Of a stretch of DNA of 64,000 bases, positions 1 through 64,000 are shown in pieces. The translations under genes were made by a program, and so were the position numbers. Where the stretch lies: contig JANQNG010000059.1 in the NCBI GenBank assembly GCA_028279685.1, positions 1 to 64,000 of the forward strand. The letters are read 5' to 3'. Source of the stretch: Candidatus Nanoarchaeia archaeon. GTDB taxonomy: Archaea > Nanobdellota > Nanobdellia > Woesearchaeales > SKIA01. The notes under the pieces are model-generated. The model was given only the letters and a program-made list of their open reading frames with translations. It was not told the DNA's origin and did not search any database. The stretch's first letter is position 1, and each line of letters begins with the position of its first letter.

Positions 1-88
1 GATTTTTGGCTATATAGAAAATAAATATTGTTAATGTTCTTGTTTTTTTCGACGTTAACCTTAAAAACAAGAGAATGTTGATTATCCT

Positions 89-1432
89 ATGGATCCGCAT
101 AGAAGAGGAGTATTTCATAGCATAAAAAAACATCTTGTGACTTCTCAAGCAGAGGAGCTGATCAAGCATTTTTCTGTGGTCATTGGGTTCAATGGATTGG
201 CTGCTATATTATTATTCCTCTTTCACATCATCACTACAAGGATGCTCGGACCAGAAAGGTATTCTGTTGTCGGAACAGCATTTGCTATTTTATACTTATT
301 TTATATCATGTTCTCAATCATAGGTATTGTATTGAATCATTTTATTTCCTATTATAAGACAAGATATCAATATGAAAAAATAAATTATCTCACAACCTAT
401 GCTATTAAGGCACTTTTTTTTGCAGGTGTTTCAATATTTTTTCTCATCACGGTTTTTAGTAATCCTATAAAGGATTTTTTTCATTTCAATTCTCCCATGA
501 CTGCAGTGATGATAGGCTTAACAGTATGGTTTACAATGATGTCATACATTTATGAAGGTGTATTTATAGGATTGCATAAATACAATGCTATAGGTTTGTT
601 CAGAGTGCTTGAAGCGGGATTGCGCATTGCTTTTGTGGTTGTTTTCCTAACCTTAGGGGCACAGGAGAATTTTGCGATATTATCACTTGCTTTAGGAACG
701 ATATTGGCGTTGATCATCTGCTACGGGCCAATATATGAAATACAGAAACTTAAATTCGACAAGGTGAACCTGAAAGAAATATTCAATTTTGCGAAATATG
801 CTTTTATTGCATTAATTTGTTATTCAATTATGATTAATATTGATGGATTTGTCGCAAAACATGTTTTTGATGCGGCAACAGCAGGATCTTATCTTGCGGG
901 AGCGGTGCTTGCTAAAGTGCCTTTCTTCGTGTCATTAATACTTGGTGGAGTTATGTTCTCAAAAGTTACTAGACTTTATGCAAATGGCAAAAAGACATCG
1001 AAGATTCTCCAGAATTCGTTGCTTTACACAACAATTGTCTCTTTAGGCTTCGCTGTTGTGCTCACTGTCCTGCCTGATAAGATATTCAGTATCTTTTACG
1101 GTGGTGACTATGCTTTCGGAAGTTTGCTTGGGCTTTATGCATTAGGATTCGGATTGTTAGGTATTACTATTGTGCTTGTGCTTTATGCGCTTGCAGTAAG
1201 GAAATTCAAACTTGCAATCATTCCTCCTTTGTTCACCATCCTATCAATTATGATCTTTAGCGTATTTAACGTCTCATTTACGGTGTTAGTGATAAAAGTC
1301 TTTGCGCTTGCGGCATTGTTTTGTGCTGTATTGCTTTATGCGGCGCAAGATGTGATAGATTTTGATTTATTCATAAGTAAATTTTTTAGAAAACCCAAAC
1401 ACAAGAAATATATTTCGTTGAAGGTTGGCTAA
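89..1432 (+). CDS. Polysaccharide flippase / MATE-like multi-TM membrane protein (Wzx-type)
   Basis: 447 aa ORF with about 12 hydrophobic segments and flippase-like composition. Confidence 0.7.
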   Translation: MDPHRRGVFHSIKKHLVTSQAEELIKHFSVVIGFNGLAAILLFLFHIITTRMLGPERYSVVGTAFAILYLFYIMFSIIGIVLNHFISYYKTRYQYEKINYLTTYAIKALFFAGVSIFFLITVFSNPIKDFFHFNSPMTAVMIGLTVWFTMMSYIYEGVFIGLHKYNAIGLFRVLEAGLRIAFVVVFLTLGAQENFAILSLALGTILALIICYGPIYEIQKLKFDKVNLKEIFNFAKYAFIALICYSIMINIDGFVAKHVFDAATAGSYLAGAVLAKVPFFVSLILGGVMFSKVTRLYANGKKTSKILQNSLLYTTIVSLGFAVVLTVLPDKIFSIFYGGDYAFGSLLGLYALGFGLLGITIVLVLYALAVRKFKLAIIPPLFTILSIMIFSVFNVSFTVLVIKVFALAALFCAVLLYAAQDVIDFDLFISKFFRKPKHKKYISLKVG

Positions 1433-2076
1433 GAAACTTTTTTAAAAGAAGGTTCTTTTCGTTTTTCTCTAATAATATATTCTCCTCTTCTTTTTTTCGA
1501 TGGTATTTCTTTAGTATTCTCAAATAATTTGTATTTATTTTCGTCATATTCGCTTAAATAAACACTAACTCCTATACATTTTTCAACATGAGGATTTCCA
1601 CCTAAGAAATAGCGTTGTTCATATGCTATGCCTAGTCGTATTTCTAGTGTGGGTGGAGAGCTTACTATTAATTTCTTTTTTTTAGAGATAATTGGTTTCA
1701 CAATACAGAGAAGACTACCTTCATCATTCACAGTTCCTGTTATTTCAAGGAAAGGATAAGGTCCTTTCTCGCTGAAATGCTTTTTTGAATGAATATCATG
1801 TATGTTACATGATTTAAGCGATCGATAACAACGTGTTTTAGGCTTGAGGCTGAACTCTTCTGTCTGAAAAACACTTTCTAAGAAGCGTTCAAGATTGTCT
1901 TGAATGACACGCCAACGATGTTCTCGTTTTATAGGATGAATTTTTTTATAATGGCTTCCACCCATCATTCTGGGAAGCGTTGATGGAACAACACCTATCT
2001 CTGGTTCTTGTCTAAGAAAATAAGGCATCTGCGTCTCTTCTGTGATTCCAGTCACCCTACATAATATTGGAATCAA
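1429..2076 (-). CDS. Hypothetical protein
   Basis: 215 aa ORF; weak similarity by eye to the ORF at 16872-17270. Confidence 0.6.
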   Translation of the reverse strand: MIPILCRVTGITEETQMPYFLRQEPEIGVVPSTLPRMMGGSHYKKIHPIKREHRWRVIQDNLERFLESVFQTEEFSLKPKTRCYRSLKSCNIHDIHSKKHFSEKGPYPFLEITGTVNDEGSLLCIVKPIISKKKKLIVSSPPTLEIRLGIAYEQRYFLGGNPHVEKCIGVSVYLSEYDENKYKLFENTKEIPSKKRRGEYIIREKRKEPSFKKVS

Positions 2077-2113
2077 AGTTTATATAGTTTTCTACTTTTT
2101 TAGAAGAAAGTTC

Positions 2114-3775
2114 TCAAAACAGATCGAATAACCTGCTTATGTTAACTTCGAATAAAGCTACAGGCATTTCTAATTCAAAATTATCCAGTACTTGGGGGTG
2201 TATTTCTCCAAGGAAACCTATCTTTTTTCCTTTAATGGAAAGCTCTCCAATTCTGCCTTTAATGAAGGATGGATGTTCAATTGCTTTTATGTCGTACGAG
2301 CTGTCGATATGATTGAAGAGGTAGTCTGCTATTTGTTTAATTCGAGTAAATCCCGCATTTTCTCCACAAAGAGCAGCACAAAGATTTTCTTCCTCAAATG
2401 TTCCAGTTTCGTTTTTCCCACCAATAAAGAATGTTCTTCCAAGTTCAAAGATTTCTTGAGGATATTCGTGACGTTTATTGATTTTTAAGGTTTTTAGCAC
2501 AGAAGGGAATATGCGTTTTCTCATTATGTTGAATTCTTCTGTTACAGGGTTTGCTACGCGAACAAATTTTTCCTTCAGTAAGACATTATCTGCGTGCTCT
2601 TTCTCGTTCGTTAGATTATAAGTCGTTGTCTCAATTAATCCTTGTCCTACAAGAATATCTCTTATACGATCTTTGAAGGCCTCCAAGGGAATCTCTTTTC
2701 CTATGGTGGAGACTTCAGGAATAATAGGTTCAAAATTTTCATAGCCGTAGGCAATGGCAATATCTTCTGCGAGATCAACTTGATGTAAGATGTCATTTCG
2801 CCAGGCAGGGATAAGTACGGTGCCTTTCAGATAGCCAAAACCCATTCTGTTTAGTAGTTTTTTCGCCTGTGATTCCTTCAATGTGAGTCCGAGATGTTTA
2901 TTCACGAATTGCAAGTCCAATTTCATCTTCTTTGGTTTCAAATCAGGTGTTGTAATTTTCTTTTTGCCATACACAATATCCATACTGTAAACTTCTCCAT
3001 CCATATCTGCGAGCATAGTGCAGAAGATATTCAATGCAGTTTTCACATTTTCTAAATCAGTACCTGTACATTCAATGAAAACTTCTTTAGTATTCTCATC
3101 GATTTTACCAGTATCTTCTGTGTTTGTGTAGGGGAGGATAGAAAGTACTTGTTTGTTATTATCAAAGAAGAATGGATACTTTGTGAATCCTTGCTTTCTC
3201 CAAGCATCGGCAACCCATTTATACTCTCGTCCTTTAGGGTGCATTGCTTCAACCTGCAAACCGTTCAGTTCTTTGTCAATACCCAATGGCTTTAATTTCA
3301 CTTTTGCAGGATCTTTTGCAATGTAATGAACAGGGAATGTAATAATGGAGGAAGGATACAGTCCATAGGCAGATTTTTTTCTGTCGCGACCATGGCTTTT
3401 TGCTAATTTCTCTTGAATCTGCATAATTTGTGCTATGTTCTCATCAGTAAATTTCATATTCTTGATGATTGCACAAGCAGTATAGGGTCTCATTTTCACA
3501 GAAGAAGTGTTGACAATTACTTTGTGTCCGCTTTTTTTCACTTTGTATTCTCTCAGTCCAGTTTTCACACCAATAAATGATGAGAATGCCCTTGCAAAGC
3601 CTTGTTCACTCAATAAATCAGGTCTGTTTGGAAATATTTCTACATGAATTTCATTACCTTCAATGCTCTCAAGATCAGTACCAAGCATAGAGATACGATC
3701 TTTGAGTTCTTTAATAGGTAATTTCTTTCCGACGAGCTTTTCAAATTCCTTTTTGTTTAAGGTTACGGTGGGCAT
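2114..3775 (-). CDS. pheT: Phenylalanyl-tRNA synthetase beta subunit
   Basis: B3/B5-like motifs (EIFPNRPDLLSEQGFAR, ...EDIAIAYGYENFEP, ...ANPVTEEFNIMRKRIFPSVL); archaeal size; next to pheS. Confidence 0.95.
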   Translation of the reverse strand: MPTVTLNKKEFEKLVGKKLPIKELKDRISMLGTDLESIEGNEIHVEIFPNRPDLLSEQGFARAFSSFIGVKTGLREYKVKKSGHKVIVNTSSVKMRPYTACAIIKNMKFTDENIAQIMQIQEKLAKSHGRDRKKSAYGLYPSSIITFPVHYIAKDPAKVKLKPLGIDKELNGLQVEAMHPKGREYKWVADAWRKQGFTKYPFFFDNNKQVLSILPYTNTEDTGKIDENTKEVFIECTGTDLENVKTALNIFCTMLADMDGEVYSMDIVYGKKKITTPDLKPKKMKLDLQFVNKHLGLTLKESQAKKLLNRMGFGYLKGTVLIPAWRNDILHQVDLAEDIAIAYGYENFEPIIPEVSTIGKEIPLEAFKDRIRDILVGQGLIETTTYNLTNEKEHADNVLLKEKFVRVANPVTEEFNIMRKRIFPSVLKTLKINKRHEYPQEIFELGRTFFIGGKNETGTFEEENLCAALCGENAGFTRIKQIADYLFNHIDSSYDIKAIEHPSFIKGRIGELSIKGKKIGFLGEIHPQVLDNFELEMPVALFEVNISRLFDLF

Positions 3776-3788
3776 TTTTTCTTACTCA

Positions 3789-3911
3789 ATGTTTAGCAAC
3801 GGGTTCGCCTGTTCGATATGTAATTTGATAATCAGGTATCCCCGTAAGGGATGACCCCCTCCCTGATTTGATGAGCAATTCTTGTAGGCTCACGAAATTG
3901 TTGCTAAACAT
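3789..3911. repeat. Structured intergenic element with perfect 12-bp terminal inverted repeat (element E)
   Basis: ATGTTTAGCAAC (3789-3800) / GTTGCTAAACAT (3900-3911), with nested AATCAGG...CCTGATT and TGAGC...GCTCA stems. Confidence 0.75.
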
Positions 3912-3919
3912 CATATTCT

Positions 3920-5449
3920 TTACCTCATCCACTTTTTCATTTCACGAATTTGTTTCAAATCATTCTTATATAAATCTCGTAGATCATTAATACCATAATA
4001 TTCCATGAATGTTCTATCTATACCAGGGCCCCATGCTAAGACAGGAATCCATTTTCCAAATAAAGGTATTACCATTTCTGGTCTGAATATTCCTGCTCCA
4101 CCTAACTCAATCCATTTTTTATGCACGGGATGATAGACATCCATCTCTACACTTGGTTCCGTGTAGGGGAAAAACGCAGGCCTAAATCTCACTTCCGGGA
4201 ATCCCATTTTCGTAAAGAATTGCTTCAAGTATCCTAGTAAATGTCTGAAGTCAGCATCAGGATCAATCACTATACCATCAGTCTGATTAAACTCGCACAG
4301 ATGACTCCAGTCTATGGCTTCATTACGATAGCATCTGCCAACGGCAAAGTATTTCTTTGGAGGATTGTCAAGCTTTGCGCAATACTGAGCAGATAATACG
4401 GTTGTGTGTGTTCGCAAGACATTCTTCTTTGCATCGTCTTCATTCCATTTGTATTGCCACCCAGGACTTTTACATCCTTTGCCTGTTTCATGAGCATCTT
4501 TTACTCGTTTCTTGATTTTTGGATCAACAATTTTCCCATTGGCAGGAGTCTTTAGATAGAAAGTATCTTGTAATTCTCGTACAGGATGGTCTTGTGCGGT
4601 GAATAATGCATCAAAGTTCCAGAAAGAGGTATTAATAATATCTCCGTCCATCTCTTCAAATCCCATATCCATCCAGATGCGTTTGGCATATCGAATAGCA
4701 TCAGTAACAAAGTGAGTTTTTCCTCCTTTTGCAGCAGGGACTCTTGCTTTAACATCATATGCTCTGAATTTCTTCTTCTTCCAAGTTCCTTTCTTAAGCA
4801 TATCTGGTGTTAACTTATCAGCGCCAGCATCAGATAAGTCTGCATTGCAGACTTCTCTTCCGAAATCAGTTAATGCATACGTCCATGAATTCTTTTTCAC
4901 AACTTTGATGATTTTTTTTCTTTTTTTCAGATTATCAAATGCAAATTTCTCTTCAGGTTCAAGTTCATCAACAATTATTGGATCTTCTGCTAATCTTCTG
5001 ATGAATTTTTCTTCAAGACTATCTGCTTTCAGAAGATTTTTCCCTTGATCGGTTATTGAGATTTTCATTCCGGGATCAATGTTCACGGCTAACTTACTCT
5101 TCAGAATACCTAAACAGATATTTACTTCAGGACCTTCGAGTTTTGCTTCTTTTTCAATTTCCTTTATTTGTTTTCTTCCATCAGTAAGTGTTTTGAGAAA
5201 TCTTTTTTCTGGTAAACCATCAAGCATAGCTTTTTTACCGTTTTCGTCAAGTGTAATGGACTCAGTACTTTTAGGTTTTAGAGTGAGCACATTCTTATTG
5301 GTTAGCCATTGCAAGGCTCTCATAGCTTCTACTTCTTTCAATCCTGATTTTCTTGTGATTTCATCAAGCGTTGAAGAACTAGTCAGATGTGGCAATACAT
5401 TTCTCTCTAGTGGATGGAGCTGCGCTACAACCTCTTGGACATTACCCAT
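3920..5449 (-). CDS. pheS: Phenylalanyl-tRNA synthetase alpha subunit
   Basis: HPVRELQDTFYL, FAVGRCYRNEAIDWSHLCEFNQTDGIVI, GGAGIFRPEM, WGPGIDR motifs. Confidence 0.96.
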   Translation of the reverse strand: MGNVQEVVAQLHPLERNVLPHLTSSSTLDEITRKSGLKEVEAMRALQWLTNKNVLTLKPKSTESITLDENGKKAMLDGLPEKRFLKTLTDGRKQIKEIEKEAKLEGPEVNICLGILKSKLAVNIDPGMKISITDQGKNLLKADSLEEKFIRRLAEDPIIVDELEPEEKFAFDNLKKRKKIIKVVKKNSWTYALTDFGREVCNADLSDAGADKLTPDMLKKGTWKKKKFRAYDVKARVPAAKGGKTHFVTDAIRYAKRIWMDMGFEEMDGDIINTSFWNFDALFTAQDHPVRELQDTFYLKTPANGKIVDPKIKKRVKDAHETGKGCKSPGWQYKWNEDDAKKNVLRTHTTVLSAQYCAKLDNPPKKYFAVGRCYRNEAIDWSHLCEFNQTDGIVIDPDADFRHLLGYLKQFFTKMGFPEVRFRPAFFPYTEPSVEMDVYHPVHKKWIELGGAGIFRPEMVIPLFGKWIPVLAWGPGIDRTFMEYYGINDLRDLYKNDLKQIREMKKWMR

Positions 5450-5585
5450 AATTCCTCATAAGACTGGTTGAGAAGCTCCTTTAAAAGGTTTTTGATGAAT
5501 AGAATGAGAAAAAAGAAAAATTTGAGATAAAGACTTGAAGAATCAAGCCTTTACCAACAGAAATCAAAGATTTCTGAGGTCAAAG

Positions 5586-6392
5586 CTACGCTTTGACTTT
5601 CATACCTTTCCAGGCTAACTCAAATAATTCTTCTAGTGCGTTAGCGAAGAATGGTGTGTTGATCCAGATGCCAATGTCATATGTAGGATGCACATCAGCA
5701 TCATCCATAACCATAAAGACAACTTCTTTGCCATCAACAACACAAAATCGTGCGCGTAGTTTGCAATTCTTAACTTCAGCCAAGCCTTTTAAACTATCAG
5801 CAGCTTTCTGTGCTTCTTTATTACCTAAAGGTGCAGCAACTCTGATTTTAACGCCTCGTTTCTTAAGTTGTTCAAATACTGGCTTTAGACTTTCAGCTTT
5901 TCGTACTAAACCATTTTCTGTCGTAACCAAGGTAACTGTTTTTTCTGCGTTTCGAATAGTCAATTCAAGATGATTGTATAAGTTATGTCGTCCTCGCAAT
6001 GATCCTGAAAGATCACTTGGCTCAACTAATTCAACACCTTGTGTGTGCAAAGAGTTTAACTCACCAATAACATTGGTATCTTTTAACCCTTCAAGTCTTT
6101 TTACGGATTCTTCTGCGTCTTTTTTGACATTTTTCTTTACTCGCTCGAGAACTTCCTTAGGCGGAATGGCAATATACTTGATAGGCTTACCTAATTTCAT
6201 AATGACAAAGCCTTTTTTTTCTAAACTATCAAGAACATCGTAGCTTCGTGAACGAGGTACGTTCGCAATATCTGATAACTCTCCTGCTGTGCTTACACCA
6301 CGAGAAAGCAATGCGGTCCAAATCTTCACTTCGTAAAGATTCAACGAGAAATATCGTCGCAATTTGCTTAAAAATTCTTCTTTCACAATCAT
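5586..6392 (-). CDS. TrmB-family transcriptional regulator
   Basis: N-terminal wHTH (AGELSDIANVPRSRSYDVLDSLEKKGFV) plus PLD-like C-terminal domain. Confidence 0.85.
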   Translation of the reverse strand: MIVKEEFLSKLRRYFSLNLYEVKIWTALLSRGVSTAGELSDIANVPRSRSYDVLDSLEKKGFVIMKLGKPIKYIAIPPKEVLERVKKNVKKDAEESVKRLEGLKDTNVIGELNSLHTQGVELVEPSDLSGSLRGRHNLYNHLELTIRNAEKTVTLVTTENGLVRKAESLKPVFEQLKKRGVKIRVAAPLGNKEAQKAADSLKGLAEVKNCKLRARFCVVDGKEVVFMVMDDADVHPTYDIGIWINTPFFANALEELFELAWKGMKVKA

Positions 6393-6684
6393 TTTTTCTC
6401 TACCCCCCTAAAAAGAGTGTAGCTCACCCCTTTTTAGAAACAACTAACGACAACTTATTTAATAACCTTTCGTTTTTTCATCATTTAAAAATTACACTAC
6501 GAGGTTACTATTTACTACGAATGCCGTCTCTATAACGAGTAAGAACATTTTTTCCTTACTTCCGAAAAAATATCACAATTAACTGGTAGCGTCAGGTCAT
6601 TTTGTAAATTAACTATAAATATTGGAGACACTTTACAGTAGTGGTCTTAGAAAGTTTTATTAAGAGTGTAACGATTTCCCTTTC

Positions 6685-7179
6685 ATGGCCGAAAAGAGGA
6701 AAATTAGACTCAATGTGGTGAAGAATGCTTATTGGTTGAGGACACAAGACGCTAAAGAGTTGGCGTTTGAATACCGACCTGATTTTGAGTTCATGTATAA
6801 TTATTATATAAGGATGCATGAGATAATGGATAAGCTACTTGATCTGAATAATCAACTTCAATCTTCAACTCTTGAGGATATGGTCGAACAGACAAAGGAA
6901 GTCTTCCAGCTTATTCAAGGGGCAGGAACAGATCAAAAAAAGAAATCTCTTATCGCCTATGCGATTATTGCCTATGAACTCTCTTCAGAAAAAGCAATAG
7001 GACTCAAAGGCAAAGTCAGTGTCAAAGCGGAAGCAAATGGTGTTGAGACTGATACTGATAGTGTCGAAAGTTTGCCTGCTCTAAGAATAAGAGGAACCAC
7101 TGACTATCTTATCTTTGCAAAAATTTCCAAGGGTCTTGCGGAGAAAATGGACGATATTGGGTTGCTTATGTTCTTATAA
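6685..7179 (+). CDS. Hypothetical protein
   Basis: 164 aa ORF with clear coding character. Confidence 0.6.
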   Translation: MAEKRKIRLNVVKNAYWLRTQDAKELAFEYRPDFEFMYNYYIRMHEIMDKLLDLNNQLQSSTLEDMVEQTKEVFQLIQGAGTDQKKKSLIAYAIIAYELSSEKAIGLKGKVSVKAEANGVETDTDSVESLPALRIRGTTDYLIFAKISKGLAEKMDDIGLLMFL

Positions 7180-7993
7180 CGTAGAATAATTCATTGAACA
7201 CTTCAAATGATTCTGAGTTATATCTTTCTTTTTCAATCCATTTCTCAAACCACGATCTTGCGGAGGCTCTGAGATTCTTCTTGCCGCCGATGCTCTTCTT
7301 GGAGAAACTCACTACGACCCATTTCACTTTTTCAAATAATCTTGGAATCAATTTCTTTGAGATATGTCTCTGCTGCGCTTCCAAGGTGTCTAAAGTTTTG
7401 AAGAGGAAACACACATCTGCTTTTGGTAAAAGGTCTATCCATTCATTGAAATGAGTCAGATCAGCGGCTATCGTTGTTGCTTTTACTTTGTATAACTTGA
7501 AGAATTCTGCGATAATGTCTATATCTTTTTGTGCGATATCAACAGCAATATATTCTGGATGGCAGCCAAGAAATGAATAACTCAAAGGATTCATGCCACA
7601 TGCAAGATCCATGATAATTTTTGGGTTTCCTGTGATGTTGAATATTCGAGGATATGCTCGAGGATAATACATAAATCGTTCTTTCGTCGATTGATGCGCT
7701 TCAAGCAAATGCCTTATTTTGACTTTCCTTTGCTTATATTCTTCAAAAAGTTTTTCAAAATCATCAAGGATGAATACTCCGTAGATTTCTCTGAGCTTTG
7801 CTCTGATATCTTTTACTAATTGATCATACACTTTACTTTTCTTCAATTTCTCAAAGCTTTCTGAAACATTAATCTTTTCTCTGAGTTTCTTATTGGATTG
7901 CAGTTGTTTTTGTACAAGTTCTTCTACGAAGCTATCATCTAAATGCTGCAATTCTCTCTTGGCTTTGATGTGCGCTATGATTTGATCGAGCAT
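7166..7993 (-). CDS. Arm/Rmt (FmrO)-family 16S rRNA methyltransferase homologue
   Basis: AHQSTKERF, MDLACGMNPLSYSF, FLFKTLDTLEAQQ, VVVSFSKKSIGGKK, FNELFYVI match the motif order of ArmA/Rmt enzymes. Confidence 0.75.
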   Translation of the reverse strand: MLDQIIAHIKAKRELQHLDDSFVEELVQKQLQSNKKLREKINVSESFEKLKKSKVYDQLVKDIRAKLREIYGVFILDDFEKLFEEYKQRKVKIRHLLEAHQSTKERFMYYPRAYPRIFNITGNPKIIMDLACGMNPLSYSFLGCHPEYIAVDIAQKDIDIIAEFFKLYKVKATTIAADLTHFNEWIDLLPKADVCFLFKTLDTLEAQQRHISKKLIPRLFEKVKWVVVSFSKKSIGGKKNLRASARSWFEKWIEKERYNSESFEVFNELFYVIRT

Positions 7994-8183
7994 ATAAGTG
8001 CTAATACGTACAATATTATATAGCTATGCTTGATTTTTTCGGGTTTCCGGAAACAATAGATTTATAAAGAGTGTTATCCCTTATAGTGCTGTAGGTGAAC
8101 AGATAGCAGCTGATGACTTAGAGGAAGGACTCAAGAATAATTTAGTTTCTGAGGCAGAGAGAATTATACAAGAAGCAGAGCCG

Positions 8184-8495
8184 ATGCTGATAGATATGCG
8201 TATGCGAGAGATCCTGAATTGGCATAAATGTGCGATAGGAGTGCATATTGAGCTTGTTATTGAATATGATGGACAAATTCATAATTATCAGACTGATCGC
8301 TATGCGTTTCATCATGATGGTCTTGAAAGGCCTCCTCTAAAAGGAAATAATATGATGGGGAAACTCTACAATGTTCGACATTGCAGACGTCATCCTTTCG
8401 TTGTTTCTCTTGAAGAACAGATAAAGAAAGAGTTGAACACTGTTCATTTTCTTGACATTTATGGTGTAAAAGAATTTCTTGGATACGAGTCGTGA
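8184..8495 (+). CDS. Hypothetical protein; start uncertain, frame open upstream to about 8090
   Basis: 103 aa ORF; the frame stays open 5' of the ATG. Confidence 0.45.
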   Translation: MLIDMRMREILNWHKCAIGVHIELVIEYDGQIHNYQTDRYAFHHDGLERPPLKGNNMMGKLYNVRHCRRHPFVVSLEEQIKKELNTVHFLDIYGVKEFLGYES

Positions 8496-8549
8496 TTATC
8501 ACGATTATTTCTAGGTAATGCATATTAAAGATATATTTTTTAGCTGTTT

Positions 8550-8870
8550 ATGTCTAAAAATCGAAAAATATATAAGATATCTGATTATTTAGATAGATAT
8601 CTGAGGTACAAACAGATATCTGATGAGGTGCTTTATTGGAAAGGCAAAGCACTCAGATTCACAAGACACTTCAGAAAGGAATTTGAAGAGTTCAAAAAGC
8701 CACAAATATTTATTTTGGAGATATTGGATAAAGGAATGCATATATTGGTTTCAAAGAGGAAACAAAAATACAATGTTTTTTATCCATATAAGGGAAAAAG
8801 CATTTGTTTGTCGTATGCTGTGGTTGATGATATGTTATTAATTCACATAAAACCTACGAGGAGAAAATGA
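8550..8870 (+). CDS. Putative toxin, DUF4258-like
   Basis: Small basic protein directly upstream of a Zn-finger/AbrB antitoxin; resembles the 30631-30933 product in topology. Confidence 0.5.
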   Translation: MSKNRKIYKISDYLDRYLRYKQISDEVLYWKGKALRFTRHFRKEFEEFKKPQIFILEILDKGMHILVSKRKQKYNVFYPYKGKSICLSYAVVDDMLLIHIKPTRRK

Positions 8871-8919
8871 AAATCAAAAATTGAAAATTTTTGAATTCAT
8901 CTTTTTTGGAGGACAAAAA

Positions 8920-9237
8920 ATGAAAAAATGCTATTTTTGTGAAGGACTTTTGAAAGAAACAACAGTCATTGAGCATGGTGCTCCTTTAGATTGTTTGCAA
9001 TGTCAGAAATGTAAAGAGATTTTTTTCACATCAACAGAATGGCTAAAGAATGATATTCTCTCAGGGAGATGCAAGTTAGTGAGGAAGTTTGGAAAGCTTG
9101 GAGACTCAACAATAGTCCGTCTTCCACCGAAGATGCTGAAGAAATACAACATCGAACCAGGAGATATTAGTTTATTCGAAGAAAGACCAGAAGGGATATT
9201 GATACGCGCGTTCAAGGCAAAGGATTTGAAGGCTTAG
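8920..9237 (+). CDS. Putative antitoxin: zinc finger (CxxC...CxxC) plus AbrB-like domain
   Basis: MKKCYFCEG...CLQCQKC followed by RKFGKLGDSTIVRLPPKMLKKYNIEPGD; SD GGAGG before ATG 8920. Confidence 0.65.
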   Translation: MKKCYFCEGLLKETTVIEHGAPLDCLQCQKCKEIFFTSTEWLKNDILSGRCKLVRKFGKLGDSTIVRLPPKMLKKYNIEPGDISLFEERPEGILIRAFKAKDLKA

Positions 9238-9278
9238 CTTTGCAGATTTTAACTTATAAACACAACAAGGAGAAAAAA

Positions 9279-9590
9279 ATGGAAAAATTCATGAAAACTT
9301 GTTATGAATGCAAAGTTGATGTTATTCCTGTGGTGAGAATAGAAGAAGGAATTAAGTTATACGGATTAAAATGCCCTAAATGCAAGGAAGAATTCTATAC
9401 ATCAAGCCAATTGTTAAAACTTGAAAGATTCAGAGATAAGCCAAAAAGAAAATTTGGTAAACTAGGAGATGCCACTATTATGAGAATACCCCCAGAACTA
9501 ATAAAAAAACACAATATTTCCCCAGGAGATTATGGTATATGTACTTCCGTAGAAGATGGAATTCTGATTGTCCCTGTTAAAGAAAAATGA
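9279..9590 (+). CDS. Second zinc-finger/AbrB-like antitoxin paralogue
   Basis: KTCYECKVD...GLKCPKC followed by KRKFGKLGDATIMRIPPELIKKHNISPGD; SD AAGGAG. Confidence 0.65.
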   Translation: MEKFMKTCYECKVDVIPVVRIEEGIKLYGLKCPKCKEEFYTSSQLLKLERFRDKPKRKFGKLGDATIMRIPPELIKKHNISPGDYGICTSVEDGILIVPVKEK

Positions 9591-9929
9591 TCACTCACTC
9601 AATTTCATAATAGCTTCAGCTAAATCACCATCAGCATCTTCGATTGCTTTTCGTGCTTTGTCTTCAGAAACTTTAGTCTGTTCCATAACAGTCTTGACGT
9701 CGTCTTCGTTGATATCTGCTTTTGTAGCCATATCTTCAATGCGATACTCTCCTGATAACTGAAACGTTTCCTGCCCCATCATATCAACAGATTGCACAGA
9801 AGGATTGTCAAAAACAATTTTTTTCTTGCCAGAGATGATAATAACTTGATCAGCAGGAATCTCTTCCTGCTTCATACCCATTTTTTGCATCATCTTCTGC
9901 ATTTGCTTAGGATTCATGCCTGGCATCAT
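9591..9929 (-). CDS. nac: Nascent polypeptide-associated complex protein (alpha-NAC)
   Basis: MMPGMNPKQMQKMMQKMGMKQEEI...NAC domain plus C-terminal UBA; start placed at the MM. Confidence 0.93.
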   Translation of the reverse strand: MMPGMNPKQMQKMMQKMGMKQEEIPADQVIIISGKKKIVFDNPSVQSVDMMGQETFQLSGEYRIEDMATKADINEDDVKTVMEQTKVSEDKARKAIEDADGDLAEAIMKLSE

Positions 9930-9934
9930 AGTAA

Positions 9935-10099
9935 TCACGGACTGAATGTAGAACCTAATATAATAGCAAGTACAATGATTACACAAATCATAATAATAAC
10001 ATGCGTCGGATTGAGTTCAATCTTCGCTTTGTAATCATCAAAATATCTTGTCAATCCAGCCCCTGAGGAAGGCATGTGCACTCTATTGTCTTTTGCCAT
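9935..10099 (-). CDS. secG: Preprotein translocase subunit Sec61-beta/SecG (54 aa, absent from the ORF track)
   Basis: Manual translation: MAKDNRVHMPSSGAGLTRYFDDYKAKIELNPTHVIIMICVIIVLAIILGSTFSP*; archaeal Sec61-beta pattern (MPSSGAGLxRYF + TM). Confidence 0.9.
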   Translation of the reverse strand: MAKDNRVHMPSSGAGLTRYFDDYKAKIELNPTHVIIMICVIIVLAIILGSTFSP

Positions 10100-10201
10100 C
10101 TAATCAGGGAGAGAAAGGGCGTTTATATAGTTTTTGGAGGTCTAGGCCACTAGACAAATGTGCAGTTAAAATATATAAATAAATGTGTGTTGCCATTTAG
10201 A

Positions 10202-10755
10202 ATGGAGAAGGACAGACTTGTGGTCTTTCAAGATAAGAAGATTCGAAGAATCTGGCATAATGAAGAATGGTATTTCTCAGTAGTTGATGTTGTGGCTGTT
10301 TTGACAGAAAGCCCTACGCCAAGGCAATATTGGGGAAAAGTTAAAGAAAGGGAATTTAAGGCTCTTCAGTTGTCCCCAATTTGGGTACAACTGAAATATG
10401 GAAGAATAGAGATATAAAAACAGAAAAAGAATTTGCAATACTTACTAATGAAATTAGTAAAGCAACTTTTGGCAAAACAGTAGGAGAGTATAAAGAATTT
10501 AAGAGACTTAAAAAGAAGAATCAAAATCTTCGCGACCACATGACCGATTGGGAATTGATTCTTACAATGTTTGGAGAAAAAGCAACCACAGATATTACAA
10601 AAGAAAGAAATTCACAAAGACTTAATGAATGTAAGGACTCTGCTGAAAAAGGAGGAAACATTGCAAAAAGAGCGAGAAAAGACTTAGAAAAAAACTTAAG
10701 GAGAAGTGTAATTTCTGATGAGAATTATTTGCCTAAAAAGAAAAAGTTGAAATAA
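10202..10755 (+). pseudogene. BRO-family (phage antirepressor-like) gene with internal deletion and frameshift
   Basis: N-half FQDKKIRRIWHNEEWYFSVVDVVAVLTESPTPRQYWGKVK...LQLSPIWVQLK in one frame; C-half WKNRDIKTEKEFAILTNEISKATFGKTVGEYKEFK...RDHMTDWELILTMFGE in another; the BRO middle is missing. Confidence 0.8.
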
Positions 10756-10840
10756 TTATTTCTTAGCTATTTTCCACAAGAATCGAAGTTGATTCTTGTA
10801 CTTAATAATAGTTTAACATTAAAGTATGTTCCTCAAATAT

Positions 10841-10934
10841 TAGAAAAAGTGTAAGGTACAGTACATCAGAGTGTGCTGCGCCCACTCTGGGGCTACAAAT
10901 TACTTCGTAATTTGTAACAGCCGCATTTTGGTAC
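10841..10934 (-). repeat. Second copy of the rnpB 3' terminus, interrupted by a 55-bp two-hairpin insert
   Basis: Tagaaaaagtgtaaggtacagta (10841-10863) and agccgcattttggtac (10919-10934) repeat 10935-10957 and 10958-10973. Confidence 0.85.
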
Positions 10935-10942
10935 TAGAAAAA

Positions 10943-11253
10943 GTGTAAGGTACAGTAAGCCGCATTTTGGTACGCGGTCAATTCGACGAAGAATTGAATC
11001 CACGATCCTGGTATTCTACTACGCCTCTCAAAGGAGTTGCACCAGCAGGGACTCGCCGTTTCATCTTTCCCAAGGAAATGTCAACGGGTTAACTCACTCC
11101 GTTTTATCGAAGCTTCGCCATATCATCCTGCGCCTTGGAAGTATCGTTGCTGAGCGGTTGCCATCCCTCTCGGAATTCCACCTTGCAATGGACTGCCTTT
11201 CGCGGTGTGCGGACTTTCCTCAGCCGAAGCCGTATCAGGTCTGTACCTTACAC
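10943..11253 (-). ncRNA. rnpB: RNase P RNA
   Basis: GAGGAAAGTCCGCAC near the 5' end and AAAATGCGGCTTAC near the 3' end; perfect 13-bp P1 (GTGTAAGGTACAG / CTGTACCTTACAC). Confidence 0.92.
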
Positions 11254-11269
11254 AAAATGAGAAGAGAGA

Positions 11270-11282
11270 GGAATTTAAAAAG
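11270..11282 (-). promoter_or_regulatory. Probable TATA box of rnpB
   Basis: ACTTTTTAAATTC on the minus strand, roughly 20-25 nt upstream of the inferred 5' end. Confidence 0.5.
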
Positions 11283-11306
11283 TTAATGACTGTCAGAATG
11301 TCTGTA

Positions 11307-11411
11307 AAGTACACTACTGCGCTACGTTCTTATGTACAAATCTAAACTCAAATCGAGTTCTGTCGTAATTCAATATGCATTAAGATAACTTCGCTGGGCA
11401 GTAGTGTACTT
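11307..11411. repeat. Intergenic hairpin element A (105 bp)
   Basis: Perfect 14-bp terminal IR AAGTACACTACTGC/GCAGTAGTGTACTT; core CCAGCGAAG...CGTAGC on the minus strand. Confidence 0.75.
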
Positions 11412-11423
11412 GCTAATAGAACA

Positions 11424-11879
11424 TCAAAAACTAAATCGCTTCTTGAATTCATCAGGATTGACATCTAACTCGATGATCTTCCAGGCTAATGATGTCGTGA
11501 GTTCAATAGAGCCTCTAAGCACATCTGTTTCAGTAATAATACCTATTACATCTCCATGTTCAGACACAACAGGGAATCTTCTTATATTATGTTTCTGCAT
11601 CAGATTGCCTGCAGCGACAATAGTGGCAGTGTCGTGTATTGTTTGTACTGGAGAGGACATAGTTTCATGAACTTTCATTTCATCAGTATTGCTGTGATCT
11701 TTCACTATTCTAAGAATATCTCGTTCTGTAAGAATACCTTCAGGTTTTCCTTCATCAAAAACAAGAACGCAGCTGATGTTATGCTCTGCCATCACATTAA
11801 CAGCATCAATTACTGTCTGTTCCTTACCAATAGTTTTCAATTCGGTTGTCATGATGTCTTTCACTTTTGTATGTTTCAT
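11424..11879 (-). CDS. CBS-domain pair protein
   Basis: Two CBS repeats (VKDIMTTELKTIGKEQTVIDAVNVMAEHNIS...; VHETMSSPVQTI...). Confidence 0.9.
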   Translation of the reverse strand: MKHTKVKDIMTTELKTIGKEQTVIDAVNVMAEHNISCVLVFDEGKPEGILTERDILRIVKDHSNTDEMKVHETMSSPVQTIHDTATIVAAGNLMQKHNIRRFPVVSEHGDVIGIITETDVLRGSIELTTSLAWKIIELDVNPDEFKKRFSF

Positions 11880-11888
11880 GATAGCACC

Positions 11889-12680
11889 TCAATAGAGTTT
11901 AAGATCGTTTTTTTCTACGAATAATCTATATTTATGTTTCAGCTCGTTCCAATCGATATCAATATCTTTAAGCTTGCGTTCAATCACATTATGGAACTGG
12001 GTTCCTTGCTTTGCTTTTTCGACACATTCTTCCTGCATTTTGATGACTTGTTCCGTCAGGTTATTGAACGTTCCTCCTGTTTCTATCCAGAGTTCAATAA
12101 GTTCGAAGAACATATCATTATATTCTTTACTGTCAAGAGATTGATGTCTAGGAACAAGACCTTGTCGTCCTACTCTTAGTTCAGCAGGCATGTCAAAATC
12201 TTTCTCAAGTCTGAAATACTCCATTTTAAGCTGATCAAGAATACCTTTCAAAGATTTTCTAATGGTGTGGATTGCATCTTCATGAGAATATCCTCTCACT
12301 TCCATCTCAATCGAGTTCAGCACAAAAATATTAATGAGTAGATTCAGCTTGTATCTAGCTTTTTCCAGATGGGAAAGATACTTGTCGACTGCTACTTTTC
12401 GGCGTTCCTTGCTGTCCTCTATAATTTGCTCATCAGAAATCTTTGTCATCTGAAGAATTTCTTTAATCTCGAGTACGAGTTGAGGGTCTGCGCGTATTTT
12501 TTCATTAGTATCAATAAGTTTGAACAACACTTTTTCTCGCTCATCGTAACCTGTTTTATCGAAAGTTTCAATAGTCAATCCTAATTGCTCTAGAATAATG
12601 AAGAATTCTTTTTCGTATTCATAACCGAAATGATTTGCTAGATACATACGAAGTTCGTCAATAATCATAGAACAGAACAC
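11889..12680 (-). CDS. Hypothetical helical protein
   Basis: 263 aa ORF adjacent to the CBS gene. Confidence 0.6.
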   Translation of the reverse strand: MFCSMIIDELRMYLANHFGYEYEKEFFIILEQLGLTIETFDKTGYDEREKVLFKLIDTNEKIRADPQLVLEIKEILQMTKISDEQIIEDSKERRKVAVDKYLSHLEKARYKLNLLINIFVLNSIEMEVRGYSHEDAIHTIRKSLKGILDQLKMEYFRLEKDFDMPAELRVGRQGLVPRHQSLDSKEYNDMFFELIELWIETGGTFNNLTEQVIKMQEECVEKAKQGTQFHNVIERKLKDIDIDWNELKHKYRLFVEKNDLKLY

Positions 12681-12912
12681 ACATCAGGGATTTATAAAGA
12701 TTATCGCCTCTTCAGGCTATTGATGAAGAGTAACAAACTCACTATTTGAGGGTTTACTATGTAAAATTATAGTCAATACATCTCGTTCATGGCGAGTTTT
12801 GGGCTGAAAATTACTCCTCGAGAAGGAGAGTTTTGAATACACGCAATTTTCAGTAACATTTATATAGTCACATCTGTTCGTACATTTAAAAAGGTGTTAG
12901 AGGGGACTTAGG

Positions 12913-13914
12913 TTGAAAACCATCATAAAAGTCGACAAGATTGTGAAGGTATTCGGTAATACTGTTGTGCTCTACGATATCGATCTTGAAATAAAAGTAG
13001 GTGAGATCTTTGGCGTTATTGGCAGTTCAGGAGCTGGGAAAACCACCTTATTGAATGCATTGATAGGATTTATCAGACCTGAGAAAGGAGATGTGCTCTT
13101 CAGAGGAGAGTATCTCAAAAGCCACAGTCACGAGCTCTTCACTTCAGTTTACAAAAGAACATTAGATATCAAAAAAGCATTTGGGTTTGCCAGCCAACAT
13201 CCTAGCTTGTATCCTAACCTTACGGTTGAAGAAAATCTTGATTATTTTGCATCGTTGTATGGCATTCCGAAGGGAAGAAAGAAGCGCAATATGAAATTGT
13301 TGCTTGATCTGATGGATCTAACGCATGCAAGGAAACGATTAGTGAGTAAACTCTCAGGAGGAATGCAGCGAAGATTAGATATCGCTTGCGCGTTAATTCA
13401 TGATCCCAAAGTGCTGATTTTGGATGAACCTACTGCAGATCTTGATCCTTATCTTCGCAATCACATCTACAAACTTATTAAGAAGATCAGTAGAAAAGGA
13501 ACAACGATTATTATTGCATCACACAACCTCACAGAGGTTGAGCAACTAGTGGACAGAATAGGAATTCTCAACAAAGGAAAGCTACTTAGAGTAGGAACGC
13601 CAAACGAACTGAAGCGTAAGTTGCTCAAATTCGAGCAAATTAGAATACAAACATTCCCTGGAAAATATGAAACTATCTCCAGAAAAATTAAATCTTCAAT
13701 GGTAGAACGTATAGAAAACACAGGATCTGAGCTCGTCATCTATACAATGAGTCCTGAGAAAGTAATCCATGATGTATTGCACGCTATAGAAGAATGCAAA
13801 GAGAAACTTATCGACCTTAAGACATTGAAAGGAACACTCGATGATGTATTCATCAAACTTGCTGCACAAAATATCACAAGAATGAGGAAGCAAGTAATTA
13901 AGAAAAAGGGATAA
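12913..13914 (+). CDS. ABC transporter ATP-binding protein (TTG start)
   Basis: Walker A GSSGAGKTT, signature LSGGMQRRLDIA, Walker B VLILDEPTADLD. Confidence 0.93.
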   Translation: MKTIIKVDKIVKVFGNTVVLYDIDLEIKVGEIFGVIGSSGAGKTTLLNALIGFIRPEKGDVLFRGEYLKSHSHELFTSVYKRTLDIKKAFGFASQHPSLYPNLTVEENLDYFASLYGIPKGRKKRNMKLLLDLMDLTHARKRLVSKLSGGMQRRLDIACALIHDPKVLILDEPTADLDPYLRNHIYKLIKKISRKGTTIIIASHNLTEVEQLVDRIGILNKGKLLRVGTPNELKRKLLKFEQIRIQTFPGKYETISRKIKSSMVERIENTGSELVIYTMSPEKVIHDVLHAIEECKEKLIDLKTLKGTLDDVFIKLAAQNITRMRKQVIKKKG

Positions 13915-13917
13915 ACT

Positions 13918-15909
13918 ATGACTTTGATGACTATTATCCAAAAAAATATGAAGCGCCTGTTCAGGAGCAGAAATAGCTCTTTTGTGATAATTTTTGGTCC
14001 TTTACTTATCATTCTTCTTGTGGGATTAGCATTCAATAACACAATACAGTACACATTTACCGTTGGAGTATATAGTCCTGAGTACAACGATTTTGTTGAT
14101 TCCTATATTGATCAATTGAGAAGCAAGCAATTCAATACATACAAGTACAAAACACTTGCAGGGTGTACTGCTGATATCAGAAGAGGACTGTTGCATACAT
14201 GTATTGAGTTTCCAGAGGAGTTCAGCCTCGGAACTAACAAGACAAATAATCTGATGATTTATGCAGATACCTCTAATCTTAACTTTGTTGAAATAGTCAT
14301 TGATGCAGTCTCTGCAAAAATATCTTCGAGAACAGAAGAAGTTAGCAGAACAGAAGCGTATAAAATTCTCAGTACATTGCAAGCGACAAATGAAAGAGTG
14401 TTGCAGGATAGGGATGTGGTTGAAAGACTTACCTCAGAAACAAGCACTATCAAAAATACATTGCAAACCGTCAAGGACGATCTCGATAGCCTTGATTTCG
14501 AAATTGATCTGAGATCTCCTTCGCAAATGCTCAACGATATTGATGAAATAAAAGAGACTATTGATGACCTTGAGAATGAGACACTTGAAGTGATGGATGA
14601 ATTTATAGAATATGCAGAGGATTACTATGATACGGGAGACGAAGATGAACCTGATAAGCAAGTTGATAAAATAAGTAACACGAGCGCAGAAATCGCTCAA
14701 TCATTTGATAGTCTTCCTGGACTTCTGAATGATATCTATGGTGATCTTTCATCAATGTCAGATGATCTCGAGAGTGCTGATGAGAAGGTTAATCGCTTAG
14801 AGACCACCAATAAAAATATCAAGAACACGCTTAATGATCTTCGTGTTGCAGCACAGGAGATGATTGATGATCTTGATGAAATGAGTGACCGTATTGCGGA
14901 AAATGTAGCTACTATTGAAGCCATATCAGCACAAACATCTGCAGGTACTATTGCATCTCCTATTGTGACGAAGATACAACCTGTTACTGAGGAAGAAAAG
15001 AAACTTTCGTTTGTGATCCATCATTTTGTTACTATCGTTATTATGTTTATGAGTATACTCTTAGCAGGAACGTTAGTAATCATGGAGAAGACCTCGAATG
15101 CTTTTTTCAGAAATTTCTCGACACCAGTTAAGGATATTACGTTTATCATTTCGACTTTTCTTACCACCGTATTGGTATTGTTGATGCAGCTTGCAGTAAT
15201 CTTTGTGATTGGTACCTATTACCTTGAGATTCCTTTGACGGGGAATATTTTTGTTACACTTTTTGTGATTATACTTGGCACTAGTGTATTCACATTAATA
15301 GGTATGTGTGTAGGATATCTGTTCAGTTCACAAGAAACAGTAACTTTAGCATCAGTTACTTTAGGCAGTATTTTTCTCTTCACTTCTAATATTATTCTTC
15401 CTATTGAAAGCATGGGGGTCTTCATGCAGTTGCTAGTAAAGATCAACCCTTATGTAATGATAAGTGAAGCACTAAGAAAAGCAGTGTTGTTTCAGGCAAA
15501 TTTCATCAGTCTCTTCTCAACTATTTTGCTCATTATTGTTTTTGGAGGAGTATTGTTTTTGCTCGTTCTCGTGATTGAGCGAGCTACAAAATCACTCGTG
15601 CTTGGAAAACTTACTTCTACTAATGTGATTTCAGATTATCTCACGGACATTGAAGATATTCCTAAGAGCAAGTATTTTGTGTTCGATGATGGAAGTGTAG
15701 TGAAAAGCAAAGAAGAACTTATTGAAGCGCTGAAAGTGATGAGTGATGAGACGTTTGATAAGTATGTAAATCTCAAGAAAAATGCATTTTCTGAATGGAT
15801 CTATGATGTCTATAAAGATGCTAAGCTGGCTGAGCGCATACGAAATATGAACAGAACAGGCCATATTAAAGTGCTGATGATGAACATTAGAGCAAGAAAG
15901 AAAGGATGA
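13918..15909 (+). CDS. ABC-2 type permease with large central coiled-coil domain
   Basis: N-terminal TM, about 250 aa of coiled coil, C-terminal TM cluster; directly follows the ATPase gene. Confidence 0.85.
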   Translation: MTLMTIIQKNMKRLFRSRNSSFVIIFGPLLIILLVGLAFNNTIQYTFTVGVYSPEYNDFVDSYIDQLRSKQFNTYKYKTLAGCTADIRRGLLHTCIEFPEEFSLGTNKTNNLMIYADTSNLNFVEIVIDAVSAKISSRTEEVSRTEAYKILSTLQATNERVLQDRDVVERLTSETSTIKNTLQTVKDDLDSLDFEIDLRSPSQMLNDIDEIKETIDDLENETLEVMDEFIEYAEDYYDTGDEDEPDKQVDKISNTSAEIAQSFDSLPGLLNDIYGDLSSMSDDLESADEKVNRLETTNKNIKNTLNDLRVAAQEMIDDLDEMSDRIAENVATIEAISAQTSAGTIASPIVTKIQPVTEEEKKLSFVIHHFVTIVIMFMSILLAGTLVIMEKTSNAFFRNFSTPVKDITFIISTFLTTVLVLLMQLAVIFVIGTYYLEIPLTGNIFVTLFVIILGTSVFTLIGMCVGYLFSSQETVTLASVTLGSIFLFTSNIILPIESMGVFMQLLVKINPYVMISEALRKAVLFQANFISLFSTILLIIVFGGVLFLLVLVIERATKSLVLGKLTSTNVISDYLTDIEDIPKSKYFVFDDGSVVKSKEELIEALKVMSDETFDKYVNLKKNAFSEWIYDVYKDAKLAERIRNMNRTGHIKVLMMNIRARKKG

Positions 15910-16000
15910 TTTTTTTTGTTTCTGTAATACAGAAAATAAATTTTGTATATTGGTTGTGCAAAAGGTAATATTTATATATTTGTTTTGCGGTGATATATGA

Positions 16001-16393
16001 ATGGCTGAAAATACCAGTAAAGAGCCTGATAAGAAGGAAATGCTTAAACTAATGGTAGAAATAGAAACTATTTTTGGTGATGCGAAAGAAAATTTACCAT
16101 CTAGCTTGTTCCCGAAAGAATCTGTTATGGAAGGATCTGTTTCTTTCAGAGTACAAGCAGGAATTGGTTATTATATCATTATCTATGATGATAAGACAGG
16201 AAGTACAGTGACAATTAAAACTTTAGAGTTTCTCAATGAGTTTTTGGAGCATTGCAGTGAAGAGTTCAAAAAAAGACTTCTTCTCGCTAGAGAGAAAGGA
16301 TTTCTTCCGAAAATAGGAGATGTTTTCATAGATATTAAGACATTTAAAGTCTATAATGATTTATGGGAGTTTTATTACAAAATGAACGCATAG
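16001..16393 (+). CDS. Hypothetical protein
   Basis: 130 aa ORF preceded by a TATA-like sequence (tttatatat). Confidence 0.6.
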   Translation: MAENTSKEPDKKEMLKLMVEIETIFGDAKENLPSSLFPKESVMEGSVSFRVQAGIGYYIIIYDDKTGSTVTIKTLEFLNEFLEHCSEEFKKRLLLAREKGFLPKIGDVFIDIKTFKVYNDLWEFYYKMNA

Positions 16394-16429
16394 CAGAAAC
16401 TATATAATAGATATTATTCATCTCTTTCT

Positions 16430-16882
16430 ATGCAAGTGATTATTGTAACAGGAACTCCTGCAACAGGGAAGACAACCTATGCGAAGAAGCTAGCTGCTGA
16501 GAAAGGCTATACGTATATTGATATTACTGCTTTTGTGAAAGAGTATGGATTATCAGATGGCTATGATGAAGAGAAGCAGTGCGAAATTGTTGATGAGTAT
16601 AAATTACAAGGAGCATTAGAAGCACATATGCAAAAACTGGAGAAAGAAAATACATCAGGGGTTGTGATCGATGGTCATATGAGTCAGTGTTTAGATAACG
16701 TTGATGAATGTATTGTGATGAGGTGTGAATTGAAGGAATTGGAGAGGCGGTTAAAAGACAGAGGTTATTCTGAAGAGAAGATTAAGGAAAACTTGGAAGC
16801 AGAGATTATGGAAGTCTGCAAGCTAGAAGCAGAAGAGAAAGGATTCAAAACAAGAGAAGTCCGAGGAGAATCTAATCAGTAA
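16430..16882 (+). CDS. AK6/Fap7-like adenylate kinase
   Basis: VTGTPATGKTTYAKKLA...YTYIDITAFVKE...GVVIDGHMSQ. Confidence 0.85.
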   Translation: MQVIIVTGTPATGKTTYAKKLAAEKGYTYIDITAFVKEYGLSDGYDEEKQCEIVDEYKLQGALEAHMQKLEKENTSGVVIDGHMSQCLDNVDECIVMRCELKELERRLKDRGYSEEKIKENLEAEIMEVCKLEAEEKGFKTREVRGESNQ

Positions 16883-17270
16883 TAAGTGATTTATTTTTAT
16901 TCCAATCATAAACAGGCAGTCTGAAGTTTTTGAAAGGCTCAGCACAATCAGCAACATATATTATTTTATTTTCATCCATAAACAAGCCAGATCGGCATTT
17001 ATCACAAAGATCATCCATAAGTGCTCTGCCCTCGAGCTTTTCAGTTGTCAAATATATTTCTATGGGTGTGGGAAACTTGACTATTATTTTTCTTTTTTCA
17101 TTATATTCAATATTATTCTCATCAAATGTTCTATGCCATTCGAACCCCATTGCATAAGGTCCTTCTTCAGCATTTTGAGAAGTTATTCCTGTTAAAGGTC
17201 TTAATCCAGATGCAGGTGCTTCATCAGCAAAAAAATGTGTGTAGTAGATTTTTAACTCTGATTCAGTCAT
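16872..17270 (-). CDS. Hypothetical protein
   Basis: 132 aa ORF, convergent with the AK6 gene. Confidence 0.5.
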   Translation of the reverse strand: MTESELKIYYTHFFADEAPASGLRPLTGITSQNAEEGPYAMGFEWHRTFDENNIEYNEKRKIIVKFPTPIEIYLTTEKLEGRALMDDLCDKCRSGLFMDENKIIYVADCAEPFKNFRLPVYDWNKNKSLITD

Positions 17271-17324
17271 GGGGAGAGAAAAGGTAAATACATTATAAAG
17301 CTTTTCACCAGTATTTTAAATAAA

Positions 17325-18737
17325 TCATAACACATCAATATCATGTGGGTTGGATTCTCTTTTACCTCCTGATGTGATGCGAACAAATTCTGCGTTCTTG
17401 TGAACTTCTTCAATTGTTTTAGCGCCACAATAACTAATACCAGAACGAATACCTCGTAACAAAGGTTGTACCACTTCTTGAACGCTTCCTCTGAAAGGCA
17501 CTGTTGCTTCAACACCCTCAGCATTAACCTTGTTTATATCTTCAACATTCTTTGAATCACCATTAATACGTTCTTGTCTTCCAAGGTTAGCGCCTAATGA
17601 AGCCATCCCTCTGAATAACTTAAATTTTTTGCCGTTTTTGATAAATGTCTCACCAGGAGATTCTTCAGTACCTGCAAATAGCCCTCCTATCATAACGCTA
17701 TGAGCTCCCGCAGCTAATGCTTTCACAATATCTCCAGAACCTTTAATACCTCCGTCAGCAATAAAAGGAATATTATGTTTTTTGCAGGTTTTGGCAACAT
17801 CTAATAATGCGGTAATTTGAGGAATACCAGCACCAGAAACCAGACGAGTAGTACATGCTGAACCAGGACCGACGCCTACTTTAATACAATCAGCTCCAGC
17901 TTTAATCAATGCTTCAGCGCCTTCTGCTGTGCAGACATTCCCTGCAATAACACCGATATTAAGTTTCTTCAATCCTTTTACAGCGTCAATCATATGCTTT
18001 GAATGTCCATGAGCCAAATCAACGCAGATAGCATCAACACCTTCCGCAATAAGTGCTTTGGCTCTTTCTAAATAATCTTTTACTCCAACACAGCCAACAA
18101 TCATCAATCTGCCTTTTTTATCGCGTAATGCATGAGGCCATTTTCTTCTCATGCGAATATCTTTCATTGTTACTAATCCTTTCAGTTTATCTTTGTCAAC
18201 AACAATAACTTTCTCAATCTTATGCTTCTTCATCAGTGCAATCTCATCGTCAACAGAACTACCTAATGAAGCAGTGATTAATGTAGTAGTCATAAGATCT
18301 TTAACTAACACAGTATCATCTTCTTCAAAGGAATAGTCTCTTCTAGTAAGAATGCCAACAGGTGTCTTTCCTTTGACAACAACTAATGTGGTGATGTGGT
18401 TCTCGGACATTAATTTTTTTGCGTCTGCTAATGTTTTTTCTTCTGTAATAGTGATAGGATCTTCAACCAAAACATTAGCTGCCCTCTTTACTTTTCTTAT
18501 TTCAAGAGCTTGCTGTTCAATAGTCATGAATTGATGCATGAATGCAATACCACCCATCCTTGCCAAAGCAATAGCAGATTTTGCGTTAACAACAGAATCC
18601 ATGTTTGCCATGCAGAGGGGGATATGCAAAGGAACATTATTTGTTAATTTACTTTCTAATGTGGCTTCGCTTCGAGAGTTCAAACTAGAATACTTAGGCT
18701 TCAACAATACATCGTCATAACTTAATGCTAATTCCAT
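17325..18737 (-). CDS. guaB: IMP dehydrogenase
   Basis: [22 protein letters not shown] pair, [39 protein letters not shown]; start placed at MELAL. Confidence 0.95.
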
Positions 18738-18822
18738 CCAATCACACTCTTTATGCACGGTCAATATAGGGAAAGAAGTATCCTTTCCTAAATGGATTCT
18801 AGAAGATAGTATAAAAATATTA

Positions 18823-19209
18823 TTATTCTGTAGCATATGGCATGAAATTCATAAAATACTCTTTCAAAGCGGTAGATTTCCTTTTTAATGTATCTATTCC
18901 TTCTTCAAGTTTATCTTTTTTTGATACGTATATTTGTTTTGCTTTAACAAAAGTGGTAAAAGATTTCCTCCAAAATAGGAATTTATAAGTTCCTTCTATA
19001 TCAAAGCCATCAATGGAAATGGTCTTCTGATCTGTTGAGTTAATGCAGCTAACCAATTGATTTGTTTGAAGGTATTTGATAGAAGCGTACTCTGTAAGCC
19101 TACCGAAGACTTTCATAACAACACCCAGACCAGAACCATGAGGTCCAAAAGATTCAATATCTTCGAGTTTCAGTTCAAGTTTCGATAGTAATTGTTTTTT
19201 TGATGGCAT
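18823..19209 (-). CDS. Hypothetical protein
   Basis: 128 aa ORF. Confidence 0.5.
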   Translation of the reverse strand: MPSKKQLLSKLELKLEDIESFGPHGSGLGVVMKVFGRLTEYASIKYLQTNQLVSCINSTDQKTISIDGFDIEGTYKFLFWRKSFTTFVKAKQIYVSKKDKLEEGIDTLKRKSTALKEYFMNFMPYATE

Positions 19210-19292
19210 GCTTTGATGGTAGTTGTTTCTATTAAAAATGTTACGGAATAATAAGGAGAACCTTTTTTAAGAATTGTTTAGAATGATTTATT

Positions 19293-19514
19293 ATGGAATT
19301 GAAAGAGATCATCAAGCACGAGAGGGAGAATCTTGATCCAATAAAAGACGAAGATGCTTTAGCGGTGCATGATGCGAAATGCCCAAAGTGTGGCTATAAT
19401 AAAGCACAACTGTTCAGCAAAGGGATTTGGTATTCAGATGAAGACGAAGCCATGTTCTACAAATGCGGTAAATGTGGTCGTACTTGGCAAATAGGAGGTC
19501 ATAGAGTAAAATAG
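19293..19514 (+). CDS. TFS/RPB9-like zinc-ribbon protein
   Basis: CPKCGYNKAQLFSKGIWYSDEDEAMFYKCGKCGRTW. Confidence 0.75.
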   Translation: MELKEIIKHERENLDPIKDEDALAVHDAKCPKCGYNKAQLFSKGIWYSDEDEAMFYKCGKCGRTWQIGGHRVK

Positions 19515-19638
19515 GAATTCTGAGAGTATTGCAATCAGGAGCATATTCCGATCATTTCTATAACGGAAATCAATAAATATTTACTAAACAGTAGTACAAA
19601 TAGAAATATTTATATACTTTTTATTTTTTGCAAGTTAT

Positions 19639-21084
19639 ATGAAGTTTGAGATCAATAATAGTCCAGATTCTTATAGAGATTTTATATCTGTGCAAGAGAG
19701 CCTTCTTTGTGAAGGTGCTGCGAGAAGCACTGATGCAGAAAAAGCATGGTTTAAGGAAAGAGAACGTGCGAATATTGATTTTAATTCAATGAACATAGAG
19801 AAAAATTCGTTTATAACACCTTTTTATTTTGATTCTTTTATGATTAAATTTTCAAAATATTGGCAGAAGTTACAAGGAAAAACTCAGATTTTTGTCGCTC
19901 CCAATGATTTTCAATTTATAACAAGATCTGCACATACTGGTTATGTTGAACAAATTGCAGATCAGACTGCGACAGGGCTTTCATTGAATAGAGAATTGAC
20001 AAGAGCTATTGCTGCAGGTCATGATATTGGTCATACAGCATTTGGCCATAATGGAGAGTACGAACTTGATGATATTTGTCAAGAACATTTTTGCTATACT
20101 GATTTAGATGATTTAAAATCAAATAACGAGACAAAATACGAAATACTTACTGCTAAATTTAATATCAATAATAACGATGATTTAAAGAAAGTTCCTGTTT
20201 TAGAAAGATTAAAAAATGAAGATTATAGAGATCAACTATCTAGGGATTTTTATGTTCAAGAATATGATAGAGTTATTTTTTCTCATTCAAAACAAAGTTT
20301 TCGTTTTTTATGTGTATTGGACGGGAAACAATTAAAGGCTCAGACAATTCATGGGATGGTAGGTCATAATCAGCCAAGAAATCATTATCTAGATTGGAAA
20401 ATAGAACAAAAGGATTATTTAGCAAGAGTTCAAGATCAAAATCCATTAAGAGGTTCGGAAGAAGATGGAGGATCTAATTTAACTTTTAGAATTTTACCAG
20501 AACATTCTACTTATGAAGGTCAGATTGTTAAATTTGCAGATGTACTTTCATTTTCAATTCATGATTTGGATGATGCTTTGAGAGCAGGAATTATAGATAT
20601 TGACACAATTAGAAATGAGATCAATAATACTTTTCCAGATTTAAAATTTTCAGACTATTTTATTGGTCCGAAAAGATATAGTTTTTTCATAAATCAATTT
20701 CAACAACACAATTCTAAAAAAATTGAGAATGGCGAGTCTCTTTTAGAAGTTCCTTCTGAAACTCGCGAAATGATTGATTTACTCATGAAGAAAATTATTG
20801 TTCCTTTAGTTCATAACAATAAGAGACACAAAACTAAAACTGACGAGGCTAGAAGATATATTAGAGGGCTTTATGAATTGTGGGTTAATCAAAATCTTGA
20901 AGAAAGAATAAGAGAAAAAGCTCCTAAATTGGCTCCAGAAATTCAATCATCTTTTGGAAAAGGTTACACGCCAATAAGAAAATTTTGTGATTTCATTTCT
21001 ATTATGTCGGATGCTGAAATAATAAATTTGTATCAGAGCATCTTTAACCCAGAAGAGTCTGATAATTTATTTTATGATTTTTAA
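19639..21084 (+). CDS. dgt: dGTPase-like HD-domain triphosphohydrolase
   Basis: RSAHTGYVEQIADQTATGLSLNRELTRAIAAGHDIGHTAFGHNGE HD motifs. Confidence 0.85.
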   Translation: MKFEINNSPDSYRDFISVQESLLCEGAARSTDAEKAWFKERERANIDFNSMNIEKNSFITPFYFDSFMIKFSKYWQKLQGKTQIFVAPNDFQFITRSAHTGYVEQIADQTATGLSLNRELTRAIAAGHDIGHTAFGHNGEYELDDICQEHFCYTDLDDLKSNNETKYEILTAKFNINNNDDLKKVPVLERLKNEDYRDQLSRDFYVQEYDRVIFSHSKQSFRFLCVLDGKQLKAQTIHGMVGHNQPRNHYLDWKIEQKDYLARVQDQNPLRGSEEDGGSNLTFRILPEHSTYEGQIVKFADVLSFSIHDLDDALRAGIIDIDTIRNEINNTFPDLKFSDYFIGPKRYSFFINQFQQHNSKKIENGESLLEVPSETREMIDLLMKKIIVPLVHNNKRHKTKTDEARRYIRGLYELWVNQNLEERIREKAPKLAPEIQSSFGKGYTPIRKFCDFISIMSDAEIINLYQSIFNPEESDNLFYDF

Positions 21085-21690
21085 TTTTGTCAGTTGGTTT
21101 TTTATCTCTTTTTTCACTTCCTTTAATGGCTTATCAGAATCTATTTCAATTATAATTGTGTTTTTCAGATTTTTTAATTTTATTTTCTTATAAGTGTTTC
21201 TGAATATTCTTTTAAAATAAACATCTAGTTTTTCCATAAATTCTTTTGTCTCATATTTGTCTCCTTTACTATTTTTTATTCTTCTATATGCTTCTTTGCT
21301 ATTACAATTTAAAAAAAATATTATGTTTGGGGATTTGAGTCTTTCAGGTTTCATCAGTTTTTTTGTTTCTTCGATAGATATATTTTGAACTAATCTATAA
21401 GGGAAGTTATCTAACCAAAACCTTTGTGATATAACAAATTTATGTTTTTTCATCACGTCCTCAATAATATACATATCTATGTTGTTGCTTGTTGCAAAAA
21501 TTAGAGAATCAGTGTATTTGTCTTTGTAAGGTGTATTTTTTCCAGATATTTTTAGCATCCTTCTTACCCAATCAAAATGAGGAAATTTAATAAAAGTAGA
21601 GTTATTCAATAATCTCCTAATAAATTTACATATGCTTGTTTTTCCAGATCCGTCAATTCCTGAGACTGCTATCCAAATATTTTTATTCAT
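21067..21690 (-). CDS. Thymidylate-kinase-like (deoxy)nucleotide kinase
   Basis: P-loop AVSGIDGSGKTS; VISQRFWLDNFPYRL lid region. Confidence 0.75.
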   Translation of the reverse strand: MNKNIWIAVSGIDGSGKTSICKFIRRLLNNSTFIKFPHFDWVRRMLKISGKNTPYKDKYTDSLIFATSNNIDMYIIEDVMKKHKFVISQRFWLDNFPYRLVQNISIEETKKLMKPERLKSPNIIFFLNCNSKEAYRRIKNSKGDKYETKEFMEKLDVYFKRIFRNTYKKIKLKNLKNTIIIEIDSDKPLKEVKKEIKNQLTKLKIIK

Positions 21691-21736
21691 ATGATTATCA
21701 AGATATTGTTCTATAAAAATGTTATTATATGGTTGT

Positions 21737-22312
21737 TTACAGAGATAATAGAAGTTCTGTTGTGTCGATAATGTTGAAGGCAGATTCTCTTGAGTTTTTT
21801 ATAGATTGCTTAAAGAATTCTGAGGATTTTCTATAAATATTAAATTCAGTTTTCATTATTTCTTGATACATTGGTTCTAATAAAGGCAATACTCTATTTC
21901 TAATGTCTATAGGGTCTGTACAGTTATGAGATATTGCAGTGTAATTATCGCCAAGGTCTGATAATTTGATAATCTGTATTTCTTCTGACGATTTGCATAC
22001 TTTTCTTACATGTTCTTTTGTTTCTTTATCTCCTTTTTCGTTAGTTACTCCTAGAATGTAATCTGCAATTATTATTCCAAATTCGGATTTTATTTCTTCA
22101 TACGTGATTGTTGTATCTTCTAAGCTGTCATGTCCGTATCCTGCAATAGTTAATTCTTTCAGTTTAGAAGGGTTTGCTTCGTTATATGTGCTTAAAACAT
22201 TTTTAATGTTGTTTCCAACTCTTAAAATATGCATCCATGTAGGAGTTATGGGGGTGTGTAATTGTTCTCCATGGAGTTTTTTGAAAAAAAGAAAGGCTTT
22301 TTGTTCATTCAT
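21737..22312 (-). CDS. HD-domain phosphohydrolase (RelA/SpoT-HD-like)
   Basis: H(31)...GYGHDSLEDTTITYEEI...LSDLGDNY. Confidence 0.75.
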   Translation of the reverse strand: MNEQKAFLFFKKLHGEQLHTPITPTWMHILRVGNNIKNVLSTYNEANPSKLKELTIAGYGHDSLEDTTITYEEIKSEFGIIIADYILGVTNEKGDKETKEHVRKVCKSSEEIQIIKLSDLGDNYTAISHNCTDPIDIRNRVLPLLEPMYQEIMKTEFNIYRKSSEFFKQSIKNSRESAFNIIDTTELLLSL

Positions 22313-22474
22313 GTTTGCTGTAATTCTAGTTATTTTATAAATTTTTTTAATTTAACTACTAAATAATAGTGATATTTGAGATTTTGTGGTGTTGGTAGTG
22401 GTGGGGAATTCGTAATATTTTTGGTTATTATTGCACAAAATTTATATACAAGATATATCTTGTAAATCTTGTGA

Positions 22475-22744
22475 ATGAAAATGATTGCTATAGGTACAGT
22501 AAGCTCTAGAGGACAGATTGCTATTCCTGCTGCAATAAGAGCAGAGCTTGGATTAGATGAAGGAGCCAAAGTAGTCTTTTTGATGGAAAATAATGCTTTA
22601 ATTATGAAAAAAGCAGAAAGGAAGAGTTGGGCTGAATTAACTGAACCTCTAAGAAGAGCGAAAAAGCTAATACGTGAAGATCAAGTTGTTGATTTTATTC
22701 ATAAAATGAGACGAGAAGAACGGAAACTTCACGGAAAAAAGTGA
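22475..22744 (+). CDS. AbrB-family antitoxin
   Basis: IGTVSSRGQIAIPAAIRAELGLDEGAKVVF. Confidence 0.85.
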   Translation: MKMIAIGTVSSRGQIAIPAAIRAELGLDEGAKVVFLMENNALIMKKAERKSWAELTEPLRRAKKLIREDQVVDFIHKMRREERKLHGKK

Positions 22745-22779
22745 GAAAGGCATATATTAACTTTGTATTTTCTTAGGTT

Positions 22780-23199
22780 ATGATAGTTACTTTAGATACT
22801 AATGTTCTGGTTTCAGGAAGCCTTTGGTCAGGGATTCCATTAATAATACTGAAATTAATTGATGAAGAGAAAATAGGCTTTGTTATTTCGGTTGATATTA
22901 TAAAAGAATATAATAAGGTAATGAATAGAAAGGATATTCTTGAAAAAATGTTAAAATTTAATCTCCAGATTAATGATGTTGTTCAAAGGATTATTGAAAA
23001 TGCAAGTAAAGTAAATCCTGTGCGAAAAATTGTTGTTGTCAAAGACGATCCTGACGACAATAAGATAATTGAATGTGCTGTCGAAGGAAATGCAGATTTT
23101 ATTATAACGCAAGATAATCATTTGTTGAAATTAAAACAGTATAAAAGTATTAAGATAATAACGCCAGAAGAATTCCTTATATCAACTTCAAATGACTAA
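22780..23199 (+). CDS. PIN-domain toxin (PIN_3-like)
   Basis: MIVTLDTNVLVSGSLW...VVKDDPDDNKIIECAVEGNADFIITQDNHLL. Confidence 0.88.
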   Translation: MIVTLDTNVLVSGSLWSGIPLIILKLIDEEKIGFVISVDIIKEYNKVMNRKDILEKMLKFNLQINDVVQRIIENASKVNPVRKIVVVKDDPDDNKIIECAVEGNADFIITQDNHLLKLKQYKSIKIITPEEFLISTSND

Positions 23200-23536
23200 T
23201 AATTCTGTCTATTTCATCTTCTTTTCCTGGACCAATAGCTCCACAAGTTACGGTGCCAGGTGCAATCACTGTTTTGCCCGCATCGGTAATGGTAGAAGTG
23301 GTTAATCCAGTATCTTTAGCCTGCTGGATATATCTGTACAATTCTTTTTCATTATCGACTTTCAACACCACTTTTTTCTGGCCTTCTTTACGCCAACTTT
23401 TCACATCCGAAGCAGAAGCTTTCAACACAGCCTCAACAGCAGCATGGGCACACTGCGCTGACATTTTCCCTTTAGGTAGTTTCAAGTCTGAACGAACCAA
23501 CAACACTTGCTTGTATTCTTCCATAATCATACTAGA
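23177..23536 (-). CDS. pth2: Peptidyl-tRNA hydrolase 2; start approximate
   Basis: YKQVLLVRSDLKLPKGKMSAQCAHAAVEAV...TVTCGAIGPG. Confidence 0.93.
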   Translation of the reverse strand, partial: SSMIMEEYKQVLLVRSDLKLPKGKMSAQCAHAAVEAVLKASASDVKSWRKEGQKKVVLKVDNEKELYRYIQQAKDTGLTTSTITDAGKTVIAPGTVTCGAIGPGKEDEIDRIISHLKLI

Positions 23537-23565
23537 TATTAGTTTCTTTATATGTTTTAGTATTC

Positions 23566-24021
23566 TCATTTTATGCTCCTGGTAATAGCGTCTTTTAGGG
23601 TTTTTATGTATATTTGTGCTCTTAGTTTTATGTCTTTGATGTCTTCATTTGATACGGGCTTTCCGTAATAATTTATTCCATTTCGTTTCATTCTTATTTT
23701 TTCAAAAAAGCTCCAGTCAAGCTCTAATTCAGGATACTTAATGCAAATATATACAAATAAACATTGATGGTTTTTTGATTTTATTTTTTTAACTCTTAGA
23801 AATGCTTCTGCTAGGCCATGCAATGCATCATAATATCCTTTGTATGCAGAATTCCATCTTTTGTTTTTTACATTATCTTCAGCGCTGGCAAAATCCTCAT
23901 CAGATATGGTTATGTTGGATTCTGTTTTATCAACATCAACTCTTTGCAAAGGGGTGATAAAACCTTCTGCGACACAATCATCATACACGCTTTCTTTTGT
24001 TTTATCTACCTGCATAAGCAA
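23566..24021 (-). CDS. HEPN-domain protein (toxin of HEPN/MNT module)
   Basis: Follows and overlaps a nucleotidyltransferase ORF; ...RMKRNGINYYGKPVS, an RxxxxxY-like motif. Confidence 0.7.
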   Translation of the reverse strand: MLMQVDKTKESVYDDCVAEGFITPLQRVDVDKTESNITISDEDFASAEDNVKNKRWNSAYKGYYDALHGLAEAFLRVKKIKSKNHQCLFVYICIKYPELELDWSFFEKIRMKRNGINYYGKPVSNEDIKDIKLRAQIYIKTLKDAITRSIK

Positions 24022-24553
24022 TCATCTCCTTCGGAATATCTCCGAGAATGAGATCCCCTTTAATAATATTTCTTAGTAGACCAGATCCAAATTTCTCAAG
24101 AGTTTCTTTATTATTCATAACGAATAGCTGTATTTCTCTTCCTAGAATTTTCTCAAATTTGCTTTTTTTGAAATCATCTGCATTTCCGTTAATAAAAATA
24201 TCAATATCACTTTCATTTGTCCAATCCCATCGACTGAAACTTCCGAATAATATAATAGTATTTGCATCTTTTAATGATGAAAGATGCTCTAATAATCCGT
24301 TTTCTTGCAGAGTTTGCAGCCCAAAAATTCTTTTTTTACTTTGATATTTTGGATGTTCATGGTTTCCGACATAATAGGGTAATTTTTCTTTCTTTTTTAT
24401 TCTTATGATGAGTTGATTTTCTTGAAATTTTTTTAACCAACTGCTTAGTTTGCTGTCTGCTAATTTTGTTTTTTCTTTCAGTTCTTTGAATCGCCAGTGT
24501 TTTGTTGGGTGATTGAAAAAAAGTGTTAAAACAAGTTTTTCTTTGCTTTTCAT
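24002..24553 (-). CDS. wHTH plus MNT nucleotidyltransferase (antitoxin of HEPN/MNT module)
   Basis: N-terminal wHTH; NTase core IILFGSFSRWDWTNESDIDIFI. Confidence 0.85.
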   Translation of the reverse strand: MKSKEKLVLTLFFNHPTKHWRFKELKEKTKLADSKLSSWLKKFQENQLIIRIKKKEKLPYYVGNHEHPKYQSKKRIFGLQTLQENGLLEHLSSLKDANTIILFGSFSRWDWTNESDIDIFINGNADDFKKSKFEKILGREIQLFVMNNKETLEKFGSGLLRNIIKGDLILGDIPKEMIAYAGR

Positions 24554-24649
24554 ATTACTTCCTGTTATGGGAAGTAAATATATAAAGTTTTTTATTTTCT
24601 ATATTGAAAATAAGTATATATCAAAATGAAAGAGATTCAAATAGAAAAG

Positions 24650-25162
24650 CTAATACATCATTCTGTCTTTGCTGACAGGATTCTTGCCGTTTCGTTGGTC
24701 GTCCCAGAATTTAACATGTTTTTCTTCTAACTCGATAAATGCTTTCTTCAATCTATCGTTCCATAGTCCGACCAATTCGTCAATCAGCTTTGCTTCTGCT
24801 TTCTTATCTTTTTGTAATCCGATAACAGTGCTTTTCCTAATAAGATAATAGATTTCGTTCAACAGCTTCTCAATCTCTTGTTTCTCTAAGTCAGTGAAGT
24901 TCGTCGCTTCTTTTGCATCAATCATAGAGGCAGGATTCGGCATGAGAACATTCTGCAATGCAAATGCCCATTGACCAAACAGATCAGTAATTCTTCCTCT
25001 GATGGAAGTGCCTATGTCATCTGAAACAAAACCTGTTTGATAGACTAAATCATAATAAAAACAGATATTATCAATCTCTTCGAGGCTCGTTTTCAAGTCA
25101 TGCTCTTTTTTATAGGCATTAAATCTTTTCTCCGCTAATGCTTTAAGTTCATCTTGTTCCAT
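24650..25162 (-). CDS. Hypothetical helical protein
   Basis: 170 aa ORF. Confidence 0.6.
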   Translation of the reverse strand: MEQDELKALAEKRFNAYKKEHDLKTSLEEIDNICFYYDLVYQTGFVSDDIGTSIRGRITDLFGQWAFALQNVLMPNPASMIDAKEATNFTDLEKQEIEKLLNEIYYLIRKSTVIGLQKDKKAEAKLIDELVGLWNDRLKKAFIELEEKHVKFWDDQRNGKNPVSKDRMMY

Positions 25163-25235
25163 AAGGGAAAAGAAATACCTAGGGATATATAAATATAGCA
25201 GATATGTTTAAATAATTTCAGCATATTCTCTTTTT

Positions 25236-25709
25236 ATGAGTGATTACAGTGTTTCTGAGGATTTGAAGGGATTTGGAGAGTATCTTGTAGAAACTATGCC
25301 TGAGATGCAGCCTGTTGAAATGCCTCGGCTTGATCTCCTGAAAGGACTAAAGGCGTTAGGTCAATATAGAGACAGAGTTTTCCCAGTATTTGATACGCTG
25401 GATATCAGCATAATGATTGAGGAACATACTAAGAATAATGGAGGAGTCGAGATAGCTATATTTTCAGAAGATATTTTTGGTGGTAAATTTCGTAACAAGG
25501 TTCTAGAAGAATCTCGTGCTTATTTCGAGTTAAAAAACTACTTAGCACTATCAAGGTATCGTGCTTATTATCCTAGAATATTTGTCAAAGATACAACAAT
25601 AGTTATGGTAGGGGTTCTTGAAGGGCTTCCCATGCCTCGTAGGCCTGGGAGAGTTATGGCCTACGTCAGCAATTCTCCATGTTTTAGGAAATTATTCAAG
25701 CATAAATAA
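25236..25709 (+). CDS. Hypothetical protein
   Basis: 157 aa ORF. Confidence 0.6.
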   Translation: MSDYSVSEDLKGFGEYLVETMPEMQPVEMPRLDLLKGLKALGQYRDRVFPVFDTLDISIMIEEHTKNNGGVEIAIFSEDIFGGKFRNKVLEESRAYFELKNYLALSRYRAYYPRIFVKDTTIVMVGVLEGLPMPRRPGRVMAYVSNSPCFRKLFKHK

Positions 25710-25740
25710 ACTATATAAATCAGCCATGGTATCTGTTTCT

Positions 25741-27267
25741 ATGACGAAAAATGATTATCTTCAGGATTTGTTAGCATTTATCCAGAATAAAGGCTTTATC
25801 TGGGGGCCTGAACCTGAGATTTACAATGGTCTTTCAGGATTCTACACCTATGGACCTCTAGGTAAGCTTTTGAAGAATAATGTGGTAGAGACTATTAAGC
25901 ATATATTTCTCAGAGAGGGATTCTTTGAGGTTGAATGCCCCATCATTCAACCGAAGAAGGTCTGGGAGGCATCAGGTCACTTAGGAGGATTCACTGATCC
26001 TGTGATTTTTACAAAAAAAGGAAGCTCATTCAGAGTAGACAACATGATAGAAGAATATTTTAGAGACAATAATCAAGAACCTCCTCAACTTGAAGGATTA
26101 AAATCTGAAGAATACATCAAAATTATCAAAGAAAATAATATCAAAGCACCTAACGGAGAAGAACTTGATTTGGATAGAGGCATTGAAAGTCATAATCTTA
26201 TGATGGAAACAAAAGTGGGAATGAATCTTGAAGCATTCAATCGCCCTGAAACGGCAACTACTACATACCTGCCTTTTCCCCGTTATAATGAATTCTTTAG
26301 AGGGAAATTTCCATTTGGAGTGTTCCAGATAGGAAAAGCATTCAGAAATGAAATTAGCCCTAGACAGCATGTAATTAGATGCAGAGAATTTGAACAGGCA
26401 GAGGCACAAGTTTTTATTCATCCCGATGATAAGAACAATTTTGAAAGGTATGATACTATCAAAGATGTTGAACTTCCTATTTGGTCTTGGAAAGGACAAA
26501 GTAATAATCTACAATGTTCTCTGATAACGGTTGAAGATTGTATGAAGAGAGGATTCTTCAAATCAAAAGCATATGCATGGACAGTGTATATTGCGTATAA
26601 TCTCTTTAGGAAATTTGGTATTCCTTTTGATCGTATTAGATTACGACAGCATGGTCCGGATGAAAAAGCATTCTATGCAGATGACGCGTGGGATGTCGAG
26701 ATTGAATTGAAGAGTTTTGGCTGGATTGAAGTATGCGGTATTCATGATAGAACTGATTATGATTTGAAACAACATGAGAAATTCTCGGGGAAGAAATTAG
26801 AAGGAATGACTGCTGAGGGCAAGAAATTCAGGCCACATATTCTGGAGATTGCGTTTGGCACTGATAGACCGACGTTTGCGTTATTAGATATTTATTATGA
26901 TAAGAAAGAGAAAGAGCAAGGAAAAACTATCTTTGCAATTCCGTCTCATATAGCTCCATTGAAAGTTGCAGTATTTCCTCTGATGAAGAAACCTGAATTA
27001 CAAAAAGTTGCGAAAGAAATCTATGATGATCTCATGAAATCATTTGTTTGTTTCTTTGATGAAGCAGGCAGCATAGGAAGGAGATATCTCCGAGCAGCAG
27101 AATTTGGCATACCTTATTGTATTACCATAGATTATGACAGCGTTGAGAAAGGCGATGTTACTATTCGTGATAGAGATTCTGAAGAACAGAAACGCGTAAA
27201 GATAACTGACCTCAAAGAGAAACTCACAAAGCTTATTGATGATGAGTTGAGTTTTGAGCAGTTATGA
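25741..27267 (+). CDS. glyS: Glycyl-tRNA synthetase (class II, dimeric type)
   Basis: GFIWGPEPEIYNGLSGFYTYGPLG, AFRNEISPRQHVIRCREFEQAE; TATA ctatataaat about 25 nt upstream supports a start near 25741. Confidence 0.95.
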   Translation: MTKNDYLQDLLAFIQNKGFIWGPEPEIYNGLSGFYTYGPLGKLLKNNVVETIKHIFLREGFFEVECPIIQPKKVWEASGHLGGFTDPVIFTKKGSSFRVDNMIEEYFRDNNQEPPQLEGLKSEEYIKIIKENNIKAPNGEELDLDRGIESHNLMMETKVGMNLEAFNRPETATTTYLPFPRYNEFFRGKFPFGVFQIGKAFRNEISPRQHVIRCREFEQAEAQVFIHPDDKNNFERYDTIKDVELPIWSWKGQSNNLQCSLITVEDCMKRGFFKSKAYAWTVYIAYNLFRKFGIPFDRIRLRQHGPDEKAFYADDAWDVEIELKSFGWIEVCGIHDRTDYDLKQHEKFSGKKLEGMTAEGKKFRPHILEIAFGTDRPTFALLDIYYDKKEKEQGKTIFAIPSHIAPLKVAVFPLMKKPELQKVAKEIYDDLMKSFVCFFDEAGSIGRRYLRAAEFGIPYCITIDYDSVEKGDVTIRDRDSEEQKRVKITDLKEKLTKLIDDELSFEQL

Positions 27268-28461
27268 ACCTCTTATTTCTGATTTGAATTTTGAAAGTAT
27301 TTCTTCAGAAGGTTTGATGCCTGAAAGTTTCTCCAGCATTTCTATATGTCTTAATGACTTTTTAACAATATCTGCATTATATGTGTATTTTGTATAACCT
27401 TTATACATTTCTTGTGCAGTCTCGTATGAAATGGGAATACCGACGAATTCGATTAAATCTTTTAGTTCTCTAAGATCTTCATAAAAAGGCTGGCTATGCA
27501 AGGCTGTTAAATATTTTTTGTATTGTTCTTGGACTTTATCATTTATTTTTTTTGAATCCAGTGCTATAGGATCGATACCAGTTAATTCTTTTAAATATTT
27601 AATATCCCAATATTTTTCACCACCAATATAATTAATAATATTTTTTTCCAATACTTCTTTGGGAGCGTAAATGTTTAATTTTTTTTCTAGACTACTAATA
27701 TTTCTGGAAAGTTCATTATACCTAAAAATATCCCCATAAACTGTGTTTATCAATTCTTCATAATAATTCTTTTTTTTGCTTTCTTCCAGAATTTTTTTCA
27801 TTTTTTTATACTTTTTTCTATTAGAGAACCAATTACAACGACTCAATTTACATCCCATCTCGATGAACAATTCAATATTCTTATTTTTAGCATTTCTTTT
27901 GATGGATTTTTCGGATTGCTTAGATTTTATCTCAATCAGTCTCTCCAGATTTTCTATTCTATCGAATTGATTATATTCATAGAAAAAATCAAACCGTTTC
28001 TGGATTTTATCAGGATCTAATGTTTTTGGCTTTATACCTGTTATTTCTTTGAAACTCAAAAGATTTTCTAATGAAAATCTCCATAAAAAATCATCATCTT
28101 TATAGATTGCCCCTTCGTATATCTTTTGAACTTTTTTACAAGGAAATTTTGGCTTGACTTTAACAGTATTGTATGTTTGTATTATCATAGTCACGAGTTT
28201 ATGTTTCAAGAATTTGGAATAGATTTCTTGAATTATTTCTTCCTGTATTTCAGGTATTTTCAATCCTGCTCTTGTTAATTTCTCATTCAGACCTCTTGCA
28301 TTTTTATTCCTCAAGGCAGCTATATATCCTTCTCTAATAGCATGAGGAGAGGGATCTACTCCTAAATTCGACTTAAGAGTCAGAATGTCATTAACACTAT
28401 ATAATCTCCCTCCAGCAATATATTCAATGAATAATCTGTCAATGTTTTCTGTCATTTTCAT
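27262..28461 (-). CDS. Helical-repeat protein of unknown function; start near the MKMTENID methionines
   Basis: Degenerate repeats of the form LxxLKxLTGIxPxxLxxxKIxxxxQxxYxxYL. Confidence 0.65.
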   Translation of the reverse strand: MKMTENIDRLFIEYIAGGRLYSVNDILTLKSNLGVDPSPHAIREGYIAALRNKNARGLNEKLTRAGLKIPEIQEEIIQEIYSKFLKHKLVTMIIQTYNTVKVKPKFPCKKVQKIYEGAIYKDDDFLWRFSLENLLSFKEITGIKPKTLDPDKIQKRFDFFYEYNQFDRIENLERLIEIKSKQSEKSIKRNAKNKNIELFIEMGCKLSRCNWFSNRKKYKKMKKILEESKKKNYYEELINTVYGDIFRYNELSRNISSLEKKLNIYAPKEVLEKNIINYIGGEKYWDIKYLKELTGIDPIALDSKKINDKVQEQYKKYLTALHSQPFYEDLRELKDLIEFVGIPISYETAQEMYKGYTKYTYNADIVKKSLRHIEMLEKLSGIKPSEEILSKFKSEIRGS

Positions 28462-28516
28462 CGTTTCTATATGCAACGCAATGTAACCATAATATTTAAA
28501 TACTACTCCCCCCTTA

Positions 28517-29272
28517 ATGGAGAGTATGAAGAATTTGAAGGAAATATTGAAGAAAATAGGTCTTACAGAGGGTGAGAGCCAAGTATACAATGCTTTGATA
28601 GAATTAGGCCAAACTACGGCCGGGAAGATTATCAAGAAAGCAAATATAGCAAGTTCAAAAGTGTACGATGTTCTGCATAAACTGCAAGTCAAAGGATTGG
28701 TTGGCTATGTTATCAAAGAATATGTTAAATACTATGATGCGACACCGCCTGAAAGATTAATTGATTTCTTAGAAGAAAAGAAAAGTAATATTTCTCAAGC
28801 ACAGAATAAAATTAAAGAGATAATTCCTTTGATCAAAGCAAAAAGAGAAGAAAAAGAAGAAAAGAATAACGTTACTGTGTATACAGGAATTCAAGGACCA
28901 AAGATAGTTTTGAAAGAAACGATTGAAGCAGGACGTAGAGGGGAGAAACTTATAGGGTTTGGAACAGATGAGGATCCTTACAAAGATTATTTGCCAGCAG
29001 ATATTGAAGATCATTTCAGAGATCAGAAAAAATACAAAGTGAAATGGTACTTATTATTTACAAAGGGAAAATGGTCTTCTCCTAGTCCATACGCTGAAAT
29101 ACGATTCCTTCCTAAAGGCCAAAGTCTTCCTGTAAGAACAATGATCTATGGAAATAAAGTTGCAATAGTAGATTTCAATAAGCCATTCACAACAGTCATA
29201 ATAGAGAAGAAGGAAATAGCAGAAGCTTATAGGAATCAATTTGAAACATTATGGAAGATAGCTAAGAAATAA
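28517..29272 (+). CDS. TrmB-family transcriptional regulator
   Basis: wHTH GQTTAGKIIKKANIASSKVYDVLHKLQVKGLV. Confidence 0.85.
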   Translation: MESMKNLKEILKKIGLTEGESQVYNALIELGQTTAGKIIKKANIASSKVYDVLHKLQVKGLVGYVIKEYVKYYDATPPERLIDFLEEKKSNISQAQNKIKEIIPLIKAKREEKEEKNNVTVYTGIQGPKIVLKETIEAGRRGEKLIGFGTDEDPYKDYLPADIEDHFRDQKKYKVKWYLLFTKGKWSSPSPYAEIRFLPKGQSLPVRTMIYGNKVAIVDFNKPFTTVIIEKKEIAEAYRNQFETLWKIAKK

Positions 29273-29298
29273 TAGACAGAGATCTGTTGTTTGAGCAG

Positions 29299-29817
29299 TT
29301 ATGAATCCGAATAAGGTAGGTGGATAATTTCTATATTTGGAAATCGATGTTTGTCAAAATCGTCAAGTTCAGTATGGATAACAGAATCATCATCATGGTC
29401 AGTTCTTTCATGCTCTAAACCACAATAAGTATTATTGAATGAAAGTGTATAAACTTTAGTTATCTTTTGTTCTTTAAGATAATTTAAAACTTCTTCGCTT
29501 TGGGGTGCGCCAGACTCTGAAAGAGATATAATTTCAATAAGTTTATTATTGACTTTTTGATAAAGACAATAGCCTGAACCGAAATGGTCTGTACGTGCTG
29601 CCCAACCATCAAAAACTTCAAAGAGAAAATATTCTCCATTATTAGATATTTCATGAGCTTCTTTTAGTGTATCAAGAATAGTTTCAAGATTTTCTGAGGT
29701 ATGATTATCAAGCAAATCTTCTTCTTTCATATTTTTGAAGAAATTTCTTACTATTTCATATGAGCGAGGATTCTGTGTGAAATATACTGCTAATTCTTCT
29801 GTTGTGCCCTTAAACAT
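29299..29817 (-). CDS. Hypothetical protein
   Basis: 172 aa ORF. Confidence 0.55.
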   Translation of the reverse strand: MFKGTTEELAVYFTQNPRSYEIVRNFFKNMKEEDLLDNHTSENLETILDTLKEAHEISNNGEYFLFEVFDGWAARTDHFGSGYCLYQKVNNKLIEIISLSESGAPQSEEVLNYLKEQKITKVYTLSFNNTYCGLEHERTDHDDDSVIHTELDDFDKHRFPNIEIIHLPYSDS

Positions 29818-29891
29818 GAGGAGAGAAATTTTTAGAAGTATATAAAATCTCAGTAACCTTTATAAAGAAATCTCTTGTTCTAAGCATATTT

Positions 29892-30021
29892 GGGAACGTA
29901 GCTCAGACTGGGACGACGCCCAACTTCGGTGTTGCAGCAAAGAGCACTACGCTGAAGACGTAGGTGAGCAATTCAGAATCTGGATTACCCTAAATCCTGG
30001 GTTCAAATCCCAGCGTTCCCA
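29892..30021 (+). tRNA. tRNA-Phe(GAA) with two introns (29913-29940 and 29967-29994, 28 nt each)
   Basis: Exons join to GGGAACGTAGCTCAGACTGGGAGAGCACTACGCTGAAGACGTAGGTGTCCTGGGTTCAAATCCCAGCGTTCCCA, a complete 74-nt cloverleaf. Confidence 0.9.
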
Positions 30022-30145
30022 CTTTTTTTAATTTCTTCGTGTTTTTTATATCCTGAATATCTTCTGTACTTTGCCAGAATATTTTCAACTTTTTTGGGCA
30101 AAGCTCTATTAATAACTTCTTTCATTGCATTATTAAGGTGATAAT

Positions 30146-30373
30146 GTGAAAGAAATAATATTGACAAAAAATGCGAAAGTAAGAGCTGCTCAAAGAGGAA
30201 CAACAGAAGCAAAGATCTCTTGGGCATTAAAGAACTCAGATTACACAAAATTAACAATAACTGATGTTAATGTTGCTGTGAAATCATTGCGTGATTCTGT
30301 GTTAAGAATATTCTTCAAAGAATTTCCGGAAAAACTGATTGTTCTTTCGGTAGTGAACAAGATTATCTTGTGA
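30146..30373 (+). CDS. DUF4258-like putative toxin
   Basis: IILTKNAKVRAAQRGTTEAKISWALKNSD...; followed by a DUF2283-like gene. Confidence 0.6.
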   Translation: MKEIILTKNAKVRAAQRGTTEAKISWALKNSDYTKLTITDVNVAVKSLRDSVLRIFFKEFPEKLIVLSVVNKIIL

Positions 30374-30382
30374 GGTGATAAT

Positions 30383-30613
30383 ATGATAACTGAGATAAAA
30401 GAAGAAAAGAGTAATATGCTAAGTGTTAAGCATGATAAGGAAGCAGACACAGTCTACCTTCATTTCAAAAATAAAATCTGCCAGAACGAAGTAATATTGA
30501 CTTCCCAAGTAGTCGAAGATATTCTCTTGGATTTTGATAGCAGAGGAAGATTAATAGGACTAGAGATATTAAACGCAGAGAATGTTGTTCATGAGGATAT
30601 GTTGCAGGAATAA
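30383..30613 (+). CDS. DUF2283-like protein (putative antitoxin)
   Basis: MLSVKHDKEADTVYLHFKN...EDILLDFDSRGRLIGLEILNAE. Confidence 0.8.
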   Translation: MITEIKEEKSNMLSVKHDKEADTVYLHFKNKICQNEVILTSQVVEDILLDFDSRGRLIGLEILNAENVVHEDMLQE

Positions 30614-30630
30614 GGAAAACTTTAAATACA

Positions 30631-30933
30631 ATGACATATTCTAATAACGTATGTTTTAAGGGTATGTTAGATGTCCGTTATCAAGAACTAAAGATTGATG
30701 TATCCAAAGCTGCAGCAACTGAATTGCTTAAGCATAATATGGATCTTTATGATGTTAAAAAAGTTCTTGAGGAAGGCTCTACTAGTCCTAGAAAACGTAA
30801 AAAAGAAACTGTAGAGAAATGGCTCAATAAAGGCAATAAGACAATTGAAGTTGTTGTTGTCAAAGTCTACGATGAAGTCATAAAACAACACAAGTGGTTA
30901 TTGATTCACTGTGGGATATTTACTAAAAAATGA
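30631..30933 (+). CDS. DUF4258-like putative toxin
   Basis: MLDVRYQELKIDVSKAAATELLKHNMDLYDVKKVLEEG...; directly upstream of a zinc-finger/AbrB antitoxin. Confidence 0.65.
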   Translation: MTYSNNVCFKGMLDVRYQELKIDVSKAAATELLKHNMDLYDVKKVLEEGSTSPRKRKKETVEKWLNKGNKTIEVVVVKVYDEVIKQHKWLLIHCGIFTKK

Positions 30934-30980
30934 AACCGGAAAAATTGAAAATTTTGGGATTCATTTTTTGAGAAGAAAAA

Positions 30981-31280
30981 ATGAAGTGTCATAATTGTAA
31001 TAAAGCTATGAAGCGAAGAACTGATCTGAAATTTAATAAACATACTGTAAAAGGCTGGAAATGTTCTTGTGGAGAAGAATATTTTGATTCAGAAGATGCA
31101 CAGAGAATATTATTATTGAATAAATTAAAGAATAAAGGTTTTGAACTTAAACTCAATAGAGTAAAAAGTAATCTTATTCTCAGAATACCAAAAGAAGTCG
31201 GAAAAGCAATGGGCCTCAATGAGAAAGACATAGTACATTTTTCTATGAAGAATGACAAGGAAATAGTGATAAAGACTTAG
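30981..31280 (+). CDS. Zinc-finger plus AbrB-like putative antitoxin
   Basis: MKCHNCNKAMKRR...GWKCSCGEEYF...NLILRIPKEVGKAMGLNEKD. Confidence 0.7.
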   Translation: MKCHNCNKAMKRRTDLKFNKHTVKGWKCSCGEEYFDSEDAQRILLLNKLKNKGFELKLNRVKSNLILRIPKEVGKAMGLNEKDIVHFSMKNDKEIVIKT

Positions 31281-32122
31281 CTCTTCGCTGCAATATACGA
31301 TGCCAGAATAATCAACATTCCTCCGATTATTTCATTTAATGTAGGTAATTCAAAGAAAACAATCATAGCGAATATTATGGGAAAGAGAATATCTAATAAT
31401 ATGATTATTCCTCCGAGTTGTGCTTTTATCTTCTCGAGACCCTTGTAGATCATCACAAATGGTACTGCTGTGAAAACAGTACCTAGACACAGGACAATAA
31501 GGGAATCGTGAAGCGTGAATCTGGGTAAATCAATGAAGAGCAGAGGAAGTACAAAAGGAATTGCTATGATGTTCTGCCAGCAAGTAAGAGACAACTTATT
31601 ATAATGCTTGAATGTCTTTGAGAGAACATACACCAATCCAAAACCCATTCCTGCAAGCAATCCTGCTATTGAACCGATGAAGCTTTCAGTAACAAAGAAT
31701 GATTGGGGAGAGAGCACTACAACGATTCCAATGATTGCAATCAATAAGGCAATAAAAGTTTTTTTTGTTATCTTTTCTTTCAGTATAAGATGTGCGAATA
31801 CAATCATCCATATGGAAGAGGAATACATAAGTAACACAGCAGATGGAATTGATATGAACTGAATTGACAGGAAATACCCCAGTATAATGAAACCGTGGAT
31901 TGCCCCGAAGAACAGTAATTTGCCTTTCTCCTTCTTTAATGGAGATAGTTTTGATCGTGTGAGCTTTATCCAGATATATAATGCTATTGCAGCAATGGTT
32001 ACTCTGAAGAATGACAGATTATATGCTCCAAAATTGCTTCCCCATCTAACAATTAAAGGAATAAATCCTATCAGTGCACCAGCAATAATTATTTGCATCA
32101 ATCCTTTCGTCTGTTGTTTCAT
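31277..32122 (-). CDS. EamA/DMT-superfamily transporter
   Basis: 10-TM EamA-like ORF. Confidence 0.85.
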   Translation of the reverse strand: MKQQTKGLMQIIIAGALIGFIPLIVRWGSNFGAYNLSFFRVTIAAIALYIWIKLTRSKLSPLKKEKGKLLFFGAIHGFIILGYFLSIQFISIPSAVLLMYSSSIWMIVFAHLILKEKITKKTFIALLIAIIGIVVVLSPQSFFVTESFIGSIAGLLAGMGFGLVYVLSKTFKHYNKLSLTCWQNIIAIPFVLPLLFIDLPRFTLHDSLIVLCLGTVFTAVPFVMIYKGLEKIKAQLGGIIILLDILFPIIFAMIVFFELPTLNEIIGGMLIILASYIAAKS

Positions 32123-32140
32123 GATAATGTCCTCTCAAAT

Positions 32141-32833
32141 CTAATTATGTTCATAATAACAGTTAAACAATTTTTCCATGAACCTAATGAATGGTTTGTC
32201 TTTGATGAGCATGATGGTATTTGATTGTCTCATAACGAACAAGAGTTCCTTTCCATCATGAATAGACATAACAACGCCTTCGTTTTCTATAGGTTTTACC
32301 GTTCCTTGTAATTTCTTCCATTTTTCGAAGTTCTTTTTTGTTTCTTCATCGTAGCGGCCTAATGTCTTCATCTCTACATTCTTCTTTTTTCTTTCATTTA
32401 ATATTCTGATAAATTCAGGATCGGTCTTGAAATCATATTTGACATTATAATTATATTTTTTTGAGGAAATCATGCTTTTGATTATTCTTTTGAAATTACG
32501 CTCGCCTTTAACAATCTGAACGTTTTCATGTTCGTGACTTTCATAAATTGCTTTGAATTGCTTTATTTGTTGCTCTGTTTTATCTAATACTTGTTTCTTC
32601 TTCTGTATATATTCGTTCAATGATTTTGGGTCTGAAGGAACGTATTTCCTTGTTTTTTCTGGGATTGTTTTTGCTAGTCCTTTCTCTTCTAATGATGCCA
32701 GAACATCATAGATTCTTCCATAAGGGATTCTTGATTCCTTGCAGACATGGGCTGCTGTGGTCTTACCTAGCTTGAGTAATGTTTCGTAAGCTTTAGCTTC
32801 ATTCTGAGTCAATCCAATCTCGCTTAAATCCAT
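32141..32833 (-). CDS. TrmB-family transcriptional regulator
   Basis: LTQNEAKAYETLLKLGKTTAAHVCKESRIPYGRIYDVLASLEEKGL. Confidence 0.85.
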   Translation of the reverse strand: MDLSEIGLTQNEAKAYETLLKLGKTTAAHVCKESRIPYGRIYDVLASLEEKGLAKTIPEKTRKYVPSDPKSLNEYIQKKKQVLDKTEQQIKQFKAIYESHEHENVQIVKGERNFKRIIKSMISSKKYNYNVKYDFKTDPEFIRILNERKKKNVEMKTLGRYDEETKKNFEKWKKLQGTVKPIENEGVVMSIHDGKELLFVMRQSNTIMLIKDKPFIRFMEKLFNCYYEHN

Positions 32834-32964
32834 AGTGTGGCTTCTGTATTGCTAGTTTATAACATTTTCGATTTGCCACCTCGTTTGTGGTGGCAAATAT
32901 TAATATAATTGTGCCATTGTCAAATAAATATGATAACAGAAAATTGTTGTGATGGTGGAAGAAA

Positions 32965-33387
32965 ATGAAAAAAGAAAAAAATAACAGAGTTGTAAAAATG
33001 AGGAAGAACTGGGAGAACTATGGTGCTTCCATAAATACAAATGATAATTCAGAATGTGCTAATGACAGCTATAAGGAAAGCGCTCTTTCAGTTGATGAAT
33101 TTTTTGATGATAAAGAAATAGATAAAATGAAGCGCATATGGGGTAATATTGTAGAGTATTCTGTCACACCCATTGATAAATCTACACAATCGTTGGAAGT
33201 GGTTCTACAGAATTGTTTGTGGCAGATGAGACCAAAATGTTGCATTGGCAAAAAAAATGGAGATTATCAAATATTAGAATCATATCTTGAAAAATACAAA
33301 GGATCCGCGGTTGAAATATGGATGAAACGTAAGGAATTCGTAATCAGGGCCATTAACTTTGGAGATGACGCGTTTGAAATTAAATAA
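32965..33387 (+). CDS. Hypothetical protein
   Basis: 140 aa ORF. Confidence 0.5.
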   Translation: MKKEKNNRVVKMRKNWENYGASINTNDNSECANDSYKESALSVDEFFDDKEIDKMKRIWGNIVEYSVTPIDKSTQSLEVVLQNCLWQMRPKCCIGKKNGDYQILESYLEKYKGSAVEIWMKRKEFVIRAINFGDDAFEIK

Positions 33388-33437
33388 TAGTTACCACAAC
33401 AAAAACCTATATAAACATCATTTTTTCTTCACTTTCT

Positions 33438-34076
33438 ATGAAGATACTCTGTTTTGCTGATCCTCATGGAGATATGCATGATATAGAAGCTGCTATGAAG
33501 AAAGCAAAGAAATGTGATTTCGCACTTTTGGCAGGAGACCATACATGGTTTGGCCAAGAAGAGGCAGATATTCTCAGGATAATCAATAAGTACAAGATCA
33601 AGACTTATGTTATCCACGGGAATCATGAAAATGAAGAAGAAACAGCAGCAATCGCAAAGAAGCTGAAATATGTCGATTTTGTCCATAGGAAAGTCATACG
33701 ATTAACAGATCATGACAAAAATGCTGTTCTTGTAGCGTATGGAGGGGGAGGATTCTCAGCAAAAGACCCTGAGTTCGAAGCATTTATCAAAAAATCAAAA
33801 AAACAACTGAAAAAGAACGATAAGATTATTCTTCTCGTCCATGGACCTCCCTACAAAACTAAGCTTGATCATATGCACAGCAGCTACGTAGGTTGCAAAA
33901 GCAGAAGAAACATTGTAAAAAAAGACAAACGCATCAAACTATTAGTGTGCGGTCATATTCATTTTGATTCATTGCTAGAAGCAGATGAAAACTCTTTCGA
34001 ACGAGGTATCATCGACGAACTTGGCAACGCTGTTATCATCAATCCAGGACCTATGGGTGTTATTGTTGAGCTATGA
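33438..34076 (+). CDS. Calcineurin-like metallophosphoesterase
   Basis: CFADPHGDMHD, LLAGDHTW, VIHGNHENE, LLVCGHIHFD. Confidence 0.9.
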   Translation: MKILCFADPHGDMHDIEAAMKKAKKCDFALLAGDHTWFGQEEADILRIINKYKIKTYVIHGNHENEEETAAIAKKLKYVDFVHRKVIRLTDHDKNAVLVAYGGGGFSAKDPEFEAFIKKSKKQLKKNDKIILLVHGPPYKTKLDHMHSSYVGCKSRRNIVKKDKRIKLLVCGHIHFDSLLEADENSFERGIIDELGNAVIINPGPMGVIVEL

Positions 34077-34120
34077 TGTTAATCCAAACATTTTAATACA
34101 ATCTCTTCTCCACAGCCACT

Positions 34121-35236
34121 ATGTACGAATCTATTATCAAAATAAGAAATAGTATAATATGGTTTTTCTATAGATTCCTTCTCAAGCCAGTATGCTTTTC
34201 ATTTGATCCAGAAGGTGTTCATAACTCATTTGTCAAGATAGGATCTTTCCTAGGCAGCAATCCTATTACAAGAGGATTAGTCGCACTCAAATTCGGCTAT
34301 CAGAACAAGATGCTTGAACAAACAGTATTGGGAATTAAATTCAAGAATCCTCTAGGATTAGCAGCGGGATTTGACAAAAACGCAGAACTGGTTAACATCA
34401 TTCCCAGCGTAGGATTTGGCTTTGAGGAAATAGGTTCTATAACAGGAGAGCCTTGTGAAGGGAATCCTAAACCAAGGCTCTGGAGAATTCCTAAAAGGAA
34501 AACATTAGCAGTCTACTACGGATTAATGAATGATGGCTGTGAAGTGTTAGCAAAAAGACTAGAAAGAAAGAGGTTCAAAATTCCTATAGGAGTTAGTATT
34601 GCAAAGACGAATTGCAAAGCAACAGTAAGCACTCAACGAGGTATTGATGATTATGTCAAAGCATTCAAGACAATGAAAAATATAGGGAAATATATCACTA
34701 TCAATATCAGTTGTCCTAACGCTTATGGAGGGAAACCATTTACAGACGCAAAAAAACTAGATAAACTCTTAGCGGCAACTGATAAGATAAAGGTAAAGAA
34801 ACCTGTCTTTCTTAAAATAGCACCAGATCTTTCGACAAAAGAGATTGATGCTATAATACGTGTTGTGAAAAAACATAATATTCAAGGGTTTATCTGTTCT
34901 AACTTGACGAAAAAAATCAAAGATAAAGAATTAAAACAATTATCTAAACACACACAAGGAGGCCTCAGTGGTGTTCCTGCAAAAAAACAATCAACGGAAC
35001 AAATAGCATACATTTACAAGAAAACAAAAGGCAAATATATCATCATTGGCTGTGGAGGAATCTTCTCGGCAAAAGATGCTTATGAAAAGATCAAAGCAGG
35101 CGCTACATTATTGCAATTAATAACTTCTATGATCTATGAAGGACCTCAGAATATTTCAGGAATCAATCAAGGATTGCTTAAACTTTTGAAAAGAGATGGA
35201 TATAAAAACATCAAACAAGCAATTGGTACAAAATGA
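34121..35236 (+). CDS. pyrD: Dihydroorotate dehydrogenase (class 2-like)
   Basis: NPLGLAAGFDKNAE, GFEEIGSITGEP, NISCPNAYGGKPF, GGLSGVPAKKQSTE. Confidence 0.93.
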   Translation: MYESIIKIRNSIIWFFYRFLLKPVCFSFDPEGVHNSFVKIGSFLGSNPITRGLVALKFGYQNKMLEQTVLGIKFKNPLGLAAGFDKNAELVNIIPSVGFGFEEIGSITGEPCEGNPKPRLWRIPKRKTLAVYYGLMNDGCEVLAKRLERKRFKIPIGVSIAKTNCKATVSTQRGIDDYVKAFKTMKNIGKYITINISCPNAYGGKPFTDAKKLDKLLAATDKIKVKKPVFLKIAPDLSTKEIDAIIRVVKKHNIQGFICSNLTKKIKDKELKQLSKHTQGGLSGVPAKKQSTEQIAYIYKKTKGKYIIIGCGGIFSAKDAYEKIKAGATLLQLITSMIYEGPQNISGINQGLLKLLKRDGYKNIKQAIGTK

Positions 35237-35266
35237 GAATAAGATAAAAAAATAAGAAAAAAGGGC

Positions 35267-35698
35267 TTATCGCCTCTTCTTCTTTCTCTTGACTTTCTTT
35301 TTGGCCTTCTTCTTTTTCTTTACTTTCTTCTTAGGTTTCTTTTTAGCCTTTTTCTTCTTTTTTGCTTTTTTCTTTTTCTTGGCTTTCTTTTTCTTCTTCT
35401 TTACTTTCTTCTTTTTCTTCACTTTCTTCTTAGCTTTCTTTTTGGCCTTTTTCTTTTTCTTTCTTCGTCCGCCGCCACCGACTTTCATCTTGGCACGGGC
35501 GATGTGACCGTGTTTGTCAATAAAGTACAGATAACCTGCTTCTTTCTTCACGCCGACTTTTGCGACAACTTGCTGTTTTGCTTTGCCTCTGCTTTTACCG
35601 CGGGCCATCTTTGACCTAGCCACATTACCTCTTCTGTCGACAAAATAGAGATAACCAGGCTCTTTTTTCACTCCAACTTTTGCAACGACTTGCGCCAT
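35267..35698 (-). CDS. Lysine-rich basic protein with a duplicated ~27-aa motif; candidate nucleoid protein
   Basis: VVAKVGVKKEPGYLYFVDRRGNVARSKM / VVAKVGVKKEAGYLYFIDKHGHIARAKM plus a long KKKAKKK tail; SD GGAGGT before ATG 35698. Confidence 0.75.
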   Translation of the reverse strand: MAQVVAKVGVKKEPGYLYFVDRRGNVARSKMARGKSRGKAKQQVVAKVGVKKEAGYLYFIDKHGHIARAKMKVGGGGRRKKKKKAKKKAKKKVKKKKKVKKKKKKAKKKKKAKKKKKAKKKPKKKVKKKKKAKKKVKRKKKRR

Positions 35699-35874
35699 TT
35701 TCCCTAAACCTCCTTTTTTCAAAAAAGTTATTTTTGATTCTTTGAGTATCTTCTTATTTATAAAACTTTTCAAAATGTGCTTTTTCCCGTCTTGATCAAG
35801 ACTTATTAGCAATATTTATAAATATAGGATATGCGTATATTATTGTAAATGGGAAGAGGTGGATTTCCTTTCTT

Positions 35875-36783
35875 ATGGCAGAGCCTATTCATCTTCAGGA
35901 CTTTAAGGCGGACTTTGTGCCTAGTATCAAAAGGCTTGAACTCTTCGCAAAACAATCTATACTCTCTAAGGATCTCGTAGGGAATTGGGTATCTCTCTTC
36001 AAGGGGAAAGGGATGGAATTTGCAGGATATAGGCCCTATGTTCCTACTGATGATGCAAGCAGAATCGACTGGAAAGCAACACTTCGTGCTAGAAGAACGC
36101 TTGTTCGGGAGAAGGAGGAAGAGCGAACATTAAAAGTGATGTTCTTTGTCGATGCAAGCAACAGCATGCTCTTTACCTCTACAGATAAGATCAAAGTAGA
36201 GTATGTGGCTGAAATGATAGCTGCAATGAGTTTTGCTATGGTTAGAACAGGGGATTCTGTTGGACTGGCTATGTTCACCAACAGACTTGTTAATTATTTG
36301 CCCGCTCAGACGGGGCAAGAACAGTTCAGAATCATGATCAAAGAACTCTCTGACCCTAAGAACTATGGAGGAATGTATAATATCGATCAGGCATTCAATG
36401 TACTTCTTTCATCGCTCGATGATAAAGCACTAATTATTATCGTCTCAGATTTTCTCGGGTTGAAAGGAGAATGGGAGAAACATCTCAAAATTGCATCAGC
36501 GTCGAATGAAGTTCTAGGCATTATGATAAGAGATCCAAGAGATAGACAAATGCCGAAAGGTACGGGTCAATATGTTCTCGAAGATCCATACTCAGGAGAG
36601 AAAGCCATTGTAGATGCTAATCAATACAGAGATTTTTTTGAGAGAGCAGTTACTGCTCAAGAAGAGGAGATTGCAACGCAGTTCAAGAGAACGCGATCGG
36701 ATTTTTTAAGTATACAGACTAATGAAAGCTTCGTTGATCCCATAGTAAGATTTTTTAAGAGAAGAAGCTTTACAGGAGGTTAA
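35875..36783 (+). CDS. DUF58-domain protein
   Basis: GMEFAGYRPYVPTDDASRIDWKATLRARRTLVREKEEERTL. Confidence 0.9.
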   Translation: MAEPIHLQDFKADFVPSIKRLELFAKQSILSKDLVGNWVSLFKGKGMEFAGYRPYVPTDDASRIDWKATLRARRTLVREKEEERTLKVMFFVDASNSMLFTSTDKIKVEYVAEMIAAMSFAMVRTGDSVGLAMFTNRLVNYLPAQTGQEQFRIMIKELSDPKNYGGMYNIDQAFNVLLSSLDDKALIIIVSDFLGLKGEWEKHLKIASASNEVLGIMIRDPRDRQMPKGTGQYVLEDPYSGEKAIVDANQYRDFFERAVTAQEEEIATQFKRTRSDFLSIQTNESFVDPIVRFFKRRSFTGG

Positions 36784-36784
36784 G

Positions 36785-37747
36785 ATGGTTTTTGAATTAA
36801 CATTTGAACATCCTGAATATTTGTGGTTGTTATTGTCATTGCCGCTCGTGGCAGTCTCCCATTTCTTTATGATACAGCATACAAAAAAAAAGGGATTGAA
36901 ATTTGCAAACTTTGATGCGCTGCGACGAGTTCATGGGTCTGGTGTGTTAACGAGAAATCTCATTCCGCTGATGATGCGACTGCTCATTCTGTTCTTTCTC
37001 ATCGTTGCTGTCTGCGGAACTATTTTTTGGTATTCAGGGCAAAGGCTAGATAATGATGTAGTCATAGCGATTGATACTTCAGCCTCAATGACTACAGAAG
37101 ATATAGAACCCTCGAGATTTGAAGCATCAAAGAAAGCTGCAGTAGGATTTGTGCAGAATCTCTCAGGAAAATCCAAGATAGGTGTTGTTGTCTTTTCAGG
37201 CATTGCTAAGGTAGTATTACCTCCCTCTGCTTCTAAGACAAGAGTGCAACAGGCTATTGAATCAATAGAGATTGAATTTGCAGGAGGAACAGATATTGCA
37301 GGTGCATTAATTGCATCAACGAATCTTCTCGCTACCTCTCCGAAAGGCAAGGCGATTGTTCTCTTCACTGATGGCTCTTCAACAGTAGGCGTCTCTGAGA
37401 AAGATACGCTTCAAAGAGGGGTAGATTACGCTGTTGCTAATCATGTAGTAGTCCATCCTATTGGTCTCGGAAGTGAAGAAGGAACACTAGGTTATATTCC
37501 TGCATTGCATAATGTCAGCGCAGCTTATGATAAGGAGAGTATGGAATTTATTGCCGAGCAAACAGAAGGCAAGCATTATCTTGCAGATAATACAGATAAA
37601 CTCAATGTTATTTTCGAGGAATTGAATGAAGAGGTACAGGAAGCGCTTATACCCTTTCCTCTGACTTTCTTTTCGTTGCTCATAGCATTATTGCTGCTGT
37701 TTATAGAATGGGGATTGATTAATACGCGATTTAGGGTTATTCCTTGA
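36785..37747 (+). CDS. VWA-domain (BatA-like) membrane protein
   Basis: Terminal TMs plus VWA MIDAS DTSAS. Confidence 0.9.
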   Translation: MVFELTFEHPEYLWLLLSLPLVAVSHFFMIQHTKKKGLKFANFDALRRVHGSGVLTRNLIPLMMRLLILFFLIVAVCGTIFWYSGQRLDNDVVIAIDTSASMTTEDIEPSRFEASKKAAVGFVQNLSGKSKIGVVVFSGIAKVVLPPSASKTRVQQAIESIEIEFAGGTDIAGALIASTNLLATSPKGKAIVLFTDGSSTVGVSEKDTLQRGVDYAVANHVVVHPIGLGSEEGTLGYIPALHNVSAAYDKESMEFIAEQTEGKHYLADNTDKLNVIFEELNEEVQEALIPFPLTFFSLLIALLLLFIEWGLINTRFRVIP

Positions 37748-38147
37748 AAGGATCATATCCTTGTTTGAGAAGATTTTGTATGGGTATAAAAAGGGGACTG
37801 GGAAGATTATTCCATGAGAACCATTCCCATCTTTCACACTTATCAGGTTCTAGAACTTCTGGTTCTCCAGAGTCAAGTTCTGCGAGAATATACAGTGTAA
37901 TGTAATGTTTATTTTCTTTTTTGAAGACATCATTCGTATAAGGGCCTGTTTTCATATTTTTAATATTTATTCCTACTTCTTCCATTACCTCTCTTTCAGC
38001 ACAATCTTTAGGATCTTCATTAAACTCAAGATGTCCTCCGGGAAAACTCCAAGAACCATCACCATGAGCATTTTTTCTCTTGCCCAATAATATCTTTCCG
38101 TCTCTCTTAATGATGACTCCAACTCCAACATTTGGTAATTTCCTCAT
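37737..38147 (-). CDS. NUDIX hydrolase
   Basis: GGHLEFNEDPKDCAEREVMEEVGI Nudix box. Confidence 0.93.
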   Translation of the reverse strand: MRKLPNVGVGVIIKRDGKILLGKRKNAHGDGSWSFPGGHLEFNEDPKDCAEREVMEEVGINIKNMKTGPYTNDVFKKENKHYITLYILAELDSGEPEVLEPDKCERWEWFSWNNLPSPLFIPIQNLLKQGYDPFKE

Positions 38148-38217
38148 GACAGGTAAGATTAGAGGTCTTATTTATAGTTACCGTAAACTTCTTAAATATG
38201 TTCTGGGAGAATATCCT

Positions 38218-38625
38218 ATGGATCAGATTGTGCTGAAAGTCATTATTTTCACATTAGCTACATGGCTCTTATCAGAAGTGCTGAAACCGGTTTTTCAGAA
38301 GGATATTAGAGCTCTTTTCATGAATGGTAAAATGCCTTCATCTCATACTGCAGTAACGGTGGCTCTTTTTGTTTGTTTGCTTATCTATGATGGCATAACA
38401 CTGCTATCGTTCTTTGCATTCATTATGATGATGATTATTGTCAGAGATGCTTTCAGCGTGAGGAAGGCAGTAGGCACTAATTCAGAATATATTAATACGT
38501 TACTCAAGAAAGTAGGTATAAAGAAAAAAGTTCGAGTGGTGCATGGACATACCTTCAATGAAGTCGTTGTGGGAGGTATTATAGGGGTTATTATTCCTGT
38601 TTTATTGTGGCTTCTTTTTGGGTAG
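38218..38625 (+). CDS. DUF212/PAP2-like membrane protein
   Basis: GKMPSSHTAVTVAL...RDAFSVRKAVG...HTFNEVVVGGIIG; start at MDQIV. Confidence 0.85.
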   Translation: MDQIVLKVIIFTLATWLLSEVLKPVFQKDIRALFMNGKMPSSHTAVTVALFVCLLIYDGITLLSFFAFIMMMIIVRDAFSVRKAVGTNSEYINTLLKKVGIKKKVRVVHGHTFNEVVVGGIIGVIIPVLLWLLFG

Positions 38626-38651
38626 AGATATGACCAAGATTGAAAAGAATG

Positions 38652-39065
38652 TTATTTTATCTTTGTCAGATCTTGATTGATAATAATTGGCTTTACCGCT
38701 TTAATTTCTGTTTTACAATAAGGCATATCAGGAATAGGGTTCCAGAGAAAGACCTTCTGATTCAACACATGAGCAAACCCTATCTCCATCAGAGTATTGC
38801 CTCCGATATAATTTTTGATGTTATGTCTATCAAGGTTCAACACGAGCACAGCATCAATATGTTGCATTTGCTTCCAAAAATCTCGAATAGCATCTGATTT
38901 GTATTTTTTTTGAAGCTTAATTTTTTCTATCTCATCATCAGATTTGCCAATGAACTCATCAGCAAAAGAAGAAAGAAAGGGGATATGCCCCATTGCTTTG
39001 AGTTTGTCCCTTACTTCAAGCATTTTCTCTGTATGGTGCATAGAGCTGATTATACCTATTTTCAT
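38652..39065 (-). CDS. Nucleoside 2-deoxyribosyltransferase-like protein
   Basis: IDAVLVLNLDRHNIKNYIGGNTLMEIGFAHVLNQKVFLW. Confidence 0.65.
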   Translation of the reverse strand: MKIGIISSMHHTEKMLEVRDKLKAMGHIPFLSSFADEFIGKSDDEIEKIKLQKKYKSDAIRDFWKQMQHIDAVLVLNLDRHNIKNYIGGNTLMEIGFAHVLNQKVFLWNPIPDMPYCKTEIKAVKPIIINQDLTKIK

Positions 39066-39176
39066 ATTTTTAGAGGTGCATATTCTCTTTTAAACCTTTC
39101 TTTAGTCTATAAGCATATCATAACTTTTAAAAACCAAGTTCTCGTTCTCTTTTTTATGTTCATACCTTCAGTATAT

Positions 39177-39321
39177 GCCCTCGTATCAAAGTCTTCGACT
39201 TTGGACGGATGCTCATTGGCATTCGCCTCCGTATCAAAGTCATGCGACTTTGGACGGATGCTCATTGGCATTCGCCTCCGCAATCAAAATCAGAGATTTT
39301 GGGCGGAAGCTCACTACGCTC
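39177..39321 (+). repeat. Three tandem minihelix repeats (48/49/48-bp period) abutting tRNA-Thr(TGT)
   Basis: Units at 39177-39212, 39225-39261, 39274-39310, separated by spacers such as TCATTGGCATTC. Confidence 0.85.
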
Positions 39322-39410
39322 GCCTCCGTAGCATAGCGGCTATTGCGGCAGACTTGTAAACAATTGTTCATGAGATCTGCAGGTCGGGGGTTCAAGTCCC
39401 CCCGGAGGCT
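39322..39410 (+). tRNA. tRNA-Thr(TGT) with ~16-nt intron at about 37/38 (39359-39374)
   Basis: GCCTCCGTAGCATAGCGGCTATTGCGGCAGACTTGTA|...|ATCTGCAGGTCGGGGGTTCAAGTCCCCCCGGAGGCT; U73 as in archaeal tRNA-Thr. Confidence 0.88.
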
Positions 39411-39696
39411 TCTTAAATTATTTGGGCTACTCAACTTTATGTTGAGTAGACCTGAGGTTGATAAGGAGATGTAGCGTAGCGAAGTTTCCTTATGTGGTAG
39501 TCCCCCTGGAGGCTTTTTTGTTCTTTATTTTTTTTGAATGTTTGTTAAAAAACGAGTAGTTTACTTTTATGTATACCATTCATTATTAAGTGAACAAAAA
39601 TAGTATACAAATTGCTAAACTATTATATCCTCCTCGAGAAAATGAAACGAAAGGTATATAAATACAGCTTCAGTTTGCTCTTTTGGGTGATAATGT

Positions 39697-40278
39697 TTGG
39701 GATGGAAGAAACTTTTGCATTCGCGTGAAACTCTCTCATTTGAGAAAGTTAAGGATGATGTGAAGGTTATTCTTGAAGCACGTCGCGTTGATGAAGGTTG
39801 GCAAGTCGTCAAGAAATATCTTTCTGAAGGCATTAATTTTGCAGAGCAATACTACGTCGAATCTGCTGATGAACTCAAAAGAGTATTACTGTATTTGAAG
39901 AATGAGAAGGATCTCTCATTACAGGAGATTAACAACATCAATAAATTCAAAGAGAAAAATATCAAGCTTGATGTTCGCAGAGGTTACAAAGAGAATAATG
40001 TAGAGAAGTGGTATTTCTCATTAGGAGACCAATCAAGCAACTTTTTTGTGATTCGATACAATGATGTTGTTGAGATAGATATTGTGATGAATGAGAAATA
40101 TAAGTATATTGAAGAGAAATTGATAATCAAGCTGATGAATTTTCTCGGATTAGATGATTCTGATGCCCATATTAATCAGAATATTTTTTACTATACTAAG
40201 AAATCTAATTATTATCTAGAGAATGATTATGACAGTGTTATGCAGGATGTTAATCTGAGCTATGAAGAGGAAGAATAA
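39697..40278 (+). CDS. Hypothetical protein
   Basis: 193 aa ORF. Confidence 0.55.
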   Translation: MGWKKLLHSRETLSFEKVKDDVKVILEARRVDEGWQVVKKYLSEGINFAEQYYVESADELKRVLLYLKNEKDLSLQEINNINKFKEKNIKLDVRRGYKENNVEKWYFSLGDQSSNFFVIRYNDVVEIDIVMNEKYKYIEEKLIIKLMNFLGLDDSDAHINQNIFYYTKKSNYYLENDYDSVMQDVNLSYEEEE

Positions 40279-40290
40279 AGCTCATCATGG

Positions 40291-40389
40291 CGCATTACTG
40301 CCCAGCGCAGTGTTCTATTTCTTATGCTATTATGCGTGAAAATAGATATCGAACATCGTATAGATGTAGAAACGGAGCGCAGTAATGCG
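40291..40389. repeat. Intergenic hairpin element B (99 bp)
   Basis: CGCATTACTGC/GCAGTAATGCG terminal IR; core CCAGCGCAG...CGGAGC. Confidence 0.7.
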
Positions 40390-40443
40390 TAACTGTATCG
40401 GTTCTTGATAATAAATGAAAAAGAAAGAGAAAAAAGTAAAACT

Positions 40444-41082
40444 TTAACTTACGGCCATAAAGAGTTCGCCTGTAATTCTCTTATCTACAGAGAATCCTTG
40501 GACACGGTAAGGAATGTTCAATCTCATTTTTATCTTCTTACCAATATCGGAAGCAGTGATTCCTAATGTTGCTGCAGCATCATTGTTTGGATTATTATCT
40601 CCTCCTGATTCTGTTTTACAATGGATGTAGATAACATTAGATGTTTTTGGAGTTATGCTCACAGTAAGGTTTGCAGTGGATGGATCAGCATCATCATCCA
40701 TGAAGCAGTATGTTGAGCCTGCGCTGCTTGGATTACCTGTGGCATCAGTAAATGCAGGATCATCGAAATCAACTTTTACTAATGAAGAAGTTGAGACAGT
40801 ATCCAAGGCTGTATCATCACCTGTAACGAAGTTTATTTGTTTATCTGATGCAAGTAGATTAGTTAGTGTTAATGTGAAGACTTGATCTCCAGCAGCATCA
40901 TATCGGACAAGTGATGCGTCTTTCTCACATGGAAGCTCTGCACCAAATCCGCAGCTTTCTGATATGTATCTGCTTGGGTCTAACACACCAAAGTATGCTA
41001 ATGCGCCGATCATGACTAGGATAACTAAGAATGCCCAGCCATAGGTTGCTAAGAATTCTAAAGCAGCTTGACCTTTTTTCAT
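40444..41082 (-). CDS. Class III signal peptide (type IV pilin-like) protein
   Basis: MKKGQAALEFLATYGWAFLVILVMIGALAYFG. Confidence 0.85.
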   Translation of the reverse strand: MKKGQAALEFLATYGWAFLVILVMIGALAYFGVLDPSRYISESCGFGAELPCEKDASLVRYDAAGDQVFTLTLTNLLASDKQINFVTGDDTALDTVSTSSLVKVDFDDPAFTDATGNPSSAGSTYCFMDDDADPSTANLTVSITPKTSNVIYIHCKTESGGDNNPNNDAAATLGITASDIGKKIKMRLNIPYRVQGFSVDKRITGELFMAVS

Positions 41083-41259
41083 ATTGTTTCACCTCACCAA
41101 ATATGTATGGTTATAACTTGTTATGGCAATATCGGAATTGAGGGTTTATAAATCTTTCTCTTTACAGCGCTTCTAGACATCATAAAGAGAGAACATAGGA
41201 TGCTGTTTTATTGAAGCTCTAACGTAAATATTTAAAAATAGCTTATTTTTCTGATAACC

Positions 41260-41412
41260 ATGGCAGCAAATACATCCATGGTTGGAGATTTGGAGACCTA
41301 TGAGACTGATTGGAAGAAGGATAGAGCAAAGCATATGTTAAAGAAAATTCTTTCTTTCAAAGACAGAATACTGCGATTATTTAGAAAGAAAAACACCAAA
41401 TTAAAATGGTAA
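41260..41412 (+). CDS. 50-aa basic protein coupled to the AlaX gene (absent from the ORF track)
   Basis: Manual translation: MAANTSMVGDLETYETDWKKDRAKHMLKKILSFKDRILRLFRKKNTKLKW*; TAATG stop/start overlap. Confidence 0.5.
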   Translation: MAANTSMVGDLETYETDWKKDRAKHMLKKILSFKDRILRLFRKKNTKLKW

Positions 41413-42125
41413 TGCCGAAATACATTGAGGATGCATATTTGAAAGAATTCGTTACAAAAGTAATTTCTGTCAAAGAGGGCAAATTTGTAGTGTTGGAAGA
41501 TACTATATTCTATCCAAATAGTGGAGGACAGGTTAATGATGAGGGTAAACTTATTGCTGCTGATGGTGAAGTCAATGTTATTTTTGTGGGAAAGTTTGGA
41601 GGTAGCATTAGTCATCAAGTTGAACCTGAGAATGTTTTGAAGGAAGGAGATGAAGTTACTTGTGTTCTTGATTGGGATCGCAGATACAAATTAATGAGAT
41701 CCCACACCGCTGCTCATTTGATAAGTTATTTCATAGAAGAAGAAATTGGAGCAAAGATAACTGGCAATCAACTAGGATTGGATAAGTGTCGAATAGATTT
41801 TTCTTTGGAGAATTTTGATAAAGAACTTTTGATGAGTTTTGAATCAAAAGTTAATGCGCTTATCAAAAAAGGCGGTGAAGTTGAGTCAAAAGTTGTTAAT
41901 AGAGAAGAAGCTGCAGAAATTTCTACGAAATTATCTGCGTTAGCTAAAGGATTACCTCCTGAAATAAAGGAAGTCAGATTAGTTGGTGTTAAAGGATTGG
42001 TCTTAGAAGCATGCGGTGGAACGCATGTTAAAGATATTAAAGAAATTAGCAAGGTCAAATTCATTAAATTCAAGAACGCAGGAGCGAATAATAGAAGAAT
42101 TTACTTTGAGATTCTTGACGAATAA
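41412..42125 (+). CDS. alaX: AlaX-type alanyl-tRNA editing protein
   Basis: LEDTIFYPNSGGQVNDEG, RRYKLMRSHTAAHLI, EACGGTHVKDIKEI. Confidence 0.9.
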   Translation: MPKYIEDAYLKEFVTKVISVKEGKFVVLEDTIFYPNSGGQVNDEGKLIAADGEVNVIFVGKFGGSISHQVEPENVLKEGDEVTCVLDWDRRYKLMRSHTAAHLISYFIEEEIGAKITGNQLGLDKCRIDFSLENFDKELLMSFESKVNALIKKGGEVESKVVNREEAAEISTKLSALAKGLPPEIKEVRLVGVKGLVLEACGGTHVKDIKEISKVKFIKFKNAGANNRRIYFEILDE

Positions 42126-42163
42126 TTTTAAAAAGGCTTTTAGGATTCTTTTCACTAACGGAT

Positions 42164-42257
42164 GCCTCCGCAATCAAAATCAGAGATTTTGGGCGGAGGC
42201 TCGTTCACTTGCCTCCGTATCAAAGTCTTCGACTTTGGACGGATGCTCATTTCATTC
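42164..42257 (+). repeat. Two tandem minihelix repeats (47-bp period) abutting tRNA-Thr(GGT)
   Basis: Units at 42164-42200 and 42211-42246; near-identical to units U3 and U1/U2 at 39177-39310. Confidence 0.85.
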
Positions 42258-42375
42258 GCCTCCGTAGCTCAGTGGTTAGACCAAAGCTTGCTAAAGAGCG
42301 CTTAGAATTGACTTTGTCTTTTCTCGCTTGACCTTGGTAAGGTAGAGGTCGCGAGTTCAACTCTCGCCGGGGGCT
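42258..42375 (+). tRNA. tRNA-Thr(GGT) with two introns (about 42279-42295, 17 nt; 42303-42330, 28 nt)
   Basis: Exons join to GCCTCCGTAGCTCAGTGGTTAGAGCGCTACCTTGGTAAGGTAGAGGTCGCGAGTTCAACTCTCGCCGGGGGCT (73 nt), U73. Confidence 0.85.
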
Positions 42376-42441
42376 TCTCTTTATAAAAAGATGATATTTT
42401 AGGAGAAAGATTAATATAGTTGATGTTGATCTCAGCATTGT

Positions 42442-42924
42442 ATGGGATGTAATTGTAACGTAGATTTTGAAAAGCTCTCCAGAGATGTTGTACCTTCTTT
42501 TGCAATTCACTTTGACTATAAAGATGGTGAAGAATTTCCTTATACGGCCTCATACAGTGGAGATATAATGCCGTATATGAAACTTCCAGATCGAGAAGGA
42601 GAAATTAGAAATGTTGGGGGTGTAGGACTTGATTTCCTTCTTGGCAATGTTATGAGCAATATTAGTCAAATGTTTGGATATACAAAACTGAGTTCCAAGG
42701 AGGCAATAACATTTTCTAATAAACTGGAATTGACTTTTTCGGAGAAGATTGACAAAGGTTCTAGAGTAATTGCTAAGAAAACTTTGAAAACGTATATTCG
42801 TGAGTATCAAGGAAGGAACTTTAGCAGACTAGGCGAAAATGGAGAGAAAATTACATCAATGCCTGAAATGCTCTGTGTAAGGAGAGTTTTTTATCCTCTC
42901 AAGGAGAAATATAGTGTTCTTTAA
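42442..42924 (+). CDS. Hypothetical protein
   Basis: 160 aa ORF. Confidence 0.5.
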   Translation: MGCNCNVDFEKLSRDVVPSFAIHFDYKDGEEFPYTASYSGDIMPYMKLPDREGEIRNVGGVGLDFLLGNVMSNISQMFGYTKLSSKEAITFSNKLELTFSEKIDKGSRVIAKKTLKTYIREYQGRNFSRLGENGEKITSMPEMLCVRRVFYPLKEKYSVL

Positions 42925-43900
42925 ACGGGAAGAAATTCAGTTTATGTTCTTTTAATATGAGCAAAGAATCGTAGTTTATTATATTTTCAGTAAATTTATT
43001 CCTTAATTTGAGCATAAAGCTATGGAATTCGTAGACATTATTAACTTCTATATCTAGTTCATAATTCCAAGAACCCATCATCCTTACAACATCCATAACG
43101 CATTCAGTTGATTTAGCATATTCGTTAAATGCTTGTTCTTCTTTTTCTGAGAAAAACCGCGTGTTTAGCAGTATTTTGTAGTAGGTTATTCCAATAAGTT
43201 CTTTGTTTAGGATTATTGTAGATCCTTCAATTATGTTTTGTTCTATTAGTCTTTTCATTCTGGTGGTAATTTTATCCACACTACATCCTATTTCCCTTGC
43301 TATTTCTGTAATTGGTTTTCTTGCGTCTGCACATAATGAAGTTAAAATCTTTACTTCGTATTCATCAAGATTATATTTTTCTGGTTCAGCACCCCAGTAA
43401 GGACTCGCTGTTCCATCTCTTTTTGTATCTGTGAGATATGATTTTTTCAAATGAGATACATCGATGTAGTTTAGAGGAGTTATTTCTCTAATATATTTGC
43501 TGTAATTTCTATTTATTTCATTTAACAATTGATATGCATGAACATTATTTCTTGAAACAGGTGCTATAACGATATCATAAGTTCCTTCGCATGTAGCAAC
43601 CCAAACAATAAATGGATGATTTACGAAGTCTTGAACTATATTTTGTAGTTTTTCAGCAGTTACATTTTGAAGTTTGATGTAAAATTTGTATGCGACATAT
43701 CCTAATTTTGGTCCATTAACGAATAATAGTGTTTGTTCTATTATTTTACGTTCAATAAGCTTATCTATTCTGTATTTTACGGCCTGCTTTGTGAGGTTAA
43801 CTTTCTTAGCAATCATTGAAAGGCTAGCTCTTGCATCAAGATCTAATTCATAGAGTATTTTTCTATCCTTTGAAGTTAGTTTAACAATGTTCTTGGCCAT
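42899..43900 (-). CDS. Lrp/AsnC-family regulator, tandem-duplicated (two HTH plus two RAM-like halves)
   Basis: LTSKDRKILYELDLDARASLSMIAKKVNLTKQAVKYRIDKL and LDEYEVKILTSLCADARKPITEIAREIGCSVDKITTRMKRL. Confidence 0.85.
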   Translation of the reverse strand: MAKNIVKLTSKDRKILYELDLDARASLSMIAKKVNLTKQAVKYRIDKLIERKIIEQTLLFVNGPKLGYVAYKFYIKLQNVTAEKLQNIVQDFVNHPFIVWVATCEGTYDIVIAPVSRNNVHAYQLLNEINRNYSKYIREITPLNYIDVSHLKKSYLTDTKRDGTASPYWGAEPEKYNLDEYEVKILTSLCADARKPITEIAREIGCSVDKITTRMKRLIEQNIIEGSTIILNKELIGITYYKILLNTRFFSEKEEQAFNEYAKSTECVMDVVRMMGSWNYELDIEVNNVYEFHSFMLKLRNKFTENIINYDSLLILKEHKLNFFPFKEHYISP

Positions 43901-44008
43901 AATATTTACAAAATATTGTTTTTTTTATAAATTTTCCGTTTTTGTAAAAATTTTTAATGAAAAGTTTAATAAATGCCAAATTACTATCAAGTAGTTACAA
44001 ATAGGTGA

Positions 44009-44722
44009 ATGAGAATGAGAGTAATAAAACCAGAATTTCCAGTAAAAGAACTAATTCAAGATAATCAGGGAACTTATGCTATTTTCGGTCCAAAAAGGTA
44101 CAGAAAGAATTTAGAAGAAATGAGTGAAGATTTCTCTCATCCAATAACAGGGGAAAAAATATCATTCAGACCAGCTACAACTTCTGAATCTATTAGGATT
44201 GCTTCTGATGGTTTTGGAGAAGATGGAGAATTTGATGCTAAAAAAGACATTCATGATTCAAGGTGGAATCAAACAGGTTATATTGTAAGAACTCCAGAAG
44301 GAGTATTCACAAATACACAAGAATTAGATGAAAAAACATTAATGAATATGTTAAATAAAGCAGAAAAAGTTAATGGAATTTATTTAATTAATGATACTAT
44401 AGCTTTTGCACCTTATGAATCCTTTAAAATAAACATTCATGACGGAGAGGCAGGAGTGGAATTATTTACCCAAGGAGGACTAGCAAGAGCATTAGAACAT
44501 ACTAAAGAAAAAACAGCTGAAAATCTAGGAAAAATAGCATCTCATTACAAAAGGGCTGGGGTTAATGTTTGTTTTTTTGATGATGTTAAAGAACCTGATT
44601 TAAGAGTTTTAGGTCTTGGTTCCAGCGAGAACTCTAAAGGGATGATAGTTGGCGACAGCTGGAAGGAAAGCTTTGGGGGTTATGCTTTTGGAGTGTTAGA
44701 AAACTACGAAGAGGGTAAATGA
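44009..44722 (+). CDS. Hypothetical protein, cluster member 1
   Basis: ATGA overlap with the next ORF. Confidence 0.65.
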   Translation: MRMRVIKPEFPVKELIQDNQGTYAIFGPKRYRKNLEEMSEDFSHPITGEKISFRPATTSESIRIASDGFGEDGEFDAKKDIHDSRWNQTGYIVRTPEGVFTNTQELDEKTLMNMLNKAEKVNGIYLINDTIAFAPYESFKINIHDGEAGVELFTQGGLARALEHTKEKTAENLGKIASHYKRAGVNVCFFDDVKEPDLRVLGLGSSENSKGMIVGDSWKESFGGYAFGVLENYEEGK

Positions 44723-45489
44723 AAATGGCTGGAATACAATTAATATCAAAGAATATACAATCCCCATTAATATCATTCTTAGATAAAGAAGATATATTAA
44801 AAGGATATCAAGAAAAAATACAAAAATTCAATGAAAAAGCAAGAAAAACATTAGATATATTTACTTTTAATGATGGAGTAATAAAAGGTTCAAATGCTTT
44901 TGCAAATCAATTATTAACAAAGGATTTAGCTTCTCCAGCAGAAGTTCTTCAAGCTTCAGAAATAAATCCAGAATATTTCAGAGGATTTTATGTAGATTTA
45001 GGCAGTATGTTAAGAACAAATGGAGATTCATATAAAAATAATAATCATCTTTCTAAAAATTTATTTAAAGAATTAAAGGCAAGAAACATAATCCCAACAT
45101 CTGAAGAACCTGTAATGATATGGAACAAAGGATTAATGTCTATAGATAGTAAAAGTGGAGACAATCCATATGGATTAATATACAGATTAACAGATGATGA
45201 TTCAATGATAATTCAAGATCATGGATTTAGTCATGAATTTAATGGAAGACAATTTCTTGAAGTTGATGAAAGATGTGTTCCGAAATACCTTACAGAAGAT
45301 GAAATTCAAGAATTATCTCAGGGTAAGAAAGCCAAACTAAAAACATTCTATGCGAGAAAAGACGGCCTGTCTGGGTTCTTTTTGAACTGGGACGGGGACT
45401 TGATTTCCAGCAGCGGGGATCTTGCTGTCTCCTATTCCATTGGTAGGATTCATGTCGTAAAAAATTCTAAAGGGGGTAAAACAAAATGA
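44719..45489 (+). CDS. Hypothetical protein, cluster member 2
   Basis: ATGA overlaps on both sides. Confidence 0.65.
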   Translation: MKMAGIQLISKNIQSPLISFLDKEDILKGYQEKIQKFNEKARKTLDIFTFNDGVIKGSNAFANQLLTKDLASPAEVLQASEINPEYFRGFYVDLGSMLRTNGDSYKNNNHLSKNLFKELKARNIIPTSEEPVMIWNKGLMSIDSKSGDNPYGLIYRLTDDDSMIIQDHGFSHEFNGRQFLEVDERCVPKYLTEDEIQELSQGKKAKLKTFYARKDGLSGFFLNWDGDLISSSGDLAVSYSIGRIHVVKNSKGGKTK

Positions 45490-46178
45490 AAGTTAAAAGA
45501 ACACCATCAATCATACAAGTTCCACATTTAGAGGGAAACATAAAAATTCAACATCCATTTTTTCATGGAGACTATTTTGGATTAGCAAAACAGATAGATG
45601 AAAATGGTTTGAAAAGACCTACAATGGCAGAAGTAGTATCTTTAGTTTACGATGCTTACAAAAATCCAGATGATGACAAAGCAATTTCGAATGAAATAAA
45701 AGAAATTGAATTGTTATATTCTTTTGAAGGGTTATTAAATTCTTCAGAGGGCGTGTTCATCCAAGATAATCCAGATTTTAAGAAAAATGCAAAACACTCT
45801 AATCATTTAATAATGGATGAAAAGGATTTAAAATTAAGATTAGGTTCAAGAGAAGAAAATGGAGTTATCTATGGTGATGATGAATTAACAAGATTTGTTC
45901 CTAATGGATTTGAAACAAAACAATTAACATCTAAAGAAGTTGTCAATCATTCTTTTATTATAGGATTAATAGGTAAGGAAGGAGCTGAAAAATTGTCCTA
46001 TATTATTGATCATAATGAAAATAAAAGCATTGATTTAATGATTTACGAAACTAAAGATGATATTAAACGAGTTCCTGTTTTTCAACTAACTCCATCAATC
46101 CGTTTTTATGGTATTGGTGCTTGTGTTGATGAACTTGAATCTTTTGGAATTATAAAGAAATTATGGGAATATCATTGA
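45486..46178 (+). CDS. Hypothetical protein, cluster member 3
   Basis: Overlaps member 2; similar to member 1 around RPxxxE...EGVF. Confidence 0.65.
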   Translation: MKVKRTPSIIQVPHLEGNIKIQHPFFHGDYFGLAKQIDENGLKRPTMAEVVSLVYDAYKNPDDDKAISNEIKEIELLYSFEGLLNSSEGVFIQDNPDFKKNAKHSNHLIMDEKDLKLRLGSREENGVIYGDDELTRFVPNGFETKQLTSKEVVNHSFIIGLIGKEGAEKLSYIIDHNENKSIDLMIYETKDDIKRVPVFQLTPSIRFYGIGACVDELESFGIIKKLWEYH

Positions 46179-46193
46179 AGAAAAAAGAGGTAA

Positions 46194-47084
46194 ATGAAAA
46201 TGGAATTTCGAAAATTAGAATCAGAAGGATATAATCCTGGCGAATTTGAGGAGACTGGTATTGCTATGCTTAAATATTATTCTCCTGAAGTAAAACTAGC
46301 TATTAAAATGATGATATCAGATTTTAAAGGAACATATTTATCATCTAGAACTTTTGATCCAAACAACGATCCAACTTTTGAATCAGGACCAGTAAGAGGT
46401 TTTGGTTTTCATGGAAAAAATGCTTTTGTTGGAAAACTGAGAGAGACAGCAGGAGGAGATATTATTTTGCCTAGTTCTCAAATAAGTTTTCATAAAATGT
46501 ATAAAAGATTCTTTGAATCTTTTGGCAAAAATATAAAACTTAAAGAACATTTTAATGAGAATATTGGGATTGTTGTGTTTCCAGAAGAATATACTTATCC
46601 TCATCTTTGGGATCATATGAGAAATCAGGTTTTTTCAAAAGAGTTAAGAGTTAAGGATCTCTTTACAGGAGAAAAAATTAATCCAAAACTTCCTTTTGTA
46701 GTATCAGGATTAGTTGATATAGCAAAAGATGATAAATTCGAGCATGATGTGAGAGCTGATATAGGTGAATTATCACAAGTTTATAATCTTCCAATATTAG
46801 ATAATGAAGAAGATATTCTAAAAAGTAATAATCCTTTTTTGTTTTCAGAGAATGCGAGAATTGAAGACAGAGTGAGTCTATTTAATATGCTTACATTTGA
46901 TAATAAAATTGAATATGGCAGAGTAATAAAATATGATGAAAAAGAAGGAGCAGGTGTTTGTCCTTTATATCTTATTCAAGGAGAATATATTGCTTATAAA
47001 GTGAACTTAGATGTTTCTCAAAAAAATTTTGGAAAATATGCGTACAATGAAAATAACAGGGTGCATATAACAAGGATAAAATGA
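46194..47084 (+). CDS. Hypothetical protein, cluster member 4
   Basis: Same junction sequence (GAGGTAAATGAAAATGG) as the member 1/2 boundary. Confidence 0.65.
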   Translation: MKMEFRKLESEGYNPGEFEETGIAMLKYYSPEVKLAIKMMISDFKGTYLSSRTFDPNNDPTFESGPVRGFGFHGKNAFVGKLRETAGGDIILPSSQISFHKMYKRFFESFGKNIKLKEHFNENIGIVVFPEEYTYPHLWDHMRNQVFSKELRVKDLFTGEKINPKLPFVVSGLVDIAKDDKFEHDVRADIGELSQVYNLPILDNEEDILKSNNPFLFSENARIEDRVSLFNMLTFDNKIEYGRVIKYDEKEGAGVCPLYLIQGEYIAYKVNLDVSQKNFGKYAYNENNRVHITRIK

Positions 47085-47182
47085 AATTTTGACGAAAGTA
47101 TTTTGGAAAGATGGTCTAAATCAGGAAAATAAAATTTTTTCTTTTTTTCATGGTTTAGTCCACTTAATTTCATAATACATAA

Positions 47183-47659
47183 TCAGAATCCAAAACGCCA
47201 TTTCTCGCGTTCCCAGAGCTGTTCGGCGGATTCTTTACCTTTAGAATACAAATGTTGAGTAAAAAAATTGTCTGAGACTGTCCTCGTTTCCAAAGCAACC
47301 ATTGTTTTATTGTAGAGATCTGTTCGTATGTTTCCTTTGTTATCAACAATAACATCAGGATGTTCTTCATCGAACATTTTCTTGAAGTATGCTGCTAGAT
47401 GTTTAGGACCGCAAGCATATATGCAATCGGAATCATCGAAAGGACAATCATATCCTACCAGTTCAGGCACGCCATCATCTTCGTTATACTGTCCCATTTT
47501 GAAACGTATTGCAAGGATGCTTGCAGGGCTATCACAATCTTCAGAAAGATTTCTTAAAGATACATTATCGCCTATGTCGCAATCACCACAATAATGCTTC
47601 TCAAATACTTCTGTAGGTTCAAACCCAGGAATCCATAATTGATTTCTAAGACGCGCCAT
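47183..47659 (-). CDS. Hypothetical Cys-rich protein
   Basis: 158 aa ORF; HYCGDCDIGD...CPFDDSDCIYACG. Confidence 0.55.
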   Translation of the reverse strand: MARLRNQLWIPGFEPTEVFEKHYCGDCDIGDNVSLRNLSEDCDSPASILAIRFKMGQYNEDDGVPELVGYDCPFDDSDCIYACGPKHLAAYFKKMFDEEHPDVIVDNKGNIRTDLYNKTMVALETRTVSDNFFTQHLYSKGKESAEQLWEREKWRFGF

Positions 47660-47706
47660 TGTAACTTATCTCCCAAATAATTGCTATCTATTTTCAGTAG
47701 AGGTTA

Positions 47707-48453
47707 TTAATCATTGTCAACTCTTGGAGCAAGAATGAATGCTAACTGCACCTTGTTCAATATCATGAACTCAAGGCGCAAAGGATAATCTTTGTTGAAT
47801 TTAATAATAACGTTGTCAGAGATCTTTGATCCGAGCATCATTTTCTTCAAATACTCGACAGAATACTTTGACTTCACTTTTGTGTTGACATCATCGACAA
47901 CAATCTTTGTATCATCATCTGCTCCAATTTCCATGTTTGCCTGGCTGAGATCTCCCATAGCAGATACGGAAAATTTGTTCTGTTCAGCCATGAAACTCAC
48001 TGATTCTGCAACAATATCAGCGTCTTCAATAGCATTTACGAGATTAGATGATGTTGTTGTAACCGTCAAAGGGAAATCCAAAGTAGGAACTCTTTGCTCT
48101 TTCTCTTCCAAATCAATAATAGGTAAATGGAAGGTTCTCGTTGATTTGTGTTTAAGTGTAACTTTGAGTTTGTTATCAACAGTTTCTAATGTGAGTGTCT
48201 CCGAACTAGAAAGTCTTCGTAGAACTTGCTTCAGATTATTAAGATTAATTGCTAATTCTTCCTCTCCCTTAACAGAAAAGGTGGAAAACGCGCTTGACAC
48301 GATCTTGAACAGCACCATAGCCACATTAGCAGGATCCATCGCGATAAGTTCAAGGCTGTCTGAGTTGACTTTGAAACGTGCTTCGCTTACTAATTCAGAA
48401 ATAATGCTAATACTATCTTTCAGAAGTTTTGGATCAGTTAAAGTCAGTTTCAT
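47707..48453 (-). CDS. pcn: DNA polymerase sliding clamp (PCNA)
   Basis: FKVNSDSLELIAMDPANVAMVLFKI...YSVEYLKKMM...PLRLEFMI. Confidence 0.95.
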   Translation of the reverse strand: MKLTLTDPKLLKDSISIISELVSEARFKVNSDSLELIAMDPANVAMVLFKIVSSAFSTFSVKGEEELAINLNNLKQVLRRLSSSETLTLETVDNKLKVTLKHKSTRTFHLPIIDLEEKEQRVPTLDFPLTVTTTSSNLVNAIEDADIVAESVSFMAEQNKFSVSAMGDLSQANMEIGADDDTKIVVDDVNTKVKSKYSVEYLKKMMLGSKISDNVIIKFNKDYPLRLEFMILNKVQLAFILAPRVDND

Positions 48454-48519
48454 AAGCTCCCCCCAAGTACTATGGTGTGGGAGTAATAAGCTTATTTATA
48501 AAGTTTATTGAGCTCAAAA

Positions 48520-49647
48520 CTACCAAAAAACAGACGTTTCAGGATTCTCGACAACATACACACCCAACATCACACTTCTTTCTGCCTTCGTAAGAGGTCT
48601 ATGTCTATGCTGCATTTTTCCTGATTTGCCCTTCACTTTTAATCTCATAAGCACTTTATTCCTTAAATGCTGATCAACATCAATAACTTCTGAACGATAC
48701 ACAGGAGGAATCCAGTCTTTTGGCATATAAGAACGATGGTCTTCAGGAGTTTCTGCAAGATAATATGCCACCATGATAATACCTGCTATGCTGTGCTTAC
48801 AATAGATGTTCTCAAATTCATCCCTCAGATCATAGATATTGTTAATAGGATTACCTTTTTTATCAAACTCAGGCCTTGAAAAAGAAACATCTCCTTTTCT
48901 TTTTGGACAATTACAAGTTGTTTTTAACTCTTTCCAGAAATCGGGAGCGATTAATCCTTTTTTATAATTCTGTCTAAGTACTAAAGGCATATTTTTAATT
49001 TGAAAAGAATGTTGCTTTTCAACACCAGATATAGATGGTATGGTTACATCAATACTTCCTCGTTCATAACAAGGAGAATAAAATCCTGAATATAATTTTT
49101 TTATTGTTCCCTTCCAAGCTTCAGCAATAATTCTTCCTTCAACTAAATCAGCATGAGTGATAATTTGCTTTTCTCCTCCTTTATTCTTCCAGGCAATTCC
49201 CACAGAAGTATCAAGAGCATTCAAAGAAAATTGACTAACCATATGATCGCCTAGTAATGCGGCATTAAACATTCTCAAAGGAGTTGAAGGTTTAAATGGC
49301 ATCTCTTCAAAACGTTCTCCATAATTTAAAGGAATAATAGGAGTTTTCTTAATTCCTTTACCCATCTTTTTATATGGAAATAATCCCGTAGAATGATCAA
49401 GCACAATAACTCCATCATGATTAATAATTGTTTCAAGAATTTTTTCCCTATTCTCTCTAATAGTTTTTGCTGACGCAGCAGACTCCATCACATTTTTTGC
49501 AAGAACAACTTTAGCATCTTTTTTTTCAGCTTCTTCATCAAGTCTCATTGTTGTATTAGAAGGCACTTGCTCAAACACATGCTTCAGAATCTCCGTAGTT
49601 TTAGGCTGATACAAATACGATCTGAGATGAATTTTTTCTTTTACCAT
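48520..49647 (-). CDS. Hypothetical protein with SWIM-like CxC...CxH motif
   Basis: TTCNCPKRKGD...FENIYCKHSIAGI. Confidence 0.6.
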   Translation of the reverse strand: MVKEKIHLRSYLYQPKTTEILKHVFEQVPSNTTMRLDEEAEKKDAKVVLAKNVMESAASAKTIRENREKILETIINHDGVIVLDHSTGLFPYKKMGKGIKKTPIIPLNYGERFEEMPFKPSTPLRMFNAALLGDHMVSQFSLNALDTSVGIAWKNKGGEKQIITHADLVEGRIIAEAWKGTIKKLYSGFYSPCYERGSIDVTIPSISGVEKQHSFQIKNMPLVLRQNYKKGLIAPDFWKELKTTCNCPKRKGDVSFSRPEFDKKGNPINNIYDLRDEFENIYCKHSIAGIIMVAYYLAETPEDHRSYMPKDWIPPVYRSEVIDVDQHLRNKVLMRLKVKGKSGKMQHRHRPLTKAERSVMLGVYVVENPETSVFW

Positions 49648-49688
49648 AAAAGGAGAGAAATCACTATTGATTTATATGCATTTGTCAG

Positions 49689-50993
49689 TTATTTATAAGT
49701 CCAGGTTTTCCCATTCTCGAGAATATGAACTTCCCCATAGCTTGCACAAGTATCTTTCATCTTTTCCATCTTGTCAAGTTCTGCGTGGATAGGCACAACC
49801 ATCTTGGGTTTAATCATCTCAAGCATCTTAATATGATCCTTATAGTACGCATGTCCTGAAACATGAATATCTTTAATAACGGTAACTTCATGCTGATGCA
49901 GCTTCTCTTCAAGAATGGCTCTGCTCATGACGCATGTATCTGTTGGAATGACAAATGAAGAAAATACCACAACATCATCTTTCTCGAACTGAAACCATTT
50001 TAAATCTATCATCTTGCTTAGCATAGCATTATGTTCTCCTTGATGACCTGTAACAACAAACAAGTATTTGTCTCTATTCTGTTTATTGATTTTCTTGAAG
50101 AATCTTCTCACTTTTGATCCAAAACGAATAAACTCAACATTACTAAAATCAAAAATATTCTCATCCTTTGCAGCGTCGCAATACTTAGCCATACTTCTTC
50201 CTATGAAGATTACTTCTCTGCCTATTTTTCTACCAAGTTCCATAATGGATTTCAGTCGCGCAGTATGCGAGGCAAATGTAGTAACGACAAGTGCTTTTCC
50301 TTTTCGATTATACGTTTGAAAATTCTCTTCGAGCATTGTTCGTGCATACATTTCTGAATTTTCTGCATCAATTCCAGCATACAATGAATCAAGAAAGAGC
50401 ACATCTGCATTCTTCAACTCACGGAGCCTTTTTTCATTAGTGATAGATCCTAATACAGGGGTGTTGTCAAGCTTGTAGTCAATGGCAAACACTATTTTTC
50501 CGTAGGGTGTATGCAGTACAATAACAACGGTCTGTGGAATCGAGTGTGTAATGTGAATAAATTCTGCTTCAATATGTTTCCCTACTTTGAATGTGCTGTT
50601 TGAGTCGTGAATTGTAAGTTTATTATGGAGATCTATTTTTTTATCTTCACAGAGCCTTCTGATGATATTACCTGTAAATGCTGTTGCATGTATTGGTGCT
50701 TTGATACGATCAGCGAGGAAAGGGATTGCTCCAATATGGTCGAGATGAGCATGTGATGCAATGATAGCGCATACTTTACTTAAGTCAACAAAGGAAAGAT
50801 CAGGAATGGCTTTTGCTGTAAGCAGCTGTTCTGTGCTTGGTACGGTGAATTCGTCAATCTCTTCCTGAACTGAGATAAATCCTTCCAAGTGCAAGCCCAT
50901 ATCGAGGAGAACAATCTCGTCATCAATAATTACTGCAGTGCAATTCTTCCCTACTTCTTGATATCCTCCTAAAGGAAGTATTGTTAATCCCAT
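49689..50993 (-). CDS. rnj: Ribonuclease J (MBL/beta-CASP)
   Basis: ASHAHLDHIGAIP, VTGHQGEHNAMLSKM, HVSGHAYYKDHIKML. Confidence 0.93.
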   Translation of the reverse strand: MGLTILPLGGYQEVGKNCTAVIIDDEIVLLDMGLHLEGFISVQEEIDEFTVPSTEQLLTAKAIPDLSFVDLSKVCAIIASHAHLDHIGAIPFLADRIKAPIHATAFTGNIIRRLCEDKKIDLHNKLTIHDSNSTFKVGKHIEAEFIHITHSIPQTVVIVLHTPYGKIVFAIDYKLDNTPVLGSITNEKRLRELKNADVLFLDSLYAGIDAENSEMYARTMLEENFQTYNRKGKALVVTTFASHTARLKSIMELGRKIGREVIFIGRSMAKYCDAAKDENIFDFSNVEFIRFGSKVRRFFKKINKQNRDKYLFVVTGHQGEHNAMLSKMIDLKWFQFEKDDVVVFSSFVIPTDTCVMSRAILEEKLHQHEVTVIKDIHVSGHAYYKDHIKMLEMIKPKMVVPIHAELDKMEKMKDTCASYGEVHILENGKTWTYK

Positions 50994-51015
50994 AAGCTTA
51001 AGAGCAGAGATTGCT

Positions 51016-52134
51016 TTATAAGGATTTTGGAGACTTCATAAGTAAAAATGGTTTCAGAAGAATAAATTTAGGCTTCTTTTTCTTTGCCTTTACAGCTTTC
51101 TTCATCAATTGTTCGATTTTTCGTTGATATTCGGTTGGATCAAAAGAATACTGATCAAGATAATATTGATAAAAAGGAATTTTCAACAAAAAATCTTGGA
51201 TTTCTACTTTTGTTGGTTTTTGAGAATACTCTCCGAATTTTTTTTCCTGAAGATAATATCCATTCATCATTTGTTCAAAATGGTTTTTCAAAGGGATGCT
51301 GAAAATAGGCTTTTTGAGATGCAATGCTTCGCTGATCAAGCTGAATCCTCCTCCTGTAATAACTGCTTTTGCGGTAGCTAAATGTTTAACAAATTGCGTG
51401 TCATTAAATTCATGGAAGATGAGATTCTTCCTGTTTTTTCTTTTTCCAAATCCGTAGACATGGAATTTCTCTTTTATTCCAGTAAGAAGATCGAGAAGCT
51501 TAAGGAATTTTGATGAGGTGTGATAGACAAGAACATGCTCTCCTTTTTTTGATGTTTTCTTCGCCACAGTTTCGCGAAGAACAGGATGAGTTAAATGAAT
51601 ATTTTTCTTTTTCATTTTCGGAAAGAAGAATGTTGGAATGACGTAGTGATCTGCTTTGAAACTTACCATTTCTTCTACAGCATGGATCCAAAGTTTAGGA
51701 TAAAGAAAGTCCAAGGATTTAATGTCAAGGGATCCTTTGCTTGCCATGCTGACATTGCTTGTTCCTATGACGGGAATGCCAATATATTTTCCAATCACTG
51801 CAGTGTAGGATTCTTGATCTGAAATCACACAGTCAGGTTTGATATCATAGAACTTTTTTGCTATGATTTGGAGTGCAGAAGGGGTTTTTTGCGGTATCTC
51901 TCCTAAAACCCTCATCATAGTTCTTGCAGGTAATATCTTATCATCTTTGTAGGTAAGATGAAATCCCGGAATTTTGAAGATATTACTGAATTTTTTTGAG
52001 AGGAAATCATATGCTCTTCCGCTTGTAAAGATGTATATTTTGTGACCTTTCGAAAGAAGATATCTTATAACAACCTCGCTGCGCGTAGCATGACCCATGC
52101 CGTCACTACACACACCATAAGCAATACGAACCAT
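51016..52134 (-). CDS. Glycosyltransferase (MurG/GT28-like)
   Basis: YGVCSDGMGHATRSEVVIRYL...VITGGGFSLISEALHLKKPIFSIPLKNHFEQ. Confidence 0.85.
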   Translation of the reverse strand: MVRIAYGVCSDGMGHATRSEVVIRYLLSKGHKIYIFTSGRAYDFLSKKFSNIFKIPGFHLTYKDDKILPARTMMRVLGEIPQKTPSALQIIAKKFYDIKPDCVISDQESYTAVIGKYIGIPVIGTSNVSMASKGSLDIKSLDFLYPKLWIHAVEEMVSFKADHYVIPTFFFPKMKKKNIHLTHPVLRETVAKKTSKKGEHVLVYHTSSKFLKLLDLLTGIKEKFHVYGFGKRKNRKNLIFHEFNDTQFVKHLATAKAVITGGGFSLISEALHLKKPIFSIPLKNHFEQMMNGYYLQEKKFGEYSQKPTKVEIQDFLLKIPFYQYYLDQYSFDPTEYQRKIEQLMKKAVKAKKKKPKFILLKPFLLMKSPKSL

Positions 52135-52200
52135 ATGTCGTTAGTGATTAAGATTTATTTAAATGTTTGTTGTTATGTGTCTTTATGAACAAGATAGGTA

Positions 52201-54369
52201 TTATGCTAATCCTTTCAATATTGTGCCTGCCAAAACATTGAAGATTAACATCACGGCGATTGCAATCACACAGTAAATAACAGGGCTTTTCATTAAATTT
52301 GTGCCTATTGTGTATCTTTCTGATAGTTTATCTTCGCCATTTTCAATACCGTTCACAATAACACTCAGAATATAGATCAGTTGGACAACGTACAATCCCA
52401 CGATGATCTGAAAGTGGTATGTTGGAATACCCAATCCAAACATCTGTGCAATAGTCACTTGGCTACCTATGGTATTTTCTGTGGTCAACCGAGTCATCAA
52501 ATCAGAGAGATGACCGAGAATTGTGGTGATCATGCTTGTGATGCCTATTACAATGCCTGAAATAGCTGGAGATAAGAATTTTATTTGTGTCTTCATAGAA
52601 CTGATAGTATCTGCAAGTAAGTCTTTCAATCGTTCATCAACACGATGCATTTCTTTGATATATTCAGAAATATTAATTAAAGCTAGTGATGCGATGTATG
52701 GTCCTTTCTTAGCACTTTCAATAAGTACTTTCATTGAGCCTTCTATAAGACTGCTAGGGAAAGAAAGCAGTGCTCCTCGTTCCCTATCGAAAATTGCTTG
52801 TTCTACAGACATTCCTTTCATTCTAATATTGTTATCTACTGTTGTGAAGAAATCTCCTGAGACAGTACCTTCCATTACGTCAGCAACTTTTCCAAATGCA
52901 ATCTCAACAGGGAGTCCGTCACCTAACCGATTGCCTAGTTGAAATAATGCGGATGCAAATTCTTCCTCAAGTTTTTTTGCTTCGTTTCGTATTTTCAATA
53001 CGTTTTTGCTTCTTAATTTTGCATAGAGACCTATACCAAATGCGAAGGCTAAAGGAACAAACACAGAGAGTAATGCGGCACCCAAACCATAAGGGCCAAC
53101 CATTTCACCGTATTTATTTTCTTTGAAGTCTATGAGTTTGAAGATGCCAAACTCTATATCGAAGTTAGGAGCCGCACCATGAATCAATAGAGGGAGGAAG
53201 CCTATAAAGAGGAGTATTACTCCTACGAAGAGCGCGAAATTAATTGGACTGATTTCCATCTCTTGATTTCCAAACTTCCAGATTACATTTCGAAATTTCT
53301 TGAGCTCAGGATTGTCTTCTGCTATGTCAGTATCACCATATCCTGAAGGTCTTGTTGCGAGTATTTTTCTGCCGAGGGCATAGACGCCTACAGGAATAGC
53401 AATGTTGTAGATTGCAAACAGATGATACCATTCGACACCTTCTGCGAAACTCACCACTAAAGGTAAGATCACCAGTCCAAGAACAGGCAATACAATGCCG
53501 AGCATGTTTAGCATGGTCAAAGGACTTTTGAGATTTTGTGCATAATGCAACATCTTTTCATAAGTTTCTTCAAGAATCACCTTGAGTGACTTTTCTAAAG
53601 CATCAATTCTTCTTGCATCAGAACTCTCGTATAGCGATGATTCAATAAGATGCATAGCTTCAATGAATTCCATGTTGTATTTTCGCCAACTCATCAAATA
53701 GGTATCTAGAGATTCTTTGATGGAAGCTGATTCTCCTGTCTCAAGATTCCACATCACTTTTTTCAGGTCGAGACTCAAAGGAGGACCAAGATGTTCTGCA
53801 GCAAAATCAATAGCTAGTTCAAGATTTGAAGTATGTCTCATGTATGTTACAATATAAAACACACAGAGGACCATTTGGTTAGAGGCTCGCATCCTCCAGA
53901 TTGATGCAAGCATCTTAGGATAATTATTCAATACAGGAATGAGTATTAGACCGCAAATAAAAGCGAAGATCACATAGAATAAACTTCCTTTTCCAACTAA
54001 TACAAAAGTAAAAGTGTAACCAACTATTGCTCCAATGAGCATAAAAAGAAGAGGTCCTATAAAGGCAAAGCTTGCTACTCCTTCAGGCGTAATATTGAGG
54101 TGACACGTTGTGATGGCTTCTTGAAGATCAGGAATTTTTTTTGGGTCTGGAGAAGTTTTCATAATATTCTCAGCCCAATTACAGGCTTTTTCATACCAAG
54201 TCATATGTCTAGGCATATAACTCTCTTTAAAATCTATATACTCTCTTGAACGATATGTTTCGCCATCACCTGAGAATACTTTTCTATCGAACGCTTTCAT
54301 GTCTTCGACTATACGTTTCTCATACTTGCCTTTGAACTTCTTCAGTTCATCATCTGTGATCTTCGGCAA
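52201..54369 (-). CDS. Type II secretion system F-domain membrane protein (TadC/ArlJ-like); start moved to TTG 54369
   Basis: Two T2SSF modules with TM segments; AGAGGTG SD before TTG 54369; the upstream part of the ORF runs through elements C and D. Confidence 0.85.
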   Translation of the reverse strand: MPKITDDELKKFKGKYEKRIVEDMKAFDRKVFSGDGETYRSREYIDFKESYMPRHMTWYEKACNWAENIMKTSPDPKKIPDLQEAITTCHLNITPEGVASFAFIGPLLFMLIGAIVGYTFTFVLVGKGSLFYVIFAFICGLILIPVLNNYPKMLASIWRMRASNQMVLCVFYIVTYMRHTSNLELAIDFAAEHLGPPLSLDLKKVMWNLETGESASIKESLDTYLMSWRKYNMEFIEAMHLIESSLYESSDARRIDALEKSLKVILEETYEKMLHYAQNLKSPLTMLNMLGIVLPVLGLVILPLVVSFAEGVEWYHLFAIYNIAIPVGVYALGRKILATRPSGYGDTDIAEDNPELKKFRNVIWKFGNQEMEISPINFALFVGVILLFIGFLPLLIHGAAPNFDIEFGIFKLIDFKENKYGEMVGPYGLGAALLSVFVPLAFAFGIGLYAKLRSKNVLKIRNEAKKLEEEFASALFQLGNRLGDGLPVEIAFGKVADVMEGTVSGDFFTTVDNNIRMKGMSVEQAIFDRERGALLSFPSSLIEGSMKVLIESAKKGPYIASLALINISEYIKEMHRVDERLKDLLADTISSMKTQIKFLSPAISGIVIGITSMITTILGHLSDLMTRLTTENTIGSQVTIAQMFGLGIPTYHFQIIVGLYVVQLIYILSVIVNGIENGEDKLSERYTIGTNLMKSPVIYCVIAIAVMLIFNVLAGTILKGLA

Positions 54370-54408
54370 TGAAACACCTCTTTTGTTGTATGAATAATTT
54401 TTGTGCTG

Positions 54409-54507
54409 AAGCAGTACCTCCCAGCGAAGCAATCTTTTTGCTTTTCCGATGAATATAATTGGATGATTCAACGAATTGCATATTGGGGCGTAGCGAGGTA
54501 CTGCCTT
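54409..54507. repeat. Intergenic hairpin element C (99 bp)
   Basis: AGCAGTACCTC/GAGGTACTGCCT stem, core CCAGCGAAG...CGTAGC. Confidence 0.75.
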
Positions 54508-54526
54508 AATATGATTTTTTTTATTG

Positions 54527-54631
54527 AGTAACATTACTGCGCTTCGTATCAAGGCTAGGATCCCGAAAAGGAATCTAATTCGCCACAAATTGACGAGGTA
54601 CTCGAGTACTTCGCAAGGCAGTAATGTTACT
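54527..54631. repeat. Intergenic hairpin element D (105 bp)
   Basis: AGTAACATTACTGC/GCAGTAATGTTACT stem; minus-strand core CTTGCGAAG...CGAAGC. Confidence 0.75.
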
Positions 54632-54796
54632 TGATCCTTTCAACACACCTCTTTAATCTAAACCAAACTACCTAAATCTAGCCTGATTAACCAAATTTCA
54701 GCAGAAGACAGTTTTAAATGTTTCTTTTATTAGAATAACTATGTGCTATTATCTCCACAAAATGAATAAGTTTAAAAATGTGGAGATAGATAAGTT

Positions 54797-54961
54797 AGTA
54801 TTAACGAAAAGCCCTATTCCGTTTTTGCTTCGCAAAAACTTTAACAAAGCGACGTTGCGCTTTGAATTGTAAAAACAGGGTTTTTACAACATCTGGCCTT
54901 GCCTTCATTTTCTTTGAAAACGAAGGCAAATGAAGGCGCAGACGGTCTTTTCATTAATACT
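54797..54961. repeat. Multibranch structured element (element F), about 165 bp, upstream of fic
   Basis: Outer IR AGTATTAACGAAAAG/CTTTTCATTAATACT enclosing four hairpins. Confidence 0.75.
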
Positions 54962-54980
54962 GGTATTATTGAGGTGAGCA

Positions 54981-55892
54981 ATGGTCCATATAGTGAAGAA
55001 GCAAGTAAGTGGGAAACTTCATTATTACTTATCTGCGAGCTACAGAGATGATGGAAAGCATTACAAAAAAGAGAAGTATATTGGAACAAAGCTTCCAAAA
55101 AAAGACAAATTAGACTCTCTCAAGGAACAATTTGAATTACAACATAACCTAGAACTTTGTAAAAAGTACAAGATTATTGTTCTAAGGAAAAATGAATTAG
55201 AAACAATAGAAAAAGTGAAATTGCATTATCATAGCAATCTCAGGAAAATACCAAAGAGCATTCTCGAAGATTATTACAAACCATTTGTAATAAATTTCAC
55301 CTACAACACACATGCTATAGAAGATTCAAAATTATCATTTCATGAAACAAGAGCATTGCTTAATGATGGCGTTCCCGCAAACAAACCGTTTGATGACCAA
55401 ATTGAGGCGAAAAATCATAAAAGAGTATTCAATGAATTGCTCAGAACAAAGCAAGATCTTTCATTGCGATTGATATACAGATGGCATAAATTATTATTCA
55501 AAGACACGAAGAACGAAGTAGCAGGTAAATTGAGAAACTGGAATGTTGCTGTAGCGCACTTCAAAGCACCTCATTATGTAGACATTCCGAAATTATTGAA
55601 TCAATTTATTGAATGGTATAAAAAAAATAAGAGAAAATATCATCCTGTTGAGTTCGCTGCATTAACGCATCTCAAATTCGTTAAAATTCATCCGTTTGGA
55701 GATGGCAATGGGAGAATAGCAAGATTATTGATGAATTTTGTATTGTTGAAAAAACATTATCCTTTATTATCCGTACAGTACGATGATAGATTGAATTACT
55801 ACAAAGCATTAGATAAATACGATGAAACACAAGAGGAAGAAGTATTTCTAAAATATATTGTAAAAGTTTATTTGAAAGAAATAGTTACTTAG
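54981..55892 (+). CDS. Fic-family protein
   Basis: Fic motif HPFGDGNGRIARLL. Confidence 0.92.
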   Translation: MVHIVKKQVSGKLHYYLSASYRDDGKHYKKEKYIGTKLPKKDKLDSLKEQFELQHNLELCKKYKIIVLRKNELETIEKVKLHYHSNLRKIPKSILEDYYKPFVINFTYNTHAIEDSKLSFHETRALLNDGVPANKPFDDQIEAKNHKRVFNELLRTKQDLSLRLIYRWHKLLFKDTKNEVAGKLRNWNVAVAHFKAPHYVDIPKLLNQFIEWYKKNKRKYHPVEFAALTHLKFVKIHPFGDGNGRIARLLMNFVLLKKHYPLLSVQYDDRLNYYKALDKYDETQEEEVFLKYIVKVYLKEIVT

Positions 55893-58203
55893 CTGTTGTT
55901 CGCTTCTTTTCTTCATCTAACTTCATCTGGCGTTTTCTCACTTCGCGTTGTAGCCACTCATTCCATTCGAAGAAGATACGATCATTATCGACTTTGCTTG
56001 TTTCTGTTTTAACTTTATCAACAATTTTATGCATCATATCATTGCAAAGAATAGTAAATTCAGCTTCTAATAATTCATCATCTTTTGTTTGTTCCCATAT
56101 CTTCACTTGTGCTTCTTTGCATTTTGCACGAAGCATGATGTTCTGCCAGGTTGCGTCCCAGTTGCCAGCCCATTCTTTTACATTGCCAGCAACTGCTTTA
56201 ATCACTTCAGTTTCTCCATTGATTAACTCAGCAGTAGCTTTCAATTCATCAGTTTTAGGATCGTACTTCATCAGATCAAGAAAACCTCCTTCAAGATTTG
56301 GATCATTGGTCCAATCTTTTCTCACTTCAGTAATTTGCGTTACTCTTCTGATCTTATGAATACCATCTGCAGATTTAATTGGATTCACAATAATACAAAT
56401 ATCCGTCGCTTTGAATGATGTTTTAGGAACGCCGATATCATTTACTACACGATCAAAAATGCCGTATGGACTATCTCCATGAATAGTGCCTGCAACAACA
56501 TTAGCAGCAGCACCTACACGCATTGCTTCGTACAATGCTTTTGCTTCACCTGATCGTACTTCACCAACAATCAACGCAGAATCTCCCAGGCGTAAAGTAC
56601 TTCTTATTCCGTCTTCTGCAGTCATCTCTCCAGTGTTCTTTGATAATGCAGCGGCTACTTTCATCGGTTGAACGTTGAAACCTAGTTTTCGCATAGCATT
56701 CGTTGGTAATTCTAATGTATCTTCAATAGTTAAAATACGATGACGTCTCATGATTTCAATCAATACAGCAGACAATAATGAACTCTTTCCAGAACTTCGC
56801 GTTCCACAGATTAACATAGTACGGGTTCCATCAACAAGAAAACTCAATAATCCAGCAGCTAACGGTGTTATTGTTTTGTATTTGATAAACAAAGGTAATG
56901 TCCAGGGACGGTCACGGTGCCTTCGAAAAGAGAACGCTAATCCAGTAGGATCCAGAGGATAAGTAATAGCAGAGACTCTCACTGATGCGCCGGGCAATTC
57001 TAATTCAGTATCGAGTAAAGGATTTGCTTCATCTAATGGTCTTCCTGAAATCAAACGTAGTTTTGAAGCCCAGCTTTCCGTTTCCATCTTTGTAGGAAAA
57101 ATATTGGTTTTACAATCATCATAGTCTGCATGTACAATGAACAAAGGAATCTGTCCAGCAGGACTATTCACTGAAATGTCTTGCATCTTTTCATCTTCTA
57201 ATAGTACTTCAATCAGCCCGAATCCTACTGTGTATCGCACTAAGATTTTAGCTAATGTATCAAGATCTTTTGGTGTCATCTTAATGCGTTTATATCGTGC
57301 AAGCTCATCAAGTAAATCTTTTCCTACATTGTAGAAGACCTCTCTCATTCTTTTTGGATCAACAAATTCTTGTTTCTCAGGTTTATGTTCCGATAATATT
57401 CTCCTTGCAGTATCAAGTATCTCGTATTTATCCTCATCAAGTTTGAATTCAGGAGGAGTCACATGATACAAGTATTGCACAGTATCAGGAAGTTCAAATA
57501 TCACTACTTCTGTTTCTCCCACATTATAGTTAGCAATTTCCTTTCCGTGTTCAGGATACTGAGCCATAAGTCTTGTGAACATGAAATCGGGTTTTATGGA
57601 AGGAGAGAAAAGTTGCCTATAGACTGATCGATCATCATCTTTATATCCGGAGATTTTATCTTCGAGCAGAAAAATAATTCTTAGTCGTTCCATCTGATGC
57701 CTGAGCTCTTCAAGCACGTCAATATATTTATTGAGATATTTACTCTCTTCAGCATCTTGAAGCTTGTCTAAACGTATCTTCTCTCTTCTGATGTGTCTCG
57801 TCAGTTCTACATATGAGCCTACAGGATCCTTTTTCATCGTGTCGATGATAGTCTGCAGCGCATTAAACCAGCTTGCAACCCATCGTTCGCATTTTTTGTC
57901 GAAATTCAGGGCATTATAGCTGTACGTGTCTTTGTCTCGTTCAGCTAAGGAGACTAGCTCAGCTACTTCAATCAGCATTTGTACTTGAGGATAATCATAT
58001 TCATAATCTTGTTTCTGGGCGAAGCTGATTTTTGTGATGCCTTTGTTTTGGATGAGTTTATCAATAACTAAGGCCATACATTGCGGAGTATCCTCTATTG
58101 AAGGGACCATACTCCATTCCTCCGCATTGAACCGCAGAATTGTTTCTTCCTGTTCGCGGATGACCTCGTAACTAGGCTTTTTTTTACCCCCAAACAGCAC
58201 CAT
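55885..58203 (-). CDS. Type II/IV secretion ATPase (TadA/ArlI-like)
   Basis: CGTRSSGKSSLLSAVL, LTIEDTLELP, ALIVGEVRSGEAKALYEAM, AGTIHGDSPYGIFDR. Confidence 0.93.
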   Translation of the reverse strand: MVLFGGKKKPSYEVIREQEETILRFNAEEWSMVPSIEDTPQCMALVIDKLIQNKGITKISFAQKQDYEYDYPQVQMLIEVAELVSLAERDKDTYSYNALNFDKKCERWVASWFNALQTIIDTMKKDPVGSYVELTRHIRREKIRLDKLQDAEESKYLNKYIDVLEELRHQMERLRIIFLLEDKISGYKDDDRSVYRQLFSPSIKPDFMFTRLMAQYPEHGKEIANYNVGETEVVIFELPDTVQYLYHVTPPEFKLDEDKYEILDTARRILSEHKPEKQEFVDPKRMREVFYNVGKDLLDELARYKRIKMTPKDLDTLAKILVRYTVGFGLIEVLLEDEKMQDISVNSPAGQIPLFIVHADYDDCKTNIFPTKMETESWASKLRLISGRPLDEANPLLDTELELPGASVRVSAITYPLDPTGLAFSFRRHRDRPWTLPLFIKYKTITPLAAGLLSFLVDGTRTMLICGTRSSGKSSLLSAVLIEIMRRHRILTIEDTLELPTNAMRKLGFNVQPMKVAAALSKNTGEMTAEDGIRSTLRLGDSALIVGEVRSGEAKALYEAMRVGAAANVVAGTIHGDSPYGIFDRVVNDIGVPKTSFKATDICIIVNPIKSADGIHKIRRVTQITEVRKDWTNDPNLEGGFLDLMKYDPKTDELKATAELINGETEVIKAVAGNVKEWAGNWDATWQNIMLRAKCKEAQVKIWEQTKDDELLEAEFTILCNDMMHKIVDKVKTETSKVDNDRIFFEWNEWLQREVRKRQMKLDEEKKRTTAK

Positions 58204-58261
58204 AACGACCCTCTTTTCTCAAAACGAATTCTTTTTATACTACAGCATTTATAAAAGTTTT

Positions 58262-58723
58262 GTGATGGTTAATCAGAAAAATCCAGATGAACAAGTTACG
58301 CCCATGGAGCGAATGCTTGGAGTTTCTAAGGAACAGGAAGAGGAAAAGAAGAAGCTTCCTGCAGACCCTCGATTCGAGGATCTGAATAGTGGTGTAGCTA
58401 ATCTATCGAGAAGAGTCAAGGTTATTGAGGGCAGATATGCTAATATTCGTAAGAAGACGCAAGTTACTGATCAAAACTTGCTTGAATGGAAACAAACGCT
58501 GCAACGTGAAATAGACTCTTTGAATCAAGATATTACTGACTTGAAAAGAAATCTCAATGAAGTAGCACAGAAAATTGAAGGGATGCTCCAAGAAGTGGGG
58601 AAAACAGCAAGTAAGTATGATATTCGAGTGTTGGAGAAATACATTGACTTTTGGGAGCCTATGGCTTTTTGTACAGCAGAAGATGTCAAAGAGATTGTGA
58701 GGAAATACAATGAAAAGCTTTAA
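58262..58723 (+). CDS. Coiled-coil protein resembling archaellum accessory protein (ArlC/FlaC-like)
   Basis: Coiled coil plus C-terminal VLEKYIDFWEPMAF. Confidence 0.55.
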   Translation: MMVNQKNPDEQVTPMERMLGVSKEQEEEKKKLPADPRFEDLNSGVANLSRRVKVIEGRYANIRKKTQVTDQNLLEWKQTLQREIDSLNQDITDLKRNLNEVAQKIEGMLQEVGKTASKYDIRVLEKYIDFWEPMAFCTAEDVKEIVRKYNEKL

Positions 58724-58753
58724 ATACGCCATCTCATTAGGCATATGTGAGGT

Positions 58754-59338
58754 GTGAGTGTGCCCGAACAGCCAGTTTCTATCGACAGAGTCATCGGCAT
58801 GAAGAAGCAAGGTTATACTAATAATCAGATTATTCAGATGCTGCAGCGCGATGGTTACTCAAGCCAGGAAATTTTTGATGCAATCAATCAAGCAGATATG
58901 AAACATAGCGTAGAAGCAGGTACTTCGCCAGGAATTACAGGGAATGCTTCTCCAGCAATACCACCTCCACCAACCCCAGATGCTACCCCTGCAGTGCCTG
59001 CAGAAGAGGATTCTGCTTCTGTTGAAGAGTATGTTGAAGCAGTAATTGATGAGAAATGGTCAAGTATAGAGAAAGATATCAAGAAGATTGTTGAATGGAA
59101 AAAGCAATCAGAGCAGACACTGGTGCAATTACAGCAGCAATTTGCTGATCTAAAAGATAACTTTGATAAATTACATAGAGCAGTTGTTGGCAAAGTCGGT
59201 GAATATGACAAACACATTCTTGATGTAGGAGCAGAAATCAAAGCAATGGAAAAAGTATTTTCAAAAGTCCTTCCTTTATTTACTGAAAATGTACATGAAT
59301 TGAGCAGAATAACAAAAAGTATGAAAGGTGGAGAATAA
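58754..59338 (+). CDS. Coiled-coil protein, archaellum-accessory-like
   Basis: UBA-like N-terminus (MKKQGYTNNQIIQMLQRDGYSSQEIFDAI), Pro/Ala linker, coiled coil. Confidence 0.55.
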   Translation: MSVPEQPVSIDRVIGMKKQGYTNNQIIQMLQRDGYSSQEIFDAINQADMKHSVEAGTSPGITGNASPAIPPPPTPDATPAVPAEEDSASVEEYVEAVIDEKWSSIEKDIKKIVEWKKQSEQTLVQLQQQFADLKDNFDKLHRAVVGKVGEYDKHILDVGAEIKAMEKVFSKVLPLFTENVHELSRITKSMKGGE

Positions 59339-59368
59339 ATTCTATCTTGTTAAGAAGCAAATACTACG

Positions 59369-59692
59369 TTAAGAATATTCTCTCCAGATGTGTTTGCATT
59401 TAGTGCATTTTAGGAATTTCGTTTCTGCCTCATCACCCGCACGAGTTTGCAATAACCAATAATATGCTTGTTTATTTCCGCATTTCGGACAGATTTCTTC
59501 GTCGGAAATAGGTAAGGCATCATCAGATTCCTTGACGACGTCTACATCCTTAGGAATATTTTTCTTGACATCCTCTTTTAATTCCATCTGTTCGGCTTTT
59601 TTCTTTTTGTAACCACAGCTGCACTCAATGATAGTTTTTTTACCGTCTTTTTTCGGTATAACCATGGATCCACACTTCGGACAAAACATCAT
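59369..59692 (-). CDS. tfs: Transcription factor S (TFS)
   Basis: MFCPKCGSMVIPKKDGKKTIIECSCGY...CPKCGNKQAYYWLLQTRAGDEAETKFLKCTKCKHIWREY. Confidence 0.95.
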   Translation of the reverse strand: MMFCPKCGSMVIPKKDGKKTIIECSCGYKKKKAEQMELKEDVKKNIPKDVDVVKESDDALPISDEEICPKCGNKQAYYWLLQTRAGDEAETKFLKCTKCKHIWREYS

Positions 59693-59746
59693 CGTAGGAA
59701 TGCAAAAAAATAGCGGTTTAAAAAGATGACGGTTCTAGAAGAAATA

Positions 59747-60745
59747 TTATTTTGTGCTTTTTTCAAGTACTTCTTTAGTAAATTTCTTTATGTTAATACC
59801 ATAGAAAAATGCAATAATCAATCCTGCTAGTGCAACAACTGAATCTCTTGCTTTAATTAATAGAGCAAATCCCACACCTATCGTACTATGTAACTTAAGA
59901 AGAGAGAAGACAGATACTTGTCCAGCTTCCAATGTTCCGATACCTCCTGGTGCGGGAAGCAAATACGCAAGACCTACAAAAGAATACATTACGAATATTT
60001 GGAGAATTGTCGCATCAATTCCTAACATAAGTAATCCATATTTATATTCAGCGAATGCAAAGAACCAAGCAGCCATCGATATCAAAACAGCAAGAAAAAA
60101 TCTCCCTTTGTTTCTTTTGTAGAATTCAATAAGATATTTTTCAAAGTGTTCTACTTTCTCTATGAATGAATAATTTTTTAATCCTAAACGTTTTATGATA
60201 TGAAGGAAAAAGTGTTTTCCTGAAAGCATACGATAATAGAACATAGCAACTAAAAAAGTGAATAACACGGCTACAGCAATCATAATGTATTCTGTTTGTT
60301 GGGGTAAAGCTAATTTTGTGATAGCGAGGAAACAGCATACAACAAACATAACACCAAATGATGAGAGCTCTGTTGTTTTGTCAATAACTACTGTTGATAA
60401 TGCCTTTGAAAATCGAATACCATGTTTTGAAATGAGATATCCTCTTGCGGGTTCTCCTCCTAGTTTTGGTCCTGGGGTGATAAAACTAATACCTGCGCCA
60501 ACAAGATAATAGCTGAATGTTCTCCAAAAACCTATTTTTATGCCGAAAGTGCGAAGTACGATAGTCCACCTTGCAGGATGAACTAATGCTAATAGGATGG
60601 AAACGATAATGAATATAATGAGATGTTTTGGATCGCTTGTTGTAATGGTATTCCATAATTGGGAAAAAGGAGTCTTTGACAAAATATAGGTAAATGCAAG
60701 TATACAGATCGTTACGAATGCTCCTATAATTATTCGTTTTTTCAT
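59747..60745 (-). CDS. LPG synthase/flippase-like (UPF0104) membrane protein
   Basis: Multi-TM; SFITPGPKLGGEPARGYLISK...AYLLPAPGGIGTLEAGQ. Confidence 0.85.
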   Translation of the reverse strand: MKKRIIIGAFVTICILAFTYILSKTPFSQLWNTITTSDPKHLIIFIIVSILLALVHPARWTIVLRTFGIKIGFWRTFSYYLVGAGISFITPGPKLGGEPARGYLISKHGIRFSKALSTVVIDKTTELSSFGVMFVVCCFLAITKLALPQQTEYIMIAVAVLFTFLVAMFYYRMLSGKHFFLHIIKRLGLKNYSFIEKVEHFEKYLIEFYKRNKGRFFLAVLISMAAWFFAFAEYKYGLLMLGIDATILQIFVMYSFVGLAYLLPAPGGIGTLEAGQVSVFSLLKLHSTIGVGFALLIKARDSVVALAGLIIAFFYGINIKKFTKEVLEKSTK

Positions 60746-60769
60746 GCATTAATCCTCTATGAAAGTATA

Positions 60770-60821
60770 TAACGGACCTGGGGGGACTTTCGAGAACAAT
60801 CATTGATCAGTTCATTCGAAC
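60770..60821 (-). pseudogene. 52-bp copy of the tRNA-Arg 3' part (T-loop intron plus 3' exon)
   Basis: Taacggacctggggggactttcgagaacaatcattgatcagttcattcgaac is identical to 60886-60937. Confidence 0.9.
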
Positions 60822-60888
60822 AACCCCGATAAACCTATGGTTTATCATCCTATATGCGTTTCGCACTACGTGCTCAAGCGCATGCTAA

Positions 60889-61067
60889 CGGACCTGGGGG
60901 GACTTTCGAGAACAATCATTGATCAGTTCATTCGAACCCCCGACCTACAGCTTAGGAGGCTGCCGCGCTATTTGCCTAACCGCGTGGGGCTAAGCTCCGT
61001 TAGGAGCGAACGCCGCACTTTGCGCGTTAACCGAGCGTAACCAGTTACCAGGCTGCGCCACAGGTCC
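60889..61067 (-). tRNA. tRNA-Arg(CCT) with two introns (60972-61047, 76 nt, D-loop; 60903-60930, 28 nt, T-loop)
   Basis: Exons join to GGACCTGTGGCGCAGCCTGGATAGCGCGGCAGCCTCCTAAGCTGTAGGTCGGGGGTTCGAATCCCCCCAGGTCCG (75 nt). Confidence 0.9.
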
Positions 61068-61120
61068 ATCATGCATTGGAACAAAATAACCTTTATAATG
61101 TTTATCATCATTCTTATTTC

Positions 61121-62149
61121 ATGATCTTGAAGTTTAAACCAGAAGATTTCATCGTAGAGGAAAAATTATCTTTTAAGAAAGTTGATCATGGAAGATATAT
61201 CATCATTACTGTTGAAAAGAAAGGTTATAGTACAGAATATGCTGCTTCTGTGTTGACAAAATACTTTCGCATTCAGAGAAAGATGATCGGCTATGCAGGT
61301 ATGAAAGATCAACAGGCGATAACAACACAATATATGTCTATAGATAATAAATACGAGAATGTTTCAAAAGAGAAAATTGCTGCATTCGCATATGGAAGAG
61401 ACGATCGTTATATTCGTGTTATCTTCCAAGGTTATGCTAATCAGCCAATATCGTTAGGTGTACTTGATGGAAATTATTTTACTATAACTGCCAGAGATAT
61501 GGATCTGGAAAAAATAAAGATAGAAAAAGAGATTTTTTTTATCAATTATTTTGATGAACAAAGATTTTCAAAGCACAATCTTGATATTGGGTTTGCATTA
61601 TTGAAAAAGAATTTTGCAAAAGCGTGTTCTTTACTCATTGAAGGAAACCATCATTTTTCAGAGAAGATGAGAGTTGTGCTTGAGAAAGAACCTCGTAATT
61701 TTATTGCTGCATTGCAGATGGTTCCTTTGAAATTATTACTATTATTCATTCATGCTGTGCAATCACAAATCTTCAATGAATGCGCTAAGCAAGTAGTTGA
61801 ACAAGAAACAAATACGTTTGTTGCTTCTTCGTTTGTCTTTCCTCAAAAGCCATTAGAGAATAGACAATTAATCATGCCTGGATTTGATATGAAATCTGAT
61901 GAAGGAGGTGTTAAGTCAGTACTACAACAGTATGATGTTACTCCCCAAGATTTTATTATCAGGCAGATTCCTGGTTTATCTTGTGAATGTTCAACAAGAA
62001 TGTTTCTGGCGAAAGCATCAGAAATTGCTATAGAGCAATCTCAGGATGAATGTTTTCCCAATAAGGTGAAATACGTCATTAAATTTTTGCTTCATAAAGG
62101 CTCTTATGCCACTATTTTCATGAAATACCTGCTTCTAAGACCGAATTAG
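61121..62149 (+). CDS. truD: tRNA pseudouridine(13) synthase TruD
   Basis: FKPEDFIVEEKLSFK...KMIGYAGMKDQQAITTQYMSI...NYFDEQRF. Confidence 0.92.
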   Translation: MILKFKPEDFIVEEKLSFKKVDHGRYIIITVEKKGYSTEYAASVLTKYFRIQRKMIGYAGMKDQQAITTQYMSIDNKYENVSKEKIAAFAYGRDDRYIRVIFQGYANQPISLGVLDGNYFTITARDMDLEKIKIEKEIFFINYFDEQRFSKHNLDIGFALLKKNFAKACSLLIEGNHHFSEKMRVVLEKEPRNFIAALQMVPLKLLLLFIHAVQSQIFNECAKQVVEQETNTFVASSFVFPQKPLENRQLIMPGFDMKSDEGGVKSVLQQYDVTPQDFIIRQIPGLSCECSTRMFLAKASEIAIEQSQDECFPNKVKYVIKFLLHKGSYATIFMKYLLLRPN

Positions 62150-62207
62150 TTTTTTGCTATTCCGAAACATTTATATATCACAAAGCAGAAAGTTATATCT
62201 GTTGTAT

Positions 62208-62221
62208 ACTAGTATACTAGT
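62208..62221. promoter_or_regulatory. Perfect 14-bp palindrome ACTAGTATACTAGT in the archaellin leader
   Basis: Lies between the TATA-like tttatatatc (about 62170) and the TTG start. Confidence 0.45.
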
Positions 62222-62248
62222 TGGTCTGACTAGTCTGAGGTGGTCTGT

Positions 62249-62839
62249 TTGCAGAAAAAGAAGGCGGAAATGGGTGTAGGTACCCTGATTATTTTTATTG
62301 CCATGCTTCTTGTTGCCGCTATTGCTGCAGGAGTTCTTATTCAGACCGCAGGAGCTTTACAGGAAAAAGCGTTGACCACAGGTAGTCAGGCAAAACAGCA
62401 GATCAGCACGAATGTTCGTGTTATTGAGGTGAGTGCAAGCAGTGGATTGGATTCTGATGTGGAGAATTTCTCACTAAATTTAAAGCTAGCACCAGGTTCA
62501 GATCCAATTAAATTAGAAGAAACAACGATTACTTTTAATACAAAAAACACGACGACGACGTTAACATATAATGGTACGGATACAACAGATGGATTCAGTA
62601 CTGACTCTGCAAATGAGAATGGTACTTATTCTGTTGAGTATCTGCAGAAGAGTGCCAATTATGTTGTCAATAAAGTACAGCGTGGAGATATTATTAAAGT
62701 TAGGTTCAGTGCTCCACGATCAGTAAGCGAAGATGAGACTATAAGGATAAACATTATCCCGAAATCAGGAAGTCCTACATTAGTGCAGTTTCCAACGCCT
62801 GATGTTATTGCTGTCGAAAGAGTATATCTTTACCCATAA
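62249..62839 (+). CDS. Archaellin (TTG start)
   Basis: LQKKKAEMGVGTLIIFIAMLLVAAIAAGVLIQTAGALQEKA; SD GAGGTGG. Confidence 0.9.
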   Translation: MQKKKAEMGVGTLIIFIAMLLVAAIAAGVLIQTAGALQEKALTTGSQAKQQISTNVRVIEVSASSGLDSDVENFSLNLKLAPGSDPIKLEETTITFNTKNTTTTLTYNGTDTTDGFSTDSANENGTYSVEYLQKSANYVVNKVQRGDIIKVRFSAPRSVSEDETIRINIIPKSGSPTLVQFPTPDVIAVERVYLYP

Positions 62840-62881
62840 AGTTTATAACTTCTTACTCTTTGATGTTATTGAGGTGATCCT

Positions 62882-63553
62882 ATGAAACTTCTCATATTTG
62901 GTCCACAGGCATCAGGCAAAGGAACACAGGCAAAAAAGATTGCTGTGAAGTACAACATGATTCATATTTCTACAGGTGATATTTTTCGTGAGAATATTAA
63001 ACGAGAAACTACATTGGGAAAGAAGGCGAAAGCAATTATTGATGCAGGTAATTTAATGCCTGATGAAATAACCGTCGATTTAGTTAGACAAAGATTAGCA
63101 GAAGAAGATTGTGTTTCGAAGGGTTATATTCTTGATGGATTTCCAAGAAATATCGAACAGGCAAAAGCTTTATCTACATTTGCAGATATTGATTGTGCAT
63201 TGTTAGTTGATGTTTCTGATGAAGATGTGATGAAGAGAATTACAGGAAGATACATGTCGAAGACTTCAGATATTATTTACAATGTGTATACTGAGCCGAA
63301 ACCAAAGAAAGTTGAATATGATGCTCACGGTAAATGTGTTGCTGCGTACGATGATGAAACTAATGAACCTTTGTTTCAAAGAGATGATGATAAAGATGAG
63401 AAAGCAGTCAAGCAACGATTAGCAACATATCATAAACTGACGAAACCTGTTTTGGATTATTATGAAGAGAAAAAATTGCTGAAGAAGATTGATGGCAGAG
63501 GAGGCATTTATGATGTCTTTGAAGAGATAGTTAAAATATTGAATGAGCTATAG
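62882..63553 (+). CDS. adk: Adenylate kinase
   Basis: IFGPQASGKGTQAKKIA...ISTGDIFR...GYILDGFPRN. Confidence 0.95.
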   Translation: MKLLIFGPQASGKGTQAKKIAVKYNMIHISTGDIFRENIKRETTLGKKAKAIIDAGNLMPDEITVDLVRQRLAEEDCVSKGYILDGFPRNIEQAKALSTFADIDCALLVDVSDEDVMKRITGRYMSKTSDIIYNVYTEPKPKKVEYDAHGKCVAAYDDETNEPLFQRDDDKDEKAVKQRLATYHKLTKPVLDYYEEKKLLKKIDGRGGIYDVFEEIVKILNEL

Positions 63554-64000
63554 AAAGAAATTAAACTTCTGCATTTCTTTTATTCTTAATATTTCATAAT
63601 CTCTTATTATATCACTGAATTTATTTGTTATTTCCATTGTGAATTCATTTAACTGGTCAACATTCTCTACCTCGAGATCTATTTCATAATCCCATTCGCC
63701 AGCAACTTTAACGATTGCAATAAGCCTATTGTTTTTCTTTACTAATTCAAATAAACTTTGTACTTTTTCCTTAGAAATATTGTCTAAGTACAGCATTATT
63801 TTATATTGGTATTGATTTATTTTTTCATTATCGATAAGAAGCATGTGGCCTGTGATAAGATTTTCTTTTTTTAATTGTTTTATTCGCTGAATTACTGTAT
63901 CGTGTGAAACTCCAATTTTTTCTCCAATTTCTACAGAAGATAATCTACTGTTTATTGCTAGGAGTTTCAATATTTTTATGTCAGTTTCATCTATTGTTTT
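63548..64000 (-). CDS. Lrp/AsnC-family regulator, truncated by the window edge
   Basis: Frame stays open to 64000 (...KTIDETDIKILKLLAINSRLSSVEIGEKIGVSHDTVIQRIKQL). Confidence 0.85.
   Translation of the reverse strand, partial: KTIDETDIKILKLLAINSRLSSVEIGEKIGVSHDTVIQRIKQLKKENLITGHMLLIDNEKINQYQYKIMLYLDNISKEKVQSLFELVKKNNRLIAIVKVAGEWDYEIDLEVENVDQLNEFTMEITNKFSDIIRDYEILRIKEMQKFNFFL

What the first reader, a model, noticed from the sequence alone, without database searches (positions are those of the whole stretch)
39177..39321. Tandem acceptor-stem-mimicking minihelices upstream of tRNA-Thr(TGT)
Three 36-37 nt units with 11-12 nt spacers end exactly at the tRNA 5' end. Units 2 and 3 start with GCCTCCG, the tRNA-Thr acceptor 5' strand (unit 1 has GCCCTCG). 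Each then forms a 7-bp hairpin (CAAAGTC-TTC-GACTTTG or CAAAATC-AGA-GATTTTG, a compensatory G-C to A-T change) and ends CGGATGC or CGGAAGC, which can partly pair back to GCCTCCG. They look like tRNA minihelices lacking D, anticodon and T arms. Possible roles: decoy or processing substrates for RNase P/RNase Z, small RNAs, or tRNA-targeted repeats. I know of no described family like this.
Basis: partly seen in the sequence, partly recalled or inferred. Interest (0 to 1): 0.8.

Follow-up and report, generated by a model that had tools for sequence, protein, structure and literature searches.

The report
Hairpin repeats piled at tRNA ends
In front of two threonine-tRNA genes of an uncultured archaeon sit tandem copies of a small hairpin, each starting with a copy of the tRNA's own first letters; similar hairpins pile up at either end of tRNA genes in distant relatives, so they look like tiny, undescribed insertions that home to tRNA ends rather than working mini-tRNAs.

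Summary
Three 48-49-bp units (39177-39321) abut tRNA-Thr(UGU). Each unit is one hairpin: a copy of tRNA nt 1-8, a 1-2-nt bulge, an 8-bp stem-loop, an acceptor-like 3' arm, then a spacer. Two pairs change compensatorily.

Units recur before tRNA-Thr in three other genomes (353 of the order searched; two other families). Looser versions occur in a further genome's tRNA-Thr and before a different tRNA in another. A syntenic tRNA-Thr locus lacks the unit. TATA boxes lie upstream of the arrays, so the units should be transcribed as tRNA leader.

They belong to a wider pattern. Many tRNAs in these genomes carry hairpin-rich, non-coding inserts of about 40-230 bp, ending in a copy of that tRNA's 3' end (9/24 tRNAs here versus 0.8% by chance) or beginning with its 5' end (4/24 versus 0.2%). 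One 3' insert has an empty site in a congener.

Best reading: footprints of small palindromic insertions directed to tRNA ends, tandemly accumulated; the mobilising enzyme is unknown. A processing or decoy RNA role is not excluded but has no direct support.

The parts
39126..39133 (+). TATA-like box TTTAAAAA, promoter candidate for array + tRNA-Thr(UGU)
   Evidence: Best TATA-like 8-mer, 47 bp before the first unit; none of comparable score near the tRNA itself
39177..39224 (+). Unit A1 (alpha type): GCCCTCGT-A-TCAAAGTC-TTC-GACTTTGG-ACGGATGC + 12-nt spacer
39225..39273 (+). Unit A2 (alpha type): GCCTCCGT-A-TCAAAGTC-ATGC-GACTTTGG-ACGGATGC + 12-nt spacer
39274..39321 (+). Unit A3 (beta type): GCCTCCGC-AA-TCAAAATC-AGA-GATTTTGG-GCGGAAGC + 11-nt spacer, abutting the tRNA
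39322..39410 (+). tRNA-Thr(UGU) gene with 16-nt intron (about 39359-39374) at 37/38
   Evidence: Rfam tRNA 56.6 bits; anticodon and intron read from sequence
39411..39514 (+). 3'-side hairpin insert ending in a copy of the tRNA 3' end (AGTCCCCCTGGAGGCT, about 39499-39514); contains hairpin 39424-39452 and GGTTGATAAGG...CCTTAT 39456-39493
42127..42134 (+). TATA-like box TTTAAAAA, promoter candidate for the second array + tRNA
   Evidence: 33 bp before the first unit, none near the tRNA
42164..42210 (+). Unit B1 (beta type): GCCTCCGC-AA-TCAAAATC-AGA-GATTTTGG-GCGGAGGC + 10-nt spacer; the only unit with a fully paired acceptor-like arm
42211..42257 (+). Unit B2 (alpha type): GCCTCCGT-A-TCAAAGTC-TTC-GACTTTGG-ACGGATGC + 11-nt spacer, abutting the tRNA
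42258..42375 (+). second tRNA-Thr (predicted anticodon GGT, intron-containing)
   Evidence: Rfam tRNA 36.7 bits; anticodon read from sequence, intron boundaries not resolved

Best explanation
The units are footprints of very small, non-coding palindromic elements that insert at the ends of tRNA genes, each event leaving a copy of the tRNA end outside the restored, intact tRNA. At the 5' side the promoter and a copy of about the first 8-14 tRNA nucleotides stay upstream and the intact tRNA lies downstream; at the 3' side the copy starts about T-loop nt 58 and runs to the 3' end. Repeated insertion or later tandem amplification at the same tRNA gives arrays such as the two before the tRNA-Thr genes. 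SHOWN: arrays, copies, palindromy with compensatory changes, excess over chance at both tRNA ends, recurrence in other families, matched loci with and without an insert. INFERRED: that these are insertions rather than losses, that a recombinase or transposase acting in trans moves them, and that the units are transcribed as leader RNA. UNKNOWN: the enzyme and the exact joints.
For: Second array at another tRNA-Thr with the same two unit types in another order, A = alpha,alpha,beta; B = beta,alpha. The inner hairpin TCAAARTC..GAYTTTGG occurs 8 times in the genome, 7 beside tRNAs, including the 3' side of a tRNA-Glu and of a third tRNA. Own-end copies: 3' side 9/24 tRNAs versus 0.8% null; 5' side 5/24 versus 0.2% (4/24 without a neighbouring whole tRNA-Leu); 3' copies also in G115 6/17, G008 5/20, G097 4/19. 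A shared insert type GGTTGATAAGG-hairpin-CCTTAT in 11 of 118 genomes (25 sites versus 4 control), most directly 3' of tRNAs and followed by that tRNA's 3' end. Units of the same design before tRNA-Thr in G110, G177 (two in tandem) and G220, control 0. Matched loci: G059 lacks the 3' insert and 3' copy that congener G115 has; syntenic G012 tRNA-Thr lacks the 5' unit of G220. TATA boxes lie 28-47 bp before the first 5' copy and not before the tRNA in all four own 5' cases. Four tyrosine-recombinase genes in the own genome.
Against: No element carries a gene and no recombinase was linked to any of them. Copy lengths vary (9-24 nt at 5', about 10-30 nt at 3'), unlike a fixed target-site duplication. 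No element was seen in two allelic states within one species. Compensatory changes inside the hairpin could also reflect selection on an RNA. G115, with many inserts, shows no PF00589 gene, though that assembly is 76% complete. Same-family G001 has no copies at 26 tRNAs, so spread is patchy.
Confidence: 0.6

Rival explanations
1. Functional leader RNA: the minihelices are kept because, in the pre-tRNA transcript, they act as processing signals, decoys or regulatory elements (for RNase P/Z, threonyl-tRNA synthetase or a splicing factor), or yield small RNAs.
For: Arrays lie between TATA and tRNA, so should be transcribed. 16-bp helix with two compensatory pairs, 93.8% paired, low folding energy. 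Similar units before tRNA-Thr in other families. The acceptor-like arm is paired at both ends but mismatched only at positions 3-5, which could be selected.
Against: Patchy: strict pattern in 4 real genomes of 353; third own tRNA-Thr(CGT) has none; hairpin and copies also occur 3' of other tRNAs. Predicted fold of leader+tRNA lets array copies compete with the tRNA acceptor, which would hinder maturation. No transcript data.
Confidence: 0.2
2. Attachment-site debris: conventional integrases of plasmids or viruses used these tRNAs as attB; displaced tRNA fragments remain after the bodies were deleted, and hairpins arose later.
For: Archaeal integrases use tRNA T-loop/3' ends and, for pTN3-type, the 5' half, restoring the tRNA and leaving a fragment (PMC8371274). 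A tRNA-Thr(GGU) 5' fragment with a putative integrated element is known in Caldiarchaeum (PMC3293823). Tyrosine recombinases present.
Against: Inserts are uniformly tiny (about 40-230 bp), hairpin-rich and share sequence between different tRNAs and families; random deletion of larger elements would not give this.
Confidence: 0.12
3. Local duplication only: slippage or template switching at tRNA genes made tandem copies of leader hairpins; no mobile element.
For: Units are tandem and near-identical; tandem 3' units too.
Against: The same hairpin sits at different tRNAs and on opposite sides, and the GGTTGATAAGG insert type is shared by many families.
Confidence: 0.07

Closest known systems
tRNA-targeted integrative elements of archaea (SSV-, pNOB8-, pTN3-type tyrosine integrases; PMC8371274)
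   Same: Intact tRNA restored, tRNA end fragment displaced outside the insert; T-loop/3' end most used, 5' half used by pTN3-type
   Different: Known elements are kilobases long and encode an integrase; here 40-230 bp, non-coding, hairpin-only, often tandem, on both sides of tRNAs
REP/REPIN and BIME palindromes with RAYT transposases (bacterial)
   Same: Short imperfect palindromes, non-autonomous, sometimes arrayed (own knowledge; titles and abstracts)
   Different: REPs are dispersed extragenic repeats; these are few, tRNA-bound and carry tRNA-end copies; RAYT presence not tested
Caldiarchaeum tRNA-Thr(GGU) disruption (Sugahara 2012, PMC3293823)
   Same: 5' fragment of tRNA-Thr upstream of an intact tRNA-Thr, attributed to an integrating element
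   Different: There a 1.8-kb insert with a recombinase gene; here arrays of about 48-bp hairpins
Archaeal tRNA introns at non-canonical positions
   Same: Hairpin inserts in D-arm or T-loop of tRNA genes also occur in these genomes
   Different: The units lie outside the mature tRNA and contain end copies; no bulge-helix-bulge motif was evident by eye

Membership tests
tRNA-targeted tyrosine-integrase elements | Intact tRNA plus displaced tRNA fragment at the far end of the insert | tested here: met
   3' copies 9/24 versus 0.8% null; 5' copies 5/24 (4 real) versus 0.2%
tRNA-targeted tyrosine-integrase elements | Element encodes its integrase | tested here: not met
   Inserts of about 40-230 bp are too short to encode one; four PF00589 genes exist elsewhere in the genome
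tRNA-targeted tyrosine-integrase elements | Empty site in a relative | tested here: met
   3': G059 versus G115; 5': G012 versus G220, syntenic but more divergent
tRNA-targeted tyrosine-integrase elements | Defined crossover core shared by both ends | tested here: inconclusive
   3' inserts often end GTGGGAATC next to T-loop AATC; 5' joints vary between nt 9 and 24
REP/BIME palindromes | 20-40-bp imperfect palindrome | tested here: met
   37-nt hairpins with one or two internal mismatches
REP/BIME palindromes | High-copy dispersed extragenic repeat | tested here: not met
   Inner hairpin 8 copies per genome, 7 at tRNAs
REP/BIME palindromes | Partner RAYT (HUH tyrosine transposase) | not tested
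   No genome search left for PF01797
RNase P/RNase Z minihelix substrates | Cleavage at the unit in vitro or in vivo | not testable with these tools
   No transcript or enzyme data; geometry only

The most novel reading that the evidence does not exclude
A previously undescribed class of minimal mobile palindromes in this archaeal order that home to both ends of tRNA genes by carrying a tRNA-end copy as one hairpin arm, and that may also seed tRNA introns and reshuffle tRNA genes.
Probability: 0.35. Interest if true: 0.82.

Novelty: new variant of a known kind. Interest (0 to 1): 0.64.

Why it matters
tRNA genes are the classical landing sites of mobile DNA, but known guests are large and carry their own enzyme. 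Hairpin-only inserts of 40-230 bp that pile up at both tRNA ends across many families would be a new minimal form. They may help explain why archaeal tRNA genes are so often interrupted, duplicated in part or rearranged, and they force the cell to mature tRNAs from leaders full of acceptor-like decoys.

Tried and rejected
A pattern scan of GTDB contigs gave four unrelated hits (betaproteobacterium, Modestobacter, Cyclobacterium, Methylococcaceae; not followed up) and viral contigs none. DNA similarity search of 60 relatives found only the tRNA part; units are too short and varied for BLAST, so patterns anchored on the tRNA end were needed. G301 match rejected: no tRNA follows. G049 5' copy set aside: a longer tRNA 5' half with a TATA-like stretch between. 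First structure count used a wrong register, repeated correctly. Chance and assembly error rejected: non-identical units, two loci, other genomes. Literature: nine searches of an open-access library found no description of such units; subscription papers are not held, so this is weak evidence of novelty.

Full report
WHAT IS THERE. The window is part of contig C24 (193 kb) of an archaeal genome (archaeal RNase P RNA; G000, 1.9 Mb, 80 contigs). The collection does not name it; small genome size and a very family-rich order suggest a DPANN lineage (inference). The tRNA is sound: Rfam 56.6 bits, anticodon TGT with a 16-nt intron at 37/38 by reading.

A SECOND ARRAY. The same units occur once more in the genome, at 42164-42257, abutting a second tRNA-Thr at 42258-42375. 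Two unit types exist: alpha (A1, A2, B2) and beta (A3, B1). The order differs between the arrays (alpha-alpha-beta and beta-alpha) and the spacers differ, so one array is not a plain copy of the other. The third tRNA-Thr (CGT), with a different acceptor strand (GCTTCCG), has no array.

THE UNIT. Each unit is one imperfect hairpin: tRNA nt 1-8 as 5' arm, a 1-2-nt bulge, an 8-bp stem with a 3-4-nt loop, and an acceptor-like 3' arm; then a 10-12-nt spacer. Over the five units 93.8% of cells pair; sliding the partner by 1-3 columns gives 26-54%; two pairs change on both sides. With five related sequences this is suggestive, not decisive. The acceptor-like arm is mismatched only at positions 3-5: its ends are kept, its middle is not, unlike a real acceptor stem. 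Five single units fold with z -2.8 to -5.2. The fold of leader plus tRNA shows array copies competing for the tRNA's acceptor strand (prediction only).

RECURRENCE. A pattern anchored on the tRNA end (GCCTCCGYA, 12-42 nt, GCCTCCGTAGC) in 353 genomes of the order matched, besides the window, tRNA-Thr leaders in G110 and G177 (family f41) and G220 (f10), none in the reversed control; G301 was a false match. G177 has two tandem units, one beta-like and one alpha-like, and G110 a beta-like unit, so the T8-A/C8-G swap recurs. Looser versions: tRNA-Thr of G028 and a different tRNA of G046, where two loci share the 5' copy GCCGCGGTCGCATA but have entirely different, perfectly paired inner stems.

A WIDER PATTERN. 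Printing both flanks of all detected tRNAs of the genome showed hairpin-rich non-coding inserts at many of them. Measured on 215 tRNAs of 12 genomes: a copy of the tRNA's own last 14 nt within 350 bp downstream in 9/24 own tRNAs versus 0.8% when ends are matched to other tRNAs' flanks; a copy of the first 10 nt upstream in 5/24 versus 0.2% (one of the five is a neighbouring tRNA-Leu). G115, G008 and G097 show 3' copies at 6/17, 5/20 and 4/19; same-family G001 at 0/26. The window tRNA-Thr(UGU) itself has a 3' insert (39411-39514) ending in a copy of its 3' end. Its core, GGTTGATAAGG-hairpin-CCTTAT, occurs at 25 places in 11 of 118 genomes (4 in the reversed control), most directly 3' of a tRNA and followed by GTGGGAATC plus that tRNA's 3' end, sometimes in tandem. 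Some copies are not beside tRNAs (L140, L143, L148). The inner hairpin of the window units occurs 8 times in the genome, 7 beside tRNAs, including the 3' side of two other tRNAs. 5' and 3' cases are mirror images: 5' copies end in the acceptor/D-arm (nt 9-24), 3' copies begin about nt 58.

INSERTION OR LOSS. In congeners G115 and G059 one tRNA locus differs by an insert of about 110 bp plus 3' copy, with aligned sequence on both sides. For the 5' type, G220 and G012 share neighbours around tRNA-Thr; G220 has a unit, G012 none, though flanking DNA is too diverged to place the joints. At another G115 locus the flank of a G059 tRNA (3' end CCCAGGGCTA) follows a different tRNA and two tandem inserts, consistent with recombination between inserts.

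TRANSCRIPTION. In 5'-insert cases (L012, L029, L014, L017) the best TATA-like box is 47, 33, 34 and 28 bp before the first 5' copy and no good one precedes the tRNA, while most other own tRNAs have it 27-34 bp before the tRNA. Promoter, units and tRNA should form one transcript (inference; no RNA data).

EXPLANATION. I favour footprints of tiny palindromic insertions at tRNA ends. Known archaeal integrases use the T-loop/3' end and, for pTN3-type, the 5' half of tRNAs, restore the tRNA and leave a fragment (PMC8371274); a tRNA-Thr 5' fragment beside an inserted element is described in Caldiarchaeum (PMC3293823). The geometry agrees; the size, lack of genes, tandem stacking and hairpin make-up do not. 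Four tyrosine-recombinase genes exist in the genome, but nothing ties them to the inserts. A transposase of the REP/IS200 type was not tested. A leader-RNA function remains possible.

NOVELTY. Nine literature searches found no matching description, in an open-access library only. I rate it a new variant of a known kind (tRNA-targeted insertions / short palindromic repeats), with a reasonable chance of being a class of its own.

Noticed in passing
G049 L040 (1501-1620), G013 L100 upstream, G000 C24:150735-150935: tRNA genes with inserts in the T-loop (about position 58/59), some with hairpins, in apparently live tRNA genes; the position matches where 3' copies begin.
   Followed up: partly
L009, L010, L017, L022, L023 (own genome) downstream of tRNAs: 3' inserts begin with an inverted copy of the same tRNA's T-arm (e.g. 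GGATTTGAACCC-TTCA-GGTTCATGCTCA), specific to each tRNA; could pair with the tRNA T-arm.
   Followed up: partly
G115 C39 (L196) versus G059 L205 and L209: Two G059 tRNA loci appear joined in G115: one tRNA, two tandem inserts, then the 3' end and flank of another tRNA; suggests recombination between inserts moves tRNA genes.
   Followed up: partly
G000 C18:165700-165800; C24:54821-54890; C24:5558-5597: Tandem short hairpins with different stems in intergenic regions not beside a tRNA.
   Followed up: no
L143 and L148 (G115, G059): GGTTGATAAGG-type inserts not beside a tRNA but upstream of open reading frames.
   Followed up: no
window 35238-35486: Overlapping tandem repeats, CTTCTTTTTCTT-like on the + strand, as expected of a lysine-rich low-complexity tail coded on the - strand.
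   Followed up: no
window 42158-42166: ACGGATGC immediately before unit B1, overlapping its first bases; may be the stump of a further alpha unit.
   Followed up: no
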